Position numbers and translations under genes: made by a program. From Mogibacterium sp. (GTDB taxonomy: Bacteria > Bacillota > Clostridia > Peptostreptococcales > Anaerovoracaceae), in assembly GCA_017433975.1 (NCBI GenBank), contig JAFRGD010000017.1, forward strand, positions 62,001 through 126,000: a stretch of DNA of 64,000 nucleotides. Reading direction: 5' to 3'. Positions within the stretch are counted from its first letter, which is position 1; each line of letters begins with the position of its first letter. The notes under the pieces were generated by a model that had not been told where the DNA came from, searched no databases, and saw only the letters and a list, made by a program, of their open reading frames with translations. Of this stretch, positions 1-64,000 are shown piece after piece.

Positions 1-456
1 AAAGACCGTCTGATCACGGCGGAGGAAGCGTATGAAATCTTGGATAAGTGCGAGTACGGGGTGCTCGGAACCGTCTGTCCGGACGGGACGCCGTACGCGG
101 TTCCGCTGAGTTACGCCAGAGAGGACAACGTGATCTACATGCACTGCGCGACGGAGGGCCGCAAGCTCGAGAACATCGCGTTCCGGGATCAGGTGTGCTT
201 CACGGTCGTGTCGGCGGAGGACGTTGAACTCAAACCGGAGTCGTTCGGGACGCTGTTCGCTTCCGTGATGGTTTTCGGCCGGGTCGAGGTCGTGGAGTCC
301 GACGAGGACAAGATCCACGGGCTCGAGGTACTGGTGAAGAAGTGGCACAATGAATACTATGAGAAGGGCATGAAGTACATCATGGCCGCCAAGGACAAGA
401 CGGTCGTGCTGAAACTGACGATCGAGGACATCTCCGGCAAGGCGCGGCGCAAATAG
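1..456 (+). CDS. Pyridoxamine 5'-phosphate oxidase family protein, 5' end cut by window
   Basis: The reading frame is open from base 1 (KDRLITAEEAYEILDKC...), so the start lies upstream of the window and the first methionine-like codon (TTG at 40) is probably not the start. The visible 151 residues have the split beta-barrel flavin-binding pattern of the NimA/PNPOx-like family: a GTVCPDGTPYAVPLSY strand pair followed by IYMHCATEGRKLENI, where an H...G.K motif normally contacts the FMN phosphate. Members are small flavin or heme binding proteins, some linked to nitroimidazole reduction; the substrate cannot be told here. It is followed 11 bases later by an acetyltransferase in the same direction, so the two are probably co-transcribed. 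Confidence 0.8.
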   Translation, partial: KDRLITAEEAYEILDKCEYGVLGTVCPDGTPYAVPLSYAREDNVIYMHCATEGRKLENIAFRDQVCFTVVSAEDVELKPESFGTLFASVMVFGRVEVVESDEDKIHGLEVLVKKWHNEYYEKGMKYIMAAKDKTVVLKLTIEDISGKARRK

Positions 457-467
457 AAAGGGGTATT

Positions 468-968
468 ATGGGAGAGATCAAATTAGAAGACATCAGGATC
501 CGGGACGATCTGCAGATGGGCGACATCAGTTACATCATGTATCTGCAGTCCATGTATTACAGTATCGAGCGGAACTGGAAGCAGGGCTTTGAGGAGTACG
601 TGCTGGCGTCGGCCGTGGAGTTCCTTCAGGGCTTCAACCCGGCGCGCGACCACGTGTGGATCGCGGAGTATGACGGCCGGATCGTCGGGAGCATGGCGCT
701 CAAGGACCGCGGCGAGGCCGCGCAGCTGCGCTACCTGATCGTTTTGCCGGAGTGCCGCGGGTGCCGCCTGGGCAAGAAGCTTTTCACCATGTCGATCGAC
801 TTCGCGCGGGAGGTCGGGTACAAGAAAGTCTGGCTCGCGACCGAGGCGGGCTGCAGCACGGCCGTCCCGATGTACGAGCGGCTCGGCTTCGTCCGGACCG
901 GTGAGCATGTGAACGACCTCTGGGCGGACGAGCCGGTGCTCGAACTGGAATATGAACTTGAGTTATAA
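468..968 (+). CDS. GNAT family N-acetyltransferase
   Basis: A 166-residue protein with the GNAT acetyl-CoA fold. Motif A is visible around residues 85-110 (LRYLIVLPECRGCRLGKKL, an R-x-x-L-G-K form of the pyrophosphate-binding loop), followed by the motif B stretch MYERLGFVRTG near residue 140. The family transfers acetyl groups from acetyl-CoA to amines; the acceptor is unknown. The N-terminal region (IMYLQSMYYSIERNW) resembles the GNAT domains that follow MarR regulators, but no MarR part is present. AGAAAGGGG precedes the ATG at good spacing. It follows the flavoprotein gene by 11 bases. Confidence 0.8.
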   Translation: MGEIKLEDIRIRDDLQMGDISYIMYLQSMYYSIERNWKQGFEEYVLASAVEFLQGFNPARDHVWIAEYDGRIVGSMALKDRGEAAQLRYLIVLPECRGCRLGKKLFTMSIDFAREVGYKKVWLATEAGCSTAVPMYERLGFVRTGEHVNDLWADEPVLELEYELEL

Positions 969-994
969 GAAGCGGAGAATAAAGGAGAATACGA

Positions 995-1530
995 ATGTAT
1001 ATTAGTGAGATTTTACGACCGCGCCGGCGAAGCCGGTCTGCGAACTGGAAGGAAGGACCTTTGCGGAGCTCGACCGCCTCGGCATCAAGTACGAGCGCGT
1101 TGAAAACGACTCCGTCGACTCGATGGAAGAGTGCGTCGACATCGCGAACAAGCTCGGCGCGGAGATTCGCAAGACGATCGTCGTCTGTAACCGCCAGAAG
1201 ACCGACTTTTACCTCGTGATCCTGCCGGCGTTCAAGCGGTTTGACTCCAAGCTGTTTTCGCAGATGATGCGCTGCTCGAGAGTGTCGTTCGCGGCGCCGG
1301 AGGACATGGAAGCGGTCATCGGGCTCACGCCGGGCGAGGCGTCGGTCATGGGCATCCTCAACGACAAGGCCGGCAAGGTCCAGGTCGTCATCGACAAGGA
1401 AGTCGCAGACGCGGAGTGGTTCGGCTGCAACCCGGGCACCAACGAGGCGCACCTCCGCTTCAAGACCAAGCAGCTGCTCAACAACTTCCTCCCGGCGCTC
1501 AAGCACAGACCGGAGGTCGTCGCGCTGTAG
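995..1530 (+). pseudogene. YbaK/ProX-type aminoacyl-tRNA deacylase, frameshifted near its start
   Basis: The strong ribosome site AAAGGAG (981-987) points to the ATG at 995, which opens with MYISEILRP, but the conserved protein body (KPVCELEGRTFAELDRLGI onward, then EIRKTIVVCNRQKTDFYLVILP and GEASVMGILNDKAGKVQVVIDKEVADAEWFGCNPG) runs in the frame one base back and ends at 1530. The body frame has a TGA at 1006 and no ATG before 1123, which would cut off conserved residues. One missing base between 1009 and about 1035 explains this. The family hydrolyses mischarged tRNA such as Ala-tRNA-Pro and contains the PrdX-like proteins of proline fermenters. It is either a real inactivating indel or a sequence error; the rest of the gene looks intact. 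Confidence 0.7.
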
Positions 1531-1543
1531 CGCGGATGCGGCC

Positions 1544-2629
1544 ATGAAGCCTACCTGTGCGCGTCATCCATTCATTCGACGGACGGCAGTGCTGCTGATT
1601 GCGGCGGCACTGCTTTTGAATGCCTGCGGTTCCGGCAAGCAGCCGACGCCGGTCACCGGGGAGAACTACTATCTCGATACGGTCTGCCAGATCACCATTT
1701 ACGATATGAACGGGGAGGTCGCGGGCGGCGGCACGCTCGACGAGGCGGCCGCGGAAGAAGCGATCGCCCAGGCCTTCGACCGGTGCCGGGCGCTTGATAA
1801 GATGCTGTCCCGCACCGTCGAAGTCAGTGACGTGAGCCGGATCAACAACGCGAACGGCGAGTGGGTCGAGGTGAACGACGAGACCGTGGAAGTCATCAGC
1901 GCCGGCGCGCGCTACGGAGACCTGTCGGACGGCGGCTTCGACATCACGATCGGGACGGTCACGGATCTGTGGGACTACCACGCGGACGACCCTGTCGTCC
2001 CTGACGAGGCGGCGATTCAGGAGGCCCTGTCCCATGTGGACTATCACAACATTGAAATCGACGGCAACCGCATCCGCCTCCTCGATCCGGAGGCGCGGAT
2101 CGACCTCGGCGGCATCGCCAAGGGCTACATCAGCGACGAGATGGCGGACGTCCTCGTGGAGTACGGAGTGACGTCAGGCATCGTCAACCTCGGCGGCAAC
2201 ATCGTCGTCATCGGCGAGAAGCCGGCCGCATACAGCAGCTCGTCCGGCACCGGCAGCCCGGTCGTCATCGGCATCGAGAAACCATACAGTGACCGGACGG
2301 AACTCATCGGCCGGACCCACGCGGCGGACCAGGTCGTTATCACCTCCGGCGTCTACGAGCGGCAGTTTACGGTGGACGGCAAGGTCTACCACCACGTCCT
2401 CAGCACGTCGACGGGCTACCCGGTCGAGACCGATCTCGACGCGGTCAGCCTGATCTCCGCGCGCGGCAGCGCGATGGACACGGACGCGATGAGCACGATC
2501 TGCCTCATCAAAGGCTACGAGGACGCCGCGCGCCTCATCGAGGGCATGGATGGCTTCGAGGCCGTGTTCTGCAAGGCGGACGGCTCCGTCCTGACCAGCA
2601 GCGGCATGGACTACACCCCGGAATCGTGA
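1544..2629 (+). CDS. apbE: FAD:protein FMN transferase, lipoprotein (ApbE)
   Basis: A 361-residue protein with a signal peptide and lipobox (LLNAC, lipidated Cys about residue 28). ApbE proteins sit outside the membrane and attach FMN from FAD to a threonine of target proteins such as Rnf/Nqr subunits or flavin-bearing reductases. Diagnostic motifs are DGGFDITIGTVTDLWD, ARIDLGGIAKGYISDEM, VNLGGNIVVIG, and the C-terminal HHVLSTSTGYPV ... SAMDTDAMST block that coordinates the divalent metal. Length is typical. No FMN-acceptor protein lies next to it in this window. The ribosome site before ATG 1544 is weak (GCGGCC), and the gene starts 13 bases after the deacylase, so translational coupling is possible. 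Confidence 0.93.
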   Translation: MKPTCARHPFIRRTAVLLIAAALLLNACGSGKQPTPVTGENYYLDTVCQITIYDMNGEVAGGGTLDEAAAEEAIAQAFDRCRALDKMLSRTVEVSDVSRINNANGEWVEVNDETVEVISAGARYGDLSDGGFDITIGTVTDLWDYHADDPVVPDEAAIQEALSHVDYHNIEIDGNRIRLLDPEARIDLGGIAKGYISDEMADVLVEYGVTSGIVNLGGNIVVIGEKPAAYSSSSGTGSPVVIGIEKPYSDRTELIGRTHAADQVVITSGVYERQFTVDGKVYHHVLSTSTGYPVETDLDAVSLISARGSAMDTDAMSTICLIKGYEDAARLIEGMDGFEAVFCKADGSVLTSSGMDYTPES

Positions 2630-2702
2630 CGGACACACGGGCCGGGTTTGACGTTTTTAGGATTAACAAGCAACATCGTTTACATAACTTAGAGGACAGG
2701 CA

Positions 2703-4676
2703 ATGAGCATCAACATCGGAGACCGCTGGAACGGATATACGGTGGCGTCGCTGATCGGCGAAGGGTCGTACGGCAAGGTGTACAAAATCACCCGCGAGGA
2801 GTTCGGGCACACCTACGCGTCGGCGCTCAAGGTGATCCGCGTCCCGCAGAGCGAAGCGGAGGTCAACAGCATCCGGAGCTCCGGCATGGACGACGAGAGC
2901 GTCACGGCTTATTTCCGCGGCGTCGTCGAAGACATCGTCAACGAGGTCGCGCTCATGGCGGAGTTCAAGGGCCACAGCAATATCGTCAGTTACGAAGGCC
3001 ACTCGGTCGTTCCGCTGAAGGACGGCTTTGGCTGGGAAGTCTTCATCCAGATGGAGCTGCTGACGCCGCTGTTCGACTGCCTCAAGAGCAATGCGTTCAC
3101 GGTGAACGAAGTCATCCGGCTCGGAATCGACATGTGCAACGCGCTGGAACTCTGTGAAAAGAACCATATCATCCACCGGGACATCAAACCGGAGAACATC
3201 TTTTATTCCAAGCTCGGGACATTCAAGCTCGGGGACTTCGGCATCGCCCGCGAGATGGAGCGGAGCACGTCCGGCATGTCCAAAAAAGGGACGTATTCCT
3301 ACATGGCGCCGGAGGTCTACCGGGGCGACACCTATGACCAGACCGTCGACATCTATTCGCTCGGCATCGTCTTATACCGGCTTCTGAACAACAACCGCAC
3401 CCCGTTCCTGCCGCCGTACCCGGACCCGATCCGGTACGCGGACAACGAGACGGCGATCCGCCGCCGCCTGAGCGGCGAGCGGATTCCGATGCCGTGCAAC
3501 GCCGGGGACGACCTCGGCAGAGTCGTGCTCAAGGCGTGCGCGTATGACCCGCGGAACCGGTACCGGACCGCGTGGGAGATGCGCCTTGTGCTCGAAGCCG
3601 CCGCCCGCTCCGCAGGCGTGAGAACCACTGCGGGTGATTACGCGTGGACGGGGCAGAACACCGGACGGTCGGTCAAACCAGCGGATGAGGTGTGGGAGTC
3701 CGACGGGGAGCGGAGCAAGACCGTCTCCATGTTTGACATTCCGGGCAAGACGCAGGCGCAGCCGCAGGTGCAGCCAAAGGCCGCTCCGCAGCCGGCTGCG
3801 ACAGGGGTGAGCAACCGGCAGCAGACCGTATTTCAGGGGCAGAACCCGTATGCGGGGAACCGGCAGACCGGTCAGCCGAAAGCAGCTGCAAAACCGGCGG
3901 CGGCAAAACCAAAGGCTGCGGCGCCAAAGAAAAAGCCTTCCAGGCTGCTGATCCTCATTCTCGTATCGCTTTTCCTTTGCGGAATCATCGCCGTGATTTT
4001 GGACCAGTTCAACACGCCGCATCAGACCGGCACGGACGCACCGGCGCAGACCACCGCGGAGGAGCCGGCCTGGAAGGAGACTTACCGGACCCTCCTGACG
4101 CAGATCGCGGCGGACCCGTCGAGCTGCCCGAAGGACCTCATGTACGACACGACCAGCTTTCCGGACGGCACCAACGATATAATGGGGACGCTCTCCTACG
4201 AGCGGTACTTCCTCTGCGACGTGGACAGAAATGGGACCCCGGAGCTGTTCATCCCGGTCTGGAACGATATCATTTCGGATTGGACGTATTATGTTCTGAC
4301 GATTTACAACGGGAATGTCGATCCGTTGCTCTTCGTTCCGGTGAGCAGTATCAATACCGTGGACGGGTCGATCATCGAAACCATGCCGGCCGCGTGGCTG
4401 CAAAAGAACAACTGGGACGAGGGTTACATGATCTATACTTCCATCGACAGGATGGCCGGGAATTCAAACTACGACGATTACGGGAACCACACTGTGGTGC
4501 ACTCGGGAGACATCTTCAGAATCTACTATGGAAAGACGGACGATATCGGCCAGGACTACTCCGAGACCGAATGGAGACAATATGTCAACCGGCAGTTCAG
4601 CACAGGAACGTATAGCCCGAACGACTTCACGTGGTATGGAATCACGGACTTTACAGGGATCGACAGATGGTCCTAG
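2703..4676 (+). CDS. Membrane-bound Ser/Thr protein kinase with extracellular C-terminal domain
   Basis: A 657-residue Hanks-type kinase. The N-terminal domain (about 1-300) shows the glycine loop GEGSYGKV, the VAIK-type lysine in ASALKVIRV (about K43), the catalytic loop HRDIKPENI (about residue 158), DFG (about 178) and the APE motif in YMAPEVY. A Pro/Ala/Gln/Lys-rich linker (about 340-410) leads to one membrane segment (LLILILVSLFLCGIIAVIL, about 414-434), then an outside domain of about 220 residues with aromatic and Asp-rich strands that is not a PASTA array. The bound ligand is unknown. A PP2C phosphatase follows 165 bases downstream, giving the usual kinase/phosphatase pair. GAGGA precedes the start. 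Confidence 0.92.
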   Translation: MSINIGDRWNGYTVASLIGEGSYGKVYKITREEFGHTYASALKVIRVPQSEAEVNSIRSSGMDDESVTAYFRGVVEDIVNEVALMAEFKGHSNIVSYEGHSVVPLKDGFGWEVFIQMELLTPLFDCLKSNAFTVNEVIRLGIDMCNALELCEKNHIIHRDIKPENIFYSKLGTFKLGDFGIAREMERSTSGMSKKGTYSYMAPEVYRGDTYDQTVDIYSLGIVLYRLLNNNRTPFLPPYPDPIRYADNETAIRRRLSGERIPMPCNAGDDLGRVVLKACAYDPRNRYRTAWEMRLVLEAAARSAGVRTTAGDYAWTGQNTGRSVKPADEVWESDGERSKTVSMFDIPGKTQAQPQVQPKAAPQPAATGVSNRQQTVFQGQNPYAGNRQTGQPKAAAKPAAAKPKAAAPKKKPSRLLILILVSLFLCGIIAVILDQFNTPHQTGTDAPAQTTAEEPAWKETYRTLLTQIAADPSSCPKDLMYDTTSFPDGTNDIMGTLSYERYFLCDVDRNGTPELFIPVWNDIISDWTYYVLTIYNGNVDPLLFVPVSSINTVDGSIIETMPAAWLQKNNWDEGYMIYTSIDRMAGNSNYDDYGNHTVVHSGDIFRIYYGKTDDIGQDYSETEWRQYVNRQFSTGTYSPNDFTWYGITDFTGIDRWS

Positions 4677-4841
4677 GATCGCCGGCGGCAGGCGCTGACG
4701 TGCATTCCGCGGCAGGAAATGTGCATTTCGCGGTGCCGGAGCCTTTTGACAGATCCGATATAGTATGATACAGATGCAGGGGGCGGGGAACGCCCCGGCG
4801 GGAAACAAAGGGGCAGATGTCCCGATTGTAAAAGGAGCAAC

Positions 4842-5624
4842 ATGAGAATCGAAAGTGCGGCGGTAACGCATCAGGGCAACATCCGGGAGAACAACGAAGA
4901 CAACTTCTTTTTGGACGGCCTCTACAAAGAAGACACCTCGGTCGGCGAGGCGGAGTTCCGGTGCAGCCGCGAAGCGGACAAGTTTGACTTCGCGGTGAGC
5001 GACGGGGTCGGCGGGGCGAGCTACGGGGAAGTCGCTTCGCACATCGCGGTGACGACGCTGGGGCGGTATCACGAGCTCGGGCTCGGCGGCGCGTTCGTAG
5101 AGTATATCGATGAGGCCAACGACCTGGTCTGCCAGGAGATGAGCGAACGCCGCGCGAACCGCATGGGCGCGACCGTCGCGATGCTGCACATCGAGGGGGA
5201 CACGGCGGCCTGTTGCAACGTCGGCGACAGCCGGATCTACGTGTACAGCCAGGGCGTGCTTTCGCAGCTGTCCCTCGACCACCGCAGCGCGCAGGGTCCC
5301 GGGATGCCGACGCTGCTGACCCAGCACCTCGGCGTCTTTCCGGACGAGTTCATCCTCGGACCGCACATCGAGCGGGACCTCCCGCTCGACCCGGGGACGA
5401 TGTACCTGCTCTGTACGGACGGCCTGACGGACATGGTCCCGGACGACCAGCTGCAGGTTGCGGTCGACGCGTGCAAGGGCAAGACCCCGGAGGACATCGC
5501 ATCCATCCTCATGGAGCTCGCGCTCACAAACGGCGGCCGGGATAACGTCACAGTCATGATCGTCAGGATCTGCGACGGAACCGGACCCGCACGGAACGAC
5601 AGCTTGGCGGAGAAACGGATATGA
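4842..5624 (+). CDS. PP2C-family Ser/Thr protein phosphatase
   Basis: A 260-residue soluble PPM/PP2C phosphatase that would remove phosphate from proteins modified by the kinase just upstream. The metal-binding motifs are in order: NNEDNFFLDG, SDGVGGASYGEVAS, ATVAML, CCNVGDSRIYVY, LLCTDGLTDMV and GGRDNVTVMIV, with the Asp residues of DN, DG, DG and DN all present, so it should be active. It begins with MRIESAAVTHQGNIRENNEDN, a standard start for PrpC/Stp-type enzymes, after an AAAGGAGC ribosome site. Its TGA overlaps the ATG of the lipoprotein gene (ATGA at 5621-5624), so the two are translationally coupled. Confidence 0.93.
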   Translation: MRIESAAVTHQGNIRENNEDNFFLDGLYKEDTSVGEAEFRCSREADKFDFAVSDGVGGASYGEVASHIAVTTLGRYHELGLGGAFVEYIDEANDLVCQEMSERRANRMGATVAMLHIEGDTAACCNVGDSRIYVYSQGVLSQLSLDHRSAQGPGMPTLLTQHLGVFPDEFILGPHIERDLPLDPGTMYLLCTDGLTDMVPDDQLQVAVDACKGKTPEDIASILMELALTNGGRDNVTVMIVRICDGTGPARNDSLAEKRI

Positions 5625-6409
5625 AACACAGGAAACTATTGACCGCTCTTCTGGTCATGACGATGGTCCTGTCCGCGGCCTGCGGGGCGGGCGGCGAAGG
5701 GAATGCGATTAGTACGGAGGCTGGAGAAGACATGAACTACACGAATGTTGAAATGACGGACCGCGAGATCGAACTGCTCTGCGAGAACTACACGGACGAA
5801 GACCGCATCCGGAACGGGCAGCTCTGGGAGCATCAGTACGCTGCGCTCCTGGAACTCAGGGCGTGCATGGGATATCTGGAACAGAAGTACCCGGGCCTCA
5901 CCGTGGAGGCGGTCCGGTTTACGCCGGCGCCAAAGAGCTCGCAGACGGCGGTGCTCGACGTCACCGTGCCGGGCGACAGCGCGGATTACAAAGTGTACTT
6001 GAAATACGGTGCGGACGGCGCGTACATCATCACGGAGACGGTGTACGGGCACGTGCTGCGGCCAGCCTACGACGAACGCGTCGCCGCGGTCCTGCGGGCC
6101 GGCGGCATCGACGCAAAGTGTTACACGGTCTTTAATTCACCGGCCGGAGATGAGATCGGGCCGGGCACCTCGGTCGACGAACTCCTCGCGATGGGCGGTG
6201 CGAACGTGCGCTTCACCGACCTCTTTACCGCGGACACAGAGGACCGGGAGGCCCTCGCCGCGAAGGCGGCGGCGATCCTCGCGGAGAACGGACTGTACGC
6301 GTCCTACGAGCTCGACTTCGCGCCGGGCTTTGCGTCGCTCACACCGGAAGACCTCGAAGCGGGGCGGAGCGGATACGAATACGTATCGTTTGTATGCAAG
6401 GCGGACTGA
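5621..6409 (+). CDS. Lipoprotein of unknown function in the kinase/phosphatase operon
   Basis: A 262-residue protein with a short positively charged N-terminus, a hydrophobic stretch and the lipobox LSAAC (Cys about residue 21), so it should be anchored to the outer face of the membrane. The mature part is acidic and mixed alpha/beta (for example SADYKVYLKYGADGAYIITETVYGHV and RAGGIDAKCYTVFNSPAGDE), with no family that I recognise. Its start overlaps the phosphatase stop by four bases, which ties it to the kinase/phosphatase pair; it could be a sensor partner or substrate of the kinase's outside domain, but that is inference only. Confidence 0.75.
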   Translation: MKHRKLLTALLVMTMVLSAACGAGGEGNAISTEAGEDMNYTNVEMTDREIELLCENYTDEDRIRNGQLWEHQYAALLELRACMGYLEQKYPGLTVEAVRFTPAPKSSQTAVLDVTVPGDSADYKVYLKYGADGAYIITETVYGHVLRPAYDERVAAVLRAGGIDAKCYTVFNSPAGDEIGPGTSVDELLAMGGANVRFTDLFTADTEDREALAAKAAAILAENGLYASYELDFAPGFASLTPEDLEAGRSGYEYVSFVCKAD

Positions 6410-6440
6410 CAGGGAACGGACGAGATAACGGTGGACGACT

Positions 6441-8081
6441 ATGAGTCTTTCAAACGAACAGATATTACTTCTTGAAAATCTGGCCTATCTCGAGCCCGGT
6501 GTCGACTCGTCCGTGAGAGACATCTCGGGTTACGAGAACCGTACGGTCGGCGACTGGCTGGACAACGTGTCCGTTGATCCGGCGTACCGCGACTACACCA
6601 ACGGCGAGGAGTGGAACAACATCCTCACCGCGGCGCGAAAAGACCCGACGATCATGAACATGAAGATCGTCGACACGCACATCGACAACGCGCCGGGCGG
6701 CGGCGGTGGCAAGAGCGTGGTCTTCGTGAGCCAGGAGCAGGGCGAAGCCGTCGTGGCGTTCAAGGGCACGGCTGCCAAAGAGTGGAAGGACGACTTCATC
6801 GGTGGCAACCGGGTCTCCACACCGCAGCAGGACAACGCGCTCAAATGGTATCAGGATACGTACCGCGAGAACGGCCTCGACCAGTATTCGGTCACGGTGA
6901 CGGGCCACTCCAAGGGCGGCAACAAGGCCAAATACATCACGGTGATGGACGACACCGTCGACCGGTGCGTTTCGTTCGACGGGCAGGGCTTTTCGGACCA
7001 GTTCATCGAGAAATACCACGACCAGATCGCGGTGAACCAAGGCAAGATCACCAACATCAACGCGGAGGACGACTACGTCAACATCCTCCTGAACGATATC
7101 GGAAAGACCGAGTTTTACAAGGCGTACAATACGGAAGGCGACTTCCTCCAAAACCACTGCCCGGACGCGATCATGGACTTCGACGAGGACGGAAACTTCA
7201 CGCTCCACCTCAGCCCGGACGGGCAGGGCAAAGAAGTGAAGGCGCTGGACGAGTTCCTCAACAGCTGCATCCGGTCGATGCCGGAGGAGGACCGCGACGA
7301 CGCGCTGATGCTCTTCGGTACGCTCATGGAGGAAAAAGACGCGCTCGGCCGCATGAGCGGGGACGAGGCAAAAGATTTCATCCTCGACCTCATGACGGAT
7401 CCGCAATACGCGGACAACGTCGCGTACGTTGCGGCGTTCTTCCTCATGTACGAGCAGGCGCACCCGGAGTTCGGCGAAGAGATCCGCGACTTGCTTGGCG
7501 AGTATGGAATGGGGGAGTTCGTCCAGTATGTCGACGTCCTCGATTCGCTCGTCAACATGGAGATCGACCTCGGGTGGTTCGGAACGCTTCATCTGAACGA
7601 CATTATCGGGCTGGCTGCAGGTATCGGCGGTGCGCTCCCGGACTGGGCCTGGGATAAGATCCTTGACGAGATCGAAAAGAATACCGGCGTGCGGCTGACG
7701 GTGGAGCAGGTCCGCGGCTTGCTCAGCATCGCGGGCATGACGGCGGATTACATGGGGAAGGTCAACGTCAACGTCAGCGGCAAGGACAAGAAGGTCGACA
7801 GCGTTACGCCTGGCCCGGGCAAATCCGACTTCATGATCCTGCCGGGGATCGCGCAAATCGCGGTCGCGAACATGGAAGCCTGCGCCCGGCGGGTTCTGAA
7901 GGTCGCGGACGACGTCGACGCGGTCGTGAACGGGCTGGACGACCGGGCCTACGGCGGTGTCCGTTGGAACATCCGGCGGTACAGCCATCAGCTCGATGCG
8001 ACGGGCGCTGTCATGCGCGAGATGCGGTCTTCCCTCGAAACCATCGTCAAAAAATACCGGCAGACCGAACAGATCGTCTAG
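6441..8081 (+). CDS. Mbeg1-like / DUF2974-type lipase-fold protein with helical C-terminus
   Basis: A 546-residue protein. Residues about 90-170 form an alpha/beta-hydrolase core: VVAFKGTAAKEWKDDFIGGN holds the oxyanion strand, and VTGHSKGGNKA carries the nucleophile Ser (about 157) in a GHSKG form of GxSxG. This matches the DUF2974 (Mbeg1-like) group of predicted lipases or esterases. The middle is an acidic helical region. The last 80 residues (from IAVANMEACARRVLKVADDVDAV to LETIVKKYRQTEQIV) look like a helical hairpin similar in size to WXG100/LXG targeting segments of type VII secretion, though no clear W-x-G is present. No signal peptide is seen. It ends the kinase/phosphatase operon and is followed by a strong terminator. 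Confidence 0.75.
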   Translation: MSLSNEQILLLENLAYLEPGVDSSVRDISGYENRTVGDWLDNVSVDPAYRDYTNGEEWNNILTAARKDPTIMNMKIVDTHIDNAPGGGGGKSVVFVSQEQGEAVVAFKGTAAKEWKDDFIGGNRVSTPQQDNALKWYQDTYRENGLDQYSVTVTGHSKGGNKAKYITVMDDTVDRCVSFDGQGFSDQFIEKYHDQIAVNQGKITNINAEDDYVNILLNDIGKTEFYKAYNTEGDFLQNHCPDAIMDFDEDGNFTLHLSPDGQGKEVKALDEFLNSCIRSMPEEDRDDALMLFGTLMEEKDALGRMSGDEAKDFILDLMTDPQYADNVAYVAAFFLMYEQAHPEFGEEIRDLLGEYGMGEFVQYVDVLDSLVNMEIDLGWFGTLHLNDIIGLAAGIGGALPDWAWDKILDEIEKNTGVRLTVEQVRGLLSIAGMTADYMGKVNVNVSGKDKKVDSVTPGPGKSDFMILPGIAQIAVANMEACARRVLKVADDVDAVVNGLDDRAYGGVRWNIRRYSHQLDATGAVMREMRSSLETIVKKYRQTEQIV

Positions 8082-8106
8082 AGTAAACGATAGGAAAATG
8101 AGCCTC

Positions 8107-8134
8107 GGGCCCCGCAGTGCGCGGGGCCTTTTTT
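8107..8134 (+). terminator. Rho-independent terminator after the lipase-like gene
   Basis: GGCCCCGC pairs with GCGGGGCC around a short AGTGC loop and is followed directly by six T residues. It separates the signalling block from the pilus locus. Confidence 0.9.
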
Positions 8135-8377
8135 CGTGTTTTTTGCGGGGAGGAGAGGGCGGAAAGCGGCGTGGTAGATGGGCGACATAATAAATATTAC
8201 GGTAAACAAAGTGCCTTTTTTCGACATCCAAATCCCTTTATTTTCAAAACGCTTGCGGCAGGCGCGGGCGGTGTGATATCACTGAAAAACCGAAGCTGAT
8301 ATATCAGATTTTCGCAGATGCCGCCGGTCATGAGGGCGGCGATTCACACTTTCATCAATTCGGCAAGGGAGGATTAC
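8135..8377 (+). promoter_or_regulatory. Leader of the pilus locus with two dyads
   Basis: This gap holds the pilus control region. Two short palindromes are visible: GTGATATCAC (8273-8282) and CTGATATATCAG (8296-8307), 14 bases apart and both built on a TGATAT core, which is what a dimeric regulator site would look like. I see no convincing -35/-10 pair. The ribosome site AAGGGAGG (8365-8372) sets the start of the first pilin at ATG 8378. Confidence 0.35.
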
Positions 8378-9814
8378 ATGGACAAAAGCAAGAGGTTTAT
8401 CGGGCTCAGGAGGATCGTCGGGATTGCGGCTGCGGTCGCGCTCGCGATGCCGTCGTTCGCGTTTGCGGCGGTGCACGATCCGGTCGGGGATATCTCATCA
8501 GACACGGCGACCATCACTCTGGGCAAGATTCTGACGGTCAATCAGGAGAACAAGTTTCCGAACATCAACGATTTTCAGTTTGAAATCGAAGCGGTGACGG
8601 CGTGGGATAACGCCAACGTAGATACGGACGAGAACGGTGCGGAGATCGCGGCGGCGGATATGCCGATGCCGGTGGCATCGGACACGGCGCACCACGCGGT
8701 GACGGTCGACGGAACGACTGCAACGGTTGCGGTCGGTGACTTCCGGACCGGGACGGCTTCGTCCGGCGGGGTCGCGGACACACCGACGCAAAAGCTCCGC
8801 ACGACGGACGTCAACATCCGCTTCACCAAAGCAGGATACTATTTGTATAAGGTTACAGAGATTGGGTCGTCTCCGGACAGCGTCCCGGGCGTGACGTATG
8901 ACGATAATAGCTACTACATTGTCGTTTACGTTTGTAACAATACAGACGCGGACGGGAACACCACAGATGGAGTTTATGTGCACAATATCACATCGTACCG
9001 GAACGCCGATGGCAGCGATACGCGGCCGGACCTGTCCGACATCGCGAACGTGACCGACAACGGCGGGACGGCGGCAGCGGACAACACGATTGAGAATTAT
9101 GACAAGGTCGGGCTTTCGTCATCCACCGTCGGCACGGACGGGGACGGGAACGCGACCGGGCCGGACAAGCTCGCGGCGTACCGCTTCTGGAACGAGCAGA
9201 ACACGCACGACGTCGTCCTGACGAACAATGTCACCGGCAACCTCGGTGACGTGACCAAGGACTTCGAGTTCGAAGTGACGATTTCCGGCCTCGAGAAGGG
9301 CGTGACCTACACGACAAATGTTCCGACGGTGCCGGGGGACCGGACGGAGATTTACACGACGTCGGAGGGCGCCGACATCGTTTCCGCGTCGGTCGGGACG
9401 GCGGACCCGGCAGCAAAGACCTTCACCGCGGACGCGGACGGGAATGCGACCCTACTCGTCACGCTAAAGGACGATGAAGTGTTCGTCATGAACGCTTTGC
9501 CGAAGAGCGCGAAATACGCGGTGAACGAGCGCGCGTCCGACCACGTCGCGAGCTATGCGGTCACTTCGGACAGTGACGATGCGACGATTACAAGGGACAG
9601 CGACGCGAATCAGGTCGACGAGACCGCCCTCGCGACGGCGGAGGAGACGGTGGACGCAGATGACGGAACGGTCGTAATCGCATATACGAACCATAGAGAC
9701 CTCGCTACGCCGACGGGCATTCCGCGGAATGCGGTGCCGGTTGCGGCCTTTGCGGTCATCGCAGTCGGTCTGGCGGCGGTCGTGCGCCGGCGCGGCAGCA
9801 GGGTCGGTGAGTGA
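8378..9814 (+). CDS. Sortase-anchored pilin, Spy0128/FctA-like (probable backbone)
   Basis: A 478-residue secreted protein; ATG 8378 is chosen over an ATG 60 bases upstream because AAGGGAGG lies 5 bases before it and the signal peptide (about 1-30, ending PSFAFAA) starts there. Residues about 42-215 form a pilin isopeptide domain of the Spy0128 type (TITLGKILTVN ... DFQFEIEAV ... GYYLYKVTEIG ... YYIVVYV). Residues about 265-440 hold a second beta domain (VTGNLGDVTKDFEFEVTISGL) found in all three large proteins of the locus. In this copy the usual Lys before VTG is Asn, so its isopeptide bond may be missing. The C-terminus is a sorting signal: ATPTG, hydrophobic segment, RRRGSR. First gene of the cluster, consistent with the abundant shaft subunit. 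Confidence 0.85.
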   Translation: MDKSKRFIGLRRIVGIAAAVALAMPSFAFAAVHDPVGDISSDTATITLGKILTVNQENKFPNINDFQFEIEAVTAWDNANVDTDENGAEIAAADMPMPVASDTAHHAVTVDGTTATVAVGDFRTGTASSGGVADTPTQKLRTTDVNIRFTKAGYYLYKVTEIGSSPDSVPGVTYDDNSYYIVVYVCNNTDADGNTTDGVYVHNITSYRNADGSDTRPDLSDIANVTDNGGTAAADNTIENYDKVGLSSSTVGTDGDGNATGPDKLAAYRFWNEQNTHDVVLTNNVTGNLGDVTKDFEFEVTISGLEKGVTYTTNVPTVPGDRTEIYTTSEGADIVSASVGTADPAAKTFTADADGNATLLVTLKDDEVFVMNALPKSAKYAVNERASDHVASYAVTSDSDDATITRDSDANQVDETALATAEETVDADDGTVVIAYTNHRDLATPTGIPRNAVPVAAFAVIAVGLAAVVRRRGSRVGE

Positions 9815-12020
9815 GGTGTGCAGGAAGGGGCGCAGGAAGGCGCTCGCGAGACGTACGAGAGCGCTCGCTGGCTGGACGAGGGCGGTCGCCGCGGCGCTGT
9901 CGGTGCTCATGATCTGCGGGGCGGGGCTGCTCGGCGCATGGCAGGCGTACGCCGCCTCGGCGACCGGCAACCAGTTGCAGGTCTGGTATGCGAGCTTTAC
10001 CTACACCATTACATACAACGGGAACAACGCGACGGTCGCGATCACAAACGCGACCGTCAACGCGAACCAGGGCGACATCCAGAACGGAACCGCGTGCACT
10101 TACCGCACGGAGATTTACCTCGGGAACACCCTGAAGAAAAAAAGCGGTAACTCCCCAAGCAAAAAACTGACCCAGGGAAATACGTACTCTCTTCCGTCCG
10201 GCGCGCTCGCTTCGGCGTCCATACCGTTGACGACGAGCAATCAGACCGTCCAGTTGCGGCTTGTGAACAATAAGAGCGAAGCGTATTCGTACGCGAACAT
10301 CACGCTCGGCCCAAAGCGGAAGGTCACGGTTCATTACAACGCAAACGGCGGAACGGTGACCAAGGCGGGGTACTCTGTATCCAACGGGATCATTTACAGC
10401 GGGGCGGACATGCTCGCCATGACCTGTTACTACGGTGCGACCGATGATCTGCACAACACGACGACGCCGGGGTTGGTGCGGACCGGGTATCACTTTGAGG
10501 CAGGCCGGGAGTGGAATGCGAACGCCGCAGGGACGGGGCGTGACTATGACCAGAATGTCAACTATTCGCCGACGGTGTTCGGTGGCTTCAACGGAACGGC
10601 AAACAAAACGGTGACAATTTACGCGAACTGGGTCCCGAATACGTATCAGATTCTTTTTGACCCCGGGGCGGACGAAGCGGAGGGGGCGATGGAGGCCGCG
10701 GTGATGACATACGACAGGGCAGCGGCGCTGCCTGCAAATGCGTTTGTCAGGCCGGGGTACCGGTTTGCCGGCTGGACCGCAGGCGGGACCGGATACGACG
10801 ACGGACAGACGGTGACGAATCTGACGGCGGTCAACGGTGGCACGGTTACGATGACGGCGGTCTGGCAGGAAATCAGTACCTGCCAGGCGGACATCGTCGT
10901 CGGAAAGACGTTGACCGCGAACTCCTCGGAGACGGAGTTTCAGTTCGTGATCGAAGCGGTCGAGGGCTGGACCCACGAGAACGAAAGCAGCAGCGCGTCC
11001 GGCCGCAGGATTGCGGCAAGCGAAGTCCCGATGCCGGAGGGCACTGCGGACGGGGAAACGACCAAGACGGTTACGATTGCTGGTGTGCGGCAGGGGGTAC
11101 CTGCGGCGATGAGTGTCGGCGCGATTACGTACGAGGCGCCGGGTTGGTACATGTACCGGATTGCCGAGGTACCTGGCACTGCAGCCGGCGTCAGGTATGA
11201 CGCGACAAGCTATTACGCGGTTGTTTATGTGGAGTACGAGGACGAGGTGTCGGATCAGATTGTTGTAAAGAACATTACCGCGTGGCACAACAACGCCGGC
11301 GCGGCAGGCCGCAGGCCGGACCTCACGGATATTTCTGCAGTGACGGACACCGACGGCGCGGCGGCACAACCGAACGACGGGCCGGGAACCTTCGGCAAGG
11401 TCGGAATCGGTACGAACTCACTCGCGGCGTACAAATTCTGGAACGACGCAGAGACGGGGACCGTCCGCGTGCAGAAGAACGTGACCGGGTCTCTCGGCGA
11501 CCGGACCAAGGAGTTCCGATTTACTGTACGACTCACGGGGCTCGGCGCCGGGCAGACGTATGTCATCGTGAACGACGGCGCTGTGCTGGAAACTGGCTTT
11601 GACGGTTCGGCGGAAATGCCGGATGGGACCGCGACGTTTACTTCCGGTGCTGACGGAGCGGCCGAACTGACGGTTCGGTTGCAGGACGACGCGTCCTTTG
11701 AGTTCGGGAACGTCCCGATCGGTGCGACATTTGAAGTGACAGAGGCGGGCAGTGACCACCGGGCATCCTATGAGGTTACGAGAGGCGGTGGGACGGTCGT
11801 CGCGAGCGGTACGGCGGGCACGTCATACCGGCCGCTCAGTACCGGGCCGCAGACGGTCGATACGCTGGACACATATACGGTGACGTTTACAAATGAGCGG
11901 GAGGTGGCTCCGGTGACCGGACTGCCTGTACGGGCGGTTCCGGTCTGGCTGGCAGGGATCCTGGCGGTTGCGTCCGCGGCTGTGATGCGGCGGCGGGGCG
12001 GAACGGTCGGCGAAGAATAA
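9807..12020 (+). CDS. Sortase-anchored surface protein with InlB-type repeats and pilin domains
   Basis: About 737 residues from GTG 9807, which overlaps the end of the previous gene by eight bases; GTG 9816 is an alternative and no strong ribosome site exists, so coupling is likely. After an Arg-rich N-terminus and a signal/membrane segment (about 20-46) comes an aromatic beta region, then Listeria-Bacteroides (InlB B-type) repeats at about 172-355 (VHYNANGGTVTKAG; FAGWTAGGTGYDDGQ), a Spy0128-type pilin domain (about 359-495, ADIVVGKTLTAN ... YYAVVYVEY), and a second domain (about 540-694, VRVQKNVTGSLGDRTKEF) with the Lys kept. It ends APVTG, hydrophobic segment, RRRGG. Likely an ancillary or tip pilin that meets the host surface. 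Confidence 0.85.
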   Translation: MSEVCRKGRRKALARRTRALAGWTRAVAAALSVLMICGAGLLGAWQAYAASATGNQLQVWYASFTYTITYNGNNATVAITNATVNANQGDIQNGTACTYRTEIYLGNTLKKKSGNSPSKKLTQGNTYSLPSGALASASIPLTTSNQTVQLRLVNNKSEAYSYANITLGPKRKVTVHYNANGGTVTKAGYSVSNGIIYSGADMLAMTCYYGATDDLHNTTTPGLVRTGYHFEAGREWNANAAGTGRDYDQNVNYSPTVFGGFNGTANKTVTIYANWVPNTYQILFDPGADEAEGAMEAAVMTYDRAAALPANAFVRPGYRFAGWTAGGTGYDDGQTVTNLTAVNGGTVTMTAVWQEISTCQADIVVGKTLTANSSETEFQFVIEAVEGWTHENESSSASGRRIAASEVPMPEGTADGETTKTVTIAGVRQGVPAAMSVGAITYEAPGWYMYRIAEVPGTAAGVRYDATSYYAVVYVEYEDEVSDQIVVKNITAWHNNAGAAGRRPDLTDISAVTDTDGAAAQPNDGPGTFGKVGIGTNSLAAYKFWNDAETGTVRVQKNVTGSLGDRTKEFRFTVRLTGLGAGQTYVIVNDGAVLETGFDGSAEMPDGTATFTSGADGAAELTVRLQDDASFEFGNVPIGATFEVTEAGSDHRASYEVTRGGGTVVASGTAGTSYRPLSTGPQTVDTLDTYTVTFTNEREVAPVTGLPVRAVPVWLAGILAVASAAVMRRRGGTVGEE

Positions 12021-12034
12021 TTGGAGAAGAATCG

Positions 12035-12751
12035 ATGCAGAGGGACCGGATCGACGTATGGATTGCCGCCGCAAGCATCGCGGACCGGGTGATCACACGG
12101 CTGATCACAATCGTGATGATACTGGCCGCAGTTGCTGTGTTGGCGGCGGCCTGGGACGCTGCGCGGTTCACCGCAGCGGGGATGCAGATCGTCGAATACC
12201 ACGACTTTGCGGAGCTTCAGCGGATCAACCCGGATACCGTCGCATGGATTACGATGGACGGGACCCGGATCGACCACCCGGTCGTTCGCGGGGAAGACAA
12301 TTTTGAATATTTGGATAAGGATTTTTACGGGAACGATTATGCCGGCGGGTGCATCTTTTTGGATGAACAGTGCGACCCGGCGCTGACCGGGGCGTACCTG
12401 ATTATCCATGGACACCATATGGCGCACGGCGCGATGTTCGGTGATTTGTCCGGGTATCTTGAGAGCGATTTCTTTGAAGAGCATTCGAGCGGACGGCTTC
12501 TGACGGCGGACGGCGTTTACGAGCTGACCGTCGTCGGGGCCGCAACGGTCGATGCATATGACACAGAAGTTTATTACACATCCGAGGACCGGCCGCTGCC
12601 AATGAATCTGTTGGACCGGTGCAGCCTGCGGCGCGATGTCGCATTTGCGGAAGGCGACAGGCTACTGCTGCTTTCGACGTGCTCCGGCGACATGAGCAAC
12701 AACAGGACGGCGGTCTTTTGCAGGATGCGGTATGCAGGGGAGAACCAATGA
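12035..12751 (+). CDS. Class B sortase (pilus polymerase)
   Basis: A 238-residue membrane-anchored transpeptidase with an N-terminal hydrophobic segment (about 20-45, RVITRLITIVMILAAVAVLAA). Class B features are AWITMDGTRIDHPVV, NFEYLDKDFYGN, GCIFLDEQCDP, the catalytic His in IIHGHHM, the catalytic Cys in LLLLSTCSG and the Arg of NNRTAVFCRM. Sortases of this class polymerise the FctA pilins of Streptococcus pyogenes, which fits its place among pilin genes. It would cleave the xPxTG-like signals of the neighbouring proteins and join them to each other or to the wall. Its stop overlaps the next start (ATGA at 12748). Confidence 0.92.
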   Translation: MQRDRIDVWIAAASIADRVITRLITIVMILAAVAVLAAAWDAARFTAAGMQIVEYHDFAELQRINPDTVAWITMDGTRIDHPVVRGEDNFEYLDKDFYGNDYAGGCIFLDEQCDPALTGAYLIIHGHHMAHGAMFGDLSGYLESDFFEEHSSGRLLTADGVYELTVVGAATVDAYDTEVYYTSEDRPLPMNLLDRCSLRRDVAFAEGDRLLLLSTCSGDMSNNRTAVFCRMRYAGENQ

Positions 12752-13086
12752 AAAAACGAGAGGAAAGCGATGTGGCTGACGAGCTCGATGTGGAGGCTGC
12801 GGTGTACATCCGCTCTGTGCGGCTGCGGCACCGGCTCTTTGGGGTCGACCCGCAGGACCTTTGGGCCGTCGTTCTGAACGTGCAGCGGTATTACGAAGCG
12901 AAGGACCGGGAGAGGGCCGCCGCGTTCGAGGCCGAGGTACGGACGGTTCGTGCAGCGCTCGAGGAGCGGGACGATGCGCTATATGTGACCCGACGCGCGC
13001 TGGAGCGGGCGGTCGATCTGCTGCTGCAGCGGCGGGCGGTGCATTGCGCGGAGGAACGGAGACAGATAAATGAACAATGCAACTGA
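12748..13086 (+). CDS. Small coiled-coil protein of the pilus operon, function unknown
   Basis: A 112-residue cytoplasmic-looking protein. The start ATG 12748 overlaps the sortase stop and GGGGAGAACC precedes it. Residues about 25-45 (LRHRLFGVDPQDLWAVVLNVQRYYE) recall the GYDPxEVW motif of DivIVA-like proteins, and residues about 48-105 are a charged amphipathic helix (KDRERAAAFEAEVRTVRAAL) predicted as a coiled coil. There is no signal peptide or membrane segment. Its position between sortase and SipA-like gene, with overlaps on both sides (17 bases at the 3' end), suggests a cytoplasmic partner that places the pilus machinery at the membrane. I do not recognise a named family. Confidence 0.65.
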   Translation: MKKREESDVADELDVEAAVYIRSVRLRHRLFGVDPQDLWAVVLNVQRYYEAKDRERAAAFEAEVRTVRAALEERDDALYVTRRALERAVDLLLQRRAVHCAEERRQINEQCN

Positions 13087-13621
13087 ACTGAGGCAGGCCG
13101 TTCGGACGCGAAAGAAGCGCGCGGAGCTTTGGAACCTGATCTGGGCAACGACTGCAAAGGCAGTAGGCTTTACGGCGCTGGTTCTGTTTGCCTTTTCCCG
13201 GATTTTCGGGGTTTTGATCGTGCAGGGGAACGACATGTTTCCGACGCTGTGCGATGGCGACATTGTTTTGTATTACAGAACCGGTGACCTCACGGCCAGT
13301 GACGTCGCTGTGTTTGAAACAGAGGACGGAACAGTCCGATGCGGCAGGATCCGGGCGAAGTCCGGGGCGGTCATCTCCCGCACGGGGGACGGACAGCTGA
13401 CGGTCGATGGGACATTCCAGCCTGTCCAGCCGCGCGCGGGAATCTTTGAGGTGACTTATGCAGGCGACCACCTGACGGAGCCGCTGACGCTGCGGGACGG
13501 AGAGTTCTTTGTCTTGAACGACAACCGCGGGCGGGATACGGACAGCAGGACGTTCGGGCCGGTACCGATGGAACGGGTGATAGGGCGGGCCTGTGCAGTC
13601 ATGCGGAGCAGAACGATTTAG
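13070..13621 (+). CDS. SipA-like signal peptidase homologue with both catalytic residues replaced
   Basis: A 183-residue type I signal peptidase fold with one N-terminal membrane segment (about 27-50). The motif that should read GxSMxPTL is GNDMFPTLCDGDIVLY, with Asp55 in place of the catalytic Ser. The second motif that should read YVKRVIG is RCGRIRA, with Gly92 in place of the general-base Lys. The C-terminal LNDNRGRDTDSRTFGPV block (box E, GDNR-like) is kept. Streptococcus pyogenes SipA, needed for FctA pilus assembly, is known to carry the same Ser-to-Asp and Lys-to-Gly changes. It is thus expected to be a non-proteolytic pilus assembly factor. It overlaps the upstream gene by 17 bases. 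Confidence 0.85.
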   Translation: MNNATELRQAVRTRKKRAELWNLIWATTAKAVGFTALVLFAFSRIFGVLIVQGNDMFPTLCDGDIVLYYRTGDLTASDVAVFETEDGTVRCGRIRAKSGAVISRTGDGQLTVDGTFQPVQPRAGIFEVTYAGDHLTEPLTLRDGEFFVLNDNRGRDTDSRTFGPVPMERVIGRACAVMRSRTI

Positions 13622-13630
13622 GAGTGAAAC

Positions 13631-14539
13631 ATGCGATATCGGTGGAAAGCAATATGGATTGCAATGATGCTTTGTCTATCATTGGCTGGCGTGATTCTGG
13701 CCATCGATGCGTTGACGATGCGGGTCTGGGCGACCAGCCTCCCGACGGTTACGGTCACCATCCCGGTCGAGCATTTGACGCGGGGCGATGAGTGGAACCG
13801 CACCGCTACGTTCGTGTTGGTGGCCCGGGACGTGGGGACGCCGATGCCGGAGGGCAGTGTGGACGGCCGGAAGACTGTAACAGTACGCGGCAACGGGATG
13901 GCGGATTTCGGGGAGATACGATACGACTATCCAGACGTTTATTATTACACGGTTTTTCGGGAACCAGCCGACATGACGGGATTGACCGAGGACAACGCGG
14001 TGTACGACGTCATGGTCGCGGCGTTCAACGACGGTACGGCAAAGCTCGTCATTTATGAGAAGGGAACCGACAGTAAAGCAGAGCGAATTCTTTACGAAGA
14101 TGTGTACCGGGACCCGGCAGCGGAGCGGCAGGCGCCGGATACGGGCGATGAAACGACACTGCCAAAGCGGTATGCGATCGCTTTCGTCTCAGCGGGAACC
14201 TTGCTCATAGTTTTATGGAGGAAAAAGAAAGGTGAACAGGAAGAAATCAACAGCAGTGGCGGCGGTGCTGGCACTGATGATTATACTGGCAGGCACTATC
14301 GCGACGGCAGCGGAGACCATGGAGGAAGAGGGCGTGGCGACGACGGTCGAGGAGGAATCGACTATAGTGACGGTGCCGGATACGGAAGCAGTTCCAATGG
14401 ACGAAGCGGACACGGAACCGGACGAGGAGGCCGGTCCGAAGAATACAGCGGACGGCGCGTTGGAAGAAACGACGGAACCACCGGAAATAACGGAATCGGC
14501 AGCCGAAACAGGAGCCAGTGGGACCGCGGAGAATGGTGA
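13631..14539 (+). CDS. Small sortase-anchored pilin with probable frameshifted C-terminus
   Basis: The first ~200 residues are a signal/membrane segment (about 9-35), one beta domain of pilin type (VTVTIPVEHLTRGDEW ... ATFVLVARD ... VYYYTVFREP ... YDVMVAAFN), and a full sorting signal: APDTG, hydrophobic segment (IAFVSAGTLLIVLW), RKKK. It would suit a minor or basal pilin. The frame then runs on for another ~100 Gly/Ser/Arg/Asp-rich residues that overlap the next gene. If the A-run in AGGAAAAAGAAAGG (from about 14218) had one more A, the protein would end WRKKER with its TGA overlapping the next gene's GTG (GTGA at 14232-14235). The tail is therefore probably an artefact of a one-base loss. 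Confidence 0.7.
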   Translation: MRYRWKAIWIAMMLCLSLAGVILAIDALTMRVWATSLPTVTVTIPVEHLTRGDEWNRTATFVLVARDVGTPMPEGSVDGRKTVTVRGNGMADFGEIRYDYPDVYYYTVFREPADMTGLTEDNAVYDVMVAAFNDGTAKLVIYEKGTDSKAERILYEDVYRDPAAERQAPDTGDETTLPKRYAIAFVSAGTLLIVLWRKKKGEQEEINSSGGGAGTDDYTGRHYRDGSGDHGGRGRGDDGRGGIDYSDGAGYGSSSNGRSGHGTGRGGRSEEYSGRRVGRNDGTTGNNGIGSRNRSQWDRGEW

Positions 14540-14873
14540 ACAAAAGGAACCCGATGGGGTAACCATAGTTATACGAGGTTCCGGGTCGGTGATGCTTGTG
14601 GACGATGTTTGGTGTTACGAGCCAGCTGCGGGGTATGAACTGCTTTCCATTCAGGCAGATCAACCAATCCTGACCTATGAAGCGGGAGAAGCCATTCCGG
14701 AGTCGGAACTTGCGGCTTCGGCTGTTCCAGACGGGACGACGTTGACCTATGTGTTTGCGGAAGAAACGAATCGTGATGGCGGTCCGGAGGATTCTATAGG
14801 GAAGACTTTCACTGACAGTTCGGACGCCCGGTTTGACGGGGTCTGGGATTCGGACACGCTGACGGTTCATTGA
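14232..14873 (+). CDS. Secreted acidic protein of the pilus locus, unknown function
   Basis: A 213-residue protein starting at GTG 14232, with GGAGG ten bases upstream, a clean signal peptide (about 1-28, ending IATAAE), then an acidic Glu/Thr/Pro-rich low-complexity region (about 29-105) and a compact C-terminal domain (about 105-213, GVTIVIRGSGSVMLVDDVWCYEPAAGYELLSI). There is no sorting signal or second membrane segment, so it is released or held by other subunits. It sits between the small pilin and the large adhesin and ends ten bases before the latter. No family recognised. The low-complexity part is where the preceding frame overlaps it, and this frame has the ribosome site and signal peptide, so it is the real one. 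Confidence 0.7.
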   Translation: MNRKKSTAVAAVLALMIILAGTIATAAETMEEEGVATTVEEESTIVTVPDTEAVPMDEADTEPDEEAGPKNTADGALEETTEPPEITESAAETGASGTAENGEQKEPDGVTIVIRGSGSVMLVDDVWCYEPAAGYELLSIQADQPILTYEAGEAIPESELAASAVPDGTTLTYVFAEETNRDGGPEDSIGKTFTDSSDARFDGVWDSDTLTVH

Positions 14874-14882
14874 GGAGCGATT

Positions 14883-17267
14883 ATGAAAAACCGACTTCGA
14901 CACATGGTTGCGGCCATTGCAGCCGCAGCAATTCTTTTCTCCTGCGGGACATTGTCCGCATATGCGGACACCCCTTCGGTCCGGCATGACGACGGCAGCG
15001 GGAATGTCTACAACAGCCTGCCGGCGAATTATGTCCATTTGCAAAATATCGGACTCGAAAATGCGGTCATTGTCAGCGGCGGTGATAAGTATCAGATCAT
15101 CCGCGGACAGCTGGGAAAGAACGCGAAGGACACGCGGAACATATTGGTTTATAAGGGAAAACTGCCGGCCGGCTTTGGCACGGCAAAGCGTACAACCACA
15201 ACGGACGCTGTCGTAAAACGCAATACCATGCCCGCTTTCACGGTCAAATTTGCAAATGGAGCAAAGCTTTCGGACGGTACGGAGGCGGACGTCGTCATGG
15301 AATTTGGCGCGTGGACTCTCGCCGTCGGTTGCAGCTATAATGATATTATTCGGGATAATACTACTGTGCAGGTACCGGTGCTGCATTCCATGACCGGAGC
15401 AAAGAGACTCGCCTTTTGTGCAACACCGCCCAAAGACAGCTTTTCAAATTGGCAGTACACAGCAGAGGACCATAGTTCAGGGGCAGCAACAGCGGTTCGC
15501 ATCCCTGTAACGGTTCGAATCTGTGAACATGAAGAAGGGACTGCAATCGGTGCACCGGTCAGCGCGGAGACCTGCCCGACCATGCTCGTTGGCTTTACAG
15601 ACCTGGACGTCCGGGATGAGACGATTCGGACCAGTGCAGGGGCAAGTGCCTGGTATAACGGAACATATGCAGAGGGGATCGAACTGATCTCCGGGTGGAA
15701 GAGTCCGGTTGCGTTGGCACCGCTCTCTGGCGACGGAATTGAGAACCAGTGCCTGGTTGAAGCGCAGTCGGTCAACGGCAATACAAAGATCAAAGGCAGC
15801 GGACAGCAGTATCAGAAGATGTACGAAGCGACCGGTGCGTGGGACGACACGGCATCTTATTATAGTGGGTTGATTGCGCCTGCTTCGCCGCAGGGGTTTC
15901 GTTTCTGCTGGACCGGTTCGGTTCCCGGTGGAAAGACCTCTCAGGGCTACATGGGAACCGGAATCGGCGGGCAACCAACCGTAGCAGTACAGGCGAAGCG
16001 GTCTGCTGGCGGGTCCCTGGATAAGTCCTACGAGGGCGCCTGGAAGAGTACAACTTACATTATGAACAGTGCGACGCAATATCAATACAAACCATCTGCG
16101 GGGTATTTTGTAAAGGATCTTAAAGTCGATGGAGTGTCGCAGCCGCTGACCGAAGAAGAGCGGCAGAGCGGAGGGGTCTATACGTTCCAGCGACTGAACA
16201 AGTATCCGCTCGGTACCCGGAATATCCGGAACGGGCAAATTCTGATGGCAACCGAGAGTGGTTACTATACGATAGAAGCGGTCTTTTCCAGACAGCCAAA
16301 ATACACCGTGGCAAAAGAAGCGGACATAGAGTCTGTTCAGTATGGCAGCGAAGAGCCGATTCAATATACGGTTACAGTTGAACAAACTGCGGCAGATGCG
16401 TGTGCCGGGACAATCACGTTGGAGGATGACCTCGCGGGCGGGCTGCTGCAGATGGATCCGGAATCCGTAACTGTATCGGTGGACAGCGGGTCGTACACGA
16501 TCAATCGGGCTGACGATACCGGGATCTCGATTGCGTTTGACACGCCGGATGCTTCGGGCAGCCCGCAGCGGTTGACGTTAACGTATTCCGCTGTGGTAAA
16601 CTGGACCGCTTATGAAGAGGGAGCGATTGCAGGACCAATCGTGAACACGGTAACTGACGGTGAAACGACGGCAGAAACTTCTGTCATGGTCTGGAATGAT
16701 TTGACCATCGCAAAAGAAGTTCATGGTGATCTGCGGGACGAGACGAAGCAGTTTGAGCTGACCGTCGCCCTGGCCGGGCTCGCGCCCGGCGCGTACTACG
16801 CGACCGCGTCCCGCGGCGGTGAACTGTATCTGGTCACGGACGGGACGCGGCAGGGCGACGGCTTTGTCGCAACGGACACAGGCACCGCGAGCGTCGTCTT
16901 CAAACTGAAAGGCGGTCAGAGTGCGACCGTTTGCGAATTGCCGGTTGGCTGCCGCTATACGGTGACAGAGGCGGAGAGCGACCATGTCGCGTCGTATGAA
17001 CTGACATCAGATGCAGAAAACCCATCCTTTGTTGCGGTTGCCGGGGCGAATGCAAAGAACTGGGAGTCCCTGTCCACAGCCGAGGAGACGCTGGACGCGG
17101 CGGACGGCGTTGTCACGGTTACATTTACAAATACGCGGAACGGCGCCACGCGGTCCGGCGTTCCCGGGCATACGGATTGGATTGCGGGGCTCCTCGGGGT
17201 TCTGGCGGTCACCTGCTGTGTTTTGATTGCAGGAAGGTTCATCACGCGGAGAAAGCGGGTGAAATAG
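14883..17267 (+). CDS. Large sortase-locus adhesin, probable pilus tip protein
   Basis: A 794-residue secreted protein. The signal peptide (about 1-29) ends LSAYAD; a Cys at residue 21 gives a weak lipobox-like LFSC, but signal peptidase I cleavage looks more likely. The N-terminal 430 residues form an unrecognised adhesin-like region with few repeats. From about 475 follows a DUF11/isopeptide-like beta domain (VQYGSEEPIQYTVTVEQTAA), then the domain shared with the two other pilins (about 605-745, LTIAKEVHGDLRDETKQFEL). The C-terminus has a degenerate sorting motif ATRSG, hydrophobic segment and RRKRVK. Being the largest and last gene of the locus, with a divergent sorting motif, it is the best candidate for the tip. 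Start has GAGGAG upstream. Confidence 0.8.
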   Translation: MKNRLRHMVAAIAAAAILFSCGTLSAYADTPSVRHDDGSGNVYNSLPANYVHLQNIGLENAVIVSGGDKYQIIRGQLGKNAKDTRNILVYKGKLPAGFGTAKRTTTTDAVVKRNTMPAFTVKFANGAKLSDGTEADVVMEFGAWTLAVGCSYNDIIRDNTTVQVPVLHSMTGAKRLAFCATPPKDSFSNWQYTAEDHSSGAATAVRIPVTVRICEHEEGTAIGAPVSAETCPTMLVGFTDLDVRDETIRTSAGASAWYNGTYAEGIELISGWKSPVALAPLSGDGIENQCLVEAQSVNGNTKIKGSGQQYQKMYEATGAWDDTASYYSGLIAPASPQGFRFCWTGSVPGGKTSQGYMGTGIGGQPTVAVQAKRSAGGSLDKSYEGAWKSTTYIMNSATQYQYKPSAGYFVKDLKVDGVSQPLTEEERQSGGVYTFQRLNKYPLGTRNIRNGQILMATESGYYTIEAVFSRQPKYTVAKEADIESVQYGSEEPIQYTVTVEQTAADACAGTITLEDDLAGGLLQMDPESVTVSVDSGSYTINRADDTGISIAFDTPDASGSPQRLTLTYSAVVNWTAYEEGAIAGPIVNTVTDGETTAETSVMVWNDLTIAKEVHGDLRDETKQFELTVALAGLAPGAYYATASRGGELYLVTDGTRQGDGFVATDTGTASVVFKLKGGQSATVCELPVGCRYTVTEAESDHVASYELTSDAENPSFVAVAGANAKNWESLSTAEETLDAADGVVTVTFTNTRNGATRSGVPGHTDWIAGLLGVLAVTCCVLIAGRFITRRKRVK

Positions 17268-17404
17268 CGGAAAGCGTTGCTTTTTTCGTTCATTCGGTAT
17301 ATATTAGCAATGTCGACTCACCCGCCGCGTGTGCGGCGGGGAGCCGTCTGAGGAGTTCGGCCTCTAAATCCTTCTCATTAAATAATAAAACCAAGGAGAA
17401 CCCA
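17268..17404 (+). promoter_or_regulatory. Leader of the VUT-type transporter gene with hairpins, possible riboswitch
   Basis: The gap holds a GC hairpin (CCCGCCGC/GCGGCGGG, 17322-17341) with no T-run, a small stem GAGG/CCTC around TTCGG (about 17351-17365), then an A/T-rich tail. TCCTT (17369-17373) can pair with AAGGA in the ribosome site just before ATG 17405, which would hide the start. A queuosine-precursor transporter is a common target of preQ1 riboswitches, but the exact preQ1-I consensus is not present, so this is a structural suggestion only. Confidence 0.3.
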
Positions 17405-18142
17405 ATGAACGAACTGAAAACGCTGCTCCGCAGCATCCCGTCCCTGATCGTGGCGGTCTTTTTCATCGCCACGATATCCATGAACCTTCTGGCCAACAAG
17501 AGCATCAATCTGCCGGTTTCCTGGCTCGCCCTGGACTGCGGCATTATCGTTTCCTGGATCATATTTCTCTGCATGGACATCGTCACCCGGCAATTCGGGC
17601 CGCGCGCCGCGACCCTGCTTTCGGTTGCCGCCATCGCCGTCAACCTCGCGATGTGCTTCATCTTCTTCATCGGAAGCCGCATCCCGGGCACCTGGGGAGA
17701 GTCCTACGTTGACGGAGCAGAGATCATAATAAATACTGCGCTGGACCACACCTTCGGCGGGACCTGGTTCGTTCTGCTCGGCAGTTCGATCGCGTTTTTC
17801 GTGTCCGCGCTGGTCAATAACTTCTCGAACTGGTATATCGGCGTCCTGCTCCGGCGGAGCGAGGAGCGCCGCAGCCGCGTCACCGATACGTTTCTCAACT
17901 TCGCGTGCCGGAGCTGGGTCTCGACGGCCCTCGGCCAGTTCGTCGACAACATCACGTTCGCGTTCATCGTCAGCCGGACCTTTTTCGGCTGGACGACGTT
18001 ACAGTGCTTCACCTGCGCCGTCACCGGCGCGGTCGTTGAATTGCTCTGCGAGATGATCTTCTCGCCGGTCGGATACCGGATCTGCCAGCGCTGGCAGAAG
18101 GAAAACGTCGGCGCGGCATATCTCGAGCAGTACGCAATGTGA
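17405..18142 (+). CDS. VUT family transporter, probable queuosine precursor uptake (YhhQ-like)
   Basis: A 245-residue membrane protein starting at ATG 17405 after CCAAGGAG. It has about six hydrophobic segments (SLIVAVFFIATISMNLLAN; ALDCGIIVSWIIFLCMDIV; AATLLSVAAIAVNLAMCFIF; WFVLLGSSIAFFVSALVNNF and a C-terminal pair). Family marks are the CMDIVTRQFGPRAA motif, SALVNNFSNWYI and the late FVDNITFAFIV segment, which agree with the vitamin uptake transporter / YhhQ family that imports queuine or preQ0/preQ1. It is followed 15 bases later by an SDR gene in the same direction. Substrate is inferred from the family, not shown here. Confidence 0.8.
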   Translation: MNELKTLLRSIPSLIVAVFFIATISMNLLANKSINLPVSWLALDCGIIVSWIIFLCMDIVTRQFGPRAATLLSVAAIAVNLAMCFIFFIGSRIPGTWGESYVDGAEIIINTALDHTFGGTWFVLLGSSIAFFVSALVNNFSNWYIGVLLRRSEERRSRVTDTFLNFACRSWVSTALGQFVDNITFAFIVSRTFFGWTTLQCFTCAVTGAVVELLCEMIFSPVGYRICQRWQKENVGAAYLEQYAM

Positions 18143-18157
18143 GGGAGGAGGAGAACG

Positions 18158-18823
18158 ATGAAAAGCATGAAAGTCATGATTACCGGGGCGTCCCGGGGCA
18201 TCGGCAGGGGAACCGCGGAGTTCTTCCTGGACCGCGGGCACACCGTCGTCGGCATTGACCGGAACCCTTCGAGCCTCGACCATCCGGATTACAAACACTT
18301 CATCCTCGATATCCGCGAGGCGGACGCCTGGCCAAAGATGGACCTGCCGGGCATCCTGATCAACTGCGCGGGCGTTCAGAACGAGGAGGACATCGACGTC
18401 AACCTCATCGGGACGATGGCCGTCACGGAGCGCTTCGGAGTGCACCCGGGCATCCGGTCGATCCTCATGGTCGGCTCCGCGAGCGCGCACACCGGCTCCG
18501 AGTTTCCGGCGTACGCCGCGAGTAAGGGCGGTCTGCTCGCATACACCAAGAACATCGCGCTCCGCGTGGCGAAATACGGCGCGGTCTGCAACAGCCTCGA
18601 CTTCGGCGGCGTCCTGACCGAGCTCAACAAACCGGTCACCAAGGACCCGGTGCTCTGGGCCCAGATCATGGAGCAGACCCCGCTGAAGCGCTGGATGACC
18701 GTCGAAGAGGCCGCGGAGTGGATCTATTTCATGACCGTAACCAACCGCTTCTGCACCGGCCAGAACATCCTGATCGACGGGCTCGAAGCCGGCAACGCGC
18801 GCTTTATCTGGCCGGAGGAATAG
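18158..18823 (+). CDS. SDR family oxidoreductase
   Basis: A 221-residue classical short-chain dehydrogenase. The NAD(P)-binding TGASRGIG motif is at residues about 8-15, NCAG at about 70, and the catalytic Ser...YAASK (Tyr about 119, Lys about 123) follows. DRNPSS after strand two and the acidic Asp favour NAD(H). The protein is shorter than most FabG-like enzymes (about 245 residues), with a short region between strands two and four. Substrate unknown. It lies between a transporter and an amidohydrolase with short gaps, so it is probably part of one transcript with both. AGGGAGGAGGAG precedes the start. Confidence 0.85.
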   Translation: MKSMKVMITGASRGIGRGTAEFFLDRGHTVVGIDRNPSSLDHPDYKHFILDIREADAWPKMDLPGILINCAGVQNEEDIDVNLIGTMAVTERFGVHPGIRSILMVGSASAHTGSEFPAYAASKGGLLAYTKNIALRVAKYGAVCNSLDFGGVLTELNKPVTKDPVLWAQIMEQTPLKRWMTVEEAAEWIYFMTVTNRFCTGQNILIDGLEAGNARFIWPEE

Positions 18824-18855
18824 AGAAATCGGCCGAAAAGAGAGGAGAAAAAACT

Positions 18856-20007
18856 ATGATCATCCGAAATGCCATCATCCACGACGCGATCCATGAAGAA
18901 CCATACAGCGGAGACATCCTGATTGAGGACGGCAAGCTCGTCTCGGTCGGCGGGACCGCTGCGGGGGACGACGAAGTGCTCGACGCGTCGGGCCTCCACG
19001 CGTACCCGGGCTTTGTGGACGCCCACAGCCACATCGGGCTGGACGGATACGGCGGGCCGACGGGAACGACTTTTGATTACAATGAATTCAATGACATCTG
19101 CAGCCCGCAGCTCCGTGGCATGGACAGTTACTACGCCATGGACGCAGCGATTCCGATGGCTTTGGCGGGCGGCGTGACCACCGTTTCGACCGGCCCTGGA
19201 TCGGCCAACGTGCTCGGCGGAACGTTTCTCGCGGTAAAAATGTACGGAAAGACCGTCGACGAGGCCGTGATCAACCCGGCGGTCGCCATGAAGTGCGCGT
19301 TTGGCGAGAATCCGAAGCGCATGTACAAGGACAAGAGTAGCTCTACGCGGATGACGACGGCGTCGAAGCTCCGGCAGATGCTCTTTGAGGCGCACGACTA
19401 CATGCGCCGTAAAGAGGCAACCGGCGACGATGTCTCCAAGCAACCGAAGTTCGACATGAAAATGGAAGCCCTGATTCCGGTTCTGAATCGGGAGATCCCG
19501 CTAAAGGCGCACGCGCACCGCAGCGACGACATCATGACGGCCATCCGCATCGCCAAGGAGTTTAACGTCAGGGTCACCATCGAACACTGCACCGACGGCC
19601 ACCTGATCGTGGACGAACTGAAGGCGGCCAATGTTCCGGTCGCGGTCGGTCCGACCCTTTCCGGTGCGTCCAAATTAGAACTCCTGAACAAAACCTGGAA
19701 AACCCCTGGCGTTCTTGCAGCGGCAGGCATTCCGGTGTCGATCATCACCGACGCTCCGGTCATCCCGCAACAGTATCTGTCCCTGTGCGCAGGGCAGGCG
19801 GTCAAGGCCGGCATGGACCCTTTCCAGGCGCTGCAGGCGATCACGATTAACCCTGCGCGGCACATCGGCGTAGAGGACCGCGTCGGCAGCCTCGAGGCTG
19901 GCAAGGACGCAGACGTCGTCCTGACGGACGGCGACCCGCTGGTCAGCGACACCGTCGTGAAATACGTGATCGTGGACGGAAAGATCCGGGTGCAGAATAA
20001 TGATTAG
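18856..20007 (+). CDS. Amidohydrolase, imidazolonepropionase-like
   Basis: A 383-residue metal-dependent hydrolase starting at ATG 18856 (AGAGGAGAAA upstream). It has the split beta sandwich at both ends (VLDASGLHAYPGFVDAHSHIG; NPARHIGVEDRVGSLEAGKDADVVL) around a TIM barrel. Metal ligands seen are the HxH of DAHSHIG, the His of KAHAHRSDD, the His of IEHCTDGH and the Asp of IITDAPV. This matches the imidazolonepropionase-related amidohydrolases common in Clostridia; the true substrate is unknown. Its last eight bases overlap the next gene (ATGATTAG at 20000-20007), so the acetyltransferase is coupled to it. Confidence 0.85.
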   Translation: MIIRNAIIHDAIHEEPYSGDILIEDGKLVSVGGTAAGDDEVLDASGLHAYPGFVDAHSHIGLDGYGGPTGTTFDYNEFNDICSPQLRGMDSYYAMDAAIPMALAGGVTTVSTGPGSANVLGGTFLAVKMYGKTVDEAVINPAVAMKCAFGENPKRMYKDKSSSTRMTTASKLRQMLFEAHDYMRRKEATGDDVSKQPKFDMKMEALIPVLNREIPLKAHAHRSDDIMTAIRIAKEFNVRVTIEHCTDGHLIVDELKAANVPVAVGPTLSGASKLELLNKTWKTPGVLAAAGIPVSIITDAPVIPQQYLSLCAGQAVKAGMDPFQALQAITINPARHIGVEDRVGSLEAGKDADVVLTDGDPLVSDTVVKYVIVDGKIRVQNND

Positions 20008-20452
20008 ACTTGCAGAGGTCACGGAAGCCAACTGGATGGACGTCGCCGCCCTTTCCGTGCGGGACGGCCAGAAGGCGTTCCTCGCACCCGCGATTGACAT
20101 CCTCGCCAGAGGATACGTCTACCGCAACAGCAACGCCCGCGTAATCGTCATCGAGGACGACGGCGCGGTCGTCGGCGTCGCCCTGGTCAAGGAGTTTGAC
20201 GACGAGCCGCTCGGCTACGACCTGCAGCAGTTCATGATTGGCCAGCAGTACCAGGGCAGGGGCTTCGGCTCCGCCGCGCTTGGCCTGATTTTGGACGACC
20301 TACGCCGGGAAGGTCACTACGACCACGTGGAGGTCTGCGTCAAGAAAGCGGACACCGCGGCGATCCGCCTCTACGAGAAGTACGGCTTTACTGATTCCGG
20401 CTATGTCGACGAGGACGTCCCGGACGCGCTGAACATGATCTGTTATTTGTAA
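20000..20452 (+). CDS. GNAT family N-acetyltransferase
   Basis: A 150-residue GNAT enzyme. The acetyl-CoA loop is in FMIGQQYQGRGFGSAALGLIL (Q-x-x-G-x-G form, about residues 76-90), and AIRLYEKYGFTDSGYVDED closes the fold. The VCVKKADTAAIRLYEK pattern resembles spermidine/diamine acetyltransferases (BltD/SpeG-like), but assignment to a substrate would be a guess. It overlaps the amidohydrolase by eight bases and is followed by a weak hairpin at 20486. Confidence 0.85.
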   Translation: MIRLAEVTEANWMDVAALSVRDGQKAFLAPAIDILARGYVYRNSNARVIVIEDDGAVVGVALVKEFDDEPLGYDLQQFMIGQQYQGRGFGSAALGLILDDLRREGHYDHVEVCVKKADTAAIRLYEKYGFTDSGYVDEDVPDALNMICYL

Positions 20453-20485
20453 TAAAGAATATTTAATTTTGTATTGCTATAAAGG

Positions 20486-20512
20486 GCCCGCTGGAGATGC
20501 TCCAACGGGTCT
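20486..20512 (+). terminator. Weak hairpin after the acetyltransferase gene
   Basis: CCCGCTGGA and TCCAACGGG pair with one C-A mismatch around GATGC. It is followed by TCTGTGTATTC rather than a clean T-run, so termination is uncertain. Confidence 0.45.
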
Positions 20513-20531
20513 GTGTATTCATATACAATCG

Positions 20532-20560
20532 TTGACATACGTAATGTTACGTAGTAAAAT
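20532..20560 (+). promoter_or_regulatory. hicAB promoter with operator in the spacer
   Basis: TTGACA (20532-20537) and TAAAAT (20555-20560) are separated by exactly 17 bases. The spacer is almost filled by the inverted repeat TACGTAA-TG-TTACGTA (20538-20553, 7-bp perfect arms). HicB antitoxins repress their own promoter through a DNA-binding C-terminal domain, so this dyad is the likely operator. Confidence 0.8.
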
Positions 20561-20583
20561 TGACTTGCAAAGAGGTAGAACAG

Positions 20584-20772
20584 ATGAAAACCTCAGAATT
20601 ACTAAAGCTACTACGGAAGTCGGGCAAGTGCTATTTGGTTGAACACGGTTCCGAACACGATAAATGGCACAGTAAAATTACCGGAAAAGACTTCCGAGTT
20701 CCGCGGCACCCCGGCAAAGAAATAAGAAAGGGGACTGTGGAGAGAATATTAAAGGATGCAGGCCTGAAATAA
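20584..20772 (+). CDS. hicA: HicA-type mRNA interferase toxin
   Basis: A 62-residue toxin starting at ATG 20584 (GAGGTAGAAC upstream). It has the double-stranded-RNA-binding-like HicA fold: MKTSELLKLLRKSGK, EHGSEHDKWHSKITGK with the central His expected for RNA cleavage, and the hallmark FRVPRHPGKEIRKGTVERILKDAGL. It would cut mRNA when free of HicB. The toxin gene comes first and the antitoxin follows after 36 bases, the usual order for HicA-HicB. The operator upstream supports autoregulation. Confidence 0.92.
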   Translation: MKTSELLKLLRKSGKCYLVEHGSEHDKWHSKITGKDFRVPRHPGKEIRKGTVERILKDAGLK

Positions 20773-20808
20773 ACTTCGTTTCACGCAGTTATCCAAAGGA
20801 GGTACAGA

Positions 20809-21198
20809 ATGAAATATGTTTATCCAGCTGTTTTTACACCGGAGGATGGCGGCTTCTCGGTCTTTTTTCCGGATCTAGAGGGTTGCTACACAACAGGCGA
20901 TGACCTGGCGGATGCACTTTACATGGCGGCAGATGTCCTAGCATTCACCTTGTACGACTATGAAAAAAGACGGAAGATCATTCCCGCACCGTCCACATTG
21001 AGTGACATCGAAACAACCGGTGACGAGTTTGTCAATTTCATCGCCTGCGATACCATCGAATACCAGAAGCGCAACAACAACAGAGCCGTCAAAAAGACGC
21101 TGTCCATTCCGGAATGGCTGAATGAAGCGGCCATCGCGAAGGGAATCAACTTTTCGCAGGTCCTGCAGGACGGGCTGAAAGCGCAGCTGGGTTTATAA
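20809..21198 (+). CDS. hicB: HicB-type antitoxin
   Basis: A 129-residue antitoxin. The N-terminal partial RNase H-like domain is typical (YPAVFTPEDGGFSVFFPDLEGCYTTGDDLADALYMAADVL), and the C-terminal part (VKKTLSIPEWLNEAAIAKGINFSQVLQDGLKAQL, about 95-129) is a ribbon-helix-helix-like DNA-binding segment. It should bind HicA to block it and bind the palindrome in the hic promoter. AAAGGAGG lies at good spacing. It ends the pair; no clear terminator is seen before the next gene. Confidence 0.92.
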   Translation: MKYVYPAVFTPEDGGFSVFFPDLEGCYTTGDDLADALYMAADVLAFTLYDYEKRRKIIPAPSTLSDIETTGDEFVNFIACDTIEYQKRNNNRAVKKTLSIPEWLNEAAIAKGINFSQVLQDGLKAQLGL

Positions 21199-21395
21199 AC
21201 CGACTCAACGGACGTTGTGAATAACTGACCGCTGTGCCGAAACGGTCGGGGCTTCTGCGTGGCGCCCCGGTTTCCGCGAATCAATACTATCAACTGAATA
21301 ATCAATGGTTTATAATAGGGTTAATTGATATCTGACTTTCAACATCTTTTATAGAGCAACTATAAGAAGGGTCGATGAATGACAAGGAGGTTTCT

Positions 21396-22574
21396 ATGGA
21401 TTATTTGAAGAGAGCGAACGAGATCAAAGACGAAGTCATCGCGAACCGCCGCTATCTGCACCAGCACCCGGAGCTTGGGCACGCCCTGGACAACACCGTG
21501 TGTTTTGTCAAGGAGAAGCTCATCGAGATGGGTTATGAGCCGAAGGACTGCGGCGATCACGGTGTGGTGGCGCTCGCAGGCGGTAAGAAGCCGGGCAAGT
21601 GCATCCTCATCCGCGCCGACATGGACGCGCTTCCGATGAAGGAAGAGAGCGGGCTCGAGTTCAGCTCGCTGACCGACAGCGCGGCGCACACCTGCGGCCA
21701 CGATACGCACACCGCCATGCTGCTCGGTGCGGCAAAGGTCCTCAAGGAGATGGAGGATGAGATTCCGGGCACGGTCAAGTTGATGTTCCAGCCGGCAGAG
21801 GAAATGCTCACCGGCGCGGACAGCATGGTCAAGGGCGGCGTCCTGGAGAATCCGCACGTCGACGCGGCGTTCGGATTGCATATCTTTGCCAGTCTGCCTG
21901 CGGGCCGGGTCCTGTATTCGGTCGGTCCGATGATGTCGTCCATCGATATTTTTGAGATCCGGGTCAACGGCAAAGGCGGCCACGGTTCGCAGCCGAATAC
22001 TTCGGTCGACCCGGTCGTGATCGGTTCGCACATCGTCACGGGTCTCGAGACCATCAACGCCCGTGAAATCGCGCCGGACGCGACCGCCGTCTTGACAATC
22101 GGCTGCTTCCAGGCGGGGTCAAAATTCAACATCATTCCGGATTCCGCATTCATGTCGGGGACGATCCGGACCTTTGACAATGACGTCCGAGCGTTCATCA
22201 AGAAACGTCTCGTCGAAATCGTCGAAGGAACGGCGAGGACATACCGGGCCAACGCGACCGTCGAGTTCCACGGCGAGGGCGGCGCCCTCATCACCGACCC
22301 GGAAACCGCCAGGATCATAGGCGATTCGGTCGCAGCCGTGATCGGCGCGGAGAATGTCGACGGCAGCCTCCCACCGATTTCCGGGTCCGAGGACTTTGCG
22401 TTCGTCACCTGCGAAGTCCCGTCCACCTTCTTCGTGCTCGGCGGGTGCCCGGTCGATTACCCGGCCTATCCGCAGCACAGCCCGCAGATCCGCTTCAACG
22501 AAGACGCCTTCGTAAACGGTGTCGCGGCCTATGTCGCCGGCGCGGTCGGCTGGCTGGAGAGCCAGGCGGAGTAA
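21396..22574 (+). CDS. M20 family metallo-amidohydrolase (N-acyl amino acid amidohydrolase type)
   Basis: A 392-residue zinc enzyme starting at ATG 21396, chosen over the ATG at 21375 because AAGGAGG sits 5 bases before it. Metal and catalytic motifs are ADMDALPMKEESG, HTCGHDTHTAMLLGAAK and FQPAEE, with the dimer-domain GKGGHGSQPNTSVDP and the C-terminal SGSEDFAFV. These enzymes hydrolyse N-acyl amino acids or short peptides (hippurate hydrolase/AmhX/AbgA-like). A close paralogue of nearly the same length lies at 54848-56023 on the other strand. A hairpin terminator follows. Confidence 0.9.
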   Translation: MDYLKRANEIKDEVIANRRYLHQHPELGHALDNTVCFVKEKLIEMGYEPKDCGDHGVVALAGGKKPGKCILIRADMDALPMKEESGLEFSSLTDSAAHTCGHDTHTAMLLGAAKVLKEMEDEIPGTVKLMFQPAEEMLTGADSMVKGGVLENPHVDAAFGLHIFASLPAGRVLYSVGPMMSSIDIFEIRVNGKGGHGSQPNTSVDPVVIGSHIVTGLETINAREIAPDATAVLTIGCFQAGSKFNIIPDSAFMSGTIRTFDNDVRAFIKKRLVEIVEGTARTYRANATVEFHGEGGALITDPETARIIGDSVAAVIGAENVDGSLPPISGSEDFAFVTCEVPSTFFVLGGCPVDYPAYPQHSPQIRFNEDAFVNGVAAYVAGAVGWLESQAE

Positions 22575-22652
22575 CCGCTTCAAGAAATCGTTTAAGAGTA
22601 GCCGCCATTTGCGAGGCGCTCCGCGGTGCGCTGCCCGTCTTCCTGAAAATGA

Positions 22653-22695
22653 AAACCCGCTGGAACACAGCCGTTCCAACGGGTTTCTTGTTTTT
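22653..22695. terminator. Bidirectional terminator between the M20 gene and tRNA-Arg
   Basis: AACCCGCTGGAAC pairs with GTTCCAACGGGTT around ACAGCC, with TTTCTTGTTTTT on the plus side and AAAA (T-run for the minus strand) on the other. It can end both the plus-strand amidohydrolase transcript and the minus-strand tRNA. Confidence 0.75.
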
Positions 22696-22700
22696 GATGA

Positions 22701-22776
22701 TGGCGTCCCGAAGAGGATTCGAACCTCCGACACCCGCTTTAGGAGAGCGGTGCTCTGTCCCCTGAGCTACCGGGAC
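22701..22776 (-). tRNA. tRNA-Arg (anticodon CCT)
   Basis: The minus strand reads as a full tRNA: acceptor GTCCCGG with TCGGGAC, D-arm region with AGCTCAGGGGACAGAGC, anticodon stem CCGCT/AGCGG around loop CTCCTAA giving anticodon CCT, T-arm GGAGG-TTCGAAT-CCTCT, discriminator G and an encoded CCA (22701-22703). It reads AGG codons. It stands alone, with a hairpin terminator just beyond its 3' end. Confidence 0.95.
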
Positions 22777-22876
22777 CTGTCGTGTCAGGACGGGCCGCCC
22801 GCCCTGAACGCCTAACAATCATACCACGGCGGGCGGGTCGTTGCAAGATGTTGTTTATGAACGCGCTGCAACGTGT

Positions 22877-22882
22877 TATAAT
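22877..22882 (+). promoter_or_regulatory. -10 hexamer placed for a leaderless cvpA-like mRNA
   Basis: TATAAT ends seven bases before the ATG at 22889, so transcription would begin at or next to the start codon. The -35 is weak (TTTATG at 22854-22859 with a 17-base spacer). No ribosome site is present. Confidence 0.5.
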
Positions 22883-22888
22883 ATTAAT

Positions 22889-23521
22889 ATGGTACTCGAC
22901 GCAATCATCATCCTCATCTTTCTGATCTCGGTCATCCGCGGCAAGAACAAAGGCGTGGGCGAGACGGTCATCCGCCTCGGCGCTCTCATTCTGAGCGTCT
23001 ATCTTGGCGTGAAGTTCAACGGAACCGTTTCGGAGTACCTTTGCATGACACCGCTGGACGAGATCCTCGCGGAAAACCTCCGGAAGCTCGCGCAGTCGGA
23101 TACGATCGACTTGGTGCGCGTCCTGCCGGGCAAGCTCGGCAACCTGATCGTCGTCCTGGGCGGCGACCAGACGGTGGAGGTCACGCGCTGCACCGAGCTG
23201 CTGATGCTCGTGCTTTCGTTCGTACTGATCGTCCTTGTGGTGTGGATCCTTTCATCGATCATCCGCGGCAGCCTCCGCAGGAGCCGCGAGTCGGGCGGCT
23301 TCGTCGGTACGGTCGACTCCGCCATCGGTTTTCTGTTCGGGGCGCTCCGCGGCGCGCTGCTCGTTTTCCTGATGCTGGCGCTCATGATGCCGGTCGCCGG
23401 GATTTTCATGCCGGACAAGATTCCCGCCATCAACCAGAATCTCGACCATTCCTTCATCGCGGGCTATCTGTACGATAACAACCCGATCGTGACGTTCCTC
23501 GAGAAAAAGCTTCCGCAGTAA
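22889..23521 (+). CDS. CvpA family membrane protein
   Basis: A 210-residue protein with four hydrophobic segments (MVLDAIIILIFLISVI; TVIRLGALILSVYLGVKF; LLMLVLSFVLIVLVVWILSSI; GFLFGALRGALLVFLMLALMM). The FLFGALRGALLVFLML segment with its small polar residues and the DAIIILIFLISVIRGKNKGV start are typical of CvpA, which is linked to colicin V export and envelope stress in other bacteria. ATG 22889 is chosen because the homology starts there; upstream there is no ribosome site but a TATAAT at -12, suggesting a leaderless mRNA. A terminator follows. Confidence 0.82.
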   Translation: MVLDAIIILIFLISVIRGKNKGVGETVIRLGALILSVYLGVKFNGTVSEYLCMTPLDEILAENLRKLAQSDTIDLVRVLPGKLGNLIVVLGGDQTVEVTRCTELLMLVLSFVLIVLVVWILSSIIRGSLRRSRESGGFVGTVDSAIGFLFGALRGALLVFLMLALMMPVAGIFMPDKIPAINQNLDHSFIAGYLYDNNPIVTFLEKKLPQ

Positions 23522-23541
23522 CCATCTTCAATAGACATTTT

Positions 23542-23563
23542 CGGCCGGCTCCGGCCGTTTTTT
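23542..23563 (+). terminator. Terminator after the cvpA-like gene
   Basis: CGGCCGG and CCGGCCG pair around CT and are followed by TTTTTT. Confidence 0.85.
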
Positions 23564-23721
23564 CATGCCTAAAGTATAGTTTAATTAAATAACGGCCGTT
23601 TTTCGTATCGCGGAACGCAATGAGTATCTCCTCCGTAACAATGTTAGAATTCAGTTAGATAAGAGTGCACGACAGCACCCTTTATTTTGAGACTGACAAT
23701 TTACATTCAGGAGGAAAAAAG

Positions 23722-24993
23722 ATGGCAGATTATCAAAAGATGTGGGCAGACCTCGGCATGAACCTCGAGATGCACGACATTCTGTGCAGCGTGTTACCGG
23801 GCGCGATCGGCGACGTCTTCCTGTCGCAGAAGAACCGGCCGGAAAAGATGGACTACTTTGACTTCGTGCTGGCGGAGGTCCACGGCGTGAGACCGGCGGA
23901 GCTCGTCAAGTTCCGCGAGGAAGGCGGCAAGGTCTTCGGTACGTTCTGCGCGTACGTTCCGGACGAAGTGATCATTGCTGCCGGCGCAATCGCGACCGGC
24001 CTCTGCGCGGGCTCCCAGTTCTGGGTCCCGGGCGGCGAGAAATATCTCCCGGCCAACACCTGCCCGCTGATCAAGGCGATGCTCGGTGCGCGGTTCGACC
24101 GCACCTGCCCGTTCTACAGACTGGCGGACGTCTATATCGGCGAGACGACCTGCGACGGCAAAAAGAAAGCTTATGAGATCCTCGGCACCGACGTTCCGAT
24201 GTACGTCATGGACCTCCCGCAGATGAAGCGCGAGAAGGACGTCAAGAAGTGGGCCGGCGAGATCCGCGAGCTCAAGGACATGGTCGAAAAGGAGACCGGC
24301 AACAAGGTCACCGCCGAGTCCCTCAAGGAAGCGATCAAGATCACGAACGCCAAGAGAAAAGCGCTGCAGAGACTGTTTGACTGCCGCAAGGGCAAGAACA
24401 TCCCGATCAGCGGCACCGACGTCATCCTTGCGCTCCAGATCGCGTATTATGACGACCCGAAGAGATTCACGCAGATGGTCAACACCCTGTGCGACGAGCT
24501 CGAGAAGAGAAACGCCGAAGGCGTCAGCGTCTTCCCAGAGGGCACCAAGAGAATCATGCTCTCCGGTACCCCGATGGTCATTCCAAACTGGAAGCTCCAC
24601 AACCTCGTCGAGACGTCCGGCGGCGCCGTCGTCTGCGAAGAGTCCTGCACGGGCACCAGATACTTCGAGAACCTGATCGACGAGTCCGGCGAGACGGTCG
24701 ACGAGATGATCGACAAGATCGCGGAGAGATACATGAAGATCAACTGCGCCTGCTTCACGCCGAACGAAGGCAGATTCGACGACATCATCCGCCTGTGCAA
24801 AGAGCACCAGATCGACGGCGTCATCGACCAGAACCTCAAGTTCTGCCAGACCTACGACGTTGAGGGCTACACGCTCGAGCAGCGCCTCAAAGAAGCCGGC
24901 ATCCCGGTCCTCGGCATCGAGACCGACTACACCGACTCCGACGCGCAGCAGCTCAAGACCCGCATCGAGGCCTTCATCGAGGTCCTCGGCTAA
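23722..24993 (+). CDS. Double-cubane-cluster anaerobic reductase (2-hydroxyacyl-CoA dehydratase family)
   Basis: A 423-residue protein of COG1775 (HgdB/DCCP type), starting at ATG 23722 after CAGGAGGAAAA. Conserved Cys residues that bind the iron-sulfur clusters appear in NTCPLIKAM, DRTCPFYRLAD, ETTCDGKKKAYEIL, CEESCTGTRY, INCACFTPNEGR and LKFCQTYDVEG. Characterised relatives (DCCP) hold an [8Fe-9S] double cubane and, when charged by an ATP-hydrolysing activator, reduce small molecules at very low potential; other relatives dehydrate 2-hydroxyacyl-CoA. The gene is followed by a DUF3343 protein and its activator, the standard layout, with no second dehydratase subunit adjacent. The natural substrate is not known. 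Confidence 0.85.
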   Translation: MADYQKMWADLGMNLEMHDILCSVLPGAIGDVFLSQKNRPEKMDYFDFVLAEVHGVRPAELVKFREEGGKVFGTFCAYVPDEVIIAAGAIATGLCAGSQFWVPGGEKYLPANTCPLIKAMLGARFDRTCPFYRLADVYIGETTCDGKKKAYEILGTDVPMYVMDLPQMKREKDVKKWAGEIRELKDMVEKETGNKVTAESLKEAIKITNAKRKALQRLFDCRKGKNIPISGTDVILALQIAYYDDPKRFTQMVNTLCDELEKRNAEGVSVFPEGTKRIMLSGTPMVIPNWKLHNLVETSGGAVVCEESCTGTRYFENLIDESGETVDEMIDKIAERYMKINCACFTPNEGRFDDIIRLCKEHQIDGVIDQNLKFCQTYDVEGYTLEQRLKEAGIPVLGIETDYTDSDAQQLKTRIEAFIEVLG

Positions 24994-25024
24994 GGTGAAA
25001 ATGGGGACGGTTCCGTTTTTCATC
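24994..25024 (+). repeat. 31-nt palindromic repeat A, copy 1
   Basis: First of five copies of a 31-nt imperfect palindrome: arms (G)GTGAAA and TTTCATC around a GGGGACGGTTCCG centre. It sits directly before the ATG of the DUF3343 gene and leaves that gene with no visible ribosome site. Confidence 0.8.
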
Positions 25025-25026
25025 AA

Positions 25027-25281
25027 ATGAAACACTATTACGTACTGTTCAACAACCACACCGAAGGGATCGCGATGTATAACGCGGTCAAGGCCGCGGG
25101 CATGAAGGCGCAGATCTCGCCGACGCCCCGTGAGCTTTCGGTTTGCTGTGGGATTTCGCTGCTGGTCCAGGAAGAAGATGTTGAGCGGATTCACGCGCTC
25201 GCCGCGGAGCAGGACCTCGGGTATATCGGGATCGAGGGGCTCGACAACGAGTTCAACAACCAGCGGCACCGGTACGGTTAA
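25027..25281 (+). CDS. DUF3343 protein (putative Se/S carrier-like)
   Basis: An 84-residue protein of the DUF3343 group (KHYYVLFNNHTEGIAMYNAV ... ISPTPRELSVCCGISLLVQEEDV). The paired Cys in VCCGIS follow a Pro-Arg-Glu-Leu-Ser stretch that is typical of the family; members resemble the C-terminal part of YedF and are suggested sulfur or selenium carriers. Genes of this family are common beside DCCP-type reductases and their activators, so it may help supply or protect sulfur for the double cubane; that is inference. The start has no ribosome site because a palindromic repeat lies right before it. Confidence 0.82.
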   Translation: MKHYYVLFNNHTEGIAMYNAVKAAGMKAQISPTPRELSVCCGISLLVQEEDVERIHALAAEQDLGYIGIEGLDNEFNNQRHRYG

Positions 25282-25332
25282 TGAAAGTTGAGATGGGGCG
25301 GTTTTCGGACCGCCCCGTTCAAAAGGAGCACT

Positions 25333-26091
25333 ATGAACTACATCGGAATCGACATCGGATCGACGGCGTCCAAGGTCTGCATCCTGCCGGAAGACGGCGC
25401 GCCGGAATTTCAGGTCATGCCGACCGGCTGGAACGGCAAGATCACGTCCGGCATCATTTACGACAGCCTGATGAAGCGGCTCGGGTCGCTGGACGACAGC
25501 AGGATCATCGCCACCGGCTATGGTCGGATTTCGGTCGCCTATGCAGACAAGGTCGTGACGGAGATCACCTGTCACGGCCGCGGCGGCTACGAGCTGATCG
25601 GGCGGAACTGCTCGATCGTGGACATCGGCGGCCAGGACACCAAGTTCATCAACGTGGTGAAGGGGCGGGCGGTCGACTTTCTGATGAACGACAAGTGCGC
25701 CGCAGGGACGGGCAAGTTCATCGAAGTCATGGCGAACCGCCTCGGCCTCACGATCGAAGAGATGTTCGACCTCGCCAAGACCGGGACCGTCATTCCGATC
25801 AGTTCGATCTGTACGGTCTTTGCGGAGTCCGAGGTCATCAACTACATGGGTGAAGGCAAGACCAAGGAAGACCTCGCCGCGGGCGTCATCGACTCCGTTG
25901 CGCTCAAGGTCGCGACGCTCATGCAGCGGAAGGACCTGATGGACACGATCATCATCACCGGCGGCCTCTCCGACAACGAGTACTTCGCGCACATCCTGTC
26001 GAACAAGCTGGGCCGGGCGGTTCTGCCGACGGCGGACGGCCGGTACGCCGGCGCGCTCGGCGCGGCGCTCATCGCCCGGGAGAAGCAGTAG
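25333..26091 (+). CDS. ATP-dependent activator of the 2-hydroxyacyl-CoA dehydratase family (BadF/HgdC type)
   Basis: A 252-residue ASKHA-fold ATPase starting at ATG 25333 (AAAAGGAGC upstream). Marks are GIDIGSTASKVCIL (phosphate 1), the cluster Cys in KCAAGTGKFIEVMA and SSICTVFAESEVI, which bind one [4Fe-4S] between two subunits, DIGGQDTKFI, and GGLSDNEYFAH. It hydrolyses ATP to inject low-potential electrons into the partner reductase. It is the third gene of the reductase/DUF3343/activator set and probably serves both this reductase and the convergent one at 26230-27396. Confidence 0.93.
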   Translation: MNYIGIDIGSTASKVCILPEDGAPEFQVMPTGWNGKITSGIIYDSLMKRLGSLDDSRIIATGYGRISVAYADKVVTEITCHGRGGYELIGRNCSIVDIGGQDTKFINVVKGRAVDFLMNDKCAAGTGKFIEVMANRLGLTIEEMFDLAKTGTVIPISSICTVFAESEVINYMGEGKTKEDLAAGVIDSVALKVATLMQRKDLMDTIIITGGLSDNEYFAHILSNKLGRAVLPTADGRYAGALGAALIAREKQ

Positions 26092-26157
26092 GGTGCTCTG
26101 ACGGCTTCAATAAGCAAAACACCATTTAGACGAAAAATGACCAAAACAAAAGAAAAA

Positions 26158-26188
26158 CGAGCGGTTCGGGGTTCCGGGCCGCTCGCTT
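26158..26188. terminator. Hairpin between convergent activator and reductase genes
   Basis: CGAGCGG and CCGCTCG pair around TTCGGGGTTCCGGG, with GCTTTCCTTT on the plus side and an A-rich run (T-run for the minus strand) upstream. It lies between convergent genes and probably works in both directions. A very similar hairpin is at 28048. Confidence 0.65.
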
Positions 26189-26229
26189 TCCTTTAGGATG
26201 GTAAGGATTCTTATTTCGATGCAGAGGGG

Positions 26230-27396
26230 TTACTCTGCGAGCATCTCGATGAAGGCGCCGATGCGCGTGTCGAGCTGCGCCTGATCGGCCGGCGAGTAAT
26301 CGGTGATGACGCTGAGGTACGGGAGGCCCTTATCCTCGGTGACGTACCGCTTGATGATGTCGGACTCGATGGCAAAGGTGTGGCAGGCCACGAGCAGGAC
26401 TTCGATGACGCCGTCGGCCTGGTAGTCGTCGAGCATCTTGCCGAGCGCTTCGAGGCGGCCCGGGTTCGGGCTCATGACGGAGCAGTTGACGCGGAGGTAT
26501 TTCTCCGAAATCGCGCGGATCGGGTCCGTCTTGGCGAGTTCCTCGTCGATCGGGTCCATCTTTTCCCGCGGTCCGCAGCAGTTCTCGAAGCCGACGATAT
26601 CCGCGCCGAGCTCTTCGATGCGCTTGACGACCTTTTCCATGACGCCGGTGGTCGGGCAGCCGGTCACGAGGATGCGCGGGCGGGACGGTTTGCCCTTGAA
26701 CTCGCGCTCGTAGAGGTCCTTGAGCTCTGCGGTGCGGTGCTCGAGGTACTCGATCTTTTTCTCGAGGTCGAACTGGTAGTCGTTGGACGAGACGACGGTC
26801 GTGATCTCGTAGCCGGTCAGCGGCGTCGGTTTGAGGCGGCCGACTTCATAGAAGTCCAGGATCGCCTTGCGTTCGCGGTTCCGAAGGTGGATCGCCCGGC
26901 GGATGTCGTCGTCCGTGATGGTGATCCCGTAGAACTGCTCGAGGTCCTCCTTGACGTCGATGACTTCCTTCTCCCAGAATTCGAGCGCGCCCTTGCCGTA
27001 GCGCCCCGGCGGGAGCTGCATGATGTGGCAGTGGCGGAGCTCGCCGAGGAGCTCGTACATTTTCTTCTTACCGTCGCAGGTCGTCTCCGCGAGGACCATG
27101 TCACTGAAGTAGAAGAACGGGCAGCGGTCGTGCAGGGCGCCGCCGTAGCTCGCCTTGAGGAGCGGGCAGAGGTTCTGCGGGAGGCGCTTTTCGGCGTATT
27201 TCGCGTTGTCGTCGCCGACGCCGCAGAGGTTGATTGCGATGGCGTCCGCCGCCTCGACGATCTCCCAAGGGGTGAAGGTGCAGAAGACGCCGACGATCCG
27301 TCGGCCGCTTTCTTTCAGTTCCTTCATCTGGATGAAGGCTTTCTTTCGTGCTTCCGGGAATTCCTCAAAATCCGCCGGCAATGGTAGTTCTCTCAT
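26230..27396 (-). CDS. Second double-cubane-type reductase / 2-hydroxyacyl-CoA dehydratase subunit homologue
   Basis: A 388-residue COG1775 protein on the minus strand, convergent with the activator gene. It has the same cluster Cys pattern as the 23722 protein (NLCPLLKASYG, DRCPFFYFSD, ETTCDGKKKMYELL) but differs later (TGCPTTGV, FENCCGP, VNCSVMSPNPGR, VACHTFAIESD), where the CCG and ACHTF motifs follow the form common in HgdB-like subunits. It is 35 residues shorter at the N-terminus. It probably takes electrons from the neighbouring activator, since it has none of its own. AGGAGGACCC lies before its ATG. Substrate unknown. Confidence 0.82.
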   Translation of the reverse strand: MRELPLPADFEEFPEARKKAFIQMKELKESGRRIVGVFCTFTPWEIVEAADAIAINLCGVGDDNAKYAEKRLPQNLCPLLKASYGGALHDRCPFFYFSDMVLAETTCDGKKKMYELLGELRHCHIMQLPPGRYGKGALEFWEKEVIDVKEDLEQFYGITITDDDIRRAIHLRNRERKAILDFYEVGRLKPTPLTGYEITTVVSSNDYQFDLEKKIEYLEHRTAELKDLYEREFKGKPSRPRILVTGCPTTGVMEKVVKRIEELGADIVGFENCCGPREKMDPIDEELAKTDPIRAISEKYLRVNCSVMSPNPGRLEALGKMLDDYQADGVIEVLLVACHTFAIESDIIKRYVTEDKGLPYLSVITDYSPADQAQLDTRIGAFIEMLAE

Positions 27397-27426
27397 GGGT
27401 CCTCCTGAAGAGTGTAATAATTAAGG

Positions 27427-27457
27427 CAAAGCCGGCTGTTTGATCAGGACAGCCGGC
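27427..27457 (-). terminator. Terminator after the PrdA-like gene
   Basis: GCCGGCTGT and ACAGCCGGC pair perfectly around TTGATCAGG; reading on the minus strand they are followed by TTTGCCTTAATT. Confidence 0.7.
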
Positions 27458-27494
27458 ATATTCTTAAGGAGCAATGTCACTCTATTGTAGTCTG

Positions 27495-27914
27495 TTAGAT
27501 TGGAAACTCGATCCGGATGTCCTTGCCTTCCCCGATTTCAAGAACAAAGACACCGCCGTATGTGGAAACGGAGACCCCTTCGACCGTGCCCGCCACGGCC
27601 GGTGCCGCAGCCGCAGGAGCTTCTTCGGCTGGCGCTTCCTCCGCGCCGCCGACTTCTGCGTCAAAGCCTTCGCAGTTGTCCGGCGTGAGCGGGGTGAGCG
27701 AATCGCAGGTCTTGGTCATCTTAGTCTTGCCGTTCAGGCACTGGCCGAGTTTGAGCGCGCCGGCGGTGTTGAGCAGACCCGCGTCTTCGAGGTCCGGGAA
27801 GATGCCCGGGTCTTCAAAGTTCGCGACGGTCAGAATGTTGCCGGCTTCCAGTCTGCAGCACAGGACCGCAGGATCATTCGCATGATGCGCAGCAGTTTCA
27901 GCTGTAATTGACAT
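27495..27914 (-). CDS. Stand-alone PrdA-type N-terminal domain (D-proline reductase family)
   Basis: A 139-residue protein beginning MSITAETAAHHANDPAVLCC, followed by RLEAGNILTVANFEDPGIFP and TKTCDSLTPLTPDNCEGF, which is the opening of the D-proline reductase proprotein PrdA. An Ala/Glu-rich linker (about 90-108) then leads to VLEIGEGKDIRIEFP, the short motif that also marks PrdA/PrdD. The reductase core and the pyruvoyl-forming site of PrdA (over 600 residues) are missing. No prdB or PrdC lies nearby. It may be a regulator, chaperone or remnant of a proline reductase operon. GGGAGGATAC gives a strong ribosome site, so it is probably translated. The family call rests on memory of PrdA, not on a search. 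Confidence 0.6.
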   Translation of the reverse strand: MSITAETAAHHANDPAVLCCRLEAGNILTVANFEDPGIFPDLEDAGLLNTAGALKLGQCLNGKTKMTKTCDSLTPLTPDNCEGFDAEVGGAEEAPAEEAPAAAAPAVAGTVEGVSVSTYGGVFVLEIGEGKDIRIEFPI

Positions 27915-28047
27915 TATTGTATCCTCCCCGAAAAACTGTCATAAAATTATAATCTGGCTAATCATTATATTATCACAATTCAGCCGGTTCGGCTCATAAG
28001 CAATCTTTATCCGCGCCGGCTGATGTATCTACCATTTCAATAATGAA

Positions 28048-28080
28048 AAACGAGCGGTCCGGGGGTTCCGAACCGCTCGT
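28048..28080. terminator. Terminator after the PgeF-zincin gene
   Basis: ACGAGCGGT and ACCGCTCGT pair around a CCGGGGGTTCCGA loop; the minus strand continues into TTTTTCATTATTG and the plus strand into CGTTTTG. It ends the minus-strand pgeF-like transcript and matches the hairpin at 26158. Confidence 0.75.
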
Positions 28081-28087
28081 CGTTTTG

Positions 28088-29362
28088 TTATTTATTATTG
28101 TTCAGGTACTCCCGCATGGCGCGCTTGTCGGCGGCTTCGAGCGAGTCAGCGCCGTGCATGCCGGCGAGGAACTCCATGTGGTGGCGGAACTCGTGCCGGA
28201 CGATGCCGCGGACGCGGTCCTTGAGCGCGGCGCGGCCGAGGTGTCGGAACGCCCGCTGGCAGGATCCGTAGAAAATCGTCACCTGGCGGCCGAGCGGACC
28301 GACCGAGTACGTCCCGAGCGTGTAAAGGTCGTTCGCGCGGGCCTGCGGGGAGAGGTTGACCGCCTCGGAGACGATGACGCCGCCGGATAGTTCCTTGAAG
28401 AACGCGCGCGGGAGCTCGTCGAGGAGCTCCGCGACGATGGCTTTGAACTCGTCGAGCGTCGGGAAGGAGTCCGCGGAAGCGTTACTGGTCGTGGCCGTAG
28501 CCCCAATCGCGCTTGCTGCAGAATGGTCAGTCGCGCCGTGCGCCGGCGCGGCGTGCTGCCCGTCGGCAGCGGCCCGGTCGGACGGGCCTGTCTCGCGCAG
28601 CATGAGCAGCGCCTGCTGCCCGCCGCGGGCCATGCCGTCCCGGCGGTGCGAGAAGTACAGGTCCGGGTTCCCGTAGGTGCACTTGTCCTCCATGTCGATG
28701 TGCTCCGCCGGGACGCCGGCGCACTTCAGCACCTGGCGGTTCAGCCCGGCGAGTGACACGTGGTACTTTCCCGTGAACTCGTTATAGTAATACGTCAGGT
28801 ACGTGTCGCAGGTCATCTCCTCGACCTCGTCGATGACGTCGCGGTCGCATTCAAAGTACTTGATCGAGATGCACGGCCCGATCATCGCGTAGAGGTCCGC
28901 CGGGTCGCAGCCGTAGTAATCCTCCATCAGCTCGACGGCGACGCGAGCGATTTCCGCGGTCGTGCCGCGCCAGCCCGCGTGAACCATTCCGATCACTTCG
29001 CGGACCGGGTCGTAGAGATAGACAGGCACGCAGTCCGCGTGGCCGGTGACGAGCGCGACGCCCGGCTCGTTGGTAATCATCCCGTCCGCGTCCGGAATCC
29101 GCTCGCGGAAGAGCCCGTGCCCGCAGTCCTCTTTACCGACCGCAATCACGTGGTTCGAGTGGATCTGTGACAGCATGACGGTCTGATGCGGGTCCACGCC
29201 GAGGCTCCCAAGCCAGATTTCGTGGTTCCGCCGGACCTTGTCCGGGTCGTCTCCCATTGAAAAGCTGAGATTGAGCGTGTCGTACGGCGGGTCGCTCACG
29301 CCGCCCTGCCGCGTACTGTACGAATATATGATTTTGTCACTGAATTGATCAAAAAGTCTCAT
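28088..29362 (-). CDS. PgeF/YfiH-type multicopper-like domain fused to a zincin-like metalloprotease domain
   Basis: A 424-residue two-domain protein. Residues about 1-262 are the peptidoglycan editing factor (PgeF, purine nucleoside phosphorylase/laccase-like) fold: YSTRQGGVSDPPYDTLNLS, QIHSNHV, TGHADCVPVYLYDP, IGMVHAGWRGT, MIGPCIS and DLYFSHRRDG, which keep the His/Cys metal ligands. After an Ala/Thr-rich linker (about 265-300), residues about 303-424 form a small zincin-like domain (PRAFFKELSGGVIV ... LGTYSVGPLG ... IVRHEFRHHMEFLAGMHG), with an HExxHH pattern like the DUF1025 metallopeptidases. The two parts are separate proteins in most bacteria. It starts 7 bases after the stop of the broken LysR gene and would be co-transcribed with it. 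Confidence 0.85.
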   Translation of the reverse strand: MRLFDQFSDKIIYSYSTRQGGVSDPPYDTLNLSFSMGDDPDKVRRNHEIWLGSLGVDPHQTVMLSQIHSNHVIAVGKEDCGHGLFRERIPDADGMITNEPGVALVTGHADCVPVYLYDPVREVIGMVHAGWRGTTAEIARVAVELMEDYYGCDPADLYAMIGPCISIKYFECDRDVIDEVEEMTCDTYLTYYYNEFTGKYHVSLAGLNRQVLKCAGVPAEHIDMEDKCTYGNPDLYFSHRRDGMARGGQQALLMLRETGPSDRAAADGQHAAPAHGATDHSAASAIGATATTSNASADSFPTLDEFKAIVAELLDELPRAFFKELSGGVIVSEAVNLSPQARANDLYTLGTYSVGPLGRQVTIFYGSCQRAFRHLGRAALKDRVRGIVRHEFRHHMEFLAGMHGADSLEAADKRAMREYLNNNK

Positions 29363-29369
29363 GGCTTTC

Positions 29370-30251
29370 CTATTGTTGCTCGGAACGGGTCAGAAGCTGG
29401 ACCGCGGTATCGAGGAATTTCCGCGCCGCCGAGGACAGGTGCTCGAGCGACGGGACCGCGATTCCGAAGGTGATCCGGTGCCGCGGTTCGAGCGGCAGCT
29501 TGACCAGGTGGTCCGTCCACCGCGAGGCGCTGAGTTCGTTGACGAAGCTGACGCCGATGCCCATCTGGATCATCGCGAGCGTGACCGGCGTGTCGTAGGT
29601 CGTATATTTGACCGTCGGGGAGACGTTGTTCCGTTTGAAAACGTCAAGGATTTCCGCGTCGTTGCCCCAGGAGGTCATGATGAACGTATCGTTTTCGCAT
29701 TCGCGGACGGGGTAGGTTGACGCGCCGGCGAGCCGGTGGTTTTCCGGGACGACGGCGATCATGTCGTCGTCGGACAGCGGAATCCAGTCGTAAGGCATCG
29801 GCTCGACGTAAGCGAGGAAGCCCATGTCCACCTCGTGTTTGTCCAGGTGCGCGAAGATCTCGTCGCGGATGCTTTCGCGGATATTGATCTGGATGTTCGG
29901 GTAATTCTTTTGAAAGACGCGGACGAGCTCCGGCAGTCAGGTCGTCGCGATGCTCGGGTAGGCCGCGATGGTGATCGATCCGACCGTCAGGCCGCGCATT
30001 TCGGAGGCCAGCACGTATAAGTCCTGCTCACGCTTGAGAAACGACCGGACGACCGGTAGAAGCTGACGGCCCTCCTCGGTCGGGACGACGCCTTTTTTTG
30101 TCCGGAACAGAAGCGTAAGCTCGAGCTCCTTCTCCAGCGCGGACACCAGCTGGCTGACGCCGGACGGCGTGTAGCCGAGCTTGTCCGCCGCCGCCTTAAA
30201 ACTCCCGCAATCGATCGATTCCAAAAAAGCCTTGCACCGTGCGCTTTCCAT
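29370..30251 (-). pseudogene. LysR family transcriptional regulator interrupted by one stop codon
   Basis: Read as one frame this is a normal-length 293-residue LysR protein: N-terminal winged helix (FLESIDCGSFKAAADKLGYT, PSGVSQLVSALEKEL) and a C-terminal effector domain (from LPELVRVFQKNYPNIQI through DMGFLAYVEP). A single TGA at 29937-29939, after SIATT, splits it into a 104-residue DNA-binding piece and an untranslated rest. LysR proteins usually have Trp just before LPE at this place, so TGG-to-TGA explains the change. The frame is otherwise intact, so the event is recent or is a base-call error. The short product could still bind DNA. It is divergent from the ornithine cyclodeaminase-like gene and upstream of the pgeF-like gene. 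Confidence 0.85.
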
Positions 30252-30348
30252 GACAGACCCCCAGATAACTATTTTTACTTAACGATATGATAAGTATTAC
30301 TTTAAACATTATACCATATAACGCCAAATGTGAAATCACAATTTCTGC

Positions 30349-30379
30349 ATTGACATATCAAAACCGTCAATGCTATAAT
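30349..30379 (+). promoter_or_regulatory. Promoter of the ornithine cyclodeaminase-like gene with LysR-type operator
   Basis: TTGACA (30350-30355) and TATAAT (30374-30379) with an 18-base spacer. A perfect inverted repeat ATTGAC-N11-GTCAAT (30349-30371) overlaps the -35 and fits the T-N11-A rule for LysR regulators, whose gene is divergent 98 bases away. Confidence 0.8.
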
Positions 30380-30473
30380 CCAGTCGACGCAGAAAATCGA
30401 ATATGGGTATGTTGGACGCTATAAGATGAATCCCGATATCTAAGATCTGAAGCATTTTTAGAGGAGATATGTC

Positions 30474-31568
30474 ATGGCATTTAAACTTAGAGAGTACACA
30501 CACCCGGATTTCACGGAACAGAAGTTCGTAGAGTCGCCTGATTGCAGAATGGAGCCGGCCCCGATGGACGGGATCGCGCCATTCGATTTTCATGCGCTCT
30601 CTATTTTTCCTGAGTATTTTAAGGTGAACGGACAGTGGATCATGTGCGAGGAGTCCAGAATGGACACCGTACCGATGTTCGACGGCGAAAAAATGCTTTC
30701 CGTGGAAGCCCGGAGACTGAAGAAAGGCGACATGGTCGTCTGCGGCCGCACCGAGTGCTGCGAAGAGGGAATCTACATGCACGCGAACGGCTTCAACGAG
30801 GCATCTGAGGGCGGCGACACCTTCGCGTTCCGCACCGGCAGATCCAGAGAGACCGCTTTCGGCAAGGACTTCGACGAGATCGTCGAGCTCCTCAAGCACG
30901 AGAAAGAGCACGGCAACATCGTATGGGTCATGGGACCTGCCTTCTCCTTTGACGTCAGAGCCCGCAAGGCCCTGTCCGCGATCATCGCGAACGGCTACGC
31001 GGACGCAGTTCTCGCAGGAAACGCTCTTGCGACGCACGACCTCGAAGGCGCTTACATGAACACCGCGCTCGGTCAGAACATTTACACCCAGGAGAACGTT
31101 CACAACGGTCACTACAACCACCTCGACCTCATCAACAGAGTCCGCGCTGCCGGTTCCATCCCTGCGTTCATCGAGCAGGAAGGCCTGGACAACGGTATCA
31201 TCGTAACCGCGGTCAAGCACAACGTTCCGATCGTGCTCGGCGGCTCGATCCGTGACGACGGCCCGCTGCCGGAGGTTTATGGTAACTGCTACGCTGCGCA
31301 GGACGCGATGCGTAACTGCGTCAAGAAGGCTACGACCGTCATCTCGATGGCGACGATGCTGCACTCCATCGCGGTCGGCAACATGACCCCGTCGTTCCGC
31401 GTTCTCGAGGACGGAACCGTCCGTCAGACGTACTTCTACGTCTGCGACGTCTCCGAATTCGTCATCAACAAGCTCGCGGACAGAGGTTCGCTCTCTTCCA
31501 AGGGCATCGTGACGAACGTGCAGGACTTCATCTGCAACATCGCGAACGGACTCGGTCTGGAGTACTAA
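30474..31568 (+). CDS. COG1915/TIGR00300-type ornithine cyclodeaminase homologue lacking the N-terminal SDHN domain
   Basis: A 364-residue protein. The C-terminal two thirds match the COG1915 family (LOR/SDH-type, archaeal ornithine cyclodeaminase and the AgrE C-terminal part): RRLKKGDMVVCG, ADAVLAGNALATHDLEGA, LINRVRAAGSIPAFIEQ, VPIVLGGSIRDDGPLPEVYGN, AQDAMRNCV, MATMLHSIAVGNMTPSF. These form an NAD-binding site in family members that turn ornithine into proline and ammonia. The usual N-terminal ACT-like SDHN domain is absent; a different ~50-residue lead (MAFKLREYTHPDF) replaces it. It fits with ornithine carbamoyltransferase and carbamate kinase 5 kb away. GAGGAGATAT precedes the ATG. Confidence 0.75.
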   Translation: MAFKLREYTHPDFTEQKFVESPDCRMEPAPMDGIAPFDFHALSIFPEYFKVNGQWIMCEESRMDTVPMFDGEKMLSVEARRLKKGDMVVCGRTECCEEGIYMHANGFNEASEGGDTFAFRTGRSRETAFGKDFDEIVELLKHEKEHGNIVWVMGPAFSFDVRARKALSAIIANGYADAVLAGNALATHDLEGAYMNTALGQNIYTQENVHNGHYNHLDLINRVRAAGSIPAFIEQEGLDNGIIVTAVKHNVPIVLGGSIRDDGPLPEVYGNCYAAQDAMRNCVKKATTVISMATMLHSIAVGNMTPSFRVLEDGTVRQTYFYVCDVSEFVINKLADRGSLSSKGIVTNVQDFICNIANGLGLEY

Positions 31569-31611
31569 TCCGCAATGCAGCGCGTGATCCGAGGATCCCA
31601 TTGACTGCGAC

Positions 31612-31642
31612 GGGCGGACTGCAATCATGCGGTCCGCCTTTT
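31612..31642 (+). terminator. Terminator after the ornithine cyclodeaminase-like gene
   Basis: GGCGGAC and GTCCGCC pair around TGCAATCATGCG and are followed by TTTTC. An in-frame ATG at 31627 lies in the loop, which argues against using it as the start of the next gene. Confidence 0.8.
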
Positions 31643-31719
31643 CATTCTGCGGAAGAATCGTTATAATAGATTTAAGAAAACCGGCTGATACGGGCCGGAG
31701 AGGAGCCGAGGCGCCGCGC

Positions 31720-33141
31720 ATGGACTTTTCCCGACAGGAGAAACAACTGAAGAAACAGACGCTCTCCGCAATGGCGCTCCGGATGGCGGAGGACAAGATC
31801 GTCGCGAACATGCGGTTTCTCGACCCGGCTGTCTACGCGCTCCGGCTGCGGGCGGAGACCGGGCCGGACGCGGCGGGCCGCGGGCTTCGGACGAACGGAA
31901 CCGAGTTGATCTACACGCCGGACGATGTGCTCCGGCGGGTCCGGGACGGTCTTACGCGGCTGACGCACGACTACATGCACGTGCTGCTGCACTGCATCTT
32001 CCGGCACTATTTCGTGCGGGGGACCGTCCGGAAGCGGTACTGGAACCTCGCGGCGGACATCGCCGCTGAGGAGGTCATCGAGTCGTTCCGCATGGAGGCG
32101 CTGGAAACCGCCACGTCAGCGCGAATCCGGGAGGAGCTGATCCTGCTCCGGCGGAACATCGGGCAGTTGACGGCGGAGCGGATTTATCGGTACCTGTTGG
32201 ACAGCCGCCTGCCGGAGAAACGGCTGCTGGCGCTGCAGGAGCTCTTTTACGTCGACGACCACGCGCTCTGGTACGAGAGCGGGCTGCCGCTCGTGCTCGA
32301 CGAGGGCGAGGACGGCGAAGCGGCCGACCAGGCCTCGGACGAAACCGGCGATCCGTCGGCGGACGCCGGTGAACCGGACGACGCGGGGGAGGACGAAGAC
32401 GGCAGCGTCGGGTCCGAGCTCGATACCGAGCAGGACTGGGAAAAGATCGCCGAGATGGTCAAGGCGGCGATCGAAGCCGGCGAGGGCGCAGGGGAGAGCG
32501 ACAGCGGCAAGCTGGCCGACCAGCTCCGGCGCCTGGGGGACGACACCGTCGACTACAGTACGTTCCTCCGCAAGTTTGCGACGCGCCGGGAGGCCCTCAA
32601 GGTGGACGACGGGTCGTTCGATTACATCTTTTACACCTACGGGCTGGAGCTTTACGGTGACATGCCTTTGGTTGAGCCGCTCGAGTACCGCGACGACCGC
32701 CAGGTGCGGGACCTCGTCATCGTCATCGACTCCTCGGCCTCGACCGAGGGGGAGCTGGTTGAGTCGTTCGTCCGGCAGACGATGGACGTGCTGATGACGG
32801 CCGAAGACTTCCAGCGCAGGTTCAACGTCCGGCTGCTCCAGTGCGACGCCGCGGTCCAGGAGGACGTGCAGCTCCGGACGCGGGCCGACGCGGAGGCCTA
32901 CCTCAGCCGGATCCGGATCAAAGGGCACGGCGGGACGGACTTCCGGCCGGCGTTCCGGTACGTGGACGAACTGCTTGCGCAGGGCGCCTTCACCGACCTC
33001 AAAGGACTGATCTATTTTACCGATGGCAACGGGACCTTCCCGCAACATAAACCGAAATACGAGGCGGCGTTCGTCTTTGCCGACGACGAGAGCGCTGCCC
33101 GCTGCAAAGTGCCGCCGTGGGCGATGAAGGCGGTACTGTAA
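31720..33141 (+). CDS. VWA-domain protein with DUF2201-type N-terminal metallopeptidase-like domain
   Basis: A 473-residue protein starting at ATG 31720 (GAGAGGAGCC upstream). The N-terminal ~190 residues follow the DUF2201 pattern with a degenerate zincin helix (LTHDYMHVLLHCIFRHYF; HDxxH rather than HExxH). A long acidic Glu/Asp/Gly-rich linker (about 200-290) follows. The C-terminal ~180 residues are a von Willebrand A-like domain with an IDSSAST MIDAS motif and GHGGTDF. Such proteins pair with MoxR ATPases, and one lies 113 bases downstream. The ATPase/VWA pair is thought to act as a chaperone or metal-insertion machine; the client is unknown here. TATAAT at 31662-31667 may be its -10. Confidence 0.85.
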   Translation: MDFSRQEKQLKKQTLSAMALRMAEDKIVANMRFLDPAVYALRLRAETGPDAAGRGLRTNGTELIYTPDDVLRRVRDGLTRLTHDYMHVLLHCIFRHYFVRGTVRKRYWNLAADIAAEEVIESFRMEALETATSARIREELILLRRNIGQLTAERIYRYLLDSRLPEKRLLALQELFYVDDHALWYESGLPLVLDEGEDGEAADQASDETGDPSADAGEPDDAGEDEDGSVGSELDTEQDWEKIAEMVKAAIEAGEGAGESDSGKLADQLRRLGDDTVDYSTFLRKFATRREALKVDDGSFDYIFYTYGLELYGDMPLVEPLEYRDDRQVRDLVIVIDSSASTEGELVESFVRQTMDVLMTAEDFQRRFNVRLLQCDAAVQEDVQLRTRADAEAYLSRIRIKGHGGTDFRPAFRYVDELLAQGAFTDLKGLIYFTDGNGTFPQHKPKYEAAFVFADDESAARCKVPPWAMKAVL

Positions 33142-33254
33142 CGAAGCTTTCGACGGGGGTTCATTTGCAGGCTTTGTAATGCCGGCTCTGTGCAGGCATG
33201 AGAAAGAGTCCCCAACGAATCCCGCCCGTCAAAAAAGAATGGAAAGGCAAAGCG

Positions 33255-34910
33255 ATGAACATTACAGAAGCAAAAGAACAGGTCAAATACGCTGTGATCT
33301 CCTACCTTTCGCGCAACGAGTTCGGAGACTACATCATCCCGATCGAGCGCCAGCGCCCGCTGTTCCTCATGGGCCCTCCGGGCATCGGAAAGACGGACAT
33401 CATCACGCAGATCGCGTGCGAGATGGACATCGCGCTGGTTTCGTATTCCATGACGCACCACACGCGCCAGAGCGCGCTGGGGCTGCCGTTCATCGCAACC
33501 AAGGAATACGGCGGCCAGGAGTACCGGACGACGGAATACACTATGAGTGAGATCATCGCGAGCGTGTACGACGTCATGGAGGCGACGGGCAAGAAGGAAG
33601 GAATCCTCTTCCTCGACGAGATCAACTGCATCTCCGAGACGCTGGCCCCGTCGATGCTGCAGTTCCTCCAGTTCAAGACGTTTGGCCGGCACCGCGTGCC
33701 GGAGGGCTGGGTCGTCGTGACAGCCGGAAACCCTGCGGAATACAATGACTCCGTCCGCGACTTCGACCTCGCGACGCTGGACCGCCTGAAACGACTCGAC
33801 ATCGAGCCGGACGTCAAGGCGTGGCTCAGTTATGCCGCGGAGGAGGACGTCCACGCGGCGGTCGTCACGTATCTGGAGATCAAAAAAGACGACTTCTATT
33901 CGGTCCGGACCACGATCGACGGGAAGGAATTCGTAACGGCGCGCGGCTGGGTGGACCTCTCCGACATGATCAAGCTTTACGAGAAGAACGACCTCCCGGT
34001 CACAATCGATCTGATCCGCCAGTACGTTCACGACGAACGGATCGCACGCGACTTCTCCGCGTATTACGATTTGTTTTACAGATTCCGTAAGGACTATCGG
34101 ATCGATGAGGTCCTGGACGGGGTCCTCGGCCCGGACGTTCTGGCGCGCGCGGCGCGGTCCCGCTTTGACGAGCGGCTCGCGGTCGTCCGCATGATCACGG
34201 ACGCACTGCACCAGGACTTCCGCGACGTGTATGAGGACGGAAAGACGATCCGGGCGCTGCTCCAGATCGTTAAGGACAACAAAGAAGCGTTCTCCGGGGA
34301 CCTCCCGGAGGCCCTCGACGGCGCGCTGGCGGCGGTCGCAAAGGTCCGCGAAGCCAACAAGGCTGCTCTGGCCAAGGGCCGCATGTCCCGGGCGATCTCC
34401 AAAGAAGACGCCCGCATCGCACTCGCGGTGGAAACCGCGCTGTCGGACTTCGATATGTACCTGCGGAAAGCCGGAACTGTCGTAGGTGGACCGGCCGACA
34501 CAGCGGGCGACCGTGATGGCCGCCTCGAGGACGTCGTTCGCGCGTTCTTTAGCGCAAAGAACGCGGAGCGCAAAGCTCGCTCGACGCGTACGGGCGAGCG
34601 GCTGGAGCACGCGTACCGTTTCCTGGAGCAGGCGTACGGCGGAACAGGCCTCACGACGGAGAGCTTTGACGCGAACGCCGGCGAAGGCGGCTTCGGCCAA
34701 AGACCGTCGGTCGACATCGGAACCGGCCTGCCGATCGGCGACGCGTCCGACCGCGAGCTTCTGATTTTCACGACATCCCTGACCGAGAACAAGTACAGCG
34801 CCGACTTTATCAGCACCTACGGCTCGGATGCGTACTTCAGGCATAACAAGGGGTTGCTGCTCTACGAGCGCGAGAAGGACCTCGCCGGAGCGCTGGAGCA
34901 GCTGCAGTAA
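33255..34910 (+). CDS. MoxR-type AAA+ ATPase
   Basis: A 551-residue protein starting at ATG 33255 (GGAAAGGCAAAGCG upstream). The ATPase core has Walker A GPPGIGKTD (about residue 40), Walker B GILFLDEINC (about 118), sensor 1 VVVTAGNPAEYN (about 155) and the RLKRLDIEPD lid. The last ~250 residues are helical and unlike the short MoxR C-terminus; they include RGWVDLSDMIKLYEK and a Lys/Arg/Glu-rich helix. It should power the VWA protein encoded upstream. The coding end lies inside the first unit of a 20-bp tandem repeat that carries on past the stop. The downstream LRR gene is 389 bases away. Confidence 0.88.
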   Translation: MNITEAKEQVKYAVISYLSRNEFGDYIIPIERQRPLFLMGPPGIGKTDIITQIACEMDIALVSYSMTHHTRQSALGLPFIATKEYGGQEYRTTEYTMSEIIASVYDVMEATGKKEGILFLDEINCISETLAPSMLQFLQFKTFGRHRVPEGWVVVTAGNPAEYNDSVRDFDLATLDRLKRLDIEPDVKAWLSYAAEEDVHAAVVTYLEIKKDDFYSVRTTIDGKEFVTARGWVDLSDMIKLYEKNDLPVTIDLIRQYVHDERIARDFSAYYDLFYRFRKDYRIDEVLDGVLGPDVLARAARSRFDERLAVVRMITDALHQDFRDVYEDGKTIRALLQIVKDNKEAFSGDLPEALDGALAAVAKVREANKAALAKGRMSRAISKEDARIALAVETALSDFDMYLRKAGTVVGGPADTAGDRDGRLEDVVRAFFSAKNAERKARSTRTGERLEHAYRFLEQAYGGTGLTTESFDANAGEGGFGQRPSVDIGTGLPIGDASDRELLIFTTSLTENKYSADFISTYGSDAYFRHNKGLLLYEREKDLAGALEQLQ

Positions 34911-35011
34911 AGTTGGAGCAGCTGCTGTGACGCTGGAACAACTGTAGCAGCGTTGGAACAGTTGCAGCTACGCGGGGACGGTTGTAGCAGCGCGAAACAA
35001 CTGTACAAAAA
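34892..35011 (+). repeat. Six degenerate 20-bp tandem repeats across the end of the ATPase gene
   Basis: Units of exactly 20 bases start at 34892, 34912, 34932, 34952, 34972 and 34992. The pattern is G(C/T)TGGA(G/A)CA(G/A)(C/T)TG followed by a variable six to seven bases such as CAGTAAA or TAGCAGC. Unit 1 holds the last codons (LEQLQ) and stop of the ATPase; later units decay gradually, the sixth ending in ACAAAAA. The period is not a multiple of three. Confidence 0.85.
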
Positions 35012-35299
35012 TTGTTAAGCACTTTGCAGTTTTTTCGGGCTATTTGCTTTTAAAGTATCGGAGGAGCAGAGCATTTTCCTCTCATATGCCGCAGAATTGG
35101 TTCAAAGGACAGTGTATTTCTCCGATAAGTTGACTCAAAAAAAGGAAAAAACCAAAGAACCTCGCTAGATATCGATGGTTCAAAGCGGGTCAGAGTGTTT
35201 TCTTTAAGCAAAGCTGCAACGAAAACCCGTAAAGTGATTAAAAAAAGTTGTACAGCAAGCTGCGACGCGATTGCGTGACAGAACAAAGAGGTACAGTAA
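35012..35299 (+). other. Non-coding gap before the LRR gene
   Basis: A/T-richer than its surroundings. I see no gene, RNA or terminator. The sequence close to the LRR start carries the ribosome site AAAGAGGT (35285-35292). A promoter could lie here but no hexamer pair is convincing. Confidence 0.4.
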
Positions 35300-36082
35300 G
35301 TGTGCATAGAGGTTAACGGAGATACTCTTGTCCGCTTCGAAGGGCAGGACGAATACTATGCGGTGCCGGACGGCGTGCGGCGCCTCGCGGACAACGCGTT
35401 TTACGACCGGGGGCGGCTCATCGAGCTGACATTGCCGGACAGCGTGACCGAAATCGGGGACTACGCGTTCAAGATCTGCAGCAACATGGTGCGGCTCCGG
35501 CTGCCGGCGCGCGTGGACCGGCTCGGGATCGGTGCCTTTCAGCAGTGCCGCAAACTGGAGCGGGTCGACCTGCCGGAGGGCGTCCGGGAAATCGACGCCG
35601 GGATGTTCGTGTGCTGCGATTTCCTATCGAGCCTGACGATCCCTGCGACCGTACAGTCCATCGACCCGATCGCCTTCGCGACGTGCCGGAACCTCCGCGA
35701 AATCCACATCGCGCCGGCGCAGATCGATCTGCTGCCGGACCGCCAGCGCGTGCTCGCTGCGATTACTTACATGCGGGAGGTGGACCCGGCCGGAAAAGCG
35801 GGAGCGGGGGATGCGACAGACGACGAGAACGTACCGGCCGACGGGCAATCCGTCATCCATGCATTTATCGCGGACCGCGCGGAGCAGATCGGGCGGATCC
35901 TGATCGACGGAAATGATAAGAAAGCGTTGAATTACATGATTCAGCAGGGCCTGATCGGCAGCGCGGCGGCGTCCGCTCTGCTGGAACAGGCAAACAAGGC
36001 ACACCGAACCGAGCTCGCAGCCATGCTGCTGAGCCGCCGCCGGCGCGGGGAGGAGCTTTTCGAGGCCGATCCGTTCGCCTGA
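35300..36082 (+). CDS. Leucine-rich repeat (BspA/LRR_5 type) protein
   Basis: A 260-residue protein starting at GTG 35300 (AAAGAGGTACAGTAA upstream). Four to five LRR_5 units of about 23 residues cover residues 20-135 (IELTLPDSVTEIGDYAFKIC; RLRLPARVDRLGIGAFQQC; RVDLPEGVREIDAGMFVCC; SLTIPATVQSIDPIAFATC). There is no signal peptide, so unlike most BspA proteins it stays in the cytoplasm. The C-terminal ~75 residues (FIADRAEQIGRILIDGNDKKALNYMIQQGLIG) are helical and ankyrin-like. It follows the VWA/MoxR pair in the same direction, and may be a scaffold or client for that machine. Confidence 0.8.
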   Translation: MCIEVNGDTLVRFEGQDEYYAVPDGVRRLADNAFYDRGRLIELTLPDSVTEIGDYAFKICSNMVRLRLPARVDRLGIGAFQQCRKLERVDLPEGVREIDAGMFVCCDFLSSLTIPATVQSIDPIAFATCRNLREIHIAPAQIDLLPDRQRVLAAITYMREVDPAGKAGAGDATDDENVPADGQSVIHAFIADRAEQIGRILIDGNDKKALNYMIQQGLIGSAAASALLEQANKAHRTELAAMLLSRRRRGEELFEADPFA

Positions 36083-36091
36083 CGCGGTCAT

Positions 36092-36172
36092 AAGCCACCG
36101 CGCGAAGGCATCAGGCCGCCGCGCGAAGGCAGCGCGCCGCCGCGTGTAGGCCAGCAGGCCGCCGCGCGGTGT
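36092..36172 (+). repeat. About four 21-bp tandem repeats after the LRR gene
   Basis: Units GCC(A/G)CCGCGCGAAGGCA plus a few bases start at about 36092, 36113, 36134 and 36156; the third reads GCCGCCGCGTGTAGGCC and the last is partial. They begin ten bases after the LRR stop. Confidence 0.7.
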
Positions 36173-36441
36173 GTATTTATAAAAAAACATTCAAAAGAGT
36201 GTTTACTTTTTGACAAAGTAGTGATAAATTTCAAGTGTCGAGTTAATTGTATTGGGGCAGAGATTAGCGCCAATACTTTAATTCGATTTTTTGCGTCAAA
36301 AGAAAATCAAAAGTATGGCTAACAACTAATTTAACACTAGTATGAATACAACCTGCGGCCGGGACAGAGCCGCCGGCTGCAGACAACACCACCCATCAAT
36401 CACTACACACTTCCATTGTTAAAAGAAAAGGAGAAACAAAA
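36173..36441 (+). promoter_or_regulatory. Leader of the ornithine carbamoyltransferase operon
   Basis: A/T-rich region. GTCGAGTTAATTGTATTG (36237-36254) pairs imperfectly with CCAATACTTTAATTCGA (36271-36287) and TTTTTT follows, which could be a terminator, attenuator or a dyad operator. The same 18 bases occur in reverse complement at 41124-41141 before the AGCS symporter gene. The ribosome site AAAGGAGAAAC precedes ATG 36442. No -35/-10 pair stands out. Confidence 0.5.
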
Positions 36442-37437
36442 ATGGCTGTTAATCTGAAAGGAAGACATTTCCTCACTCTGATGGATTTCTCGCCGCTCGA
36501 GATCCGTTACCTGCTCGACCTCGCTCATGACCTCAAGGCCAAGAAGAGAGCCGGCATCAAGACCAACATGCTTGAAGGAAAGAACATCGTTCTGCTGTTC
36601 GAGAAGACCTCGACCAGAACCAGATGCGCGTTCGAAGTTGGCGCGAAGGATGAAGGCGCCGGCGTCACCTTCCTGGACAGCAAGAGCTCCCAGATGGGCA
36701 AGAAAGAGACCATCGCTGACACCGCGAAGGTTCTCGGCAGAATGTTTGACGGTATCGAGTACAGAGGTTTTGACCAGGCGGTCGTCGAAGAGCTGGCTGC
36801 CAACGCCGGCGTTCCGGTCTGGAACGGCCTGACCGACGTTGACCACTCGACCCAGATCCTGGCTGACATGCTCACGATGGAAGAGCACATCGCGAAGCCG
36901 CTGAACAAGTGCAAAGTCGTTTTCGTCGGCGACGTCCGCAACAACATGGCTTATGCTTGGATGTACGGCTGCGCTAAGATGGGTACCACTTTCGTCGCTT
37001 ATGGCCCGAAGGAACTCTGCGAGCAGGTTGACGCTGACGTTCTGAAGAGAGCGAACGCGGTTGCCGCTGAGACCGGTGCGAAGATCATCGTCAGCAGCGA
37101 CGCTGCAGACCTCAAGGGCGCGGACGTTATCTACACTGACATTTGGGCTTCCATGGGCGAAGAGGATCAGATTCCGGAGAGAGTCAGACTGCTCACCCCG
37201 TTCAAGGTCACCACGGAGCTGATGGCCAAGACCGAGAATCCGGACTGCCTGTTCATGCACTGCCTGCCAGCGTTCCACAACTTCGACACCACGATGGCGA
37301 AGCAGCAGATGGAGCTCGGCTATGACATCCGTGAGGTCACGGAGGAAGTCTTCTCCAGCAAGAACTCCGTCGTCTTCGACGAGGCTGAGAACAGAATGCA
37401 CACCATCAAGGCTGTCATGGTTGCTACCATCGGCTAA
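36442..37437 (+). CDS. arcB: Ornithine carbamoyltransferase
   Basis: A 331-residue enzyme that joins carbamoyl phosphate and ornithine to citrulline, or runs backwards in the arginine deiminase pathway. Carbamoyl-phosphate site STRTRCAFE (about residues 55-60), HSTQILADM, NNMAYAWMYGCAKMG, and the ornithine-site HCLPAFH (about 272) are all intact. Being followed by carbamate kinase in one operon favours the catabolic role, so the arc symbol is used; no arginine deiminase gene is visible here. Codon use is richer in optimal codons (AGA for Arg, AAG for Lys) than in neighbouring genes, as expected for high expression. Confidence 0.93.
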   Translation: MAVNLKGRHFLTLMDFSPLEIRYLLDLAHDLKAKKRAGIKTNMLEGKNIVLLFEKTSTRTRCAFEVGAKDEGAGVTFLDSKSSQMGKKETIADTAKVLGRMFDGIEYRGFDQAVVEELAANAGVPVWNGLTDVDHSTQILADMLTMEEHIAKPLNKCKVVFVGDVRNNMAYAWMYGCAKMGTTFVAYGPKELCEQVDADVLKRANAVAAETGAKIIVSSDAADLKGADVIYTDIWASMGEEDQIPERVRLLTPFKVTTELMAKTENPDCLFMHCLPAFHNFDTTMAKQQMELGYDIREVTEEVFSSKNSVVFDEAENRMHTIKAVMVATIG

Positions 37438-37482
37438 TCCCGGGAACACAGCGTATCGTCTGATTAAAGGAGAATACGAATC

Positions 37483-38424
37483 ATGGAAAAAATCGTAATC
37501 GCACTGGGCGGAAACGCGCTCCAGTCCTCCAAGAGCGATGCCACTGCTGAGGCGCAGCTCGCGGTCGTCAAAAAGACCTGCGAGAGACTCGCGGACATCA
37601 GCTGCATGGGCTATGAGATCGGTATCGTACACGGCAACGGACCGCAGGTCGGCAGAATCCTCCTCGCGTCCGAGACCGCACAGGACGTCACTCCGGCGAT
37701 GCCGTTCGACGTCTGCGGCGCCATGTCCCAGGGATACATCGGCTACCACATCCAGGAAGGCCTCAAGTATGCGCTGAACAAGAGAAACCGCAACGTTCCG
37801 GTCGTCTCCCTGGTCACGCAGACCGTCGTCGAAAAGAAAGACCCGGCCTTCAAGGACCCGACCAAGCCGATCGGCAAGTTCTACACCGAGGAAGAGGCCA
37901 AGAAGATCGCCGAGGAAAAAGGCTACACCATGAAGGAAGACGCCGGCCGCGGCTGGAGAAGAGTCGTTCCGTCGCCGAAGCCAAGACAGATCGTTGAGAT
38001 CGATGCCATCAGAACCCTGTGGCCGACGACCATCACCATCTCCGTCGGCGGCGGCGGGATCCCGGTCATCCAGAAGAACAACGGTGAGCTCGAAGGCGTT
38101 GCAGCGGTCATCGATAAGGACTTCGGAGCGGAGCTCCTCGCAGAGGGCGTCGACGCCGACATCCTGATGATCCTCACCGAGGTCGAGAAAGTCGCCATCA
38201 ACTTCAACAAGCCAAACCAGGAGAACCTGGCGCACATGTCGCTCGAAGAGGCTTCCAAGTACATCGAAGAGGGACAGTTCGCGAAGGGCAGCATGCTGCC
38301 AAAGGTCGAAGCGGCGATGAGATTCGTCCGCAAGTACCCGAACAAGAAGGCGATCATCACCTCTCTTGACAAGGCAGTCGAGGCGCTCAAGGGCGAGGCC
38401 GGCACGGTCATCACCTTTGCGTAA
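37483..38424 (+). CDS. arcC: Carbamate kinase
   Basis: A 313-residue amino acid kinase fold enzyme that makes ATP from carbamoyl phosphate and ADP, releasing CO2 and ammonia. Marks are VIALGGNALQ, VHGNGPQVGRILL, the flexible subdomain with DPAFKDPTKPIGKFY, WRRVVPSPKP, GGGGIPV and ADILMILTEVEKVAINF. It follows arcB by 45 bases with an AAAGGAGAAT ribosome site, and a strong terminator closes the operon. The pair gives the energy-yielding steps after citrulline. Confidence 0.95.
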   Translation: MEKIVIALGGNALQSSKSDATAEAQLAVVKKTCERLADISCMGYEIGIVHGNGPQVGRILLASETAQDVTPAMPFDVCGAMSQGYIGYHIQEGLKYALNKRNRNVPVVSLVTQTVVEKKDPAFKDPTKPIGKFYTEEEAKKIAEEKGYTMKEDAGRGWRRVVPSPKPRQIVEIDAIRTLWPTTITISVGGGGIPVIQKNNGELEGVAAVIDKDFGAELLAEGVDADILMILTEVEKVAINFNKPNQENLAHMSLEEASKYIEEGQFAKGSMLPKVEAAMRFVRKYPNKKAIITSLDKAVEALKGEAGTVITFA

Positions 38425-38459
38425 TTCCGGAAAAGCCTGAAATGACTTGATCCAAAGGA

Positions 38460-38499
38460 CCCTGCACTGAATAATTTGCCAGTGCAGGGCCTCTTTTTT
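38460..38499 (+). terminator. Terminator of the arcBC operon
   Basis: A perfect 10-bp stem, CCCTGCACTG with CAGTGCAGGG, around AATAATTTGC, then CCTCTTTTTTT. Confidence 0.95.
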
Positions 38500-38543
38500 A
38501 CTTTTTCCGAAATCTATGGTATGATGGGCAAAAGGAGAATGAC

Positions 38544-39938
38544 GTGGATCTATTAATGAACGCCGGCAAGCGGCGCAAAACTTTCCTGGTTGCGGCATTC
38601 GTGTCGCTGTCATCCCTGGTCAGCTTCAACTTCCTGACAAACCTGACGGAGGGCTTCATCATCGCGCTCTCCATCGTTGTCATGGAGGTTTTTCTATACT
38701 GCTTTGAAGACCTGACGCCGATGTTCGTCGCGGGGCTCTCCGGCATTCTGTCGCCGATGTTCCGGTTTGCGCTCGCCGCGGCGTTTTCGCGGAACGTGCC
38801 GTACGCCGCGAACCGCGAGTTACCGGCTTTCGCGTACTACTTCGCGTTCGGAATCGTCTTCACGTTGATCTATAGGCTTTTTTTCGCGAGAACCAAGAAT
38901 TTAAAGACCTTCCCGGCTGTCATATTTTTCAGCGATATCGCGGGGAACACCGCGGAGCTGCTCCTCCGGAGCGTCATCTCCGCGCGTGCCTTCTTCGACC
39001 TGTCCGTGTTCGGCGACGTCGTCGCGATTGCCTTCGTCCGCACTTTCATCGTCGTCGCGATCATCGCCGCGATCGAGAACTATCTGTTTATCGTATTGCG
39101 CAAGGAACGGGACATTGAGTACCAGCGGCTGATCGAGCAGGCGACGGTCATCGCGGAGGAGGTCCGGCTGATGGACAAGAACGTCGCGGAAATCGAGGAC
39201 CTGATGAAGAAAGCCTACGCGCTTTACCGCGAGATGGACGAAGCGGACTATCCGGACGAGGTCGTGCAAAAGGTCCTGGACGTCGCAAAGAACACCCACG
39301 AGGTCAAGGGCGACTATCAGGACGTCATCGGGGTGCTCAAGAGCCTGTTCGATGAAGACCTGGAGACGCAGCGGATGCGCATGTCCGAGGTCGTCCGGCT
39401 CGTGAAGGCCAACGTGCTCTCCAAGATCCGAAAGCGCAAACTGGACATTGTGATTATAACCCGCATCACCGCAGACTTCATCCTGGATCAGAGTTTCAAA
39501 ATGATGTCGATTCTTCGGAATCTCCTCACCAACGCGGCGGAGGCGATTGCGGAACAGGAGGGCGGCAAGGGAGCGATTACGGTTCTGGTCCGAAAGGCTC
39601 CGGACAGCCCGGCTGCTCCGGAGGAAGCCGATTACGAGATCATTGTGCACGATGACGGGCCCGGAATCCCCGAGGATGAGCTCGAAAACATCTTTCTCGA
39701 GGGATACTCGACTAAATTCAATTACATTACAGGTTACATTCAGCGCGGCCTCGGGCTGAGCGTGGTCAGGGACTACATAGAGCAGACGTTCCACGGAACC
39801 ATTCAGGTGGACTCCACCGTCGGGAAGGGGACGACCTTTACGATTACGATTCCGGGCAGATACATCGTCGCCCGGGACGAAGTAAAAGATAATCAGAGTG
39901 ATCCAACCGCACAACACGTCAAGGAGAATACGGTATGA
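38544..39938 (+). CDS. Sensor histidine kinase (GlnK-like)
   Basis: A 464-residue membrane kinase starting at GTG 38544 (AAAGGAGAATGAC upstream; ATG 38556 is possible). About five to six membrane segments span residues 12-185 (FIIALSIVVMEVFLYCFEDL; AYYFAFGIVFTLIYRLFFA; TFIVVAIIAAIENYLFIVL) without a large outside domain. Then comes a helical linker, the phospho-acceptor His in AKNTHEVKGDYQDV (about 250), and the ATPase domain with N-box RNLLTNAAEAI, DDGPGIPEDE, and GLGLSVVRDYIEQ. The histidine motif and membrane pattern recall B. subtilis GlnK. It overlaps the response regulator gene by four bases. Confidence 0.85.
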   Translation: MDLLMNAGKRRKTFLVAAFVSLSSLVSFNFLTNLTEGFIIALSIVVMEVFLYCFEDLTPMFVAGLSGILSPMFRFALAAAFSRNVPYAANRELPAFAYYFAFGIVFTLIYRLFFARTKNLKTFPAVIFFSDIAGNTAELLLRSVISARAFFDLSVFGDVVAIAFVRTFIVVAIIAAIENYLFIVLRKERDIEYQRLIEQATVIAEEVRLMDKNVAEIEDLMKKAYALYREMDEADYPDEVVQKVLDVAKNTHEVKGDYQDVIGVLKSLFDEDLETQRMRMSEVVRLVKANVLSKIRKRKLDIVIITRITADFILDQSFKMMSILRNLLTNAAEAIAEQEGGKGAITVLVRKAPDSPAAPEEADYEIIVHDDGPGIPEDELENIFLEGYSTKFNYITGYIQRGLGLSVVRDYIEQTFHGTIQVDSTVGKGTTFTITIPGRYIVARDEVKDNQSDPTAQHVKENTV

Positions 39939-40804
39939 ATTACTACATCGTGGATGACAATATCGCAACAGTTAAGACGCTGGAGAACATCGTCACCAAG
40001 CGGAAGCTCGGTACCGTCGTCGGAACCGAGACCAACCCGGTGGCCGCTGTGACGGAAATCCGCAGGCTCTGCCCGGACATCGTGCTGGTGGATCTTTTGA
40101 TGGGCGGCATGGACGGAATTACGCTGGTCAGCCGCGTCCGCGAGACGAACCCCGACATCTGCTTTGTGATGATTTCCAAGGTCACGGATAAGACGATGGT
40201 CCAGAGCGCCTACAACGCGGGCGTGGAGTTCTTCATCAACAAGCCGGTCAGCCTCGTCGAGGTCGAGCGCGTGCTCGGCAACGTGGCGGAGCGGATCCGG
40301 ATGCGGGCCATGCTCGCGAATCTCCGGACGGTCTTTGAAGGGGCGGAGGTCGGGTCCGCAGCGCCTGCGGCAAAGCGCATCCAGCCGGAGGTCAGCCGCG
40401 TGGACGAAGAGGTCCGCAAGCTCGACGTGCTCTTCGGGGCGCTCGGCATGCTGGGCGAACGCGGCGTGCAGGATATCCGCGCAATCTATAAATACATGAT
40501 CGATCACGACTGCGTCTACGATAAATCCATCCTGACCGAGGTGGCGGAACAGATGAACGACACGGTCAAGAACGTCGAGCAGCGCGTCCGGCGCGCGATC
40601 CGCCGGGGCCTGTCCAACGCGGCGTCCGCCGGCATCGACGACTTCGGCAGCGAGACGTTCGTCATCTACGCGAACTACGTGTTCGAGTTCACCTCCCTCA
40701 AGGACGAAATGAACTACCAGCAGGGCCGCGGCGTCACCGGCGGCCGCGTGAGCATCTCCAAGTTCATGGAAGGCCTGATGCTGTACAGCCGTTGTGTAGA
40801 GTAG
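39935..40804 (+). CDS. Response regulator with YcbB-type DNA-binding domain (GlnL-like)
   Basis: A 289-residue protein. The receiver (1-120) has acidic VDDN, the phospho-acceptor in IVLVDLLMGGMDG (about D53), and the Lys of FINKPVS. The output half (about 155-289) matches the YcbB domain: LFGALGMLGERGVQDIRAI, VAEQMNDTVKNVEQRVRRAIRRGLSN, YANYVFEFTSLKDEMNYQQGR. In B. subtilis GlnL uses this domain and, with GlnK, controls glutaminase and the AGCS glutamine symporter GlnT. An AGCS gene lies 390 bases downstream here, so a similar link is likely. Confidence 0.88.
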   Translation: MNYYIVDDNIATVKTLENIVTKRKLGTVVGTETNPVAAVTEIRRLCPDIVLVDLLMGGMDGITLVSRVRETNPDICFVMISKVTDKTMVQSAYNAGVEFFINKPVSLVEVERVLGNVAERIRMRAMLANLRTVFEGAEVGSAAPAAKRIQPEVSRVDEEVRKLDVLFGALGMLGERGVQDIRAIYKYMIDHDCVYDKSILTEVAEQMNDTVKNVEQRVRRAIRRGLSNAASAGIDDFGSETFVIYANYVFEFTSLKDEMNYQQGRGVTGGRVSISKFMEGLMLYSRCVE

Positions 40805-40839
40805 GAGAGTAGTAAGTTTGTTCAGGTGTTGGACGGGTA

Positions 40840-40994
40840 CGGGTGCTGGCGGTGCGCCAAGGGGGCTTGCCGGCAGCCGGTCCTTAGCGATTCGCGAGTC
40901 CGTCACCGCAAACAAGGGTGAAGCGAGAGCTTAGGACCGCTGCGTTGCCGGCACGAGGCGCGAGCCGTACCCCTTGGCGCACCGCCAGCACCCG
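40840..40994 (+). repeat. Structured repeat B, copy 1
   Basis: A 155-nt element with 25-bp perfect outer arms (40840-40864 with 40970-40994), then a conserved core of about 105 nt containing TTGCCGGCAGCCGGT, CCTTAGCGATTCGCGAG, GAGCTTAGGACCG, TGCGTTGCCGGCACGAGG and GAGCCGTAC. The core matches copies at 43938 and 58071, whereas the arm sequence is unique to this copy. It starts 36 bases after the response regulator stop. Confidence 0.88.
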
Positions 40995-41194
40995 CACTTG
41001 ACTAACGCTTGAAAAAAATATTGCACTTTTTATGTTTTTCTAAAAGAACAATGGAATAAAAAGCGCTTCCGTGACTTTTTTTGAATCTTTTTGAGACGGT
41101 CGGGTTTAATTGTTGTAACAATACAATACAATTAACTCGACTTTTTATTTCTCTTCAATTATCGGCTGTTGTTTATTAAAAAAGGAGCAATCAT
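40995..41194 (+). promoter_or_regulatory. Leader of the AGCS symporter gene
   Basis: A/T-rich region after repeat B. CAATACAATTAACTCGAC (41124-41141) is the exact reverse complement of a site before arcB (36237-36254), and it pairs partly with TTAATTGTTGT (41106-41116) just upstream. CTTTTTATTT follows. The ribosome site AAAGGAGC lies before ATG 41195. A regulator site shared with arcB is suggested. Confidence 0.5.
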
Positions 41195-42595
41195 ATGTTT
41201 ATTATCAATGCCCTTGCGGCATTCGGCAACTGGTTCTGGGGCCTCCCGATCCTGATCGTCGTTCTCGGCGGCGGCCTGATCATCAACTTCTATCTGGGCT
41301 TCCCGCAGATCAAGAGATTCGGCTACATGCTGAGCCAGACCTTCGGTACCATGTTCAAAAAGAACGACAAGGAGGGCGTTTCGTCCTTCGCTGCTGCCTG
41401 CGCGGCTCTTGCTGCTTCCGTAGGCGCATCCAACATCGTCGGCGTTCCAGTCGCGATCGCGCTGGGCGGCCCTGGTGCGGTATTCTGGATCCTGATGATC
41501 GCGCTGCTCGGTTGCGCGACCAAGTACGTCGAGGTTATCCTCGGTGTCAGATTCCGTGAAAAGGACGCCAACGGCGAGTGGGCTGGTGGTCCGTTCTATT
41601 ACTGCAAGGCGATCGGCGGCAAGCTGGGCCTCTTCCTGGGCTACTTCTTCTCCATCGCTCTGATGCTCGAGATCGTTCCGTCCGTTGCTTCTCAGTGCCT
41701 GTCCGCGACCTCCCAGACGGCGGTCTTCGGTATGGACCAGAGAATCGTCGGCGTTCTGATCGCGATCGTCACCTGCGTCGTCGTACTCGGCGGCTTCAAC
41801 CGTGTTGCTGACACGATGAACCTGATGGTTCCGATCATGTCCGTCATCTACATGGCTGGCGCTCTGGTCGTCATCATTGTTCACGCGAACAACATTCTCC
41901 CTGCAATCGCGAGCATCTTCGCGTATGCGTTCAGACCACACGCTGCGATGGGCGGCTTCGTCGGTTCCGTTGTCGCTGCGACCATCCGCTGGGGTGCTGC
42001 CCGTGGCGTTTACTCCAACGAGGCTGGCTTCGGTGAAGCGGCTGTCGCGCACGCTGGCGCGGACGTCGACCACCCGGTCCGTCAGGGCTTCTGGGGCATG
42101 TTCGAGGTTACCGTTGACACCCTGCTCATCTGCAACATCACCGCTCTCGCAGTTCTGACCTCCGGCGCTTGGACGATGGAAGGCGTTGAGAACGGCGCTC
42201 TTGCACAGGCTGCATTTGCTACCGTCTTCGGAAATGCCGGTAACTACTTCGTAGCGATCTGCGTATTCCTGTTCGTACTCTCGACCGTAATCGTTATCGC
42301 GTTCTACGGCCAGAAGCAGTCCGAGACCCTCTTCGGCGCGAAGGGTTCCAAGATCTGGTTCTTCGTCTATCCGGCTATGATGATCATCGCTGCGTTCGGC
42401 ATGGACCTGACCACTGCTTACTCCGTCACCGACGCTCTGCTCGGCTTCGCGATCATCCCGAACATGATCGGTTGCGTTTACCACCTCAAAGAGGTCAAGA
42501 AGCTCCAGGACGAGTACTTCAATACTCCTGGAATGTACTACCTCGCTGACATGGCTGCAAAGGAAGCCAAGAAGGCTGCGAAGGCTGCGAAATAG
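41195..42595 (+). CDS. AGCS family alanine/glycine/glutamine:cation symporter
   Basis: A 466-residue integral membrane transporter with about ten to eleven hydrophobic segments. The family signature is in GGPGAVFWILMIALLGCATK followed by YVEVILGVRFRE; other marks are GVPVAIALGG, SNEAGFGEAAVAHAGAD and TLLICNITALAVLTSG. It would take up alanine, glycine or glutamine with Na+. The Lys-rich tail (AAKEAKKAAKAAK) is simple sequence. Codon use is strongly optimised as in arcB. The GlnKL-like pair upstream and alanine racemase downstream suggest alanine or glutamine as substrate. Confidence 0.93.
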   Translation: MFIINALAAFGNWFWGLPILIVVLGGGLIINFYLGFPQIKRFGYMLSQTFGTMFKKNDKEGVSSFAAACAALAASVGASNIVGVPVAIALGGPGAVFWILMIALLGCATKYVEVILGVRFREKDANGEWAGGPFYYCKAIGGKLGLFLGYFFSIALMLEIVPSVASQCLSATSQTAVFGMDQRIVGVLIAIVTCVVVLGGFNRVADTMNLMVPIMSVIYMAGALVVIIVHANNILPAIASIFAYAFRPHAAMGGFVGSVVAATIRWGAARGVYSNEAGFGEAAVAHAGADVDHPVRQGFWGMFEVTVDTLLICNITALAVLTSGAWTMEGVENGALAQAAFATVFGNAGNYFVAICVFLFVLSTVIVIAFYGQKQSETLFGAKGSKIWFFVYPAMMIIAAFGMDLTTAYSVTDALLGFAIIPNMIGCVYHLKEVKKLQDEYFNTPGMYYLADMAAKEAKKAAKAAK

Positions 42596-42683
42596 TGAAA
42601 ATCCCTAGTTGATCGAACCCTATTGCAGAATGATCCTGTACGGCTTTGCCTGTGCAGGGTCATTCTGTGTCAAGAGGAAAATT

Positions 42684-43898
42684 ATGAAAGCAATGAGTAA
42701 TGAACATGGCGCGGCGCCGCGGTTCCGGCGTACCTGGGCGGAGATCGACCTCGACGCCATCACCTGGAACGTCGAAAAGTCGAAGGAACACATCGCGAAG
42801 GCGAACGGTCACGACGTCAAAATGATGTGCGTCGTGAAGTCGGACGCCTACGGGTACGGTGCCCGCGAAGTCGCGAAGCACCTGGAGTCAATCGGCGTCG
42901 ACTACCTCGGCGTGGCCTGCATCGACGAGGCGGAAGAGATCCGGACTGCCGGCGTGCGGATGCCAATCCACATTTTTGGAGATACCCCGGCGAGCGAGAT
43001 CGGCCGGCTGCTCGACATGGACCTCGACCAGACGGTCCACAGCCTCGCGTACGCCCGCGCGCTGAACGACGCGGCCGCTGCGTACGGCCGGAAGCTCCGC
43101 GTGCAGATCGAGCTCGACACCGGCATGGGCCGGATGGGGTTCCTCTGTGAGGAGGATACCCTGGAGCAGCTCGCGGAGGAGATCACCGAAGTCGTGCGGC
43201 TGCCGTGGCTCGAGCCGGCCGGCATCTTTGCGCACTTCGCGGTGTCGGACGACCCGGGCATTGTCGAGAGCGAAGACTATACGCGGCTGCAGTATGCGCG
43301 CTTCCAGAAGGGGATCGAGGCGGTCGAAGCCGCGTCCGGCTTTACGTTCCCATTGCACCATTGCTGCAACTCCGGCGGCATCGCGTTCTTCCCGCACATG
43401 GCGATGGACATGGTCCGCAACGGAATCATTACGTACGGGATGAGCCCGATGGCGGACGCGGTCGGCGGCATTCCGGCGATGACGGTCAAGACGACGGTAT
43501 CCGTTGTCCGGACGATTCCGGCCGGGAACACCGTGAGCTACGGCCGGACGTTCACCGCGGAGCGCGAGACGCGGATTGCGGTGCTGCCGATCGGCTATGG
43601 GGACGGCCTGGTCCGGCTGATGAGCAATCACGTCGACGTGATGACGCCTTACGGCCGCGCGCCGCAGATCGGACGGATCTGCATGGACGTCTGCATGATC
43701 GACGTGACGGACCTCCCGGAGGTCAAAGCCGGCGACGTCGTCGAAGTCTACGGCCGCAACATCACCGCGCAGGAGGACGCGAACCGCAGCGGAACGATCG
43801 CGGCGGAACTCACCTGCTGCCTGCCGGCGCGCGTACCGCGGCTGTACTACCGCGGTGGTGAGCTCGTCTGCGACGAACAGCGGCTGCTGCAGCGGTAA
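42684..43898 (+). CDS. alr: Alanine racemase
   Basis: A 404-residue PLP enzyme that makes D-alanine for peptidoglycan. ATG 42684 is preceded by AAGAGGAAA; ATG 42693 is an alternative. Motifs: RTWAEIDLDAITWNV, the PLP Lys in CVVKSDAYGYGAREVAKHL (about residue 54), ELDTGMGRMGF, HCCNSGGIAFF, the catalytic Tyr in VSYGRTFTAE, and GRICMDVCMIDVTDLP. It lies 88 bases after the AGCS symporter gene, so imported alanine could be racemised directly. It is followed by repeat element B. Confidence 0.93.
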   Translation: MKAMSNEHGAAPRFRRTWAEIDLDAITWNVEKSKEHIAKANGHDVKMMCVVKSDAYGYGAREVAKHLESIGVDYLGVACIDEAEEIRTAGVRMPIHIFGDTPASEIGRLLDMDLDQTVHSLAYARALNDAAAAYGRKLRVQIELDTGMGRMGFLCEEDTLEQLAEEITEVVRLPWLEPAGIFAHFAVSDDPGIVESEDYTRLQYARFQKGIEAVEAASGFTFPLHHCCNSGGIAFFPHMAMDMVRNGIITYGMSPMADAVGGIPAMTVKTTVSVVRTIPAGNTVSYGRTFTAERETRIAVLPIGYGDGLVRLMSNHVDVMTPYGRAPQIGRICMDVCMIDVTDLPEVKAGDVVEVYGRNITAQEDANRSGTIAAELTCCLPARVPRLYYRGGELVCDEQRLLQR

Positions 43899-43937
43899 GG
43901 CGGCAGTGAGAACGGTGCCTTTTGACAGGTTTTCATA

Positions 43938-44075
43938 GCGTGGGACTGCCCGCAGCAGCGGCTTTCCGGCAGCCGGTGCTTAGCGATAAACGAGCCGGCG
44001 GCGAAGTTTGAGCTTAGCACCGTTGCGTCGCCGGAACGAGGCGAGAGCCGTACGCTGCAGCGGGCAGTTCCGCAC
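43938..44075 (+). repeat. Structured repeat B, copy 2
   Basis: A 138-nt element. Outer arms ACTGCCCGCAGCAGCG (43945-43960) and CGCTGCAGCGGGCAGT (44053-44068) pair in 15 of 16 positions and differ from the arms of the other copies. The core repeats GGCTTTCCGGCAGCCGGT, GCTTAGCGAT, GAGCTTAGCACC, GCGTCGCCGGAACGAGGC and GAGCCGTAC. It lies between alr and pyrB. Confidence 0.88.
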
Positions 44076-44120
44076 TATACGAAAAAGTGTCAAAAGACAC
44101 CGCTCCCGTTGCCAGCGACC

Positions 44121-44149
44121 TTGAAACCGGTACCGGAATAGTGTATCAT
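44121..44149 (+). promoter_or_regulatory. pyrBI promoter
   Basis: TTGAAA (44121-44126) and TATCAT (44144-44149) with a 17-base spacer, about 80 bases before pyrB. Confidence 0.65.
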
Positions 44150-44177
44150 TATTACGATAAGACGCGAGGAGATTACG

Positions 44178-44213
44178 GGCTTTCGCTCGGCGGACGCCGG
44201 ACGAAGGCCTTTT
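44178..44213 (+). promoter_or_regulatory. Possible attenuator hairpin in the pyrBI leader
   Basis: GGCTTTCG pairs with CGAAGGCC (one G-T pair) around a GC-rich loop and TTTTC follows, all within the leader and directly before the AAGGAGG ribosome site of pyrB. It could stop transcription early, as pyrBI leaders do in enteric bacteria, but no leader peptide is clear. Confidence 0.45.
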
Positions 44214-44229
44214 CATAAGGAGGTTTTTT

Positions 44230-45150
44230 ATGAGCGAACTGCGCCATCTGATCAACATCACGGACCTCTCGGTGGAGGAAATCGACCACCTGATTGCCGT
44301 TGCGGATGACATCATCGCGCACCCGGAAGCCTATTGGGATGCCTGCGCGCACAAGAAACTGGCGACGCTGTTCTTTGAACCGAGCACCCGGACCAGGCTC
44401 AGCTTTACGGCTGCGATGATGGAGCTCGGCGGCAACGTGCTGGGCTTTGACCAGGCGGCTTCCAGCTCGACGTCAAAGGGCGAGAGCGTTTCGGATACGA
44501 TCGTCATGGCCTGCTGTTACGCGGACATTGTAGCGATGCGCCACCCGAAGGAAGGCGCTCCGTTCGTCGGCGCACGGCATTCGACGGTTCCGATCATCAA
44601 TGCCGGCGACGGCGGCCACTTCCACCCGACGCAGACCCTGACCGACCTTCTGACGATCCACCGCAAAAAAGGCGACTTCAAGGGCCTGACCATCGGTCTC
44701 TGCGGCGACCTCAAATTCGGCCGGACGGTTCACTCGCTGATTGAAGCGATGATCCGCTATGAGGATATCCACTTTGTCATGATTTCCCCGGAGGAACTCG
44801 ACCTGCCGAGTTATATCAAGGAACAACTGAACAAAGCAGGCGTCGACTGGCGTGAAGTCAGCAGCCTCGAGGAGGCGCTGCCGGAGCTCGATGTGCTCTA
44901 CATGACACGCGTGCAAAAGGAACGCTTCTTCAACGAAGAGGACTACATTCGTCTTAAGGACAGCTTCATCCTGAACCGCGCGATGCTCAGCACGGCCAAG
45001 GACGACATGATCGTGATGCACCCGCTGCCGCGCGTCAACGAGATTGCAATCGACGTGGACGACGACCCGCGCGCCACATATTTCTACCAGGCGCTGATGG
45101 GCAAATACATCCGGATGGCGCTGATTCTGTTCCTGCTCGGAATCAAGTAG
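44230..45150 (+). CDS. pyrB: Aspartate carbamoyltransferase, catalytic chain
   Basis: A 306-residue enzyme for the first committed step of pyrimidine synthesis (carbamoyl phosphate plus aspartate to carbamoyl aspartate). Carbamoyl-phosphate loop [12 protein letters not shown] (about 53-58), the 80s loop [27 protein letters not shown] and [17 protein letters not shown] are intact. Partner gene pyrI follows after 35 bases, so this is the class B, allosterically controlled form. It competes with arcC for carbamoyl phosphate. Confidence 0.96.
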
Positions 45151-45185
45151 GCAAACCGCACCGGCAACCAGCAAAGGAGGACCTC

Positions 45186-45611
45186 ATGAACTTAGATGGA
45201 GTAACAACGGGAACCGTGCTTGACCACATTCAGGCAGGCAAGGGCTGGGAGATCTACAATCTGCTCAAACTCGATAAAGAGGAGTGCACGGTCGCGATCA
45301 TCCAGCGTGTCGACAGCACCAAATACGGCAAGAAAGACATCATCAAGATCGACGGCGACACGGACATCGATCTCGATATCCTCGGCTATTTCGATACCCG
45401 GATCACGGTGAACAAAATCAGAGACGGCGTCCTGGAGAAAAAAGTCAAACTCAAACTGCCGGAGCGGCTGGTCGGTGTCCTCGAGTGCCGCAACCCGCGG
45501 TGCATCACGTCGGTCGAGAAGGGCATCCCGCACGAATTCCGGCTCGCCGACCGCGAAAAGAAAAGATACCGCTGCCTGTACTGCGACACGGTCTACAAAG
45601 AGAAGAAATAA
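45186..45611 (+). CDS. pyrI: Aspartate carbamoyltransferase, regulatory chain
   Basis: A 141-residue chain. The N-terminal allosteric domain (MNLDGVTTGTVLDHIQAGKG, about 1-95) binds nucleotides; the C-terminal zinc domain carries CRNPRC and CLYC (four Cys, ligand pattern C-x4-C...C-x2-C), which docks on PyrB. It should give feedback control by CTP/ATP. AAAGGAGGACCTC gives a strong ribosome site. No other pyrimidine gene is attached. Confidence 0.95.
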   Translation: MNLDGVTTGTVLDHIQAGKGWEIYNLLKLDKEECTVAIIQRVDSTKYGKKDIIKIDGDTDIDLDILGYFDTRITVNKIRDGVLEKKVKLKLPERLVGVLECRNPRCITSVEKGIPHEFRLADREKKRYRCLYCDTVYKEKK

Positions 45612-45694
45612 CAGCTGACATCGCGCTTGCTGCGGCGAATGCGAATGACGCGGTAATCGGTGTCGGCTGGCACAACGCGATCACTGTATCTGAC

Positions 45695-45718
45695 ACGGCC
45701 CCCAAGGGGGCCGTTTTG
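45695..45718 (+). terminator. Terminator of the pyrBI operon
   Basis: ACGGCCCCC pairs with GGGGGCCGT around AA and is followed by TTTTG. Confidence 0.9.
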
Positions 45719-46163
45719 TGTGGGCCGAATCGACGTGCAACGGACCACGGGATCTTCGTGTGCCGGGTTGCGGTTATAGTCGCGCGAAAATATTTTTACA
45801 GAAATATCCCTTTTTTCAACATTATAATCCCTGTTTTTTTTATATTGTTGAAATCGTCTACGCCGATGTGGTAGAACATACTTCCCGAGCCGCGCACTGT
45901 GCTTGCGCGGCGACTCACACGCGGCCGAAGCCCTTGGATTCTTCGCAATTGTTACTTCTGAGGGGTCGGAACATCGAAAAGTAACAACAATTCATTCGGA
46001 TGATGCCGTATGAAGAGGGTGACGATGAGATTGCGGTGTAGTCGGGCATAAATGGAGCACTTAATTCAAGAGAATTGAATCGAATTGAGTGTTGAAACGC
46101 TGTATTTCTTTAGGGGAAAGGAATGTAGAAGAAGTGGTTTGTTACTTTTGAGGAGTACGACCT
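45719..46163 (+). other. Non-coding gap with a paired 37-nt repeat
   Basis: No gene is seen. Two related 37-nt stretches, 45951-45987 and 46141-46177, match in 28 positions; both begin GTTACTT, contain TGAGG and end AAGTAA, and so can fold on themselves. The second overlaps the ribosome site (GAGGAG, 46150-46155) and TTG start of the next gene. Between them lies an A/T-rich tract with AATTCAAGAGAATTGAAT. Confidence 0.55.
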
Positions 46164-47048
46164 TTGAGAAGTAATAAAACTGAGAATCGCAGCGGTGAAA
46201 GTGAGCGCAACATGGATCTGACAAAAGAACTGAAACGGTGCAGGCAACTGCATTATCGCCTGGTGCGAAGGCGGAACAGACTCGGAGCGGCAGACACGAT
46301 CCGACTGCTTCGTGACGAGCGGAACAGCGGATATTATTACGCGGTCCGGATTGGGGAAACAAATGATACGCGACGATACCTCGGAACCTCGGCAAGCGAA
46401 GAAGTAAAGGTTGTTCAAGAGCGGCGGTTTCTGGACCGGGCACTGCTGAATCTCGAGAAAAGCATTCGCCGGCTGGAAAAATTCGGGCGGGAGTATCGGC
46501 CGTTTGACGCAGCGGTAATCAATGCGAGCCTTCCCAAAGCATATCAGCTGGCCGAGGATCACTTGCGCGAAGTGATCGGAGCGGACCAGGCGCAGAAGTG
46601 GCTTCGGCAGGCGCTTTTAGAAAAGGAGCGGCTGGATTCCTTGCTCGGGGTCCCGTATCCGGAGGAACTGAAGCATTCAGCAAAGAACGGCGTCATGATG
46701 CGGTCCAAGTCGGAGGTCGTCATCGCAAACGCGCTGCTCGATGCCGGAATCGCATTTGTATATGAACTGCCAGTGAAGGTGCGTGGCAAATGGATTCGTC
46801 CCGATTTTACAATTTACTGTCCAAAGACAGGCAGGATCATCTATTGGGAACACGTTGGCATGCTGCATTCAGAAAGGTACCGAAATGATTTCGCGCTCAA
46901 AATGGATACATATCATTGGGCAAAGCTGGTACCGGGTGTCGATTTTCTGCTTTCGTTTGAGGATCTCAAAGGTAATCTGAACTCCGATATCATCGATGTG
47001 ATGATTCGGGAACTATTACTGGAGGATGAGACATGGATTGCCGGATAG
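46164..47048 (+). CDS. PD-(D/E)XK nuclease-like protein, unknown function
   Basis: A 294-residue protein. TTG 46164 is preferred because GAGGAG lies 8 bases upstream; ATG 46212 has no ribosome site. The N-terminal half (about 20-150) is helical and charged (ELKRCRQLHYRLVRRRNRLG). The C-terminal half resembles the nuclease fold: MRSKSEVVIANALLDAG (helix with Glu), RPDFTIYCPKTGRIIYWEH (PD...ExH in place of ExK) and SFEDLKGNLNS. Proteins of this kind are common and uncharacterised in Clostridia. It stands alone; a phage or mobile origin is possible given the nearby repeats, but there is no direct sign. Confidence 0.65.
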   Translation: MRSNKTENRSGESERNMDLTKELKRCRQLHYRLVRRRNRLGAADTIRLLRDERNSGYYYAVRIGETNDTRRYLGTSASEEVKVVQERRFLDRALLNLEKSIRRLEKFGREYRPFDAAVINASLPKAYQLAEDHLREVIGADQAQKWLRQALLEKERLDSLLGVPYPEELKHSAKNGVMMRSKSEVVIANALLDAGIAFVYELPVKVRGKWIRPDFTIYCPKTGRIIYWEHVGMLHSERYRNDFALKMDTYHWAKLVPGVDFLLSFEDLKGNLNSDIIDVMIRELLLEDETWIAG

Positions 47049-47163
47049 GGTTGTGTAAACGATATTTAGAAGTCTGTGCGCGTTTTGAAAGATTCACTAA
47101 CACGCGGCGGGGAATATTGATATAATAGATACAATAAAGCAGCTGCGGGAGGAAGGCAGGAAC

Positions 47164-48543
47164 ATGAGAATCGAAGAACTGATCGGTGCACTGGAGCGCG
47201 GAAGCTATGCGGACCGCTTCCGGGAAATCTATGTGGATGAAGAATACGCAGCCGAACAGCCGGCGCGGTACGCGGCGGCGGTCCGGAAGTTCGCGGCGGT
47301 GTTCGGCGGCGACGATGGCAGCATGATTTGCGGTGCTTCGAACGGTGGCGGTGACGACGCGTCGGGTGACGTCTCGGTGTACAGCGCGCCGGGGCGGAGC
47401 GAGATCGGCGGCAACCACACGGACCACCAGCGCGGCGAAGTGCTCGCCGCCGCGGTCAACCGGGACGTGATTGCGGTCGTGCGGCCGTTCGCAGAGTCAG
47501 TCGTCCGCATCTACCCGGAGGGCTTCGACATGGTCGAGGTCGCCCTCGACGTACCGGACTGCGCCTTCGATGCGCCAGACCGCGCGCTTGACGCACCGGC
47601 ACTCACCCCGAGCGAGGAAGAGCAGGGGACGGTGCGGGCACTGGTCAAAGGCGTGCTCGCAGGGCTCCGGGACCGCGGGTATCAGATCGGCGGCTTCGAG
47701 GCCTATACGGTGAGCAGCGTGCCGGTCGGCGCGGGTCTGTCGTCTTCGGCTGCGTACGAAACGTTGATTGGAACGGTCCTTTCCGGACTGTATAACGATG
47801 GGAAAGTCCCGTCGGCGGAGGTCGCCGCAGTCGGGCAGTTTGCGGAAAACGTCTTCTTTGGGAAGCCGTGCGGCCTCATGGACCAGATGGCGAGCTCCGT
47901 CGGCGGAATGATCCACGTGGACTTCGCGGACCCGGCGGCGCCGGTGGTCGAGCAGGTCCCGTTTGACCTGCGGGGGCACGGATACGCGCTTTGCATTACG
48001 AATACCGGCGGAAGTCACGCGGACCTGACCGATGACTACGCGGCTGTTCCGGCGGAAATGCGCCGCGTCGCCGCGTCCTTCGGCAAGGAAGTCCTGCGGG
48101 ACGTCGACGCGGCGGCGGTCCTGGCAGACATCGAAGCGCTCCGCGCTGCGGCGGGAGACCGGAGCGTGCTCCGCGCGCTGCACTTCTTCGCCGAGAACGA
48201 TCGTGTCCGCGGCGAGGTCGCGGCGCTCCGCGGAGACGATATGGATGCGTTCCTGCGTCTTGTGACCGCCTCCGGCAACTCGTCTTTCAAATACTTACAA
48301 AATGTATATACCAACTCTGATGTGCAGCATCAGAGTATTTCCCTCGCGCTCGCGCTTTCCGAGCACGTCCTCGGCGGCCGCGGCGCGTGCCGCGTGCACG
48401 GCGGCGGCTTCGCGGGCACCGTGCAGGCCTTCGTACCGGACGACATGGTCGCAGCATACCGGGCGCAGATGGACGCGGTGTTCGGCGCGGGCGCCTGCAG
48501 CGTCCTGCAGGTGCGCCCGTGCGGCGGCGTCCGGGTACTGTAA
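47164..48543 (+). CDS. galK: Galactokinase
   Basis: A 459-residue GHMP kinase that phosphorylates galactose. Motif 1 GRSEIGGNHTDHQRGEVLA (about residues 78-96), motif 2 VPVGAGLSSSAAYETLIG, GKPCGLMDQMASSVGG and motif 3 GGGFAGTVQAF are intact. It is longer than E. coli GalK because of an acidic/Ala-rich stretch around residues 125-150. TATAAT at 47121-47126 and GGGAGGAAGG (before ATG 47164) supply a promoter element and ribosome site. No galT or galE is adjacent. Confidence 0.93.
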   Translation: MRIEELIGALERGSYADRFREIYVDEEYAAEQPARYAAAVRKFAAVFGGDDGSMICGASNGGGDDASGDVSVYSAPGRSEIGGNHTDHQRGEVLAAAVNRDVIAVVRPFAESVVRIYPEGFDMVEVALDVPDCAFDAPDRALDAPALTPSEEEQGTVRALVKGVLAGLRDRGYQIGGFEAYTVSSVPVGAGLSSSAAYETLIGTVLSGLYNDGKVPSAEVAAVGQFAENVFFGKPCGLMDQMASSVGGMIHVDFADPAAPVVEQVPFDLRGHGYALCITNTGGSHADLTDDYAAVPAEMRRVAASFGKEVLRDVDAAAVLADIEALRAAAGDRSVLRALHFFAENDRVRGEVAALRGDDMDAFLRLVTASGNSSFKYLQNVYTNSDVQHQSISLALALSEHVLGGRGACRVHGGGFAGTVQAFVPDDMVAAYRAQMDAVFGAGACSVLQVRPCGGVRVL

Positions 48544-48590
48544 CCCTGCAAAACAGACATGCAGTATTACCACTTGAGGAGTTTATAGTA

Positions 48591-49352
48591 ATGAACGATA
48601 CCGACCGATTCCGGAGCGCACTCTTTTTTACGATCAAACTGCTCCCGGTCTTTCTGATCGCGAGCTACTGCACCGCGCTCTATACGCTCGACACGATCGA
48701 TCCGGCCACGATCGACCAGGTGATCGCCCAGTTCGGGAGCCGGACGGCTTTCCTCGCTGTGCAGGTCTCGAACCCGATGTTCCTGTCCATGGTCGCGGCG
48801 TTCTTCGGGTATCTGCTCGCGGGCGCAACAGGGCTGAAGCGGCCGCTCCGGTTTGACCGGCCGGTCCTGCTCCGGACGCTCGTCGTTTCACTTGTGGCCG
48901 GGGTCCTCTTCAGCCTGGACTACTGGGTCTTCGGCGCCTTCATCCCGGCGATCCGCGAAGCGGCTTCGGGCAGCATCCCGTGGTACACCTGGGTGTCGCA
49001 CGTCCTCTACGGCGGCATCGTCGAAGAGATCCTGCTCCGCTGGTTCGCGATGAGCCTGATCACCTGGATCTTGTGGAAGCTTTTCGCTCGGCGGGAAACG
49101 ACCGTTCCGGACAAGCTCCTGATCGCCGCGAACGTTGTAGCCGCGCTGCTCTTTGCGGCGGCCCACCTCCCGGCGACGGCGGCCTCTGCGCTCGGCATCA
49201 CGCCGGTCACGCTGCTCCGCTGCCTGCTGGTGAACGGCGGTTACGGGCTGCTCTTCGGCCGATTGTACCGCAGGTACGGAATCCAGTACGCGATGCTCTG
49301 CCACGCGCTCGTCCACGTCGTCGCTGACATCGTCATGACGGTAGTCCTTTAA
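48591..49352 (+). CDS. CPBP family intramembrane metalloprotease
   Basis: A 253-residue membrane protein starting at ATG 48591 (TTGAGGAGTT upstream). It has about seven hydrophobic segments and the Abi/CPBP motifs: GGIVEEILLRWFAM (EExxxR), FAAAHLP (FxxxH) and CHALVHVVAD. Relatives include Rce1-type proteases and bacteriocin immunity proteins; the substrate is unknown. It follows galK by 47 bases and precedes the pentapeptide gene by 28, but these look like a loose run rather than a pathway. Confidence 0.85.
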   Translation: MNDTDRFRSALFFTIKLLPVFLIASYCTALYTLDTIDPATIDQVIAQFGSRTAFLAVQVSNPMFLSMVAAFFGYLLAGATGLKRPLRFDRPVLLRTLVVSLVAGVLFSLDYWVFGAFIPAIREAASGSIPWYTWVSHVLYGGIVEEILLRWFAMSLITWILWKLFARRETTVPDKLLIAANVVAALLFAAAHLPATAASALGITPVTLLRCLLVNGGYGLLFGRLYRRYGIQYAMLCHALVHVVADIVMTVVL

Positions 49353-49380
49353 CTTCAGAAGATATTATAGGAGGGTCCCC

Positions 49381-50175
49381 ATGAACTTCTCATCGTCTGA
49401 ATCCGACTTCATCAAGGAAAACGAATCCTACGTTCCGATGGCGGTTGCGGACAAGCCGCGGATCGAGACGACCGACGCCCTGCGCGAAAAACTCGCGGAG
49501 CGGACGCCGGGCTCTTTGCTCGACATGCGCCACACGGTCTTCAAAGGCATCGACATCAGCGGCTGGGACATGACCGGGCTCAACCTCTCGTGGGCGACGT
49601 TTGAGAACTGCAACCTGCGCGGGACGGACTTCAGCGGCTCCAAGCTGGACCACGTCGCGTTTTACAACAACGACATCCGGGACATGAAGCTCCGCGGCTG
49701 CCTGGCGCGGGGCTGCAGCTTCCGCTTTCAGGACATGACCGGTATCGACCTCTCCGGCGCCAACATCTACTCTTCGGTGCTCGAGGACGCGACCAACCAG
49801 GACAAGGTCATCATCGACGATAACACCAAATGGTACAAAATGCGCTGCCCGGAGGTGGGGCAGGCGTTCATCGCGTGGAAGTGCTGCACAGACCTCCGCG
49901 TGGTCATGATGCTGGTCCCGGCGGACGCCAAGCGGTGCATGTCGACGCTCGAGACGGGCCGCGCGGCCAAGGTCAAAGTGCTCAAAATCACGAGCATCGA
50001 CGAGTCGGAGAGCTTCACCTGGGCGCAGTCCACGGTCGACCCGGACTTCTATTACGAGGTCGGTAAGTGGCTCGAGCCGGCAAACGGCTTCCAGGAAGAC
50101 CGGTGGAAGGACTCCTCGCCGGGGATTCACTTCTTCCTCGACCGCCAGCAGTGCGTCGACTACCAGGCCAAATAA
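49381..50175 (+). CDS. Pentapeptide-repeat protein with DUF5758-like C-terminal domain
   Basis: A 264-residue soluble protein. Residues about 48-135 form pentapeptide repeats with the A(D/N)LxX pattern (GLNLSWATFENCNLRGTDFS; CLARGCSFRFQDMTGIDLSG), which fold as a right-handed quadrilateral helix. The C-terminal ~120 residues (KWYKMRCPEVGQAFIAWKCC; VVMMLVPADAKRCMSTLETG) resemble the DUF5758 domain that follows pentapeptides in other proteins. Function unknown. GGAGGGTCCCC is a strong ribosome site. Confidence 0.8.
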   Translation: MNFSSSESDFIKENESYVPMAVADKPRIETTDALREKLAERTPGSLLDMRHTVFKGIDISGWDMTGLNLSWATFENCNLRGTDFSGSKLDHVAFYNNDIRDMKLRGCLARGCSFRFQDMTGIDLSGANIYSSVLEDATNQDKVIIDDNTKWYKMRCPEVGQAFIAWKCCTDLRVVMMLVPADAKRCMSTLETGRAAKVKVLKITSIDESESFTWAQSTVDPDFYYEVGKWLEPANGFQEDRWKDSSPGIHFFLDRQQCVDYQAK

Positions 50176-50193
50176 GGGAAAAGGAGCAGAAAC

Positions 50194-50991
50194 ATGGATA
50201 TCAAGGAACCGAAGGCACCGAGCTCGCGCGCACTGTTGATCCGCGGGAAGCGCGGCAAACTGTTAGGAAACATATTTCTTCCGGGCGGCGACGGCCCGTA
50301 TCCGGTCATCCTGCTGATGCACGGAATCCCGGGCATCGAGAAGTTGCTCGACTTTGCGGTCGGGCTGCGCGAGGCCGGCTTCGCGGTGGTGACGTTCCAC
50401 TATAGCGGCTGCTGGGGAAGCGACGGGGTCTACGCGGTATCGCACTGCTTTGAGGACTGCTTCACCGTGCTCGATCACATCGAAGAGAACGCGGCGGGCG
50501 ACTTCGACCTGTCCCGCGTCTACGCCCTCGGCCACAGCATGGGCGGCCTGATGGCTTCGCGCGTGACCGCGCTCTCGCCGCTGGTTCAGGGCGCGTGCAT
50601 CATGGTCCCGATGGACTTCCGGCTCGCCGCCGAGGAGGCGCTGGAGGGCAGGGAAGGCCATTATAAAATGATTATCGACGTTTCGGAACCGTGGGTCACG
50701 GGTCTGAGCTGGGCGAAGTTCCGGGAGGACGCCGCGGCGCACTTCGACGAGATGGATCTGATCGCTTACGCGCCGGCGCTCGCGGATAAGCCGATCCTCA
50801 CGGTGTCGGCCGCGCGCGATATCCTGCTCCCGAAGGCGGACCACATCGACCGGCTAGACGCCGCGATCGACGCAGAGGGCAAGGGGAATCACCGCAAGGT
50901 TCTCTTCGACTCGGATCACTCCTTCCACAAAGACCGCCCGCTGGTCCGCAAGGCCGTGGCGGAGTATTTCCGGGAGCTGGCGGAGATATAA
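50194..50991 (+). CDS. Alpha/beta hydrolase (dienelactone hydrolase/peptidase S9-like)
   Basis: A 265-residue cytoplasmic hydrolase. HGIPGIEKL holds the oxyanion strand, LGHSMGGLMAS carries the nucleophile Ser (about 117), the Asp lies in LTVSAARDILLP, and the His in DSDHSFHKDRPL. The triad is complete. The lid region is short. Substrate unknown. It follows the pentapeptide gene by 18 bases with AAAGGAGC upstream. Confidence 0.85.
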   Translation: MDIKEPKAPSSRALLIRGKRGKLLGNIFLPGGDGPYPVILLMHGIPGIEKLLDFAVGLREAGFAVVTFHYSGCWGSDGVYAVSHCFEDCFTVLDHIEENAAGDFDLSRVYALGHSMGGLMASRVTALSPLVQGACIMVPMDFRLAAEEALEGREGHYKMIIDVSEPWVTGLSWAKFREDAAAHFDEMDLIAYAPALADKPILTVSAARDILLPKADHIDRLDAAIDAEGKGNHRKVLFDSDHSFHKDRPLVRKAVAEYFRELAEI

Positions 50992-51069
50992 TGTGTGGTG
51001 CCGCGCTTGACCGGCGCCGGCGGCTATGATAAATTTGTTTAGGACAACTGCAAGGAGGTTATACAAAAA

Positions 51070-51504
51070 ATGAAGAAGAAAACAATCGCAGTTCTAGTAC
51101 TGGTCTTTACCATGGTGTTCATGACCGCATGTGGCGGCGGCAGCGGCAGTTCTTCCGGGAACTCCATCGCCGGGAACACATACGTCAGTTCATCCGGAGA
51201 GATCATGGGGGAGGAGCTCGCGGGCTTTGCCGGGACGCGGTCTTTTACGTTCAACGAGGACGGCACCTATGTAATGGTTCAGGAAGCATATGAGTATTCG
51301 GATGCCTTTACGCTGAACGGTGAGTATGAGCAAAAGGGCTCGACCGTTCTGGTCAAGGCGGATCCGTCGCATCCGGACGCCGGCGACGCGACGTTCCAGA
51401 TCGACGGCGACACGCTGGTTGACGAGGGCTCCGAGACGTACCCGGACGAGAACGGTGAGGACTTTGAGGTCACCTGGAAGTACATCTATACAAAAGCCAA
51501 CTAA
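51070..51504 (+). CDS. Small lipoprotein with a lipocalin-like/DUF5640-type beta fold
   Basis: A 144-residue protein with a signal peptide and lipobox MTAC (Cys about 21), then a Gly/Ser linker. The mature part alternates hydrophobic strands (SFTFNEDGTYVMVQEAY; FTLNGEYEQKGSTVLVKADP; DATFQIDGDTLVDEGSETYP), a pattern seen in many clostridial lipoproteins of unknown role. AAGGAGGTTATAC precedes the ATG. A palindromic repeat A begins two bases after its stop. Confidence 0.7.
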   Translation: MKKKTIAVLVLVFTMVFMTACGGGSGSSSGNSIAGNTYVSSSGEIMGEELAGFAGTRSFTFNEDGTYVMVQEAYEYSDAFTLNGEYEQKGSTVLVKADPSHPDAGDATFQIDGDTLVDEGSETYPDENGEDFEVTWKYIYTKAN

Positions 51505-51505
51505 A

Positions 51506-51536
51506 GATGAAACCGGGGACGGTTCCGGTTTTCACC
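51506..51536 (+). repeat. 31-nt palindromic repeat A, copy 2
   Basis: GATGAAA, CC, GGGGACGGTTCCG, GG, TTTTCACC: the CC/GG step pairs where other copies have TT/AA. It directly follows the lipoprotein stop. Confidence 0.85.
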
Positions 51537-51552
51537 AAAAGGAACAACAAAA

Positions 51553-51576
51553 GGCCGCGCTTGCGCGCGGTCTTTT
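51553..51576. terminator. Bidirectional terminator between lipoprotein and glutathione peroxidase genes
   Basis: GGCCGCGC and GCGCGGTC pair around TTGC, with TTTTCTT on the plus side and AAAA on the other. The genes on both sides converge on it. Confidence 0.8.
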
Positions 51577-51611
51577 CTTACGTCCGAAGTGAATGTACTT
51601 ATGTCTCAGGA

Positions 51612-51642
51612 GATGAAATTCGGAACCGTCCCCAATTTCATC
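51612..51642 (-). repeat. 31-nt palindromic repeat A, copy 3
   Basis: Inverted relative to copy 2. Arms GATGAAATT and AATTTCATC pair perfectly around CGGAACCGTCCCC. It abuts the stop of the glutathione peroxidase gene. Confidence 0.85.
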
Positions 51643-51644
51643 TT

Positions 51645-52190
51645 TTACAGAGTGGCGGCCACGGCCTTGCGGACCTCGTCCATGTCCACGGTCGGCTCGA
51701 ATCTCGCGACGACGTTGCCCTCGCGGTCGATCAGGAACTTGGTGAAGTTCCACTTGATGTAAGCCTTGTCGCCGAACTCTTTGTTGTTCATGTCAGCGAA
51801 CTTGGCGAGGCCGGCGGCCTTCAGGCCCTTGCCGAAGCCCTCAAACGGCTTCTCGGTGGAGGGGCACGCGTACAGCGGGTCCGCGGTCTCACCGTTCACG
51901 TCGATCTTCTTGAATTGCGGGAACTCGGTTCCGAATTTGAGCGTGCAGAACGCGTGGATCTCATCGTCGCTCTCCGGCGCCTGGTTCGCGAACTGGTTGC
52001 AAGGGAAGTCCAGAATCTCAAAGCCCTGGTCCTTCATCTCCTTATACATCGCCTCGAGCGGCTCGTAGTGAGGCGTAAAGCCGCAGCCGGTCGCCGTGTT
52101 CACGATGAGCAGAACCTTGCCCTGATACTCGGACAGGCTGACGTCGTTGCCTTTTCTATCCTTTACCGTAAAATCATAAACCGTTTTCAT
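51645..52190 (-). CDS. Glutathione peroxidase family protein (Cys type)
   Basis: A 181-residue thioredoxin-fold peroxidase. The peroxidatic Cys36 lies in NTATGCGFTPHYEPLE, the second motif is LDFPCNQFANQAPESDDEI, and WNFTKFLIDREGNVV holds the conserved Trp/Asn. It uses Cys rather than selenocysteine. In anaerobes these enzymes normally take electrons from thioredoxin and protect against peroxides. GGAGGCACGAA lies before the ATG. It converges with the lipoprotein gene. Confidence 0.93.
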   Translation of the reverse strand: MKTVYDFTVKDRKGNDVSLSEYQGKVLLIVNTATGCGFTPHYEPLEAMYKEMKDQGFEILDFPCNQFANQAPESDDEIHAFCTLKFGTEFPQFKKIDVNGETADPLYACPSTEKPFEGFGKGLKAAGLAKFADMNNKEFGDKAYIKWNFTKFLIDREGNVVARFEPTVDMDEVRKAVAATL

Positions 52191-52318
52191 TTCGTGCCTC
52201 CTTTATATTCTATCGTGAGCTTGCTTTCTGCTATTCAATTTTGTGCAATTAAATATTATCAAATTAATCATCGTCTGTCAAGCACTTCTTTTCTAAATCA
52301 CCAATCGATTTGAATACG

Positions 52319-52350
52319 AAAAACCCCCGGAAACCGAACGGTTCCGGGGG
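52319..52350 (-). terminator. Terminator of the rplM-rpsI operon
   Basis: On the minus strand CCCCCGGAACC pairs with GGTTTCCGGGGG around GTTC and runs into TTTTTCG. Confidence 0.9.
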
Positions 52351-52384
52351 TCTTGGTGTCCTTGTAGTCTGCAGGCAGTCCCGA

Positions 52385-52780
52385 TTAACGCTTGGAGAAC
52401 TGGCTGGCTCTACGGGCCTTCTTGAGTCCGTATTTCTTACGCTCTTTCATACGTGGGTCTCTGGTGAGGAAGCCAGCGGCCTTGAGGGCCGGTCTGTACG
52501 CCTCAGCGTCGACTTCGCAGAGAGCTCTCGAGATACCGTGGCGGAGCGCGCCGGCCTGGCCGGTGAAGCCGCCGCCCTGGACGGTCGCGATGACGTCGAA
52601 CTTGCCGGCGGTGCCGGTGACGTCGAACGGTCTCTTAACCTCGTTCTTGACAATCTCCATGCCGAAGTAGTCCTCGAGGTCTTTCTTGTTGATGGTGATC
52701 TTGCCGGTGCCCGGGAGGAGTCTGACTCTGGCGACGGAAGATTTTCTGCGGCCGGTGGCCTGATACTGTGTCTTTGCCAT
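52385..52780 (-). CDS. rpsI: 30S ribosomal protein S9
   Basis: A 131-residue protein with the expected start ([19 protein letters not shown]) and invariant end ([17 protein letters not shown]), whose C-terminal tail reaches the P-site tRNA. Length is normal. It follows rplM by 17 bases in the usual L13-S9 order with an AGGAGGATTT ribosome site. Confidence 0.98.
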
Positions 52781-52797
52781 GATCTAAATCCTCCTTC

Positions 52798-53226
52798 CTA
52801 GAATGTGTACTCTACCGGCTTCTGAGCTGCATGCGGGTGCTCAGGTCCTGCGTAAACCTTAAGCTTTTTGAACATCTGTCTGCCGAGCTTGCCCTTTGGC
52901 ATCATGCCCTTGACGGCGTGGCGGACGATTTCCTCAGGCTTGGACGCGCGGAGCTCCTTGAGCGGGATCTCCTTGAGTCCGCCCGGATAACCGCTGTGGC
53001 TCTTGTAGATCTTCTGATCTTCTTTCTTGCCGCTGACGGCTACCTTGGCTGCGTTGACGATGATGACGTAGTCGCCGGTGTCAACGTGCGGGGTGTAGAT
53101 TGGTTTCTTTTTGCCTCTCAGGATCATGGCCGCCTCGACAGCAACCTTACCGAGAGTCTTGTCTGCTGCATCGATCACGTACCATGTACGCTCGACCTCT
53201 GCAGGCTTTGCGATGTAAGACTTCAT
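52798..53226 (-). CDS. rplM: 50S ribosomal protein L13
   Basis: A 142-residue protein starting at ATG 53226 ([20 protein letters not shown]), with AAAGGAAGAG before it. Conserved stretches include [30 protein letters not shown] and [22 protein letters not shown]. Length is normal. A long leader and a good promoter lie upstream. Confidence 0.98.
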
Positions 53227-53413
53227 AACTCTTCCTTTCTGCCTACTGGGTTCGCCTGTGCGTCCGGTCGCCGCCCTGTCGGTGTGACGCCGCTGCACGA
53301 AGGGAATTGCGTTCGGCCCGTCTACTGGGATCGTGGAATCTGGTTCGACAAACTATGACTGATAGCTTGGGGCTGACGGCGAATGGAGCCTGCCCCGTGC
53401 GTGCTCGCACACG
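53227..53413 (-). promoter_or_regulatory. rplM leader, probable L13-type autoregulatory leader
   Basis: About 190 bases of untranslated leader, opening with a strong hairpin GCGTGTGCGAGCACGC just after the expected transcription start. Firmicutes often carry an L13-binding leader here; the position fits, but I cannot confirm the consensus. Confidence 0.5.
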
Positions 53414-53420
53414 CTCAATT

Positions 53421-53449
53421 ATTATATGAAAAAGTCCCTGCAATTGCAA
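53421..53449 (-). promoter_or_regulatory. rplM-rpsI promoter
   Basis: On the minus strand TTGCAA (53449-53444), a 17-base spacer and TATAAT (53426-53421). The -35 lies inside the palindrome that ends the upstream phosphofructokinase gene. Confidence 0.85.
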
Positions 53450-53462
53450 GGACTTTTTGCTT
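53432..53462 (-). terminator. Terminator after the phosphofructokinase gene
   Basis: AAAGTCC-TTGCAATTGCA-GGACTTT is nearly fully palindromic and runs into TTTTTC on the minus strand. The centre contains the -35 of the next promoter. Confidence 0.75.
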
Positions 53463-53510
53463 CTTTTTTTTGTGATTGTTGCACCCCGGAGGGACGAAAA
53501 CCGCCGGCAG

Positions 53511-54776
53511 TTATTCCATCATTTCGCTTTCATCATGCCGGACTTTGCTGTACTTGAGGCTCATGTGCTTTGGGATGCCCCCGGCGTAGTACGGCGTGAT
53601 CGTTCCGATGACGAGCGGTTTGACGTAGTTGATGAACTCCCTGGATACGTAGGTACCGTCGCGGGTGATCCAGTGCAGCGGGAGCTTCTTTTCGACGTTG
53701 GCGATCTCGTGGACGTCGGCGCTCTGGTAGTCGCAGACGTATGGTTCGCGGCTGCGGACGTGCAGGGTGATCATCTTGCCGGAGTTGTTGCGGATCGCCT
53801 CCTCGCAGGCGATGAAGCCGACGTTGTAGGCCTCGTCGACGTCCGCGCGCGAGGCGAGGTGCGTCGAGCAGCGCTGCAGCAGGGAGAACTCGATCGCGCG
53901 GGTCCGGATGCCGGTTTCGCGTGCGACGAGGTTCGCGAGGTACCGCGCGCAGCCGGAGAGCTGTCGGTGGCCGAACGCGTCGACGAATTCGTACGCGTCG
54001 GTGAGCTCGCAGACGAGCTTGCCGTCCGGGGTCCGGAGGCCTTCGGAGACCGCGATGACGATGGATTTCTTGACCTGGATGAGTTCCTTGATCTTGTTGA
54101 TGAACTTATCGAGATCGATCGGGACTTCCGGACAGTAGATCAGGTCCGGACCGTCGCAGTCGGAGTCGTCCGAGAGGACGGAGGCGGCGGTGAGCCAGCC
54201 GGCGTTGCGTCCCATGATTTCGACGATGCAGATCCTCGGGTCGCTCGCGCCGAAGCTCTCGTTGTCCGCGATGAGCTCGGTCATCGACGTGGCGACGAAC
54301 TTGGCGGCCGAGCCGTAGCCCGGGCAGTGGTCCGTGCCGGCCAGGTCGTTGTCGATGGTCTTTGGAATCCCCATGAATTTCTGCGGCTTGTGGTGGTCGC
54401 GCGCGTAGTCGTGGAGCTTCTTGATGGTGTCCATCGAGTCGTTTCCGCCGATGTAGAGGAAGTACTCGATGTCGTACTCCTCGAGCAGGCTGAAGATTCT
54501 CTGATACACCTCTTCGTTATCCTCCGGCTCCGGGAGTTTATACCGGCAGGAGCCGAGGAAGGCGGCAGGGGTCCTTTTGAGCAGGGAGAGGTCGTTGAGG
54601 TCATGGAGGTAGTCGTCCATGTCGATGATGTCGCCCTTGAGGAAGCCTTCGATTCCGAAGTGCATCCCGTAAACCTTAGGAATACCGTACATCTTGGCGG
54701 CCTTGATCGCGCCGGCAAGACTGGAGTTGATGACGGCGGTCGGGCCGCCGGACTGTCCGATAATTACGTTAGGCAT
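53511..54776 (-). CDS. 6-phosphofructokinase, probably pyrophosphate-dependent
   Basis: A 421-residue enzyme that phosphorylates fructose 6-phosphate. GQSGGPTAVINSSLAG opens the fold, YIGGNDSMDT replaces the GGDGS of ATP-dependent enzymes, and the catalytic loop is GIPKTIDNDLAGTDHCPGYG, with Lys before TIDND as in pyrophosphate-using enzymes; EIMGRNAGWLTAAS follows. The length (about 100 residues more than ATP-PfkA) also fits the PPi group. It is monocistronic, with a terminator 50 bases downstream that is merged with the rplM promoter. Confidence 0.88.
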   Translation of the reverse strand: MPNVIIGQSGGPTAVINSSLAGAIKAAKMYGIPKVYGMHFGIEGFLKGDIIDMDDYLHDLNDLSLLKRTPAAFLGSCRYKLPEPEDNEEVYQRIFSLLEEYDIEYFLYIGGNDSMDTIKKLHDYARDHHKPQKFMGIPKTIDNDLAGTDHCPGYGSAAKFVATSMTELIADNESFGASDPRICIVEIMGRNAGWLTAASVLSDDSDCDGPDLIYCPEVPIDLDKFINKIKELIQVKKSIVIAVSEGLRTPDGKLVCELTDAYEFVDAFGHRQLSGCARYLANLVARETGIRTRAIEFSLLQRCSTHLASRADVDEAYNVGFIACEEAIRNNSGKMITLHVRSREPYVCDYQSADVHEIANVEKKLPLHWITRDGTYVSREFINYVKPLVIGTITPYYAGGIPKHMSLKYSKVRHDESEMME

Positions 54777-54847
54777 GGCATCCTCCTAAGTTCGCTCTGT
54801 TCAATTGTGGCCTAAGGTTGTTTCACGTCCTTTCGAAAAATCGATTT

Positions 54848-56023
54848 TTATTGGTTGGCTTTGAGCCACGCGTCCGCGCCGGCCGCGTACGCGACGACGC
54901 CGGAGACGAACGCGTCCTCGTTGAAGCGGATCTGCGGGCTGTGCTGCGGGTACGCCGGGTAGTCCGTCGGCATCGCGCCGAGACCGAAGAAGCCGGTCGG
55001 GACGTTGTCCGAAACGTACGCGAAGTCCTCTGAGCCGGAGAGCGGGGTCATGTTGTCGTGTACCATGCCCGGGCCGAGAATTTCTTTCACTGCGCCGCCG
55101 ACGACCTTCATGACTTCCGGGTCCAGCATGAGCGGAGCGGTTTCGACTTCGAAGTCGACGGCCGCCTCCGCGCGGAACATGGCCGCGGTACCGTTGACGA
55201 TGTCGACCATGCGTTGCTTCACGAAGTTGCGGACGTCCGGATCGAAGGTGCGGATCGTACCCTTGAGAACGGCCTTGTCCGGGATGATGTTGGAAGCGCT
55301 GCCGGCCTGCATGCAGCCGAGCGTCAGAACGGCGACCTTGCCAGGCTCGACCTCGCGGCCGTTCAGCTCCTGCAGGGCGACGACGATGTAGGACGCTACG
55401 GAGATCGGGTCGATCGCGGTGTGCGGCGCGGAGCCGTGGCCGCCCTTGCCCTTAATGGTAATCGCGAAGCCGTCCGCGGACGCCAGCATCGCGCCGGTCG
55501 CGTATAAGAGGTGGCCAGCCGGCGCTACGGCAAAGATGTGCGTGCCGAGCGCTGCGTCGACCTTCGGGTTTTCCAGAATGCCCGCCTCGACGAGGTTCTT
55601 CGCGCCGGAGATGAGCTCCTCCGCCGGCTGGAACATGAGCTTGACCGTGCCGCAGAGTTCGTCCTCCATCTCTTTGAGAATCTTAGCCGCGCCGAGTAGC
55701 ATCGCGGTGTGCGTGTCGTGGCCGCAGGTGTGGGCCGCGCCTTCGCACGGCGAAGCGAAGTCGAGTCCGCTTTGCTCCTTCATCGGGAGCGCGTCCATGT
55801 CCGCACGGATCAGGATGCACTTGCCGCCCTTCTTGCCGCCGACCGTGGCCGTCACGCCGTGGTCTCCGATGTCCTTCGGCTCATAGCCCATCTCGGTCAG
55901 TTTTTCCTTGACGAAGGCGACCGTGTTGTCGAGCTGGAAGCCGAGCTCCGGATGCTGATGCAAATACCGGCGGTTCGCGATGACCTCCGGCAGGATCTCC
56001 TGCGCGCGTTTATAAATATCCAT
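54848..56023 (-). CDS. M20 family metallo-amidohydrolase, paralogue of the 21396 gene
   Basis: A 391-residue zinc enzyme with the same motifs as the gene at 21396 (RADMDALPMKEQSGLDFAS, HTCGHDTHTAMLLGAAKIL, FQPAEELISGA, GKGGHGSAPHTAIDP, LSGSEDFAYVS), and the same ends (EVIANRRYLHQHPELG; DYPAYPQHSPQIRFNEDAFV). Differences cluster in the dimerisation domain, so the two may use different acyl amino acids. A good promoter lies upstream on the minus strand. Confidence 0.92.
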   Translation of the reverse strand: MDIYKRAQEILPEVIANRRYLHQHPELGFQLDNTVAFVKEKLTEMGYEPKDIGDHGVTATVGGKKGGKCILIRADMDALPMKEQSGLDFASPCEGAAHTCGHDTHTAMLLGAAKILKEMEDELCGTVKLMFQPAEELISGAKNLVEAGILENPKVDAALGTHIFAVAPAGHLLYATGAMLASADGFAITIKGKGGHGSAPHTAIDPISVASYIVVALQELNGREVEPGKVAVLTLGCMQAGSASNIIPDKAVLKGTIRTFDPDVRNFVKQRMVDIVNGTAAMFRAEAAVDFEVETAPLMLDPEVMKVVGGAVKEILGPGMVHDNMTPLSGSEDFAYVSDNVPTGFFGLGAMPTDYPAYPQHSPQIRFNEDAFVSGVVAYAAGADAWLKANQ

Positions 56024-56079
56024 TTTGTATCCTCCTGTATGCTTCTTTAATTAAAGAGGGATGGGTTCTCTCTTACAAA

Positions 56080-56108
56080 ATAATATAGCAGGACCTTTTG
56101 ATTGTCAA
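56080..56108 (-). promoter_or_regulatory. Promoter of the second M20 gene
   Basis: On the minus strand TTGACA (56108-56103), a 17-base spacer and TATTAT (56085-56080). Confidence 0.8.
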
Positions 56109-56169
56109 CGAATCGTATGATAAACTGTAGTCAGTGAAAGATATTGAACCGTAGAAAAGGAGAGTTTCA

Positions 56170-56826
56170 ATGGCAGACTATATCATCCGGACGGCGGCGG
56201 AGGGCGACCTCCCGGCGATGGGCGAGCTCCGCTCGTACAACAGCAGGACGACCCTGAATGACAAGTACATCGACTACCGGTATCTGGAGTTTCTGACCCC
56301 TTCGGAGTGCACGCAGCAGATGATCAACTACTTCGCGCACCCGGAGAACATCCTCATCGTCGCGGCGGCGCACGAGGAAGCCCCGGCGGCTGCGCCTGTG
56401 GCGGAGGTAGCGGCAGACGACGCGGCGGCGGTGGACGGCTCCGCGGATGTCGAACCGGTCATCACCTGCGGCGGGTGCGGCTCGGGCATCGGTCCGGACA
56501 ACCCGGACTCCTCGGAGCTCCTCGGCTACGCGGCCGGACGGCCGTCCCCGGACATCCTCGGGGCCTTCTGGCTCGAGTTCCTCGACGTCAACGAGGACAC
56601 GAGGGGCGAGGGAATCGGCAAGCGTCTGATTGCGGAGATGGGTCGGCGCGTGCGTGCGCAGGGCTACCCGCAGATGGTCATCGACGTCCTCGCGGGCAAC
56701 GACAAGGCGGAGTACATCTACCGGCACCTCGGGGCGGAGGTCCTGAACGACGATTACATGCAGGACCAGCAGGGCTTCCTGGTCAAGTCCAAGCTGCTGA
56801 TCTGGCGTGATTTAAGTATCTTTTAA
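56170..56826 (+). CDS. GNAT family N-acetyltransferase with an Ala/Asp-rich insert
   Basis: A 218-residue GNAT. The N-terminal strand (YIIRTAAEGDLPAMGELRSY) and C-terminal half (FLDVNEDTRGEGIGKRLIAEM, acetyl-CoA loop R-x-x-G-I-G; VIDVLAGNDKAEYIYRHLGA) are normal. In between (about residues 70-118) lies an insert rich in Ala, Asp and Pro that ends in TCGGCGSGIG. The insert falls at a surface loop between beta strands. Substrate unknown. GAAAAGGAGAG precedes the ATG. It is divergent from the M20 gene. Confidence 0.8.
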   Translation: MADYIIRTAAEGDLPAMGELRSYNSRTTLNDKYIDYRYLEFLTPSECTQQMINYFAHPENILIVAAAHEEAPAAAPVAEVAADDAAAVDGSADVEPVITCGGCGSGIGPDNPDSSELLGYAAGRPSPDILGAFWLEFLDVNEDTRGEGIGKRLIAEMGRRVRAQGYPQMVIDVLAGNDKAEYIYRHLGAEVLNDDYMQDQQGFLVKSKLLIWRDLSIF

Positions 56827-56872
56827 AGTTTTAAGCATCTTATTTTAGGCTATTTTAGCAGGAGGGAAAAAG

Positions 56873-57994
56873 ATGAGCAACACAATGAAAAAACTGGGCT
56901 TCGGGCTGATGCGGCTGCCGAGGCTTGCAGCGCCGGAAGAAGGAAAGAACCCGATTGACATCGAGCAGGTCAAGCAGATGGTCGACGTTTTCATGGACGC
57001 GGGCTTCACGTATTTTGATACGGCCTGGGCGTACGACTGGTCGGAGGACGCGATCCGCCAGGCGCTGGTTGAGCGGTATCCGCGTGAGAGCTACCAGCTC
57101 GCGACCAAGTGCGCGGCCTGGATCGAGTGCAAGACGCGGGAGGACGCCATCGCGCAGTTTGAGTCGTCACTCGAGCTTACGCAGGCGGGGTACTTCGACA
57201 ATTATCTTCTGCACAACCTCGGGACGCCGCGGACCGACGCGTTCGATAAATTCGATCTGTGGAATTATTTCGCGGAGCAAAAGGAAAGGGGGTTGATCAA
57301 GCACCTCGGCTTCTCGTTCCACAGCACGCCGGAGGAACTCGACAAGATTCTGACCGACCATCCGGAGATGGAGTTCGTGCAGATTCAGCTGAACTACGCG
57401 GACTGGGAGTCCGGCAGCATCCAGGCGGGGGCGAACTACGAAGTCTGCCGGCGCCACGGCAAGCCGGTCATCGTCATGGAGCCGGTCAAGGGCGGACTCC
57501 TCGCGACGCCGCCGCAGCCGGTTGCGGATGTATTCAAGGCGGCCAAACCAGACGCTTCGCTGGCGTCGTGGGCGATTAAATTCGCGGCGGACCTGCCGGG
57601 CGTGATGGTCGTGCTCTCCGGCATGAGTTCGCTCGAACAGATGAAAGACAACGTCGCCGAGATGAAGGACTTCACCGGGCTGACGGACGAGGAGCGGGCG
57701 GTCGTTGAGAAGGCGCGCGAGACGCTTGCCGGCATTCCGGTCGTTCCGTGCACGACCTGCAATTACTGCGCGAAGGTCTGCCCGCAGAACATCGCGATTT
57801 CCGGGTCGTTTAACTCGCTCAACATGCTGACGCTATACGGTAACAAAGAAGCTGCGAAGCGCAACCTCGGCTTCGCGCTCCGCGGGAAGGCGCCGGCGAG
57901 CGAGTGCATCGAGTGCGGCGCATGCGAGGACGCCTGTCCGCAGCACATCGCGATCCGGGACGAGTTGAAGCGGGTCGCCGAGACGTTTGAATAG
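56873..57994 (+). CDS. Aldo/keto reductase with C-terminal 2x[4Fe-4S] ferredoxin domain
   Basis: A 373-residue protein. The TIM-barrel AKR part (about 1-285) has FGLMRLP, FDTAWAYDWSEDAI, the His of LLHNLGTP, LGFSFHSTPEELDKIL and PGVMVVLSGMSSLEQM. The C-terminal part carries two clusters: CTTCNYCAKVCPQ and CIECGACEDACPQ. Such enzymes are widespread in anaerobes and probably couple ferredoxin to reduction of small carbonyls. GGAGGGAAAAAG is the ribosome site. A palindromic repeat A overlaps the two bases beyond the stop. Confidence 0.92.
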   Translation: MSNTMKKLGFGLMRLPRLAAPEEGKNPIDIEQVKQMVDVFMDAGFTYFDTAWAYDWSEDAIRQALVERYPRESYQLATKCAAWIECKTREDAIAQFESSLELTQAGYFDNYLLHNLGTPRTDAFDKFDLWNYFAEQKERGLIKHLGFSFHSTPEELDKILTDHPEMEFVQIQLNYADWESGSIQAGANYEVCRRHGKPVIVMEPVKGGLLATPPQPVADVFKAAKPDASLASWAIKFAADLPGVMVVLSGMSSLEQMKDNVAEMKDFTGLTDEERAVVEKARETLAGIPVVPCTTCNYCAKVCPQNIAISGSFNSLNMLTLYGNKEAAKRNLGFALRGKAPASECIECGACEDACPQHIAIRDELKRVAETFE

Positions 57995-57995
57995 A

Positions 57996-58026
57996 GATGA
58001 AATTGGGGACGGTTCCGGTTTTCATC
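57996..58026 (+). repeat. 31-nt palindromic repeat A, copy 4
   Basis: GATGAAATT, GGGGACGGTTCCG, GGTTTTCATC. The TT/GG step would give two G-U pairs in RNA. It begins two bases past the aldo/keto reductase stop. Confidence 0.85.
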
Positions 58027-58070
58027 TTTTACTGAAACTGACTCAGAGGTATTTACACTTTTTTAAAATC

Positions 58071-58208
58071 AAATAAACAGCGCCCTGGAAAGCGTACGGC
58101 TCTCGTCTCGTTCCGGCGACGCAGCGGTTCTAAGCTCTCGCTTCGCTCACGCTCGCGAATCGCTAAGAACCGGCTGCCGGAAAGCCGCTTTCCAGGGCGC
58201 TGTTATTT
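58071..58208 (-). repeat. Structured repeat B, copy 3
   Basis: In reverse orientation to copies 1 and 2. Outer arms CAGCGCCCTGGAAAGCG (58078-58094) and its perfect complement (58186-58202) extend into AAATAA/TTATTT. On the minus strand the core reads GGCTTTCCGGCAGCCGGT, TCTTAGCGATTCGCGAG, GAGCTTAGAACCG, TGCGTCGCCGGAACGAG and GAGCCGTAC. It lies between repeat A copies 4 and 5 and between convergent genes. Confidence 0.88.
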
Positions 58209-58245
58209 GTTTAATTCAGTGTACACATCCTTACCTTTTGAGAAA

Positions 58246-58276
58246 GATGAAAAACGGAACCATCCCCATTTTCATC
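58246..58276 (-). repeat. 31-nt palindromic repeat A, copy 5
   Basis: Reverse orientation. Arms GATGAAAA and TTTTCATC flank CGGAACCATCCCC, with one centre change (C to T) relative to the others. Confidence 0.85.
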
Positions 58277-58278
58277 AA

Positions 58279-58307
58279 AAAGGGGCGGCAATGAGCCGCC
58301 CTTTTTT
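58279..58307. terminator. Bidirectional terminator after feoB
   Basis: GGGCGGC and GCCGCCC pair around AATGA with AAAAAGG before and TTTTTT after, so it can end the minus-strand feoB transcript and plus-strand transcripts. Confidence 0.9.
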
Positions 58308-58308
58308 A

Positions 58309-60762
58309 TTACAAGATCATGATGTTGTAGACGATCAGCGCGGCGAGCCAGGCGATCACGCACTGCCAGAGCACCATCAGGAACGCCCAGCGCCGGCCGA
58401 GTTCCCGCCGGACCGCGGCGACCGCCGCGACGCACGGGGTGTAGAGCAGGCTGAAGACCAGCATGGCCGCTGCCTGCGCCGGTGCGAGGACCGCCGCGAC
58501 GCCCTGGCTTCCGCCGAAGAGCATCTCCATGGTGGAGACGACGCTTTCCTTGGCCATGAAGCCGGAGATCAGTGAGGTGCAGATGCGCCAGTCGCCGAGG
58601 CCGACCGGCCGGAAGACCGGTACGAGCACGCCGGCGAGCATGGCCATGATGCTGTCGGCCTGGTCGACGCGGTTCAGGTGGAGGTCGAAGCTCTGCAGGA
58701 TCCAGACCACGATGGTCGCAATCAGGATAACGGAAAAGGCGCGCTGCAGGAAGTCCTTGGCCTTGTCCCAGAGGAGCCGGAGCACGTTCCTGGCGCCCGG
58801 CATCCGGTAGTTCGGGAGCTCCATGACGAACGGGACCGCTTCACCGCGGAAGAGGGTCTTTTTCATCAGGAGGGCGACGAGGATCGCCGTCACGATGCCG
58901 AGGACGTAGAGCCCGGTCATGATGAGCCATTTCCCCTTTGCGAAGAACGCGTTGACGAAGAACGCGTAAATCGGAATCTTGGCCGTGCAGCTCATGAACG
59001 GGGTGAGGAGGATCGTCATCCGCCGGTCGCGCTCGCTCGGGAGGGTCCGCGTCGACATGACGGCCGGCACGGTGCAGCCGAAGCCGATCAGCATCGGGAC
59101 GATGCTCCGCCCGGAGAGTCCGATCTTCCGAAGCAGTTTATCCATGACGAACGCCACGCGGGCGATGTAACCGCTGTCTTCCATGATCGACAGGAAGAAG
59201 AACAGTGTCACGATAATCGGGACGAAGCTGAGGACGCTGCCGACGCCGGCAAAGATGCCGTCGATGAGGAGGCCGTGGATGGTCTCGTTGACGCCGGCGT
59301 TGGTGAGGGCGGTGTCTGTCAGTACTGTGAGCGCGTCGACGCCCTGCTCGAGGAGGCCCTGGAGCCACGCGCCGATGACGCTGAACGTCAGGAAGAACAC
59401 CACGCCCATAATCAGGATGAAGACCGGGATGGCGGTGTATTTGCCGGTAAGGACGGCGTCGATCTTGCGGCTGCGGACGTGCTCCTTCATCTCGGCCGGC
59501 TTGGTGACGGTCGCCTGGCAGACGCGGTCGATGAATCGGAACCGCATGTCCGCGATCGCCGCACTCCGGTCGAGGCCGCTTTCTTTTTCCATCTGGACGA
59601 TGATGTGCTCGAGGAGGTCCATCTCGTTGTCGTCAAGGCCGAGCTGCTCCGCAATGAGCGTGTCGCCTTCGATGAGCTTGGCCGCGGCAAACCGCGCCGG
59701 GATGCCGGTGCGCTCCGCGTGGTCCTGAATGAGGTGGATGACCGCATGGATAGACCGGTGGACGGCGCCGTTCAAGTCGCGCTCGTCGCAGAGGTCCTGG
59801 TAAAGCGGCTTCTCCTGGTAGTGCGCGATGTGAATCGCGTGCTCGACGAGTTCGTCGACGCCCTGGTTCTTTGCCGCCGAGATTGGTACGACCGGTACGC
59901 CGAGCAGCTGCTCCATCGTGTTCACGTCGATGGAACCGCCGTTGCCCGAGATCTCGTCCATCATGTTCAGCGCGATGACCATCGGCATGCCCGTCTCGAG
60001 CAGCTGAACGGTGAGGTAAAGGTTGCGCTCGATGTTGGTCGCGTCGACGATGTTGATGATCGCCTTCGGATGTTCTTTGAGGACGAAGTCGCGCGAAATC
60101 AGCTCTTCACTGCTGTACGGCGACATCGAATAGATGCCCGGGAGGTCCGTAACGAGGGTGTCCGGGTGGCCTTTGATCTGGCCGTCCTTGCGGTCGACCG
60201 TGACGCCCGGAAAGTTCCCGACGTGCTGGTTGGAGCCGGTCAGCTGGTTGAACAGCGTGGTCTTGCCGGAGTTCTGGTTGCCGACGAGGGCGTAGGTCAG
60301 AAGCGTGCCGTCCGGCAGCGGGTTCTCATCCTCTTTGGAGTGGAACTTGCCGCCTTCGCCGAGGCCCGGGTGGTGCACCGCCTGAGGACGGGCAGGCTTG
60401 TCAACCGGGGTGGGGTCACCTGTACCGGAGAGGCCGGAATGCTCCGCGTAAAGACTGCAGGAGGTGCAGTCCTTTCCGCAGACGAGCGTGCTCTGCGCGC
60501 AGGAGGCGTCGTCCAGCAGTTCGATTTCTATTTTTTCCGCATCGGCGAGGCGCAGCGTCAGCTCGTAGCCGTGGATCCGGATCTCCATCGGGTCGCCCAT
60601 CGGTGCGAACTGCACCATCGTGAGCGCGGCGCCCGGAATCACGCCCATGTCGAGCAGGTGCTGGCGCAGGGCGCCCTCCCCGCCGACGGCTTTGATGACG
60701 GCCCGCTGGCCTGCCTTGAGTTCTCTGAGATTCATGTGTTCGTCTTGCGGCGCGTTCCGCAC
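58309..60762 (-). CDS. feoB: Ferrous iron transporter FeoB with fused N-terminal FeoA domain
   Basis: An 817-residue fusion. Residues about 1-85 are an SH3-like FeoA domain (LRELKAGQRAVIKAVGGEGA; HLLDMGVIPGAALTMVQFAP). A Cys-containing linker (CGKDCTSCSLY) follows. The G domain (from about 150) has G1 VGNQNSGKTTLFNQLTG, G2 NFPGVTVD, G3 DLPGIYSM and G4 ALNMMDE. About 10 membrane segments then carry the Gate motifs (GFGCTVPAVMSTRTL; MAKESVVSTMEMLFG). It imports Fe2+. Start is GTG 60762 (GGAAAGGA upstream); ATG 60735 is possible. Anaerobes rely on this route for iron. Confidence 0.95.
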   Translation of the reverse strand: MRNAPQDEHMNLRELKAGQRAVIKAVGGEGALRQHLLDMGVIPGAALTMVQFAPMGDPMEIRIHGYELTLRLADAEKIEIELLDDASCAQSTLVCGKDCTSCSLYAEHSGLSGTGDPTPVDKPARPQAVHHPGLGEGGKFHSKEDENPLPDGTLLTYALVGNQNSGKTTLFNQLTGSNQHVGNFPGVTVDRKDGQIKGHPDTLVTDLPGIYSMSPYSSEELISRDFVLKEHPKAIINIVDATNIERNLYLTVQLLETGMPMVIALNMMDEISGNGGSIDVNTMEQLLGVPVVPISAAKNQGVDELVEHAIHIAHYQEKPLYQDLCDERDLNGAVHRSIHAVIHLIQDHAERTGIPARFAAAKLIEGDTLIAEQLGLDDNEMDLLEHIIVQMEKESGLDRSAAIADMRFRFIDRVCQATVTKPAEMKEHVRSRKIDAVLTGKYTAIPVFILIMGVVFFLTFSVIGAWLQGLLEQGVDALTVLTDTALTNAGVNETIHGLLIDGIFAGVGSVLSFVPIIVTLFFFLSIMEDSGYIARVAFVMDKLLRKIGLSGRSIVPMLIGFGCTVPAVMSTRTLPSERDRRMTILLTPFMSCTAKIPIYAFFVNAFFAKGKWLIMTGLYVLGIVTAILVALLMKKTLFRGEAVPFVMELPNYRMPGARNVLRLLWDKAKDFLQRAFSVILIATIVVWILQSFDLHLNRVDQADSIMAMLAGVLVPVFRPVGLGDWRICTSLISGFMAKESVVSTMEMLFGGSQGVAAVLAPAQAAAMLVFSLLYTPCVAAVAAVRRELGRRWAFLMVLWQCVIAWLAALIVYNIMIL

Positions 60763-60782
60763 CGCATTCCTTTCCGTGAGTG

Positions 60783-60831
60783 ATTATACAACTCTAACAA
60801 AAATTGTATGGCTCTAACTGATGCTTGTCAA
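60783..60831 (-). promoter_or_regulatory. feoAB promoter with direct repeats
   Basis: On the minus strand TTGACA (60831-60826), a 17-base spacer and TACAAT (60808-60803). GTTAGAG occurs twice 20 bases apart on either side of the -10, and might be a regulator site such as an iron-sensing repressor. Confidence 0.7.
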
Positions 60832-60839
60832 TAGACAGC

Positions 60840-61330
60840 AGAGAATCATTTTGCGGAGGAGGAGGCGAATTGATGGAACGGAGAACACTGGGCAGGAGCT
60901 CAGCGATAAATGGATAAATACATTTTTACTGACCTTTACGAGAAAAAGCCGGAAGGGTCAGTAACCGCGTTCCTGATTTATCTTCTCTTCGCGGGTAGAA
61001 CTTTTCTTCCAAGGCGAAAAGATGGCTTTGATCAAAAGCGGTAGGCCGAAATGTCACAACAAAAGCTCAAGGCAAAAGCGAATCCAGGTAAAAAGGGCAT
61101 GACCTGATATGTCGATTACTTATTATTGACGGTTCATGTATGAATAGTAAGTAAAAATGAACTATTATCGAAGAATGAGATGGCAAAGCCCCTTTTGTTA
61201 AGTATTACTTAATATATAAATAAAATATTATAGTTTTACTTTCTTTAGAATCGATTCTATAATCTAGTCAAGAAGAGAAGAGAGGGCGCCGAACAAGAAC
61301 GAGCGTCCGGCGCTGTAGATACAAAGGAGG
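60840..61330 (+). other. Mostly non-coding gap upstream of the small ORF
   Basis: Contents: a 14-codon reading frame (60873-60917, MERRTLGRSSAING) with a strong GGAGGAGGAG site that resembles the start of aldo/keto reductases and then stops; a hairpin TTACTTATTATT with a matching GAATAGTAAGTAA (about 61115-61158); and the promoter below. Nothing else is recognised. Confidence 0.4.
61235..61263 (+). promoter_or_regulatory. Promoter of the 28-residue ORF with overlapping palindrome
   Basis: TTTACT (61235-61240), a 17-base spacer and TATAAT (61258-61263). The perfect 14-bp palindrome TAGAATCGATTCTA (61246-61259) fills the spacer and touches the -10, so it is a likely operator. Confidence 0.6.
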
Positions 61331-61337
61331 TAACATC

Positions 61338-61424
61338 ATGGCAGCAATATTCGCACTGGGAATCGCAGAACTTATTTACGTAGCAACGACAATCGTCATT
61401 GAGGATGCGATCGAAGACAAGTAA
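61338..61424 (+). CDS. Tiny 28-residue hydrophobic protein, unknown
   Basis: The reading frame MAAIFALGIAELIYVATTIV continues with IEDAIEDK and stops. It has a near-perfect ribosome site (AAAGGAGGTAACATC), its own promoter with an operator-like palindrome, and a terminator 40 bases later, so it looks like a true single-gene unit. The first 20 residues form one membrane helix and the end is acidic. It is too short for a family call; small membrane regulators and type I toxin-like peptides look similar. Confidence 0.6.
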   Translation: MAAIFALGIAELIYVATTIVIEDAIEDK

Positions 61425-61466
61425 GAGGAGCAAAGCCGGAAGGCTGCGTGCAATTCGTCAACAAAG

Positions 61467-61486
61467 GCGCCCTACGGGGCGCTTTT
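61467..61486 (+). terminator. Terminator after the 28-residue ORF
   Basis: GCGCCC pairs with GGGCGC around TACG and is followed by TTTTC. Confidence 0.8.
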
Positions 61487-61598
61487 CTCGTGCGTAGAAT
61501 TATTAATTGTGCGGAGGCGTACCACAAAATGCGGCGCCCGCGTTGAAGTACCGGGTGCAGATAGTGTATAATTAATTGTTACAAAGGAGGGAAAAGCC

Positions 61599-61733
61599 GT
61601 GGCAAAAAAGGAACAAAAGAATCAGACGGGGAGCGACAGTTCGCACAGCCTCGGCATCCGGATCGGAGCGTTGATCCTGGCAGGCCTGCTGATTTTTGGC
61701 ACGCTGCTCGTGACAGCGATTTACATGTGGTAA
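61599..61733 (+). CDS. Small 44-residue single-pass membrane protein before purC
   Basis: GTG 61599 is preceded by AAAGGAGGGAAAAGCC. The protein has a charged, polar N-terminus (AKKEQKNQTGSDSSHSLG) and one membrane segment (IGALILAGLLIFGTLLVTAIY), with its N-terminus probably inside. TATAAT at 61567-61572 gives a -10. Its stop is only 12 bases before purC, so it leads the purine operon. It resembles the many short DUF4044-type membrane peptides of Clostridia, but I cannot assign it. Confidence 0.65.
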   Translation: MAKKEQKNQTGSDSSHSLGIRIGALILAGLLIFGTLLVTAIYMW

Positions 61734-61745
61734 AGGAGGAGCAAA

Positions 61746-62621
61746 ATGAAAGAGTTTAAGCCTTTTAAGTCGGGAAAGGTGCGGGAAATCTACGATAACG
61801 GGGACAGCCTGATCATGGTCGCGACGGACCGGATCTCGGCGTTTGACCACATCCTCAAGAATAAAATCGTCGGAAAGGGCAAGATCCTGACGCAGATATC
61901 GAAGTTCTGGTTCGACCTGACCGCTGACATCGCACCAAACCACATGATTTCCACGGACGTCGCCGACATGCCGGAATTCTTCCAAAAGGAAGAGTTCGAA
62001 GGGCGGACGATGATGTGTCGTAAACTGGAGATGATCCCGCTCGAGTGCATCGTCCGCGGCTACATCACGGGCAGCGGCTGGGCGAGCTACCAGAAGACCG
62101 GCGAGGTCTGCGGCATCAAACTGCCGGAGGGGCTGCAGGAGTCTGAACAGCTGCCGGAGCCGATTTACACGCCGAGCACCAAGGCGGAGCTCGGGGAGCA
62201 CGACGAGAACATCTCGTACGAGCGGAGCATCGAGGTCATGGAAAAGGCCTTCCCGGGAAAGGGCGAGTGTTACGCCCGGCAGGCGCGCGACATGACGCTC
62301 GCGATTTACAAGAAATGCGCAGACTACGCGCGGGAGCGTGGCATCATCATCGCGGACACCAAGTTCGAGTTCGGCCTGAACGAGGCCGGCGAGCTGGTGC
62401 TCGCGGACGAGGTCCTGACGCCGGACAGCTCGCGGTTCTGGCCGCTCGAGGGTTACGAGGTCGGCAAGTCCCAGCCGTCGTATGACAAGCAGTTCGTCCG
62501 CGATTGGCTCAAGGCCAACCCGGACAGCGATTACCTGCTGCCGGACGACGTCATCGACAAGACGATCGCGAAATATAAAGAAGCTTATGAGCTCCTGACA
62601 GGCAAGGAAATCAAACTGTAG
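61746..62621 (+). CDS. purC: Phosphoribosylaminoimidazole-succinocarboxamide synthase (SAICAR synthetase)
   Basis: A 291-residue enzyme that joins CAIR and aspartate with ATP in purine synthesis. Marks: KSGKVREIYDNGDSLIMVAT with DRISAFDHIL next, PLECIVRGYITGSGWASYQ, GELVLADEVLTPDSSRFWP and the C-terminal YKEAYELLTGK. The length is that of the long bacterial/yeast-type group rather than the 237-residue E. coli form. GGAGGAGC is the ribosome site. It is followed by purE and purM. Confidence 0.96.
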   Translation: MKEFKPFKSGKVREIYDNGDSLIMVATDRISAFDHILKNKIVGKGKILTQISKFWFDLTADIAPNHMISTDVADMPEFFQKEEFEGRTMMCRKLEMIPLECIVRGYITGSGWASYQKTGEVCGIKLPEGLQESEQLPEPIYTPSTKAELGEHDENISYERSIEVMEKAFPGKGECYARQARDMTLAIYKKCADYARERGIIIADTKFEFGLNEAGELVLADEVLTPDSSRFWPLEGYEVGKSQPSYDKQFVRDWLKANPDSDYLLPDDVIDKTIAKYKEAYELLTGKEIKL

Positions 62622-62652
62622 GCTGGAGCCTTTACGAGGAAAGGACCATATC

Positions 62653-63147
62653 ATGAAAAAAGTTGCAGTGATCATGGGCAGCGACAGCGACCTGCCTCTC
62701 GTAGAGACGTGCATCGTTGAGCTGAAGAAATCCGGGGTGCCGACGGAGGTGCACGTGTACTCGGCGCACAGGACGCCGGAGGAGGCGATCGGCTTCGCCA
62801 AAGGGGCCGAGGCCGCCGGCTTCGGCGTGCTCATCGCCGCAGCCGGCAAGGCAGCCCACCTCGGCGGTGTGCTCGCCGCCAACACCGTGCTGCCGGTGAT
62901 CGGGATCCCGATCAAGGCCTCGGCCCTCGAAGGCATCGACGCGCTGCTTTCGACCGTCCAGATGCCGCCGGGCATTCCGGTCGCGACGGTCGCGATCGAC
63001 GGCGCCAAGAATGCGGCCATCCTCGCGGTCGAGATGCTCGCCATCGCGGACGCGGACCTCGCGGCGCGGCTCAAGGACGAGCGCGCCAAGGCGACGGCGG
63101 ACGTCCTCGCCAAGGACGCCAAGGTCGCGGCGCAGTTCAACGACTGA
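62653..63147 (+). CDS. purE: N5-carboxyaminoimidazole ribonucleotide mutase
   Basis: A 164-residue class I Pur[14 protein letters not shown] binds the ribose phosphate, the conserved [13 protein letters not shown] carries the catalytic His, and [18 protein letters not shown] with VIGIPIK completes the active site. It moves the carboxyl group of N5-CAIR to C4. It has an AGGAAAGGA ribosome site and lies 31 bases after purC. Confidence 0.97.
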
Positions 63148-63179
63148 CTTCACTGTTCATAGATAGACAAGGAGACCAC

Positions 63180-64000
63180 ATGAAGAGCCACAGCGAAAGC
63201 TACAAACAGGCGGGCGTCGACATCGTCAGCGGGTACCGCGCGGTCGAGCTGATGAAGGAACACGTCGCCAAGACCATGGTGTTCGGCAACACCGCGCCGG
63301 TCGGCGGCTTCGGCGGACTGTTCCAGCCGGACCTCACCGGCATGCAGGAGCCGGTCCTCGTCAGCGGCACGGACGGCGTCGGCACCAAACTCAAGCTCGC
63401 GTTTCTGCTGGACAAACACGACACCATCGGCATCGACTGCGTCGCGATGTGCGTGAACGACATCCTCTGCGTCGGGGCCAAGCCGCTCTTTTTCCTGGAC
63501 TACATCGCCTGCGGGCGGAACTTCCCGGAAAAGATTGCGGAGATCGTCAAGGGCGTCGCGGACGGTTGCGTGCAGTCGGAGTGCTGCCTGATCGGCGGCG
63601 AAACGGCCGAGCACCCGGGCCTGATGCCGGAGGACGAGTACGATCTCGCGGGCTTCGCGGTCGGCATCGTTGATAAGAGCAAGGTCATCGACATTAACAA
63701 GGTTGCGGCCGGCGATGTGATCATCGGCATCGCGTCCTCGGGCGTGCACTCCAACGGCTTTTCGCTCGTGCGCAAGGTCTTCGACGTTGAGCGCGCAGAC
63801 CTCTCGGAACGGCCGGCGGAGCTCGGCGGCCGGACGCTCGGCGAGACGCTCCTCGAGCCGACCCGCATCTACGTCAAGGCGATGAAGGCGCTCTTCGCGG
63901 AGATGACGCCGCACGCGGTCATGCACATCACGGGCGGCGGGTTCTACGAGAACATCCCGCGCGCATTGCCGGACGGCCTGTCCGCGAGGATCGACAAGGA
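63180..64000 (+). CDS. purM: Phosphoribosylformylglycinamidine cyclo-ligase (AIR synthetase), 3' end cut by window
   Basis: The first 273 residues of PurM, which closes the imidazole ring to make AIR using ATP. Marks: [96 protein letters not shown] and [29 protein letters not shown] precedes ATG 63180. It continues beyond the window. Confidence 0.97.

Follow-up and report, generated by a model that had tools for sequence, protein, structure and literature searches.

A palindromic MITE of gut Clostridia whose conserved centre may be a structured RNA domain

Introduction

MITEs of bacteria are usually viewed as decaying parasites. Other dispersed repeats share some of their properties: the bcr1 repeats of the Bacillus cereus group are multi-copy, about 150 bp long and structured, and have traits of mobile elements. 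The element that we describe here resembles them in these general traits. It also resembles prokaryotic MITEs such as QMITE2 of Coxiella burnetii, which has terminal repeats of 23-29 bp, target duplications of 7-9 bp, a core of 113-145 bp and a transcript predicted to form a stable stem-loop, and which belongs to a class thought to be mainly IS-derived (PMC10969869). The present element is likewise short, with terminal repeats, target duplications of that size range and a predicted folded transcript. Unlike the MITEs of the QMITE2 type, as described there (PMC10969869), it has a core that is conserved across genera and families while the ends and arms vary by genome, and its orthologous copies are constrained in place.

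Like BOX, RUP and SPRITE of Streptococcus pneumoniae, the element is dispersed, folded and putatively mobile, and such repeats are at times nested in one another; BOX has the end modules boxA and boxC and a middle module, boxB, that may be absent or repeated (PMC3049150), whereas the present element keeps its middle and varies in its arms. With the REP palindromes of the GTAG and CGTC families it shares its palindromic form, and some REP dimers lie inside longer palindromes; however, REPs measure 20-40 bp (PMC3733652), and the size of our element does not fit a REP or a REPIN. MITEs are a known kind of element. To our knowledge, neither a pattern of conservation inverted in this way nor such a reach across families appears in the literature searched, which yielded no description of this element family, although open-licence full texts are weak evidence of absence.

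Results

Three copies in the window

The window analysed is a stretch of 64,000 nucleotides from Mogibacterium sp. A preliminary description made from the letters of this DNA had placed in it three copies of a structured element with a shared core, and all three lie where they were placed and read as described. Their parts, and two neighbouring repeats, are as follows.

40841..40864, + strand: copy 1, 5' arm, 24 nt, fully complementary to 40970-40993 (sequence, fold)
40865..40969, + strand: copy 1, conserved core (P2-P4, GNRA loop GCGA, N/N' = C/G) (sequence, fold, covariance model)
40970..40993, + strand: copy 1, 3' arm (sequence, fold)
43940..43960, + strand: copy 2, 5' arm (sequence, fold)
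43961..44052, + strand: copy 2, conserved core (GNRA loop GAGA, N/N' = G/C) (sequence, fold, covariance model)
44053..44075, + strand: copy 2, 3' arm (sequence, fold)
57996..58026, + strand: REP-like repeat family A, 31 bp, on one side of copy 3
58071..58094, - strand: copy 3, 3' arm (sequence, fold)
58095..58185, - strand: copy 3, conserved core (GNRA loop GAGA, N/N' = T/A) (sequence, fold, covariance model)
58186..58208, - strand: copy 3, 5' arm (sequence, fold)
58246..58276, - strand: REP-like repeat family A, 31 bp, inverted, on the other side of copy 3

The covariance model described below matches the window exactly three times (40854-40980 and 43950-44063 on the + strand, 58196-58084 on the - strand), with E-values from 4e-14 to 3e-19, and the fold z-scores against 200 shuffles each are -10.0, -6.4 and -8.9 for copies 1, 2 and 3. 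The window copies have neither a common terminus nor a clear target duplication, for which reason the copies in this genome look old; terminal inverted repeats are not recognisable in most of them.

The core fold

Inside the outer arm, the core begins with a helix, P2, which is followed by an inner helix, GGYNCUU-AGC paired with GCU-UAGN'ACC, that contains a U.U mismatch. Next come a tandem GA/GA and a variable apical hairpin; the 3' strand has a bulge, CU or UU, and a hairpin of two or three pairs with a GNRA loop precedes the 3' arm. The pair counts and the covariance model were taken from one MAFFT alignment of 62 out of 74 non-redundant cores; the 74 are only those whose two half-motifs lie 21-45 apart, and the 12 cores left out have inserted hairpins or long or odd loops. 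Eight of the aligned copies come from this genome, and one of these is window copy 2 (L008).

None of the 62 copies departs from the U.U mismatch, from the A of the first GA or from either letter of the second; a GNRA loop is present in 61, and 90.3% of the cells of the named core structure are paired. The covariation of N with N', first read from the C/G, G/C and T/A of the three window copies, is borne out in the alignment (AU 43, GC 7, UA 4, CG 1, unpaired 7). Over the whole core, covariation amounts to 0.198 compared with 0.091 in shuffles, a value reached by none of 500 shuffles, and sliding the partners by one to three columns gives at most 0.083. In a larger set of 237 copies, 220 loops could be read; 213 of them are of the form G..A, and all 213 have a purine at the third position. 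The same set has 79 G.U and 39 A.C among its core pairs (one often-C.A column pair omitted); since the copies are related, neither the GNRA nor the G.U counts are independent. That column pair, 29/76, lies beside the covarying N/N' and is C.A in 28 of the 62 and 114 of the 237 copies, which is too frequent for noise. Extra hairpins occur at P2, in the apical loop or near P4 in L127, L128, L069, L073, L153, L159 and L095, including one with a UUCG loop and one long palindrome within a core.

At the gathering score, Rfam matched only tRNAs in the window and 11 loci, and a lax search (E up to 10) of the 3.3 kb that hold copies 1 and 2 returned a single weak match, outside both. The view that the element matches no known family holds for Rfam.

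Copy number and distribution

Elements are about 100-224 bp long, non-coding and multi-copy, and they lie mostly between predicted open reading frames; an overlap with such a frame was seen in 44 of 113 copies, as judged by a crude ORF caller. Their own genome here (G000; 2.26 Mb in 34 contigs, 83% complete) has 24 matches to a pattern of the 5' half, of which 23 are real, L024 not being a copy, and 23 matches to a pattern of the 3' half; the reversed-pattern controls gave 0 for both. In 98 genomes from its family and order, a second pattern had no match at up to 3 mismatches. At least 118 matching stretches were found in other genomes in the genome_contigs collection, mostly of gut Clostridia. 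Among the matches listed, 43 of 80 carry Lachnospiraceae in their title, and the other titles include Clostridiales, Mogibacterium, Eisenbergiella and Bacillota, with many animal-gut sources; the titles are those given by the depositors, and a few of them (two "Muribaculaceae" entries) seem mistaken. When genomes of the class were searched with the covariance model, matches were obtained in 10 of 391, namely this genome and nine from one other family, with copy numbers that are lower bounds because at most nine candidates were scored per genome. Collections of phages, plasmids and viral contigs gave no match. L057, L128 and L156 are divergent relatives with an altered 3' half (e.g. GAACTTAGTGCCCGCTACGCTTTTT) and possibly form a subfamily.

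Insertion anatomy

Complete elements in genomes G099 and G100 are about 224 bp long and have terminal inverted repeats of 24 bp; those in genome G102 have terminal repeats of 19 bp or more. The ends CACGGAAATCAATTTTCAGTCAG have 66 matches in G099 and 65 in G100 at up to 3 mismatches, with 0 in controls. Target duplications lie outside the arms. Among 36 complete copies of G099/G100, a few of which are one site counted in both genomes, an exact 9-bp target duplication flanks 8, one of 6-8 bp flanks 8 and none that the test used could recognise flanks 20, counts that stand without a control. In a mixed set of 119 copies, direct repeats of at least 7 bp are present at the arm ends of 15, compared with about 4 when flanks are swapped, and L104 and L152, which are counted in the 15, are artefacts of the palindrome.

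The clearest insertion is L289. It is present in G100 as CTG-AGAAAAACG-element-AGAAAAACG-GCAGAG, the filled site being adjoined by a second, 10-base duplication, while the empty site in G099 reads CTG-AGAAAAACG-GCAGAG and contains neither arm. A single copy of the duplication and no arm at the empty site mean that the arms come in with the element. Less precise empty sites were found for L056/L089 (against L159), L090 (against L139, and the reverse), L002 (against L150) and L003 (against L051). The proposal that the arms are remade on insertion, in the sense of copying the target, is not supported: both arms are missing from these empty sites, and the orthologous copies mostly retain theirs. 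The empty sites also led us to reject the arms as target hairpins or as an inverted copy of the flank.

A short, non-coding, multi-copy and intergenic sequence with terminal inverted repeats, a target duplication and an empty site has the features by which MITEs are recognised, and by its anatomy and insertion the element is a palindromic MITE. The suggestion that it is mobile is therefore upheld by the 9-bp target duplications and the empty sites, as well as by ends that it has in common with an ISAs1 element. We also looked for an autonomous version beside the single terminal repeats of G099/G100, reading about 160 bases inward of each, and found none within that distance, where the 14 distinct ends run into neighbouring sequence or N runs.

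A candidate mover of the ISAs1 family

The usual target duplication of ISAs1 elements is 8-10 bp. G102 has a 369-codon open frame for an ISAs1-family transposase (NF033564, 328.9 bits with a cut-off of 70; PF13808, PF01609). Read inward, CAGGACAAACGCATGAATG is the end of one flank of this gene, and the opposite flank is cut short by the contig start, at AACGCATGAATG, so that one of the two transposase-side ends is whole and the other incomplete. The CAGGACAAACGCATGAATG end, which matches in G102 only, also bounds core-bearing palindromes there. The element differs from the ISAs1 family in that it has no transposase gene and that the part of the IS that was read contains no core.

A longer pattern of the end has 43 exact matches in G102, and the 38 loci read, which cover 41 of the 43, have a core within 200 bp of the end in seven cases and no core in 31. 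In 14 of the 31 core-less loci the ends occur as facing pairs, 12 of which span no more than about 55-105 bp between their outer edges. These ends thus serve the IS, core-less hairpins and core-bearing elements alike, with the core as a passenger in a part of them. Eight further core-bearing loci of G102 comprise six with ends at 1-6 mismatches and two without any within 6. The core-less palindromes with ISAs1-type ends in this genome (L198-L205, L237-L263) are possibly a second, shorter MITE.

Of 20 genomes searched, two gave a PF13808 match above cut-off: G102, and G008, which lacks the core. Among 12 core-bearing genomes, G102 passes, G099 has a broken piece and the other 10 have none. PF13808 gave 0 matches in this genome (83% complete), which implies that movement here is past or was due to an undetected enzyme. 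From the shared ends, the ISAs1-family transposase is likely to move the element in trans, and we infer that such movement may have taken place in the other genomes too, this one included.

Arms that change together

The complementarity of each arm to its partner, noted in the window copies, is general: the arm score has a median of 27 over 119 copies and of 9.5 (maximum 17.9) over 119 swapped-arm pairs, with 104 of the 119 copies above this maximum and 111 above the control's 95% point. The five lowest scores (8.5-11.6) belong to L094, L153, L005, L083 and L119, which include inserted-hairpin copies and one tandem copy. That arms are unrelated between copies does not hold for all of them: in the young-copy genomes the copies have arms in common, and some copies of this genome (L020, L023) have diverged arms in common. 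Arms in G102 reach about 80 bp, some with a terminal CAGGACAAA.

Fifteen of the 18 older-type copies of G099 were used to count arm changes, three misregistered copies and an arm-edge column being dropped. Cells that are changed on both sides and still paired number 33, compared with 9.4 in shuffles (maximum 22 in 2000), and mismatches occupy 9 cells, against 54.6 expected; six of the nine are G.T and three A.C. In the 36 young copies, 104 changes affect the 5' arm only, 83 the 3' arm only and 49 both (35 paired), where 25.7 on both sides were expected and two hypervariable columns contribute much. At L059/L097 the orthologous copy is inverted relative to the flanking genes between two species, with its arms kept and several arm pairs altered on both sides. 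We read this joint change as hairpin-templated correction combined with decay, with selection for pairing as a possible alternative. Arm mismatches overall have no excess of G.U over A.C (91 versus 75, p 0.24) and no strand bias. RNA selection is accordingly not supported for the arms, and it is suggested for the core alone. The earlier suggestion of a folded structure under selection is supported in that the fold of the core is conserved. The arms also provide a record, made by nature, of the way in which long inverted repeats remain matched while their sequence drifts.

Constraint on the core in place

Five orthologous copies of genomes G127 and G277, neither of which has a PF13808 match, differ in the core by 7 substitutions in 349 positions and one gap, while their flanks (200 bp on either side, arms included) have 203 substitutions in 1950 positions and 390 gap positions (Fisher p 1.4e-8). 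A core that changes more slowly than its flanks implies selection in place. Over 14 ortholog pairs, 48 core substitutions were counted against 100.4 expected at the flank rate, and ten of these pairs have 14 against about 72. There is no clear slowing in L002/L123 (15 versus 16.3), L108/L127 (4 versus 4.8), L127/L135 (6 versus 4.1) and L108/L135 (9 versus 3.5). L002 and L123 are probably separate insertions, and in L108, L127 and L135 different hairpins replace one strand of P2.

The 18 older-type copies of G099, three of them misregistered, have an end above the shuffled maximum (14 of 24 matches) on the 5' side in seven cases and on the 3' side in two; all 18 keep 45-54 of the 55 core positions of the G099/G100 reference. 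The small amount of change in most of the orthologous copies compared suggests that the conserved core is likely to be useful to the host.

Discussion

We consider it probable that the element is a MITE with young copies sitting in 9-bp duplications, with an ISAs1-family transposase as its likely mover in trans and with a centre that likely works in place as a structured RNA. A young copy would come to lie, arms included, between the 9-bp target duplications after an ISAs1-family transposase had mobilised the non-autonomous element in trans. Hairpin-templated correction, or selection for pairing, would then rewrite both arms together. The core would act post-transcription, perhaps by offering a processing site, or a binding site for a protein, on read-through RNA, as its GNRA loop and G.U excess may indicate. 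A MITE centre that is kept in place between species while the ends rot turns the question of whether bacterial MITEs contain selected RNA domains into one that is directly testable in culturable Lachnospiraceae.

A bolder reading, possible but tentative, is that an undescribed and widespread RNA family of gut Clostridia rides on MITEs, each insertion of which would plant a functional RNA domain in a new transcript, after which the arms would drift freely but self-correct and the host would keep the domain in place. If this is true, the transposon is a distribution system for one RNA domain.

It seems unlikely to us that the element is an ordinary ISAs1-derived MITE with no host function, in which the core aids mobility and conservation in place reflects recent insertion or gene conversion. 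The near-identical young copies in G099/G100 and G102 are what such a MITE would give, and the orthologs L274/L299 are conserved across their arms and outer parts as well. However, the core is kept beside a diverged spacer and locus-unique arms in L056/L089 as well as in L421/L431 and L423/L432, the last two pairs being from genomes without a PF13808 match, and it is also retained in the older-type G099 copies whose ends have decayed. In addition, the excess of core-less over core-bearing loci among those read in G102, 31 to 7, indicates that the core is hardly needed for mobility, unless all the core-less loci are later deletions.

Whether the core works as RNA or as DNA is the least certain part of the reading that we prefer. 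On the one hand, the core has both covariation beyond shuffles and RNA-type motifs, by which a structured RNA is recognised, and we favour that it acts as RNA when transcribed. On the other hand, its orientation to genes is random (32 ++, 37 --, 26 convergent and 18 divergent, with 21 more of the 134 at contig ends). Tandem spacers contain it 21 times in the same and 20 times in the opposite direction to the genes, 18 of 69 spacers with an element are convergent compared with 29 of 125 without, and 25 of 41 tandem copies are nearer the stop (p 0.21). A role as terminator or 3' UTR tied to gene direction was rejected, since a strand-bound 3' UTR role does not fit random orientation. Random orientation, the orthologous copy inverted in place at L059/L097 and arms without a G.U bias are all in line with a cruciform or single-stranded hairpin at the DNA level, whose core would be a binding site for tolerance or chromosome organisation and for which RNA would be irrelevant. 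We nevertheless regard this account as rather improbable, because stable DNA loops would permit pyrimidines too at the third GNRA position, where every one of the G..A loops has a purine, and because core G.U pairs outnumber A.C pairs, with the reservation that counts from related copies are not independent.

Finally, it is very improbable that the core is a parasite entering the loops of pre-existing palindromes (REPINs or terminators), with the arms as target hairpins: two of the 23 copies in this genome, window copy 3 and L021, do lie inside inverted pairs of family A, and G102 has core-less palindromes with the same ends, but the target duplications lie outside the arms and the empty sites contain no palindrome, which contradicts this account for the sites tested. 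The position of copy 3 and L021 within family A pairs is best explained by the insertion of one repeat into the other or beside it. Family A, GRTGAAATYGGGGACGGTTCCGGWTTTCATC, is a second dispersed repeat, 31 bp long and REP-like, which is matched 36 times in the genome when up to 3 mismatches are allowed. It occurs solo or as inverted pairs 65-284 bp long, and in the window it is found at 25001, at 51506-51642 and at 57996-58276, the last being the pair that encloses copy 3.
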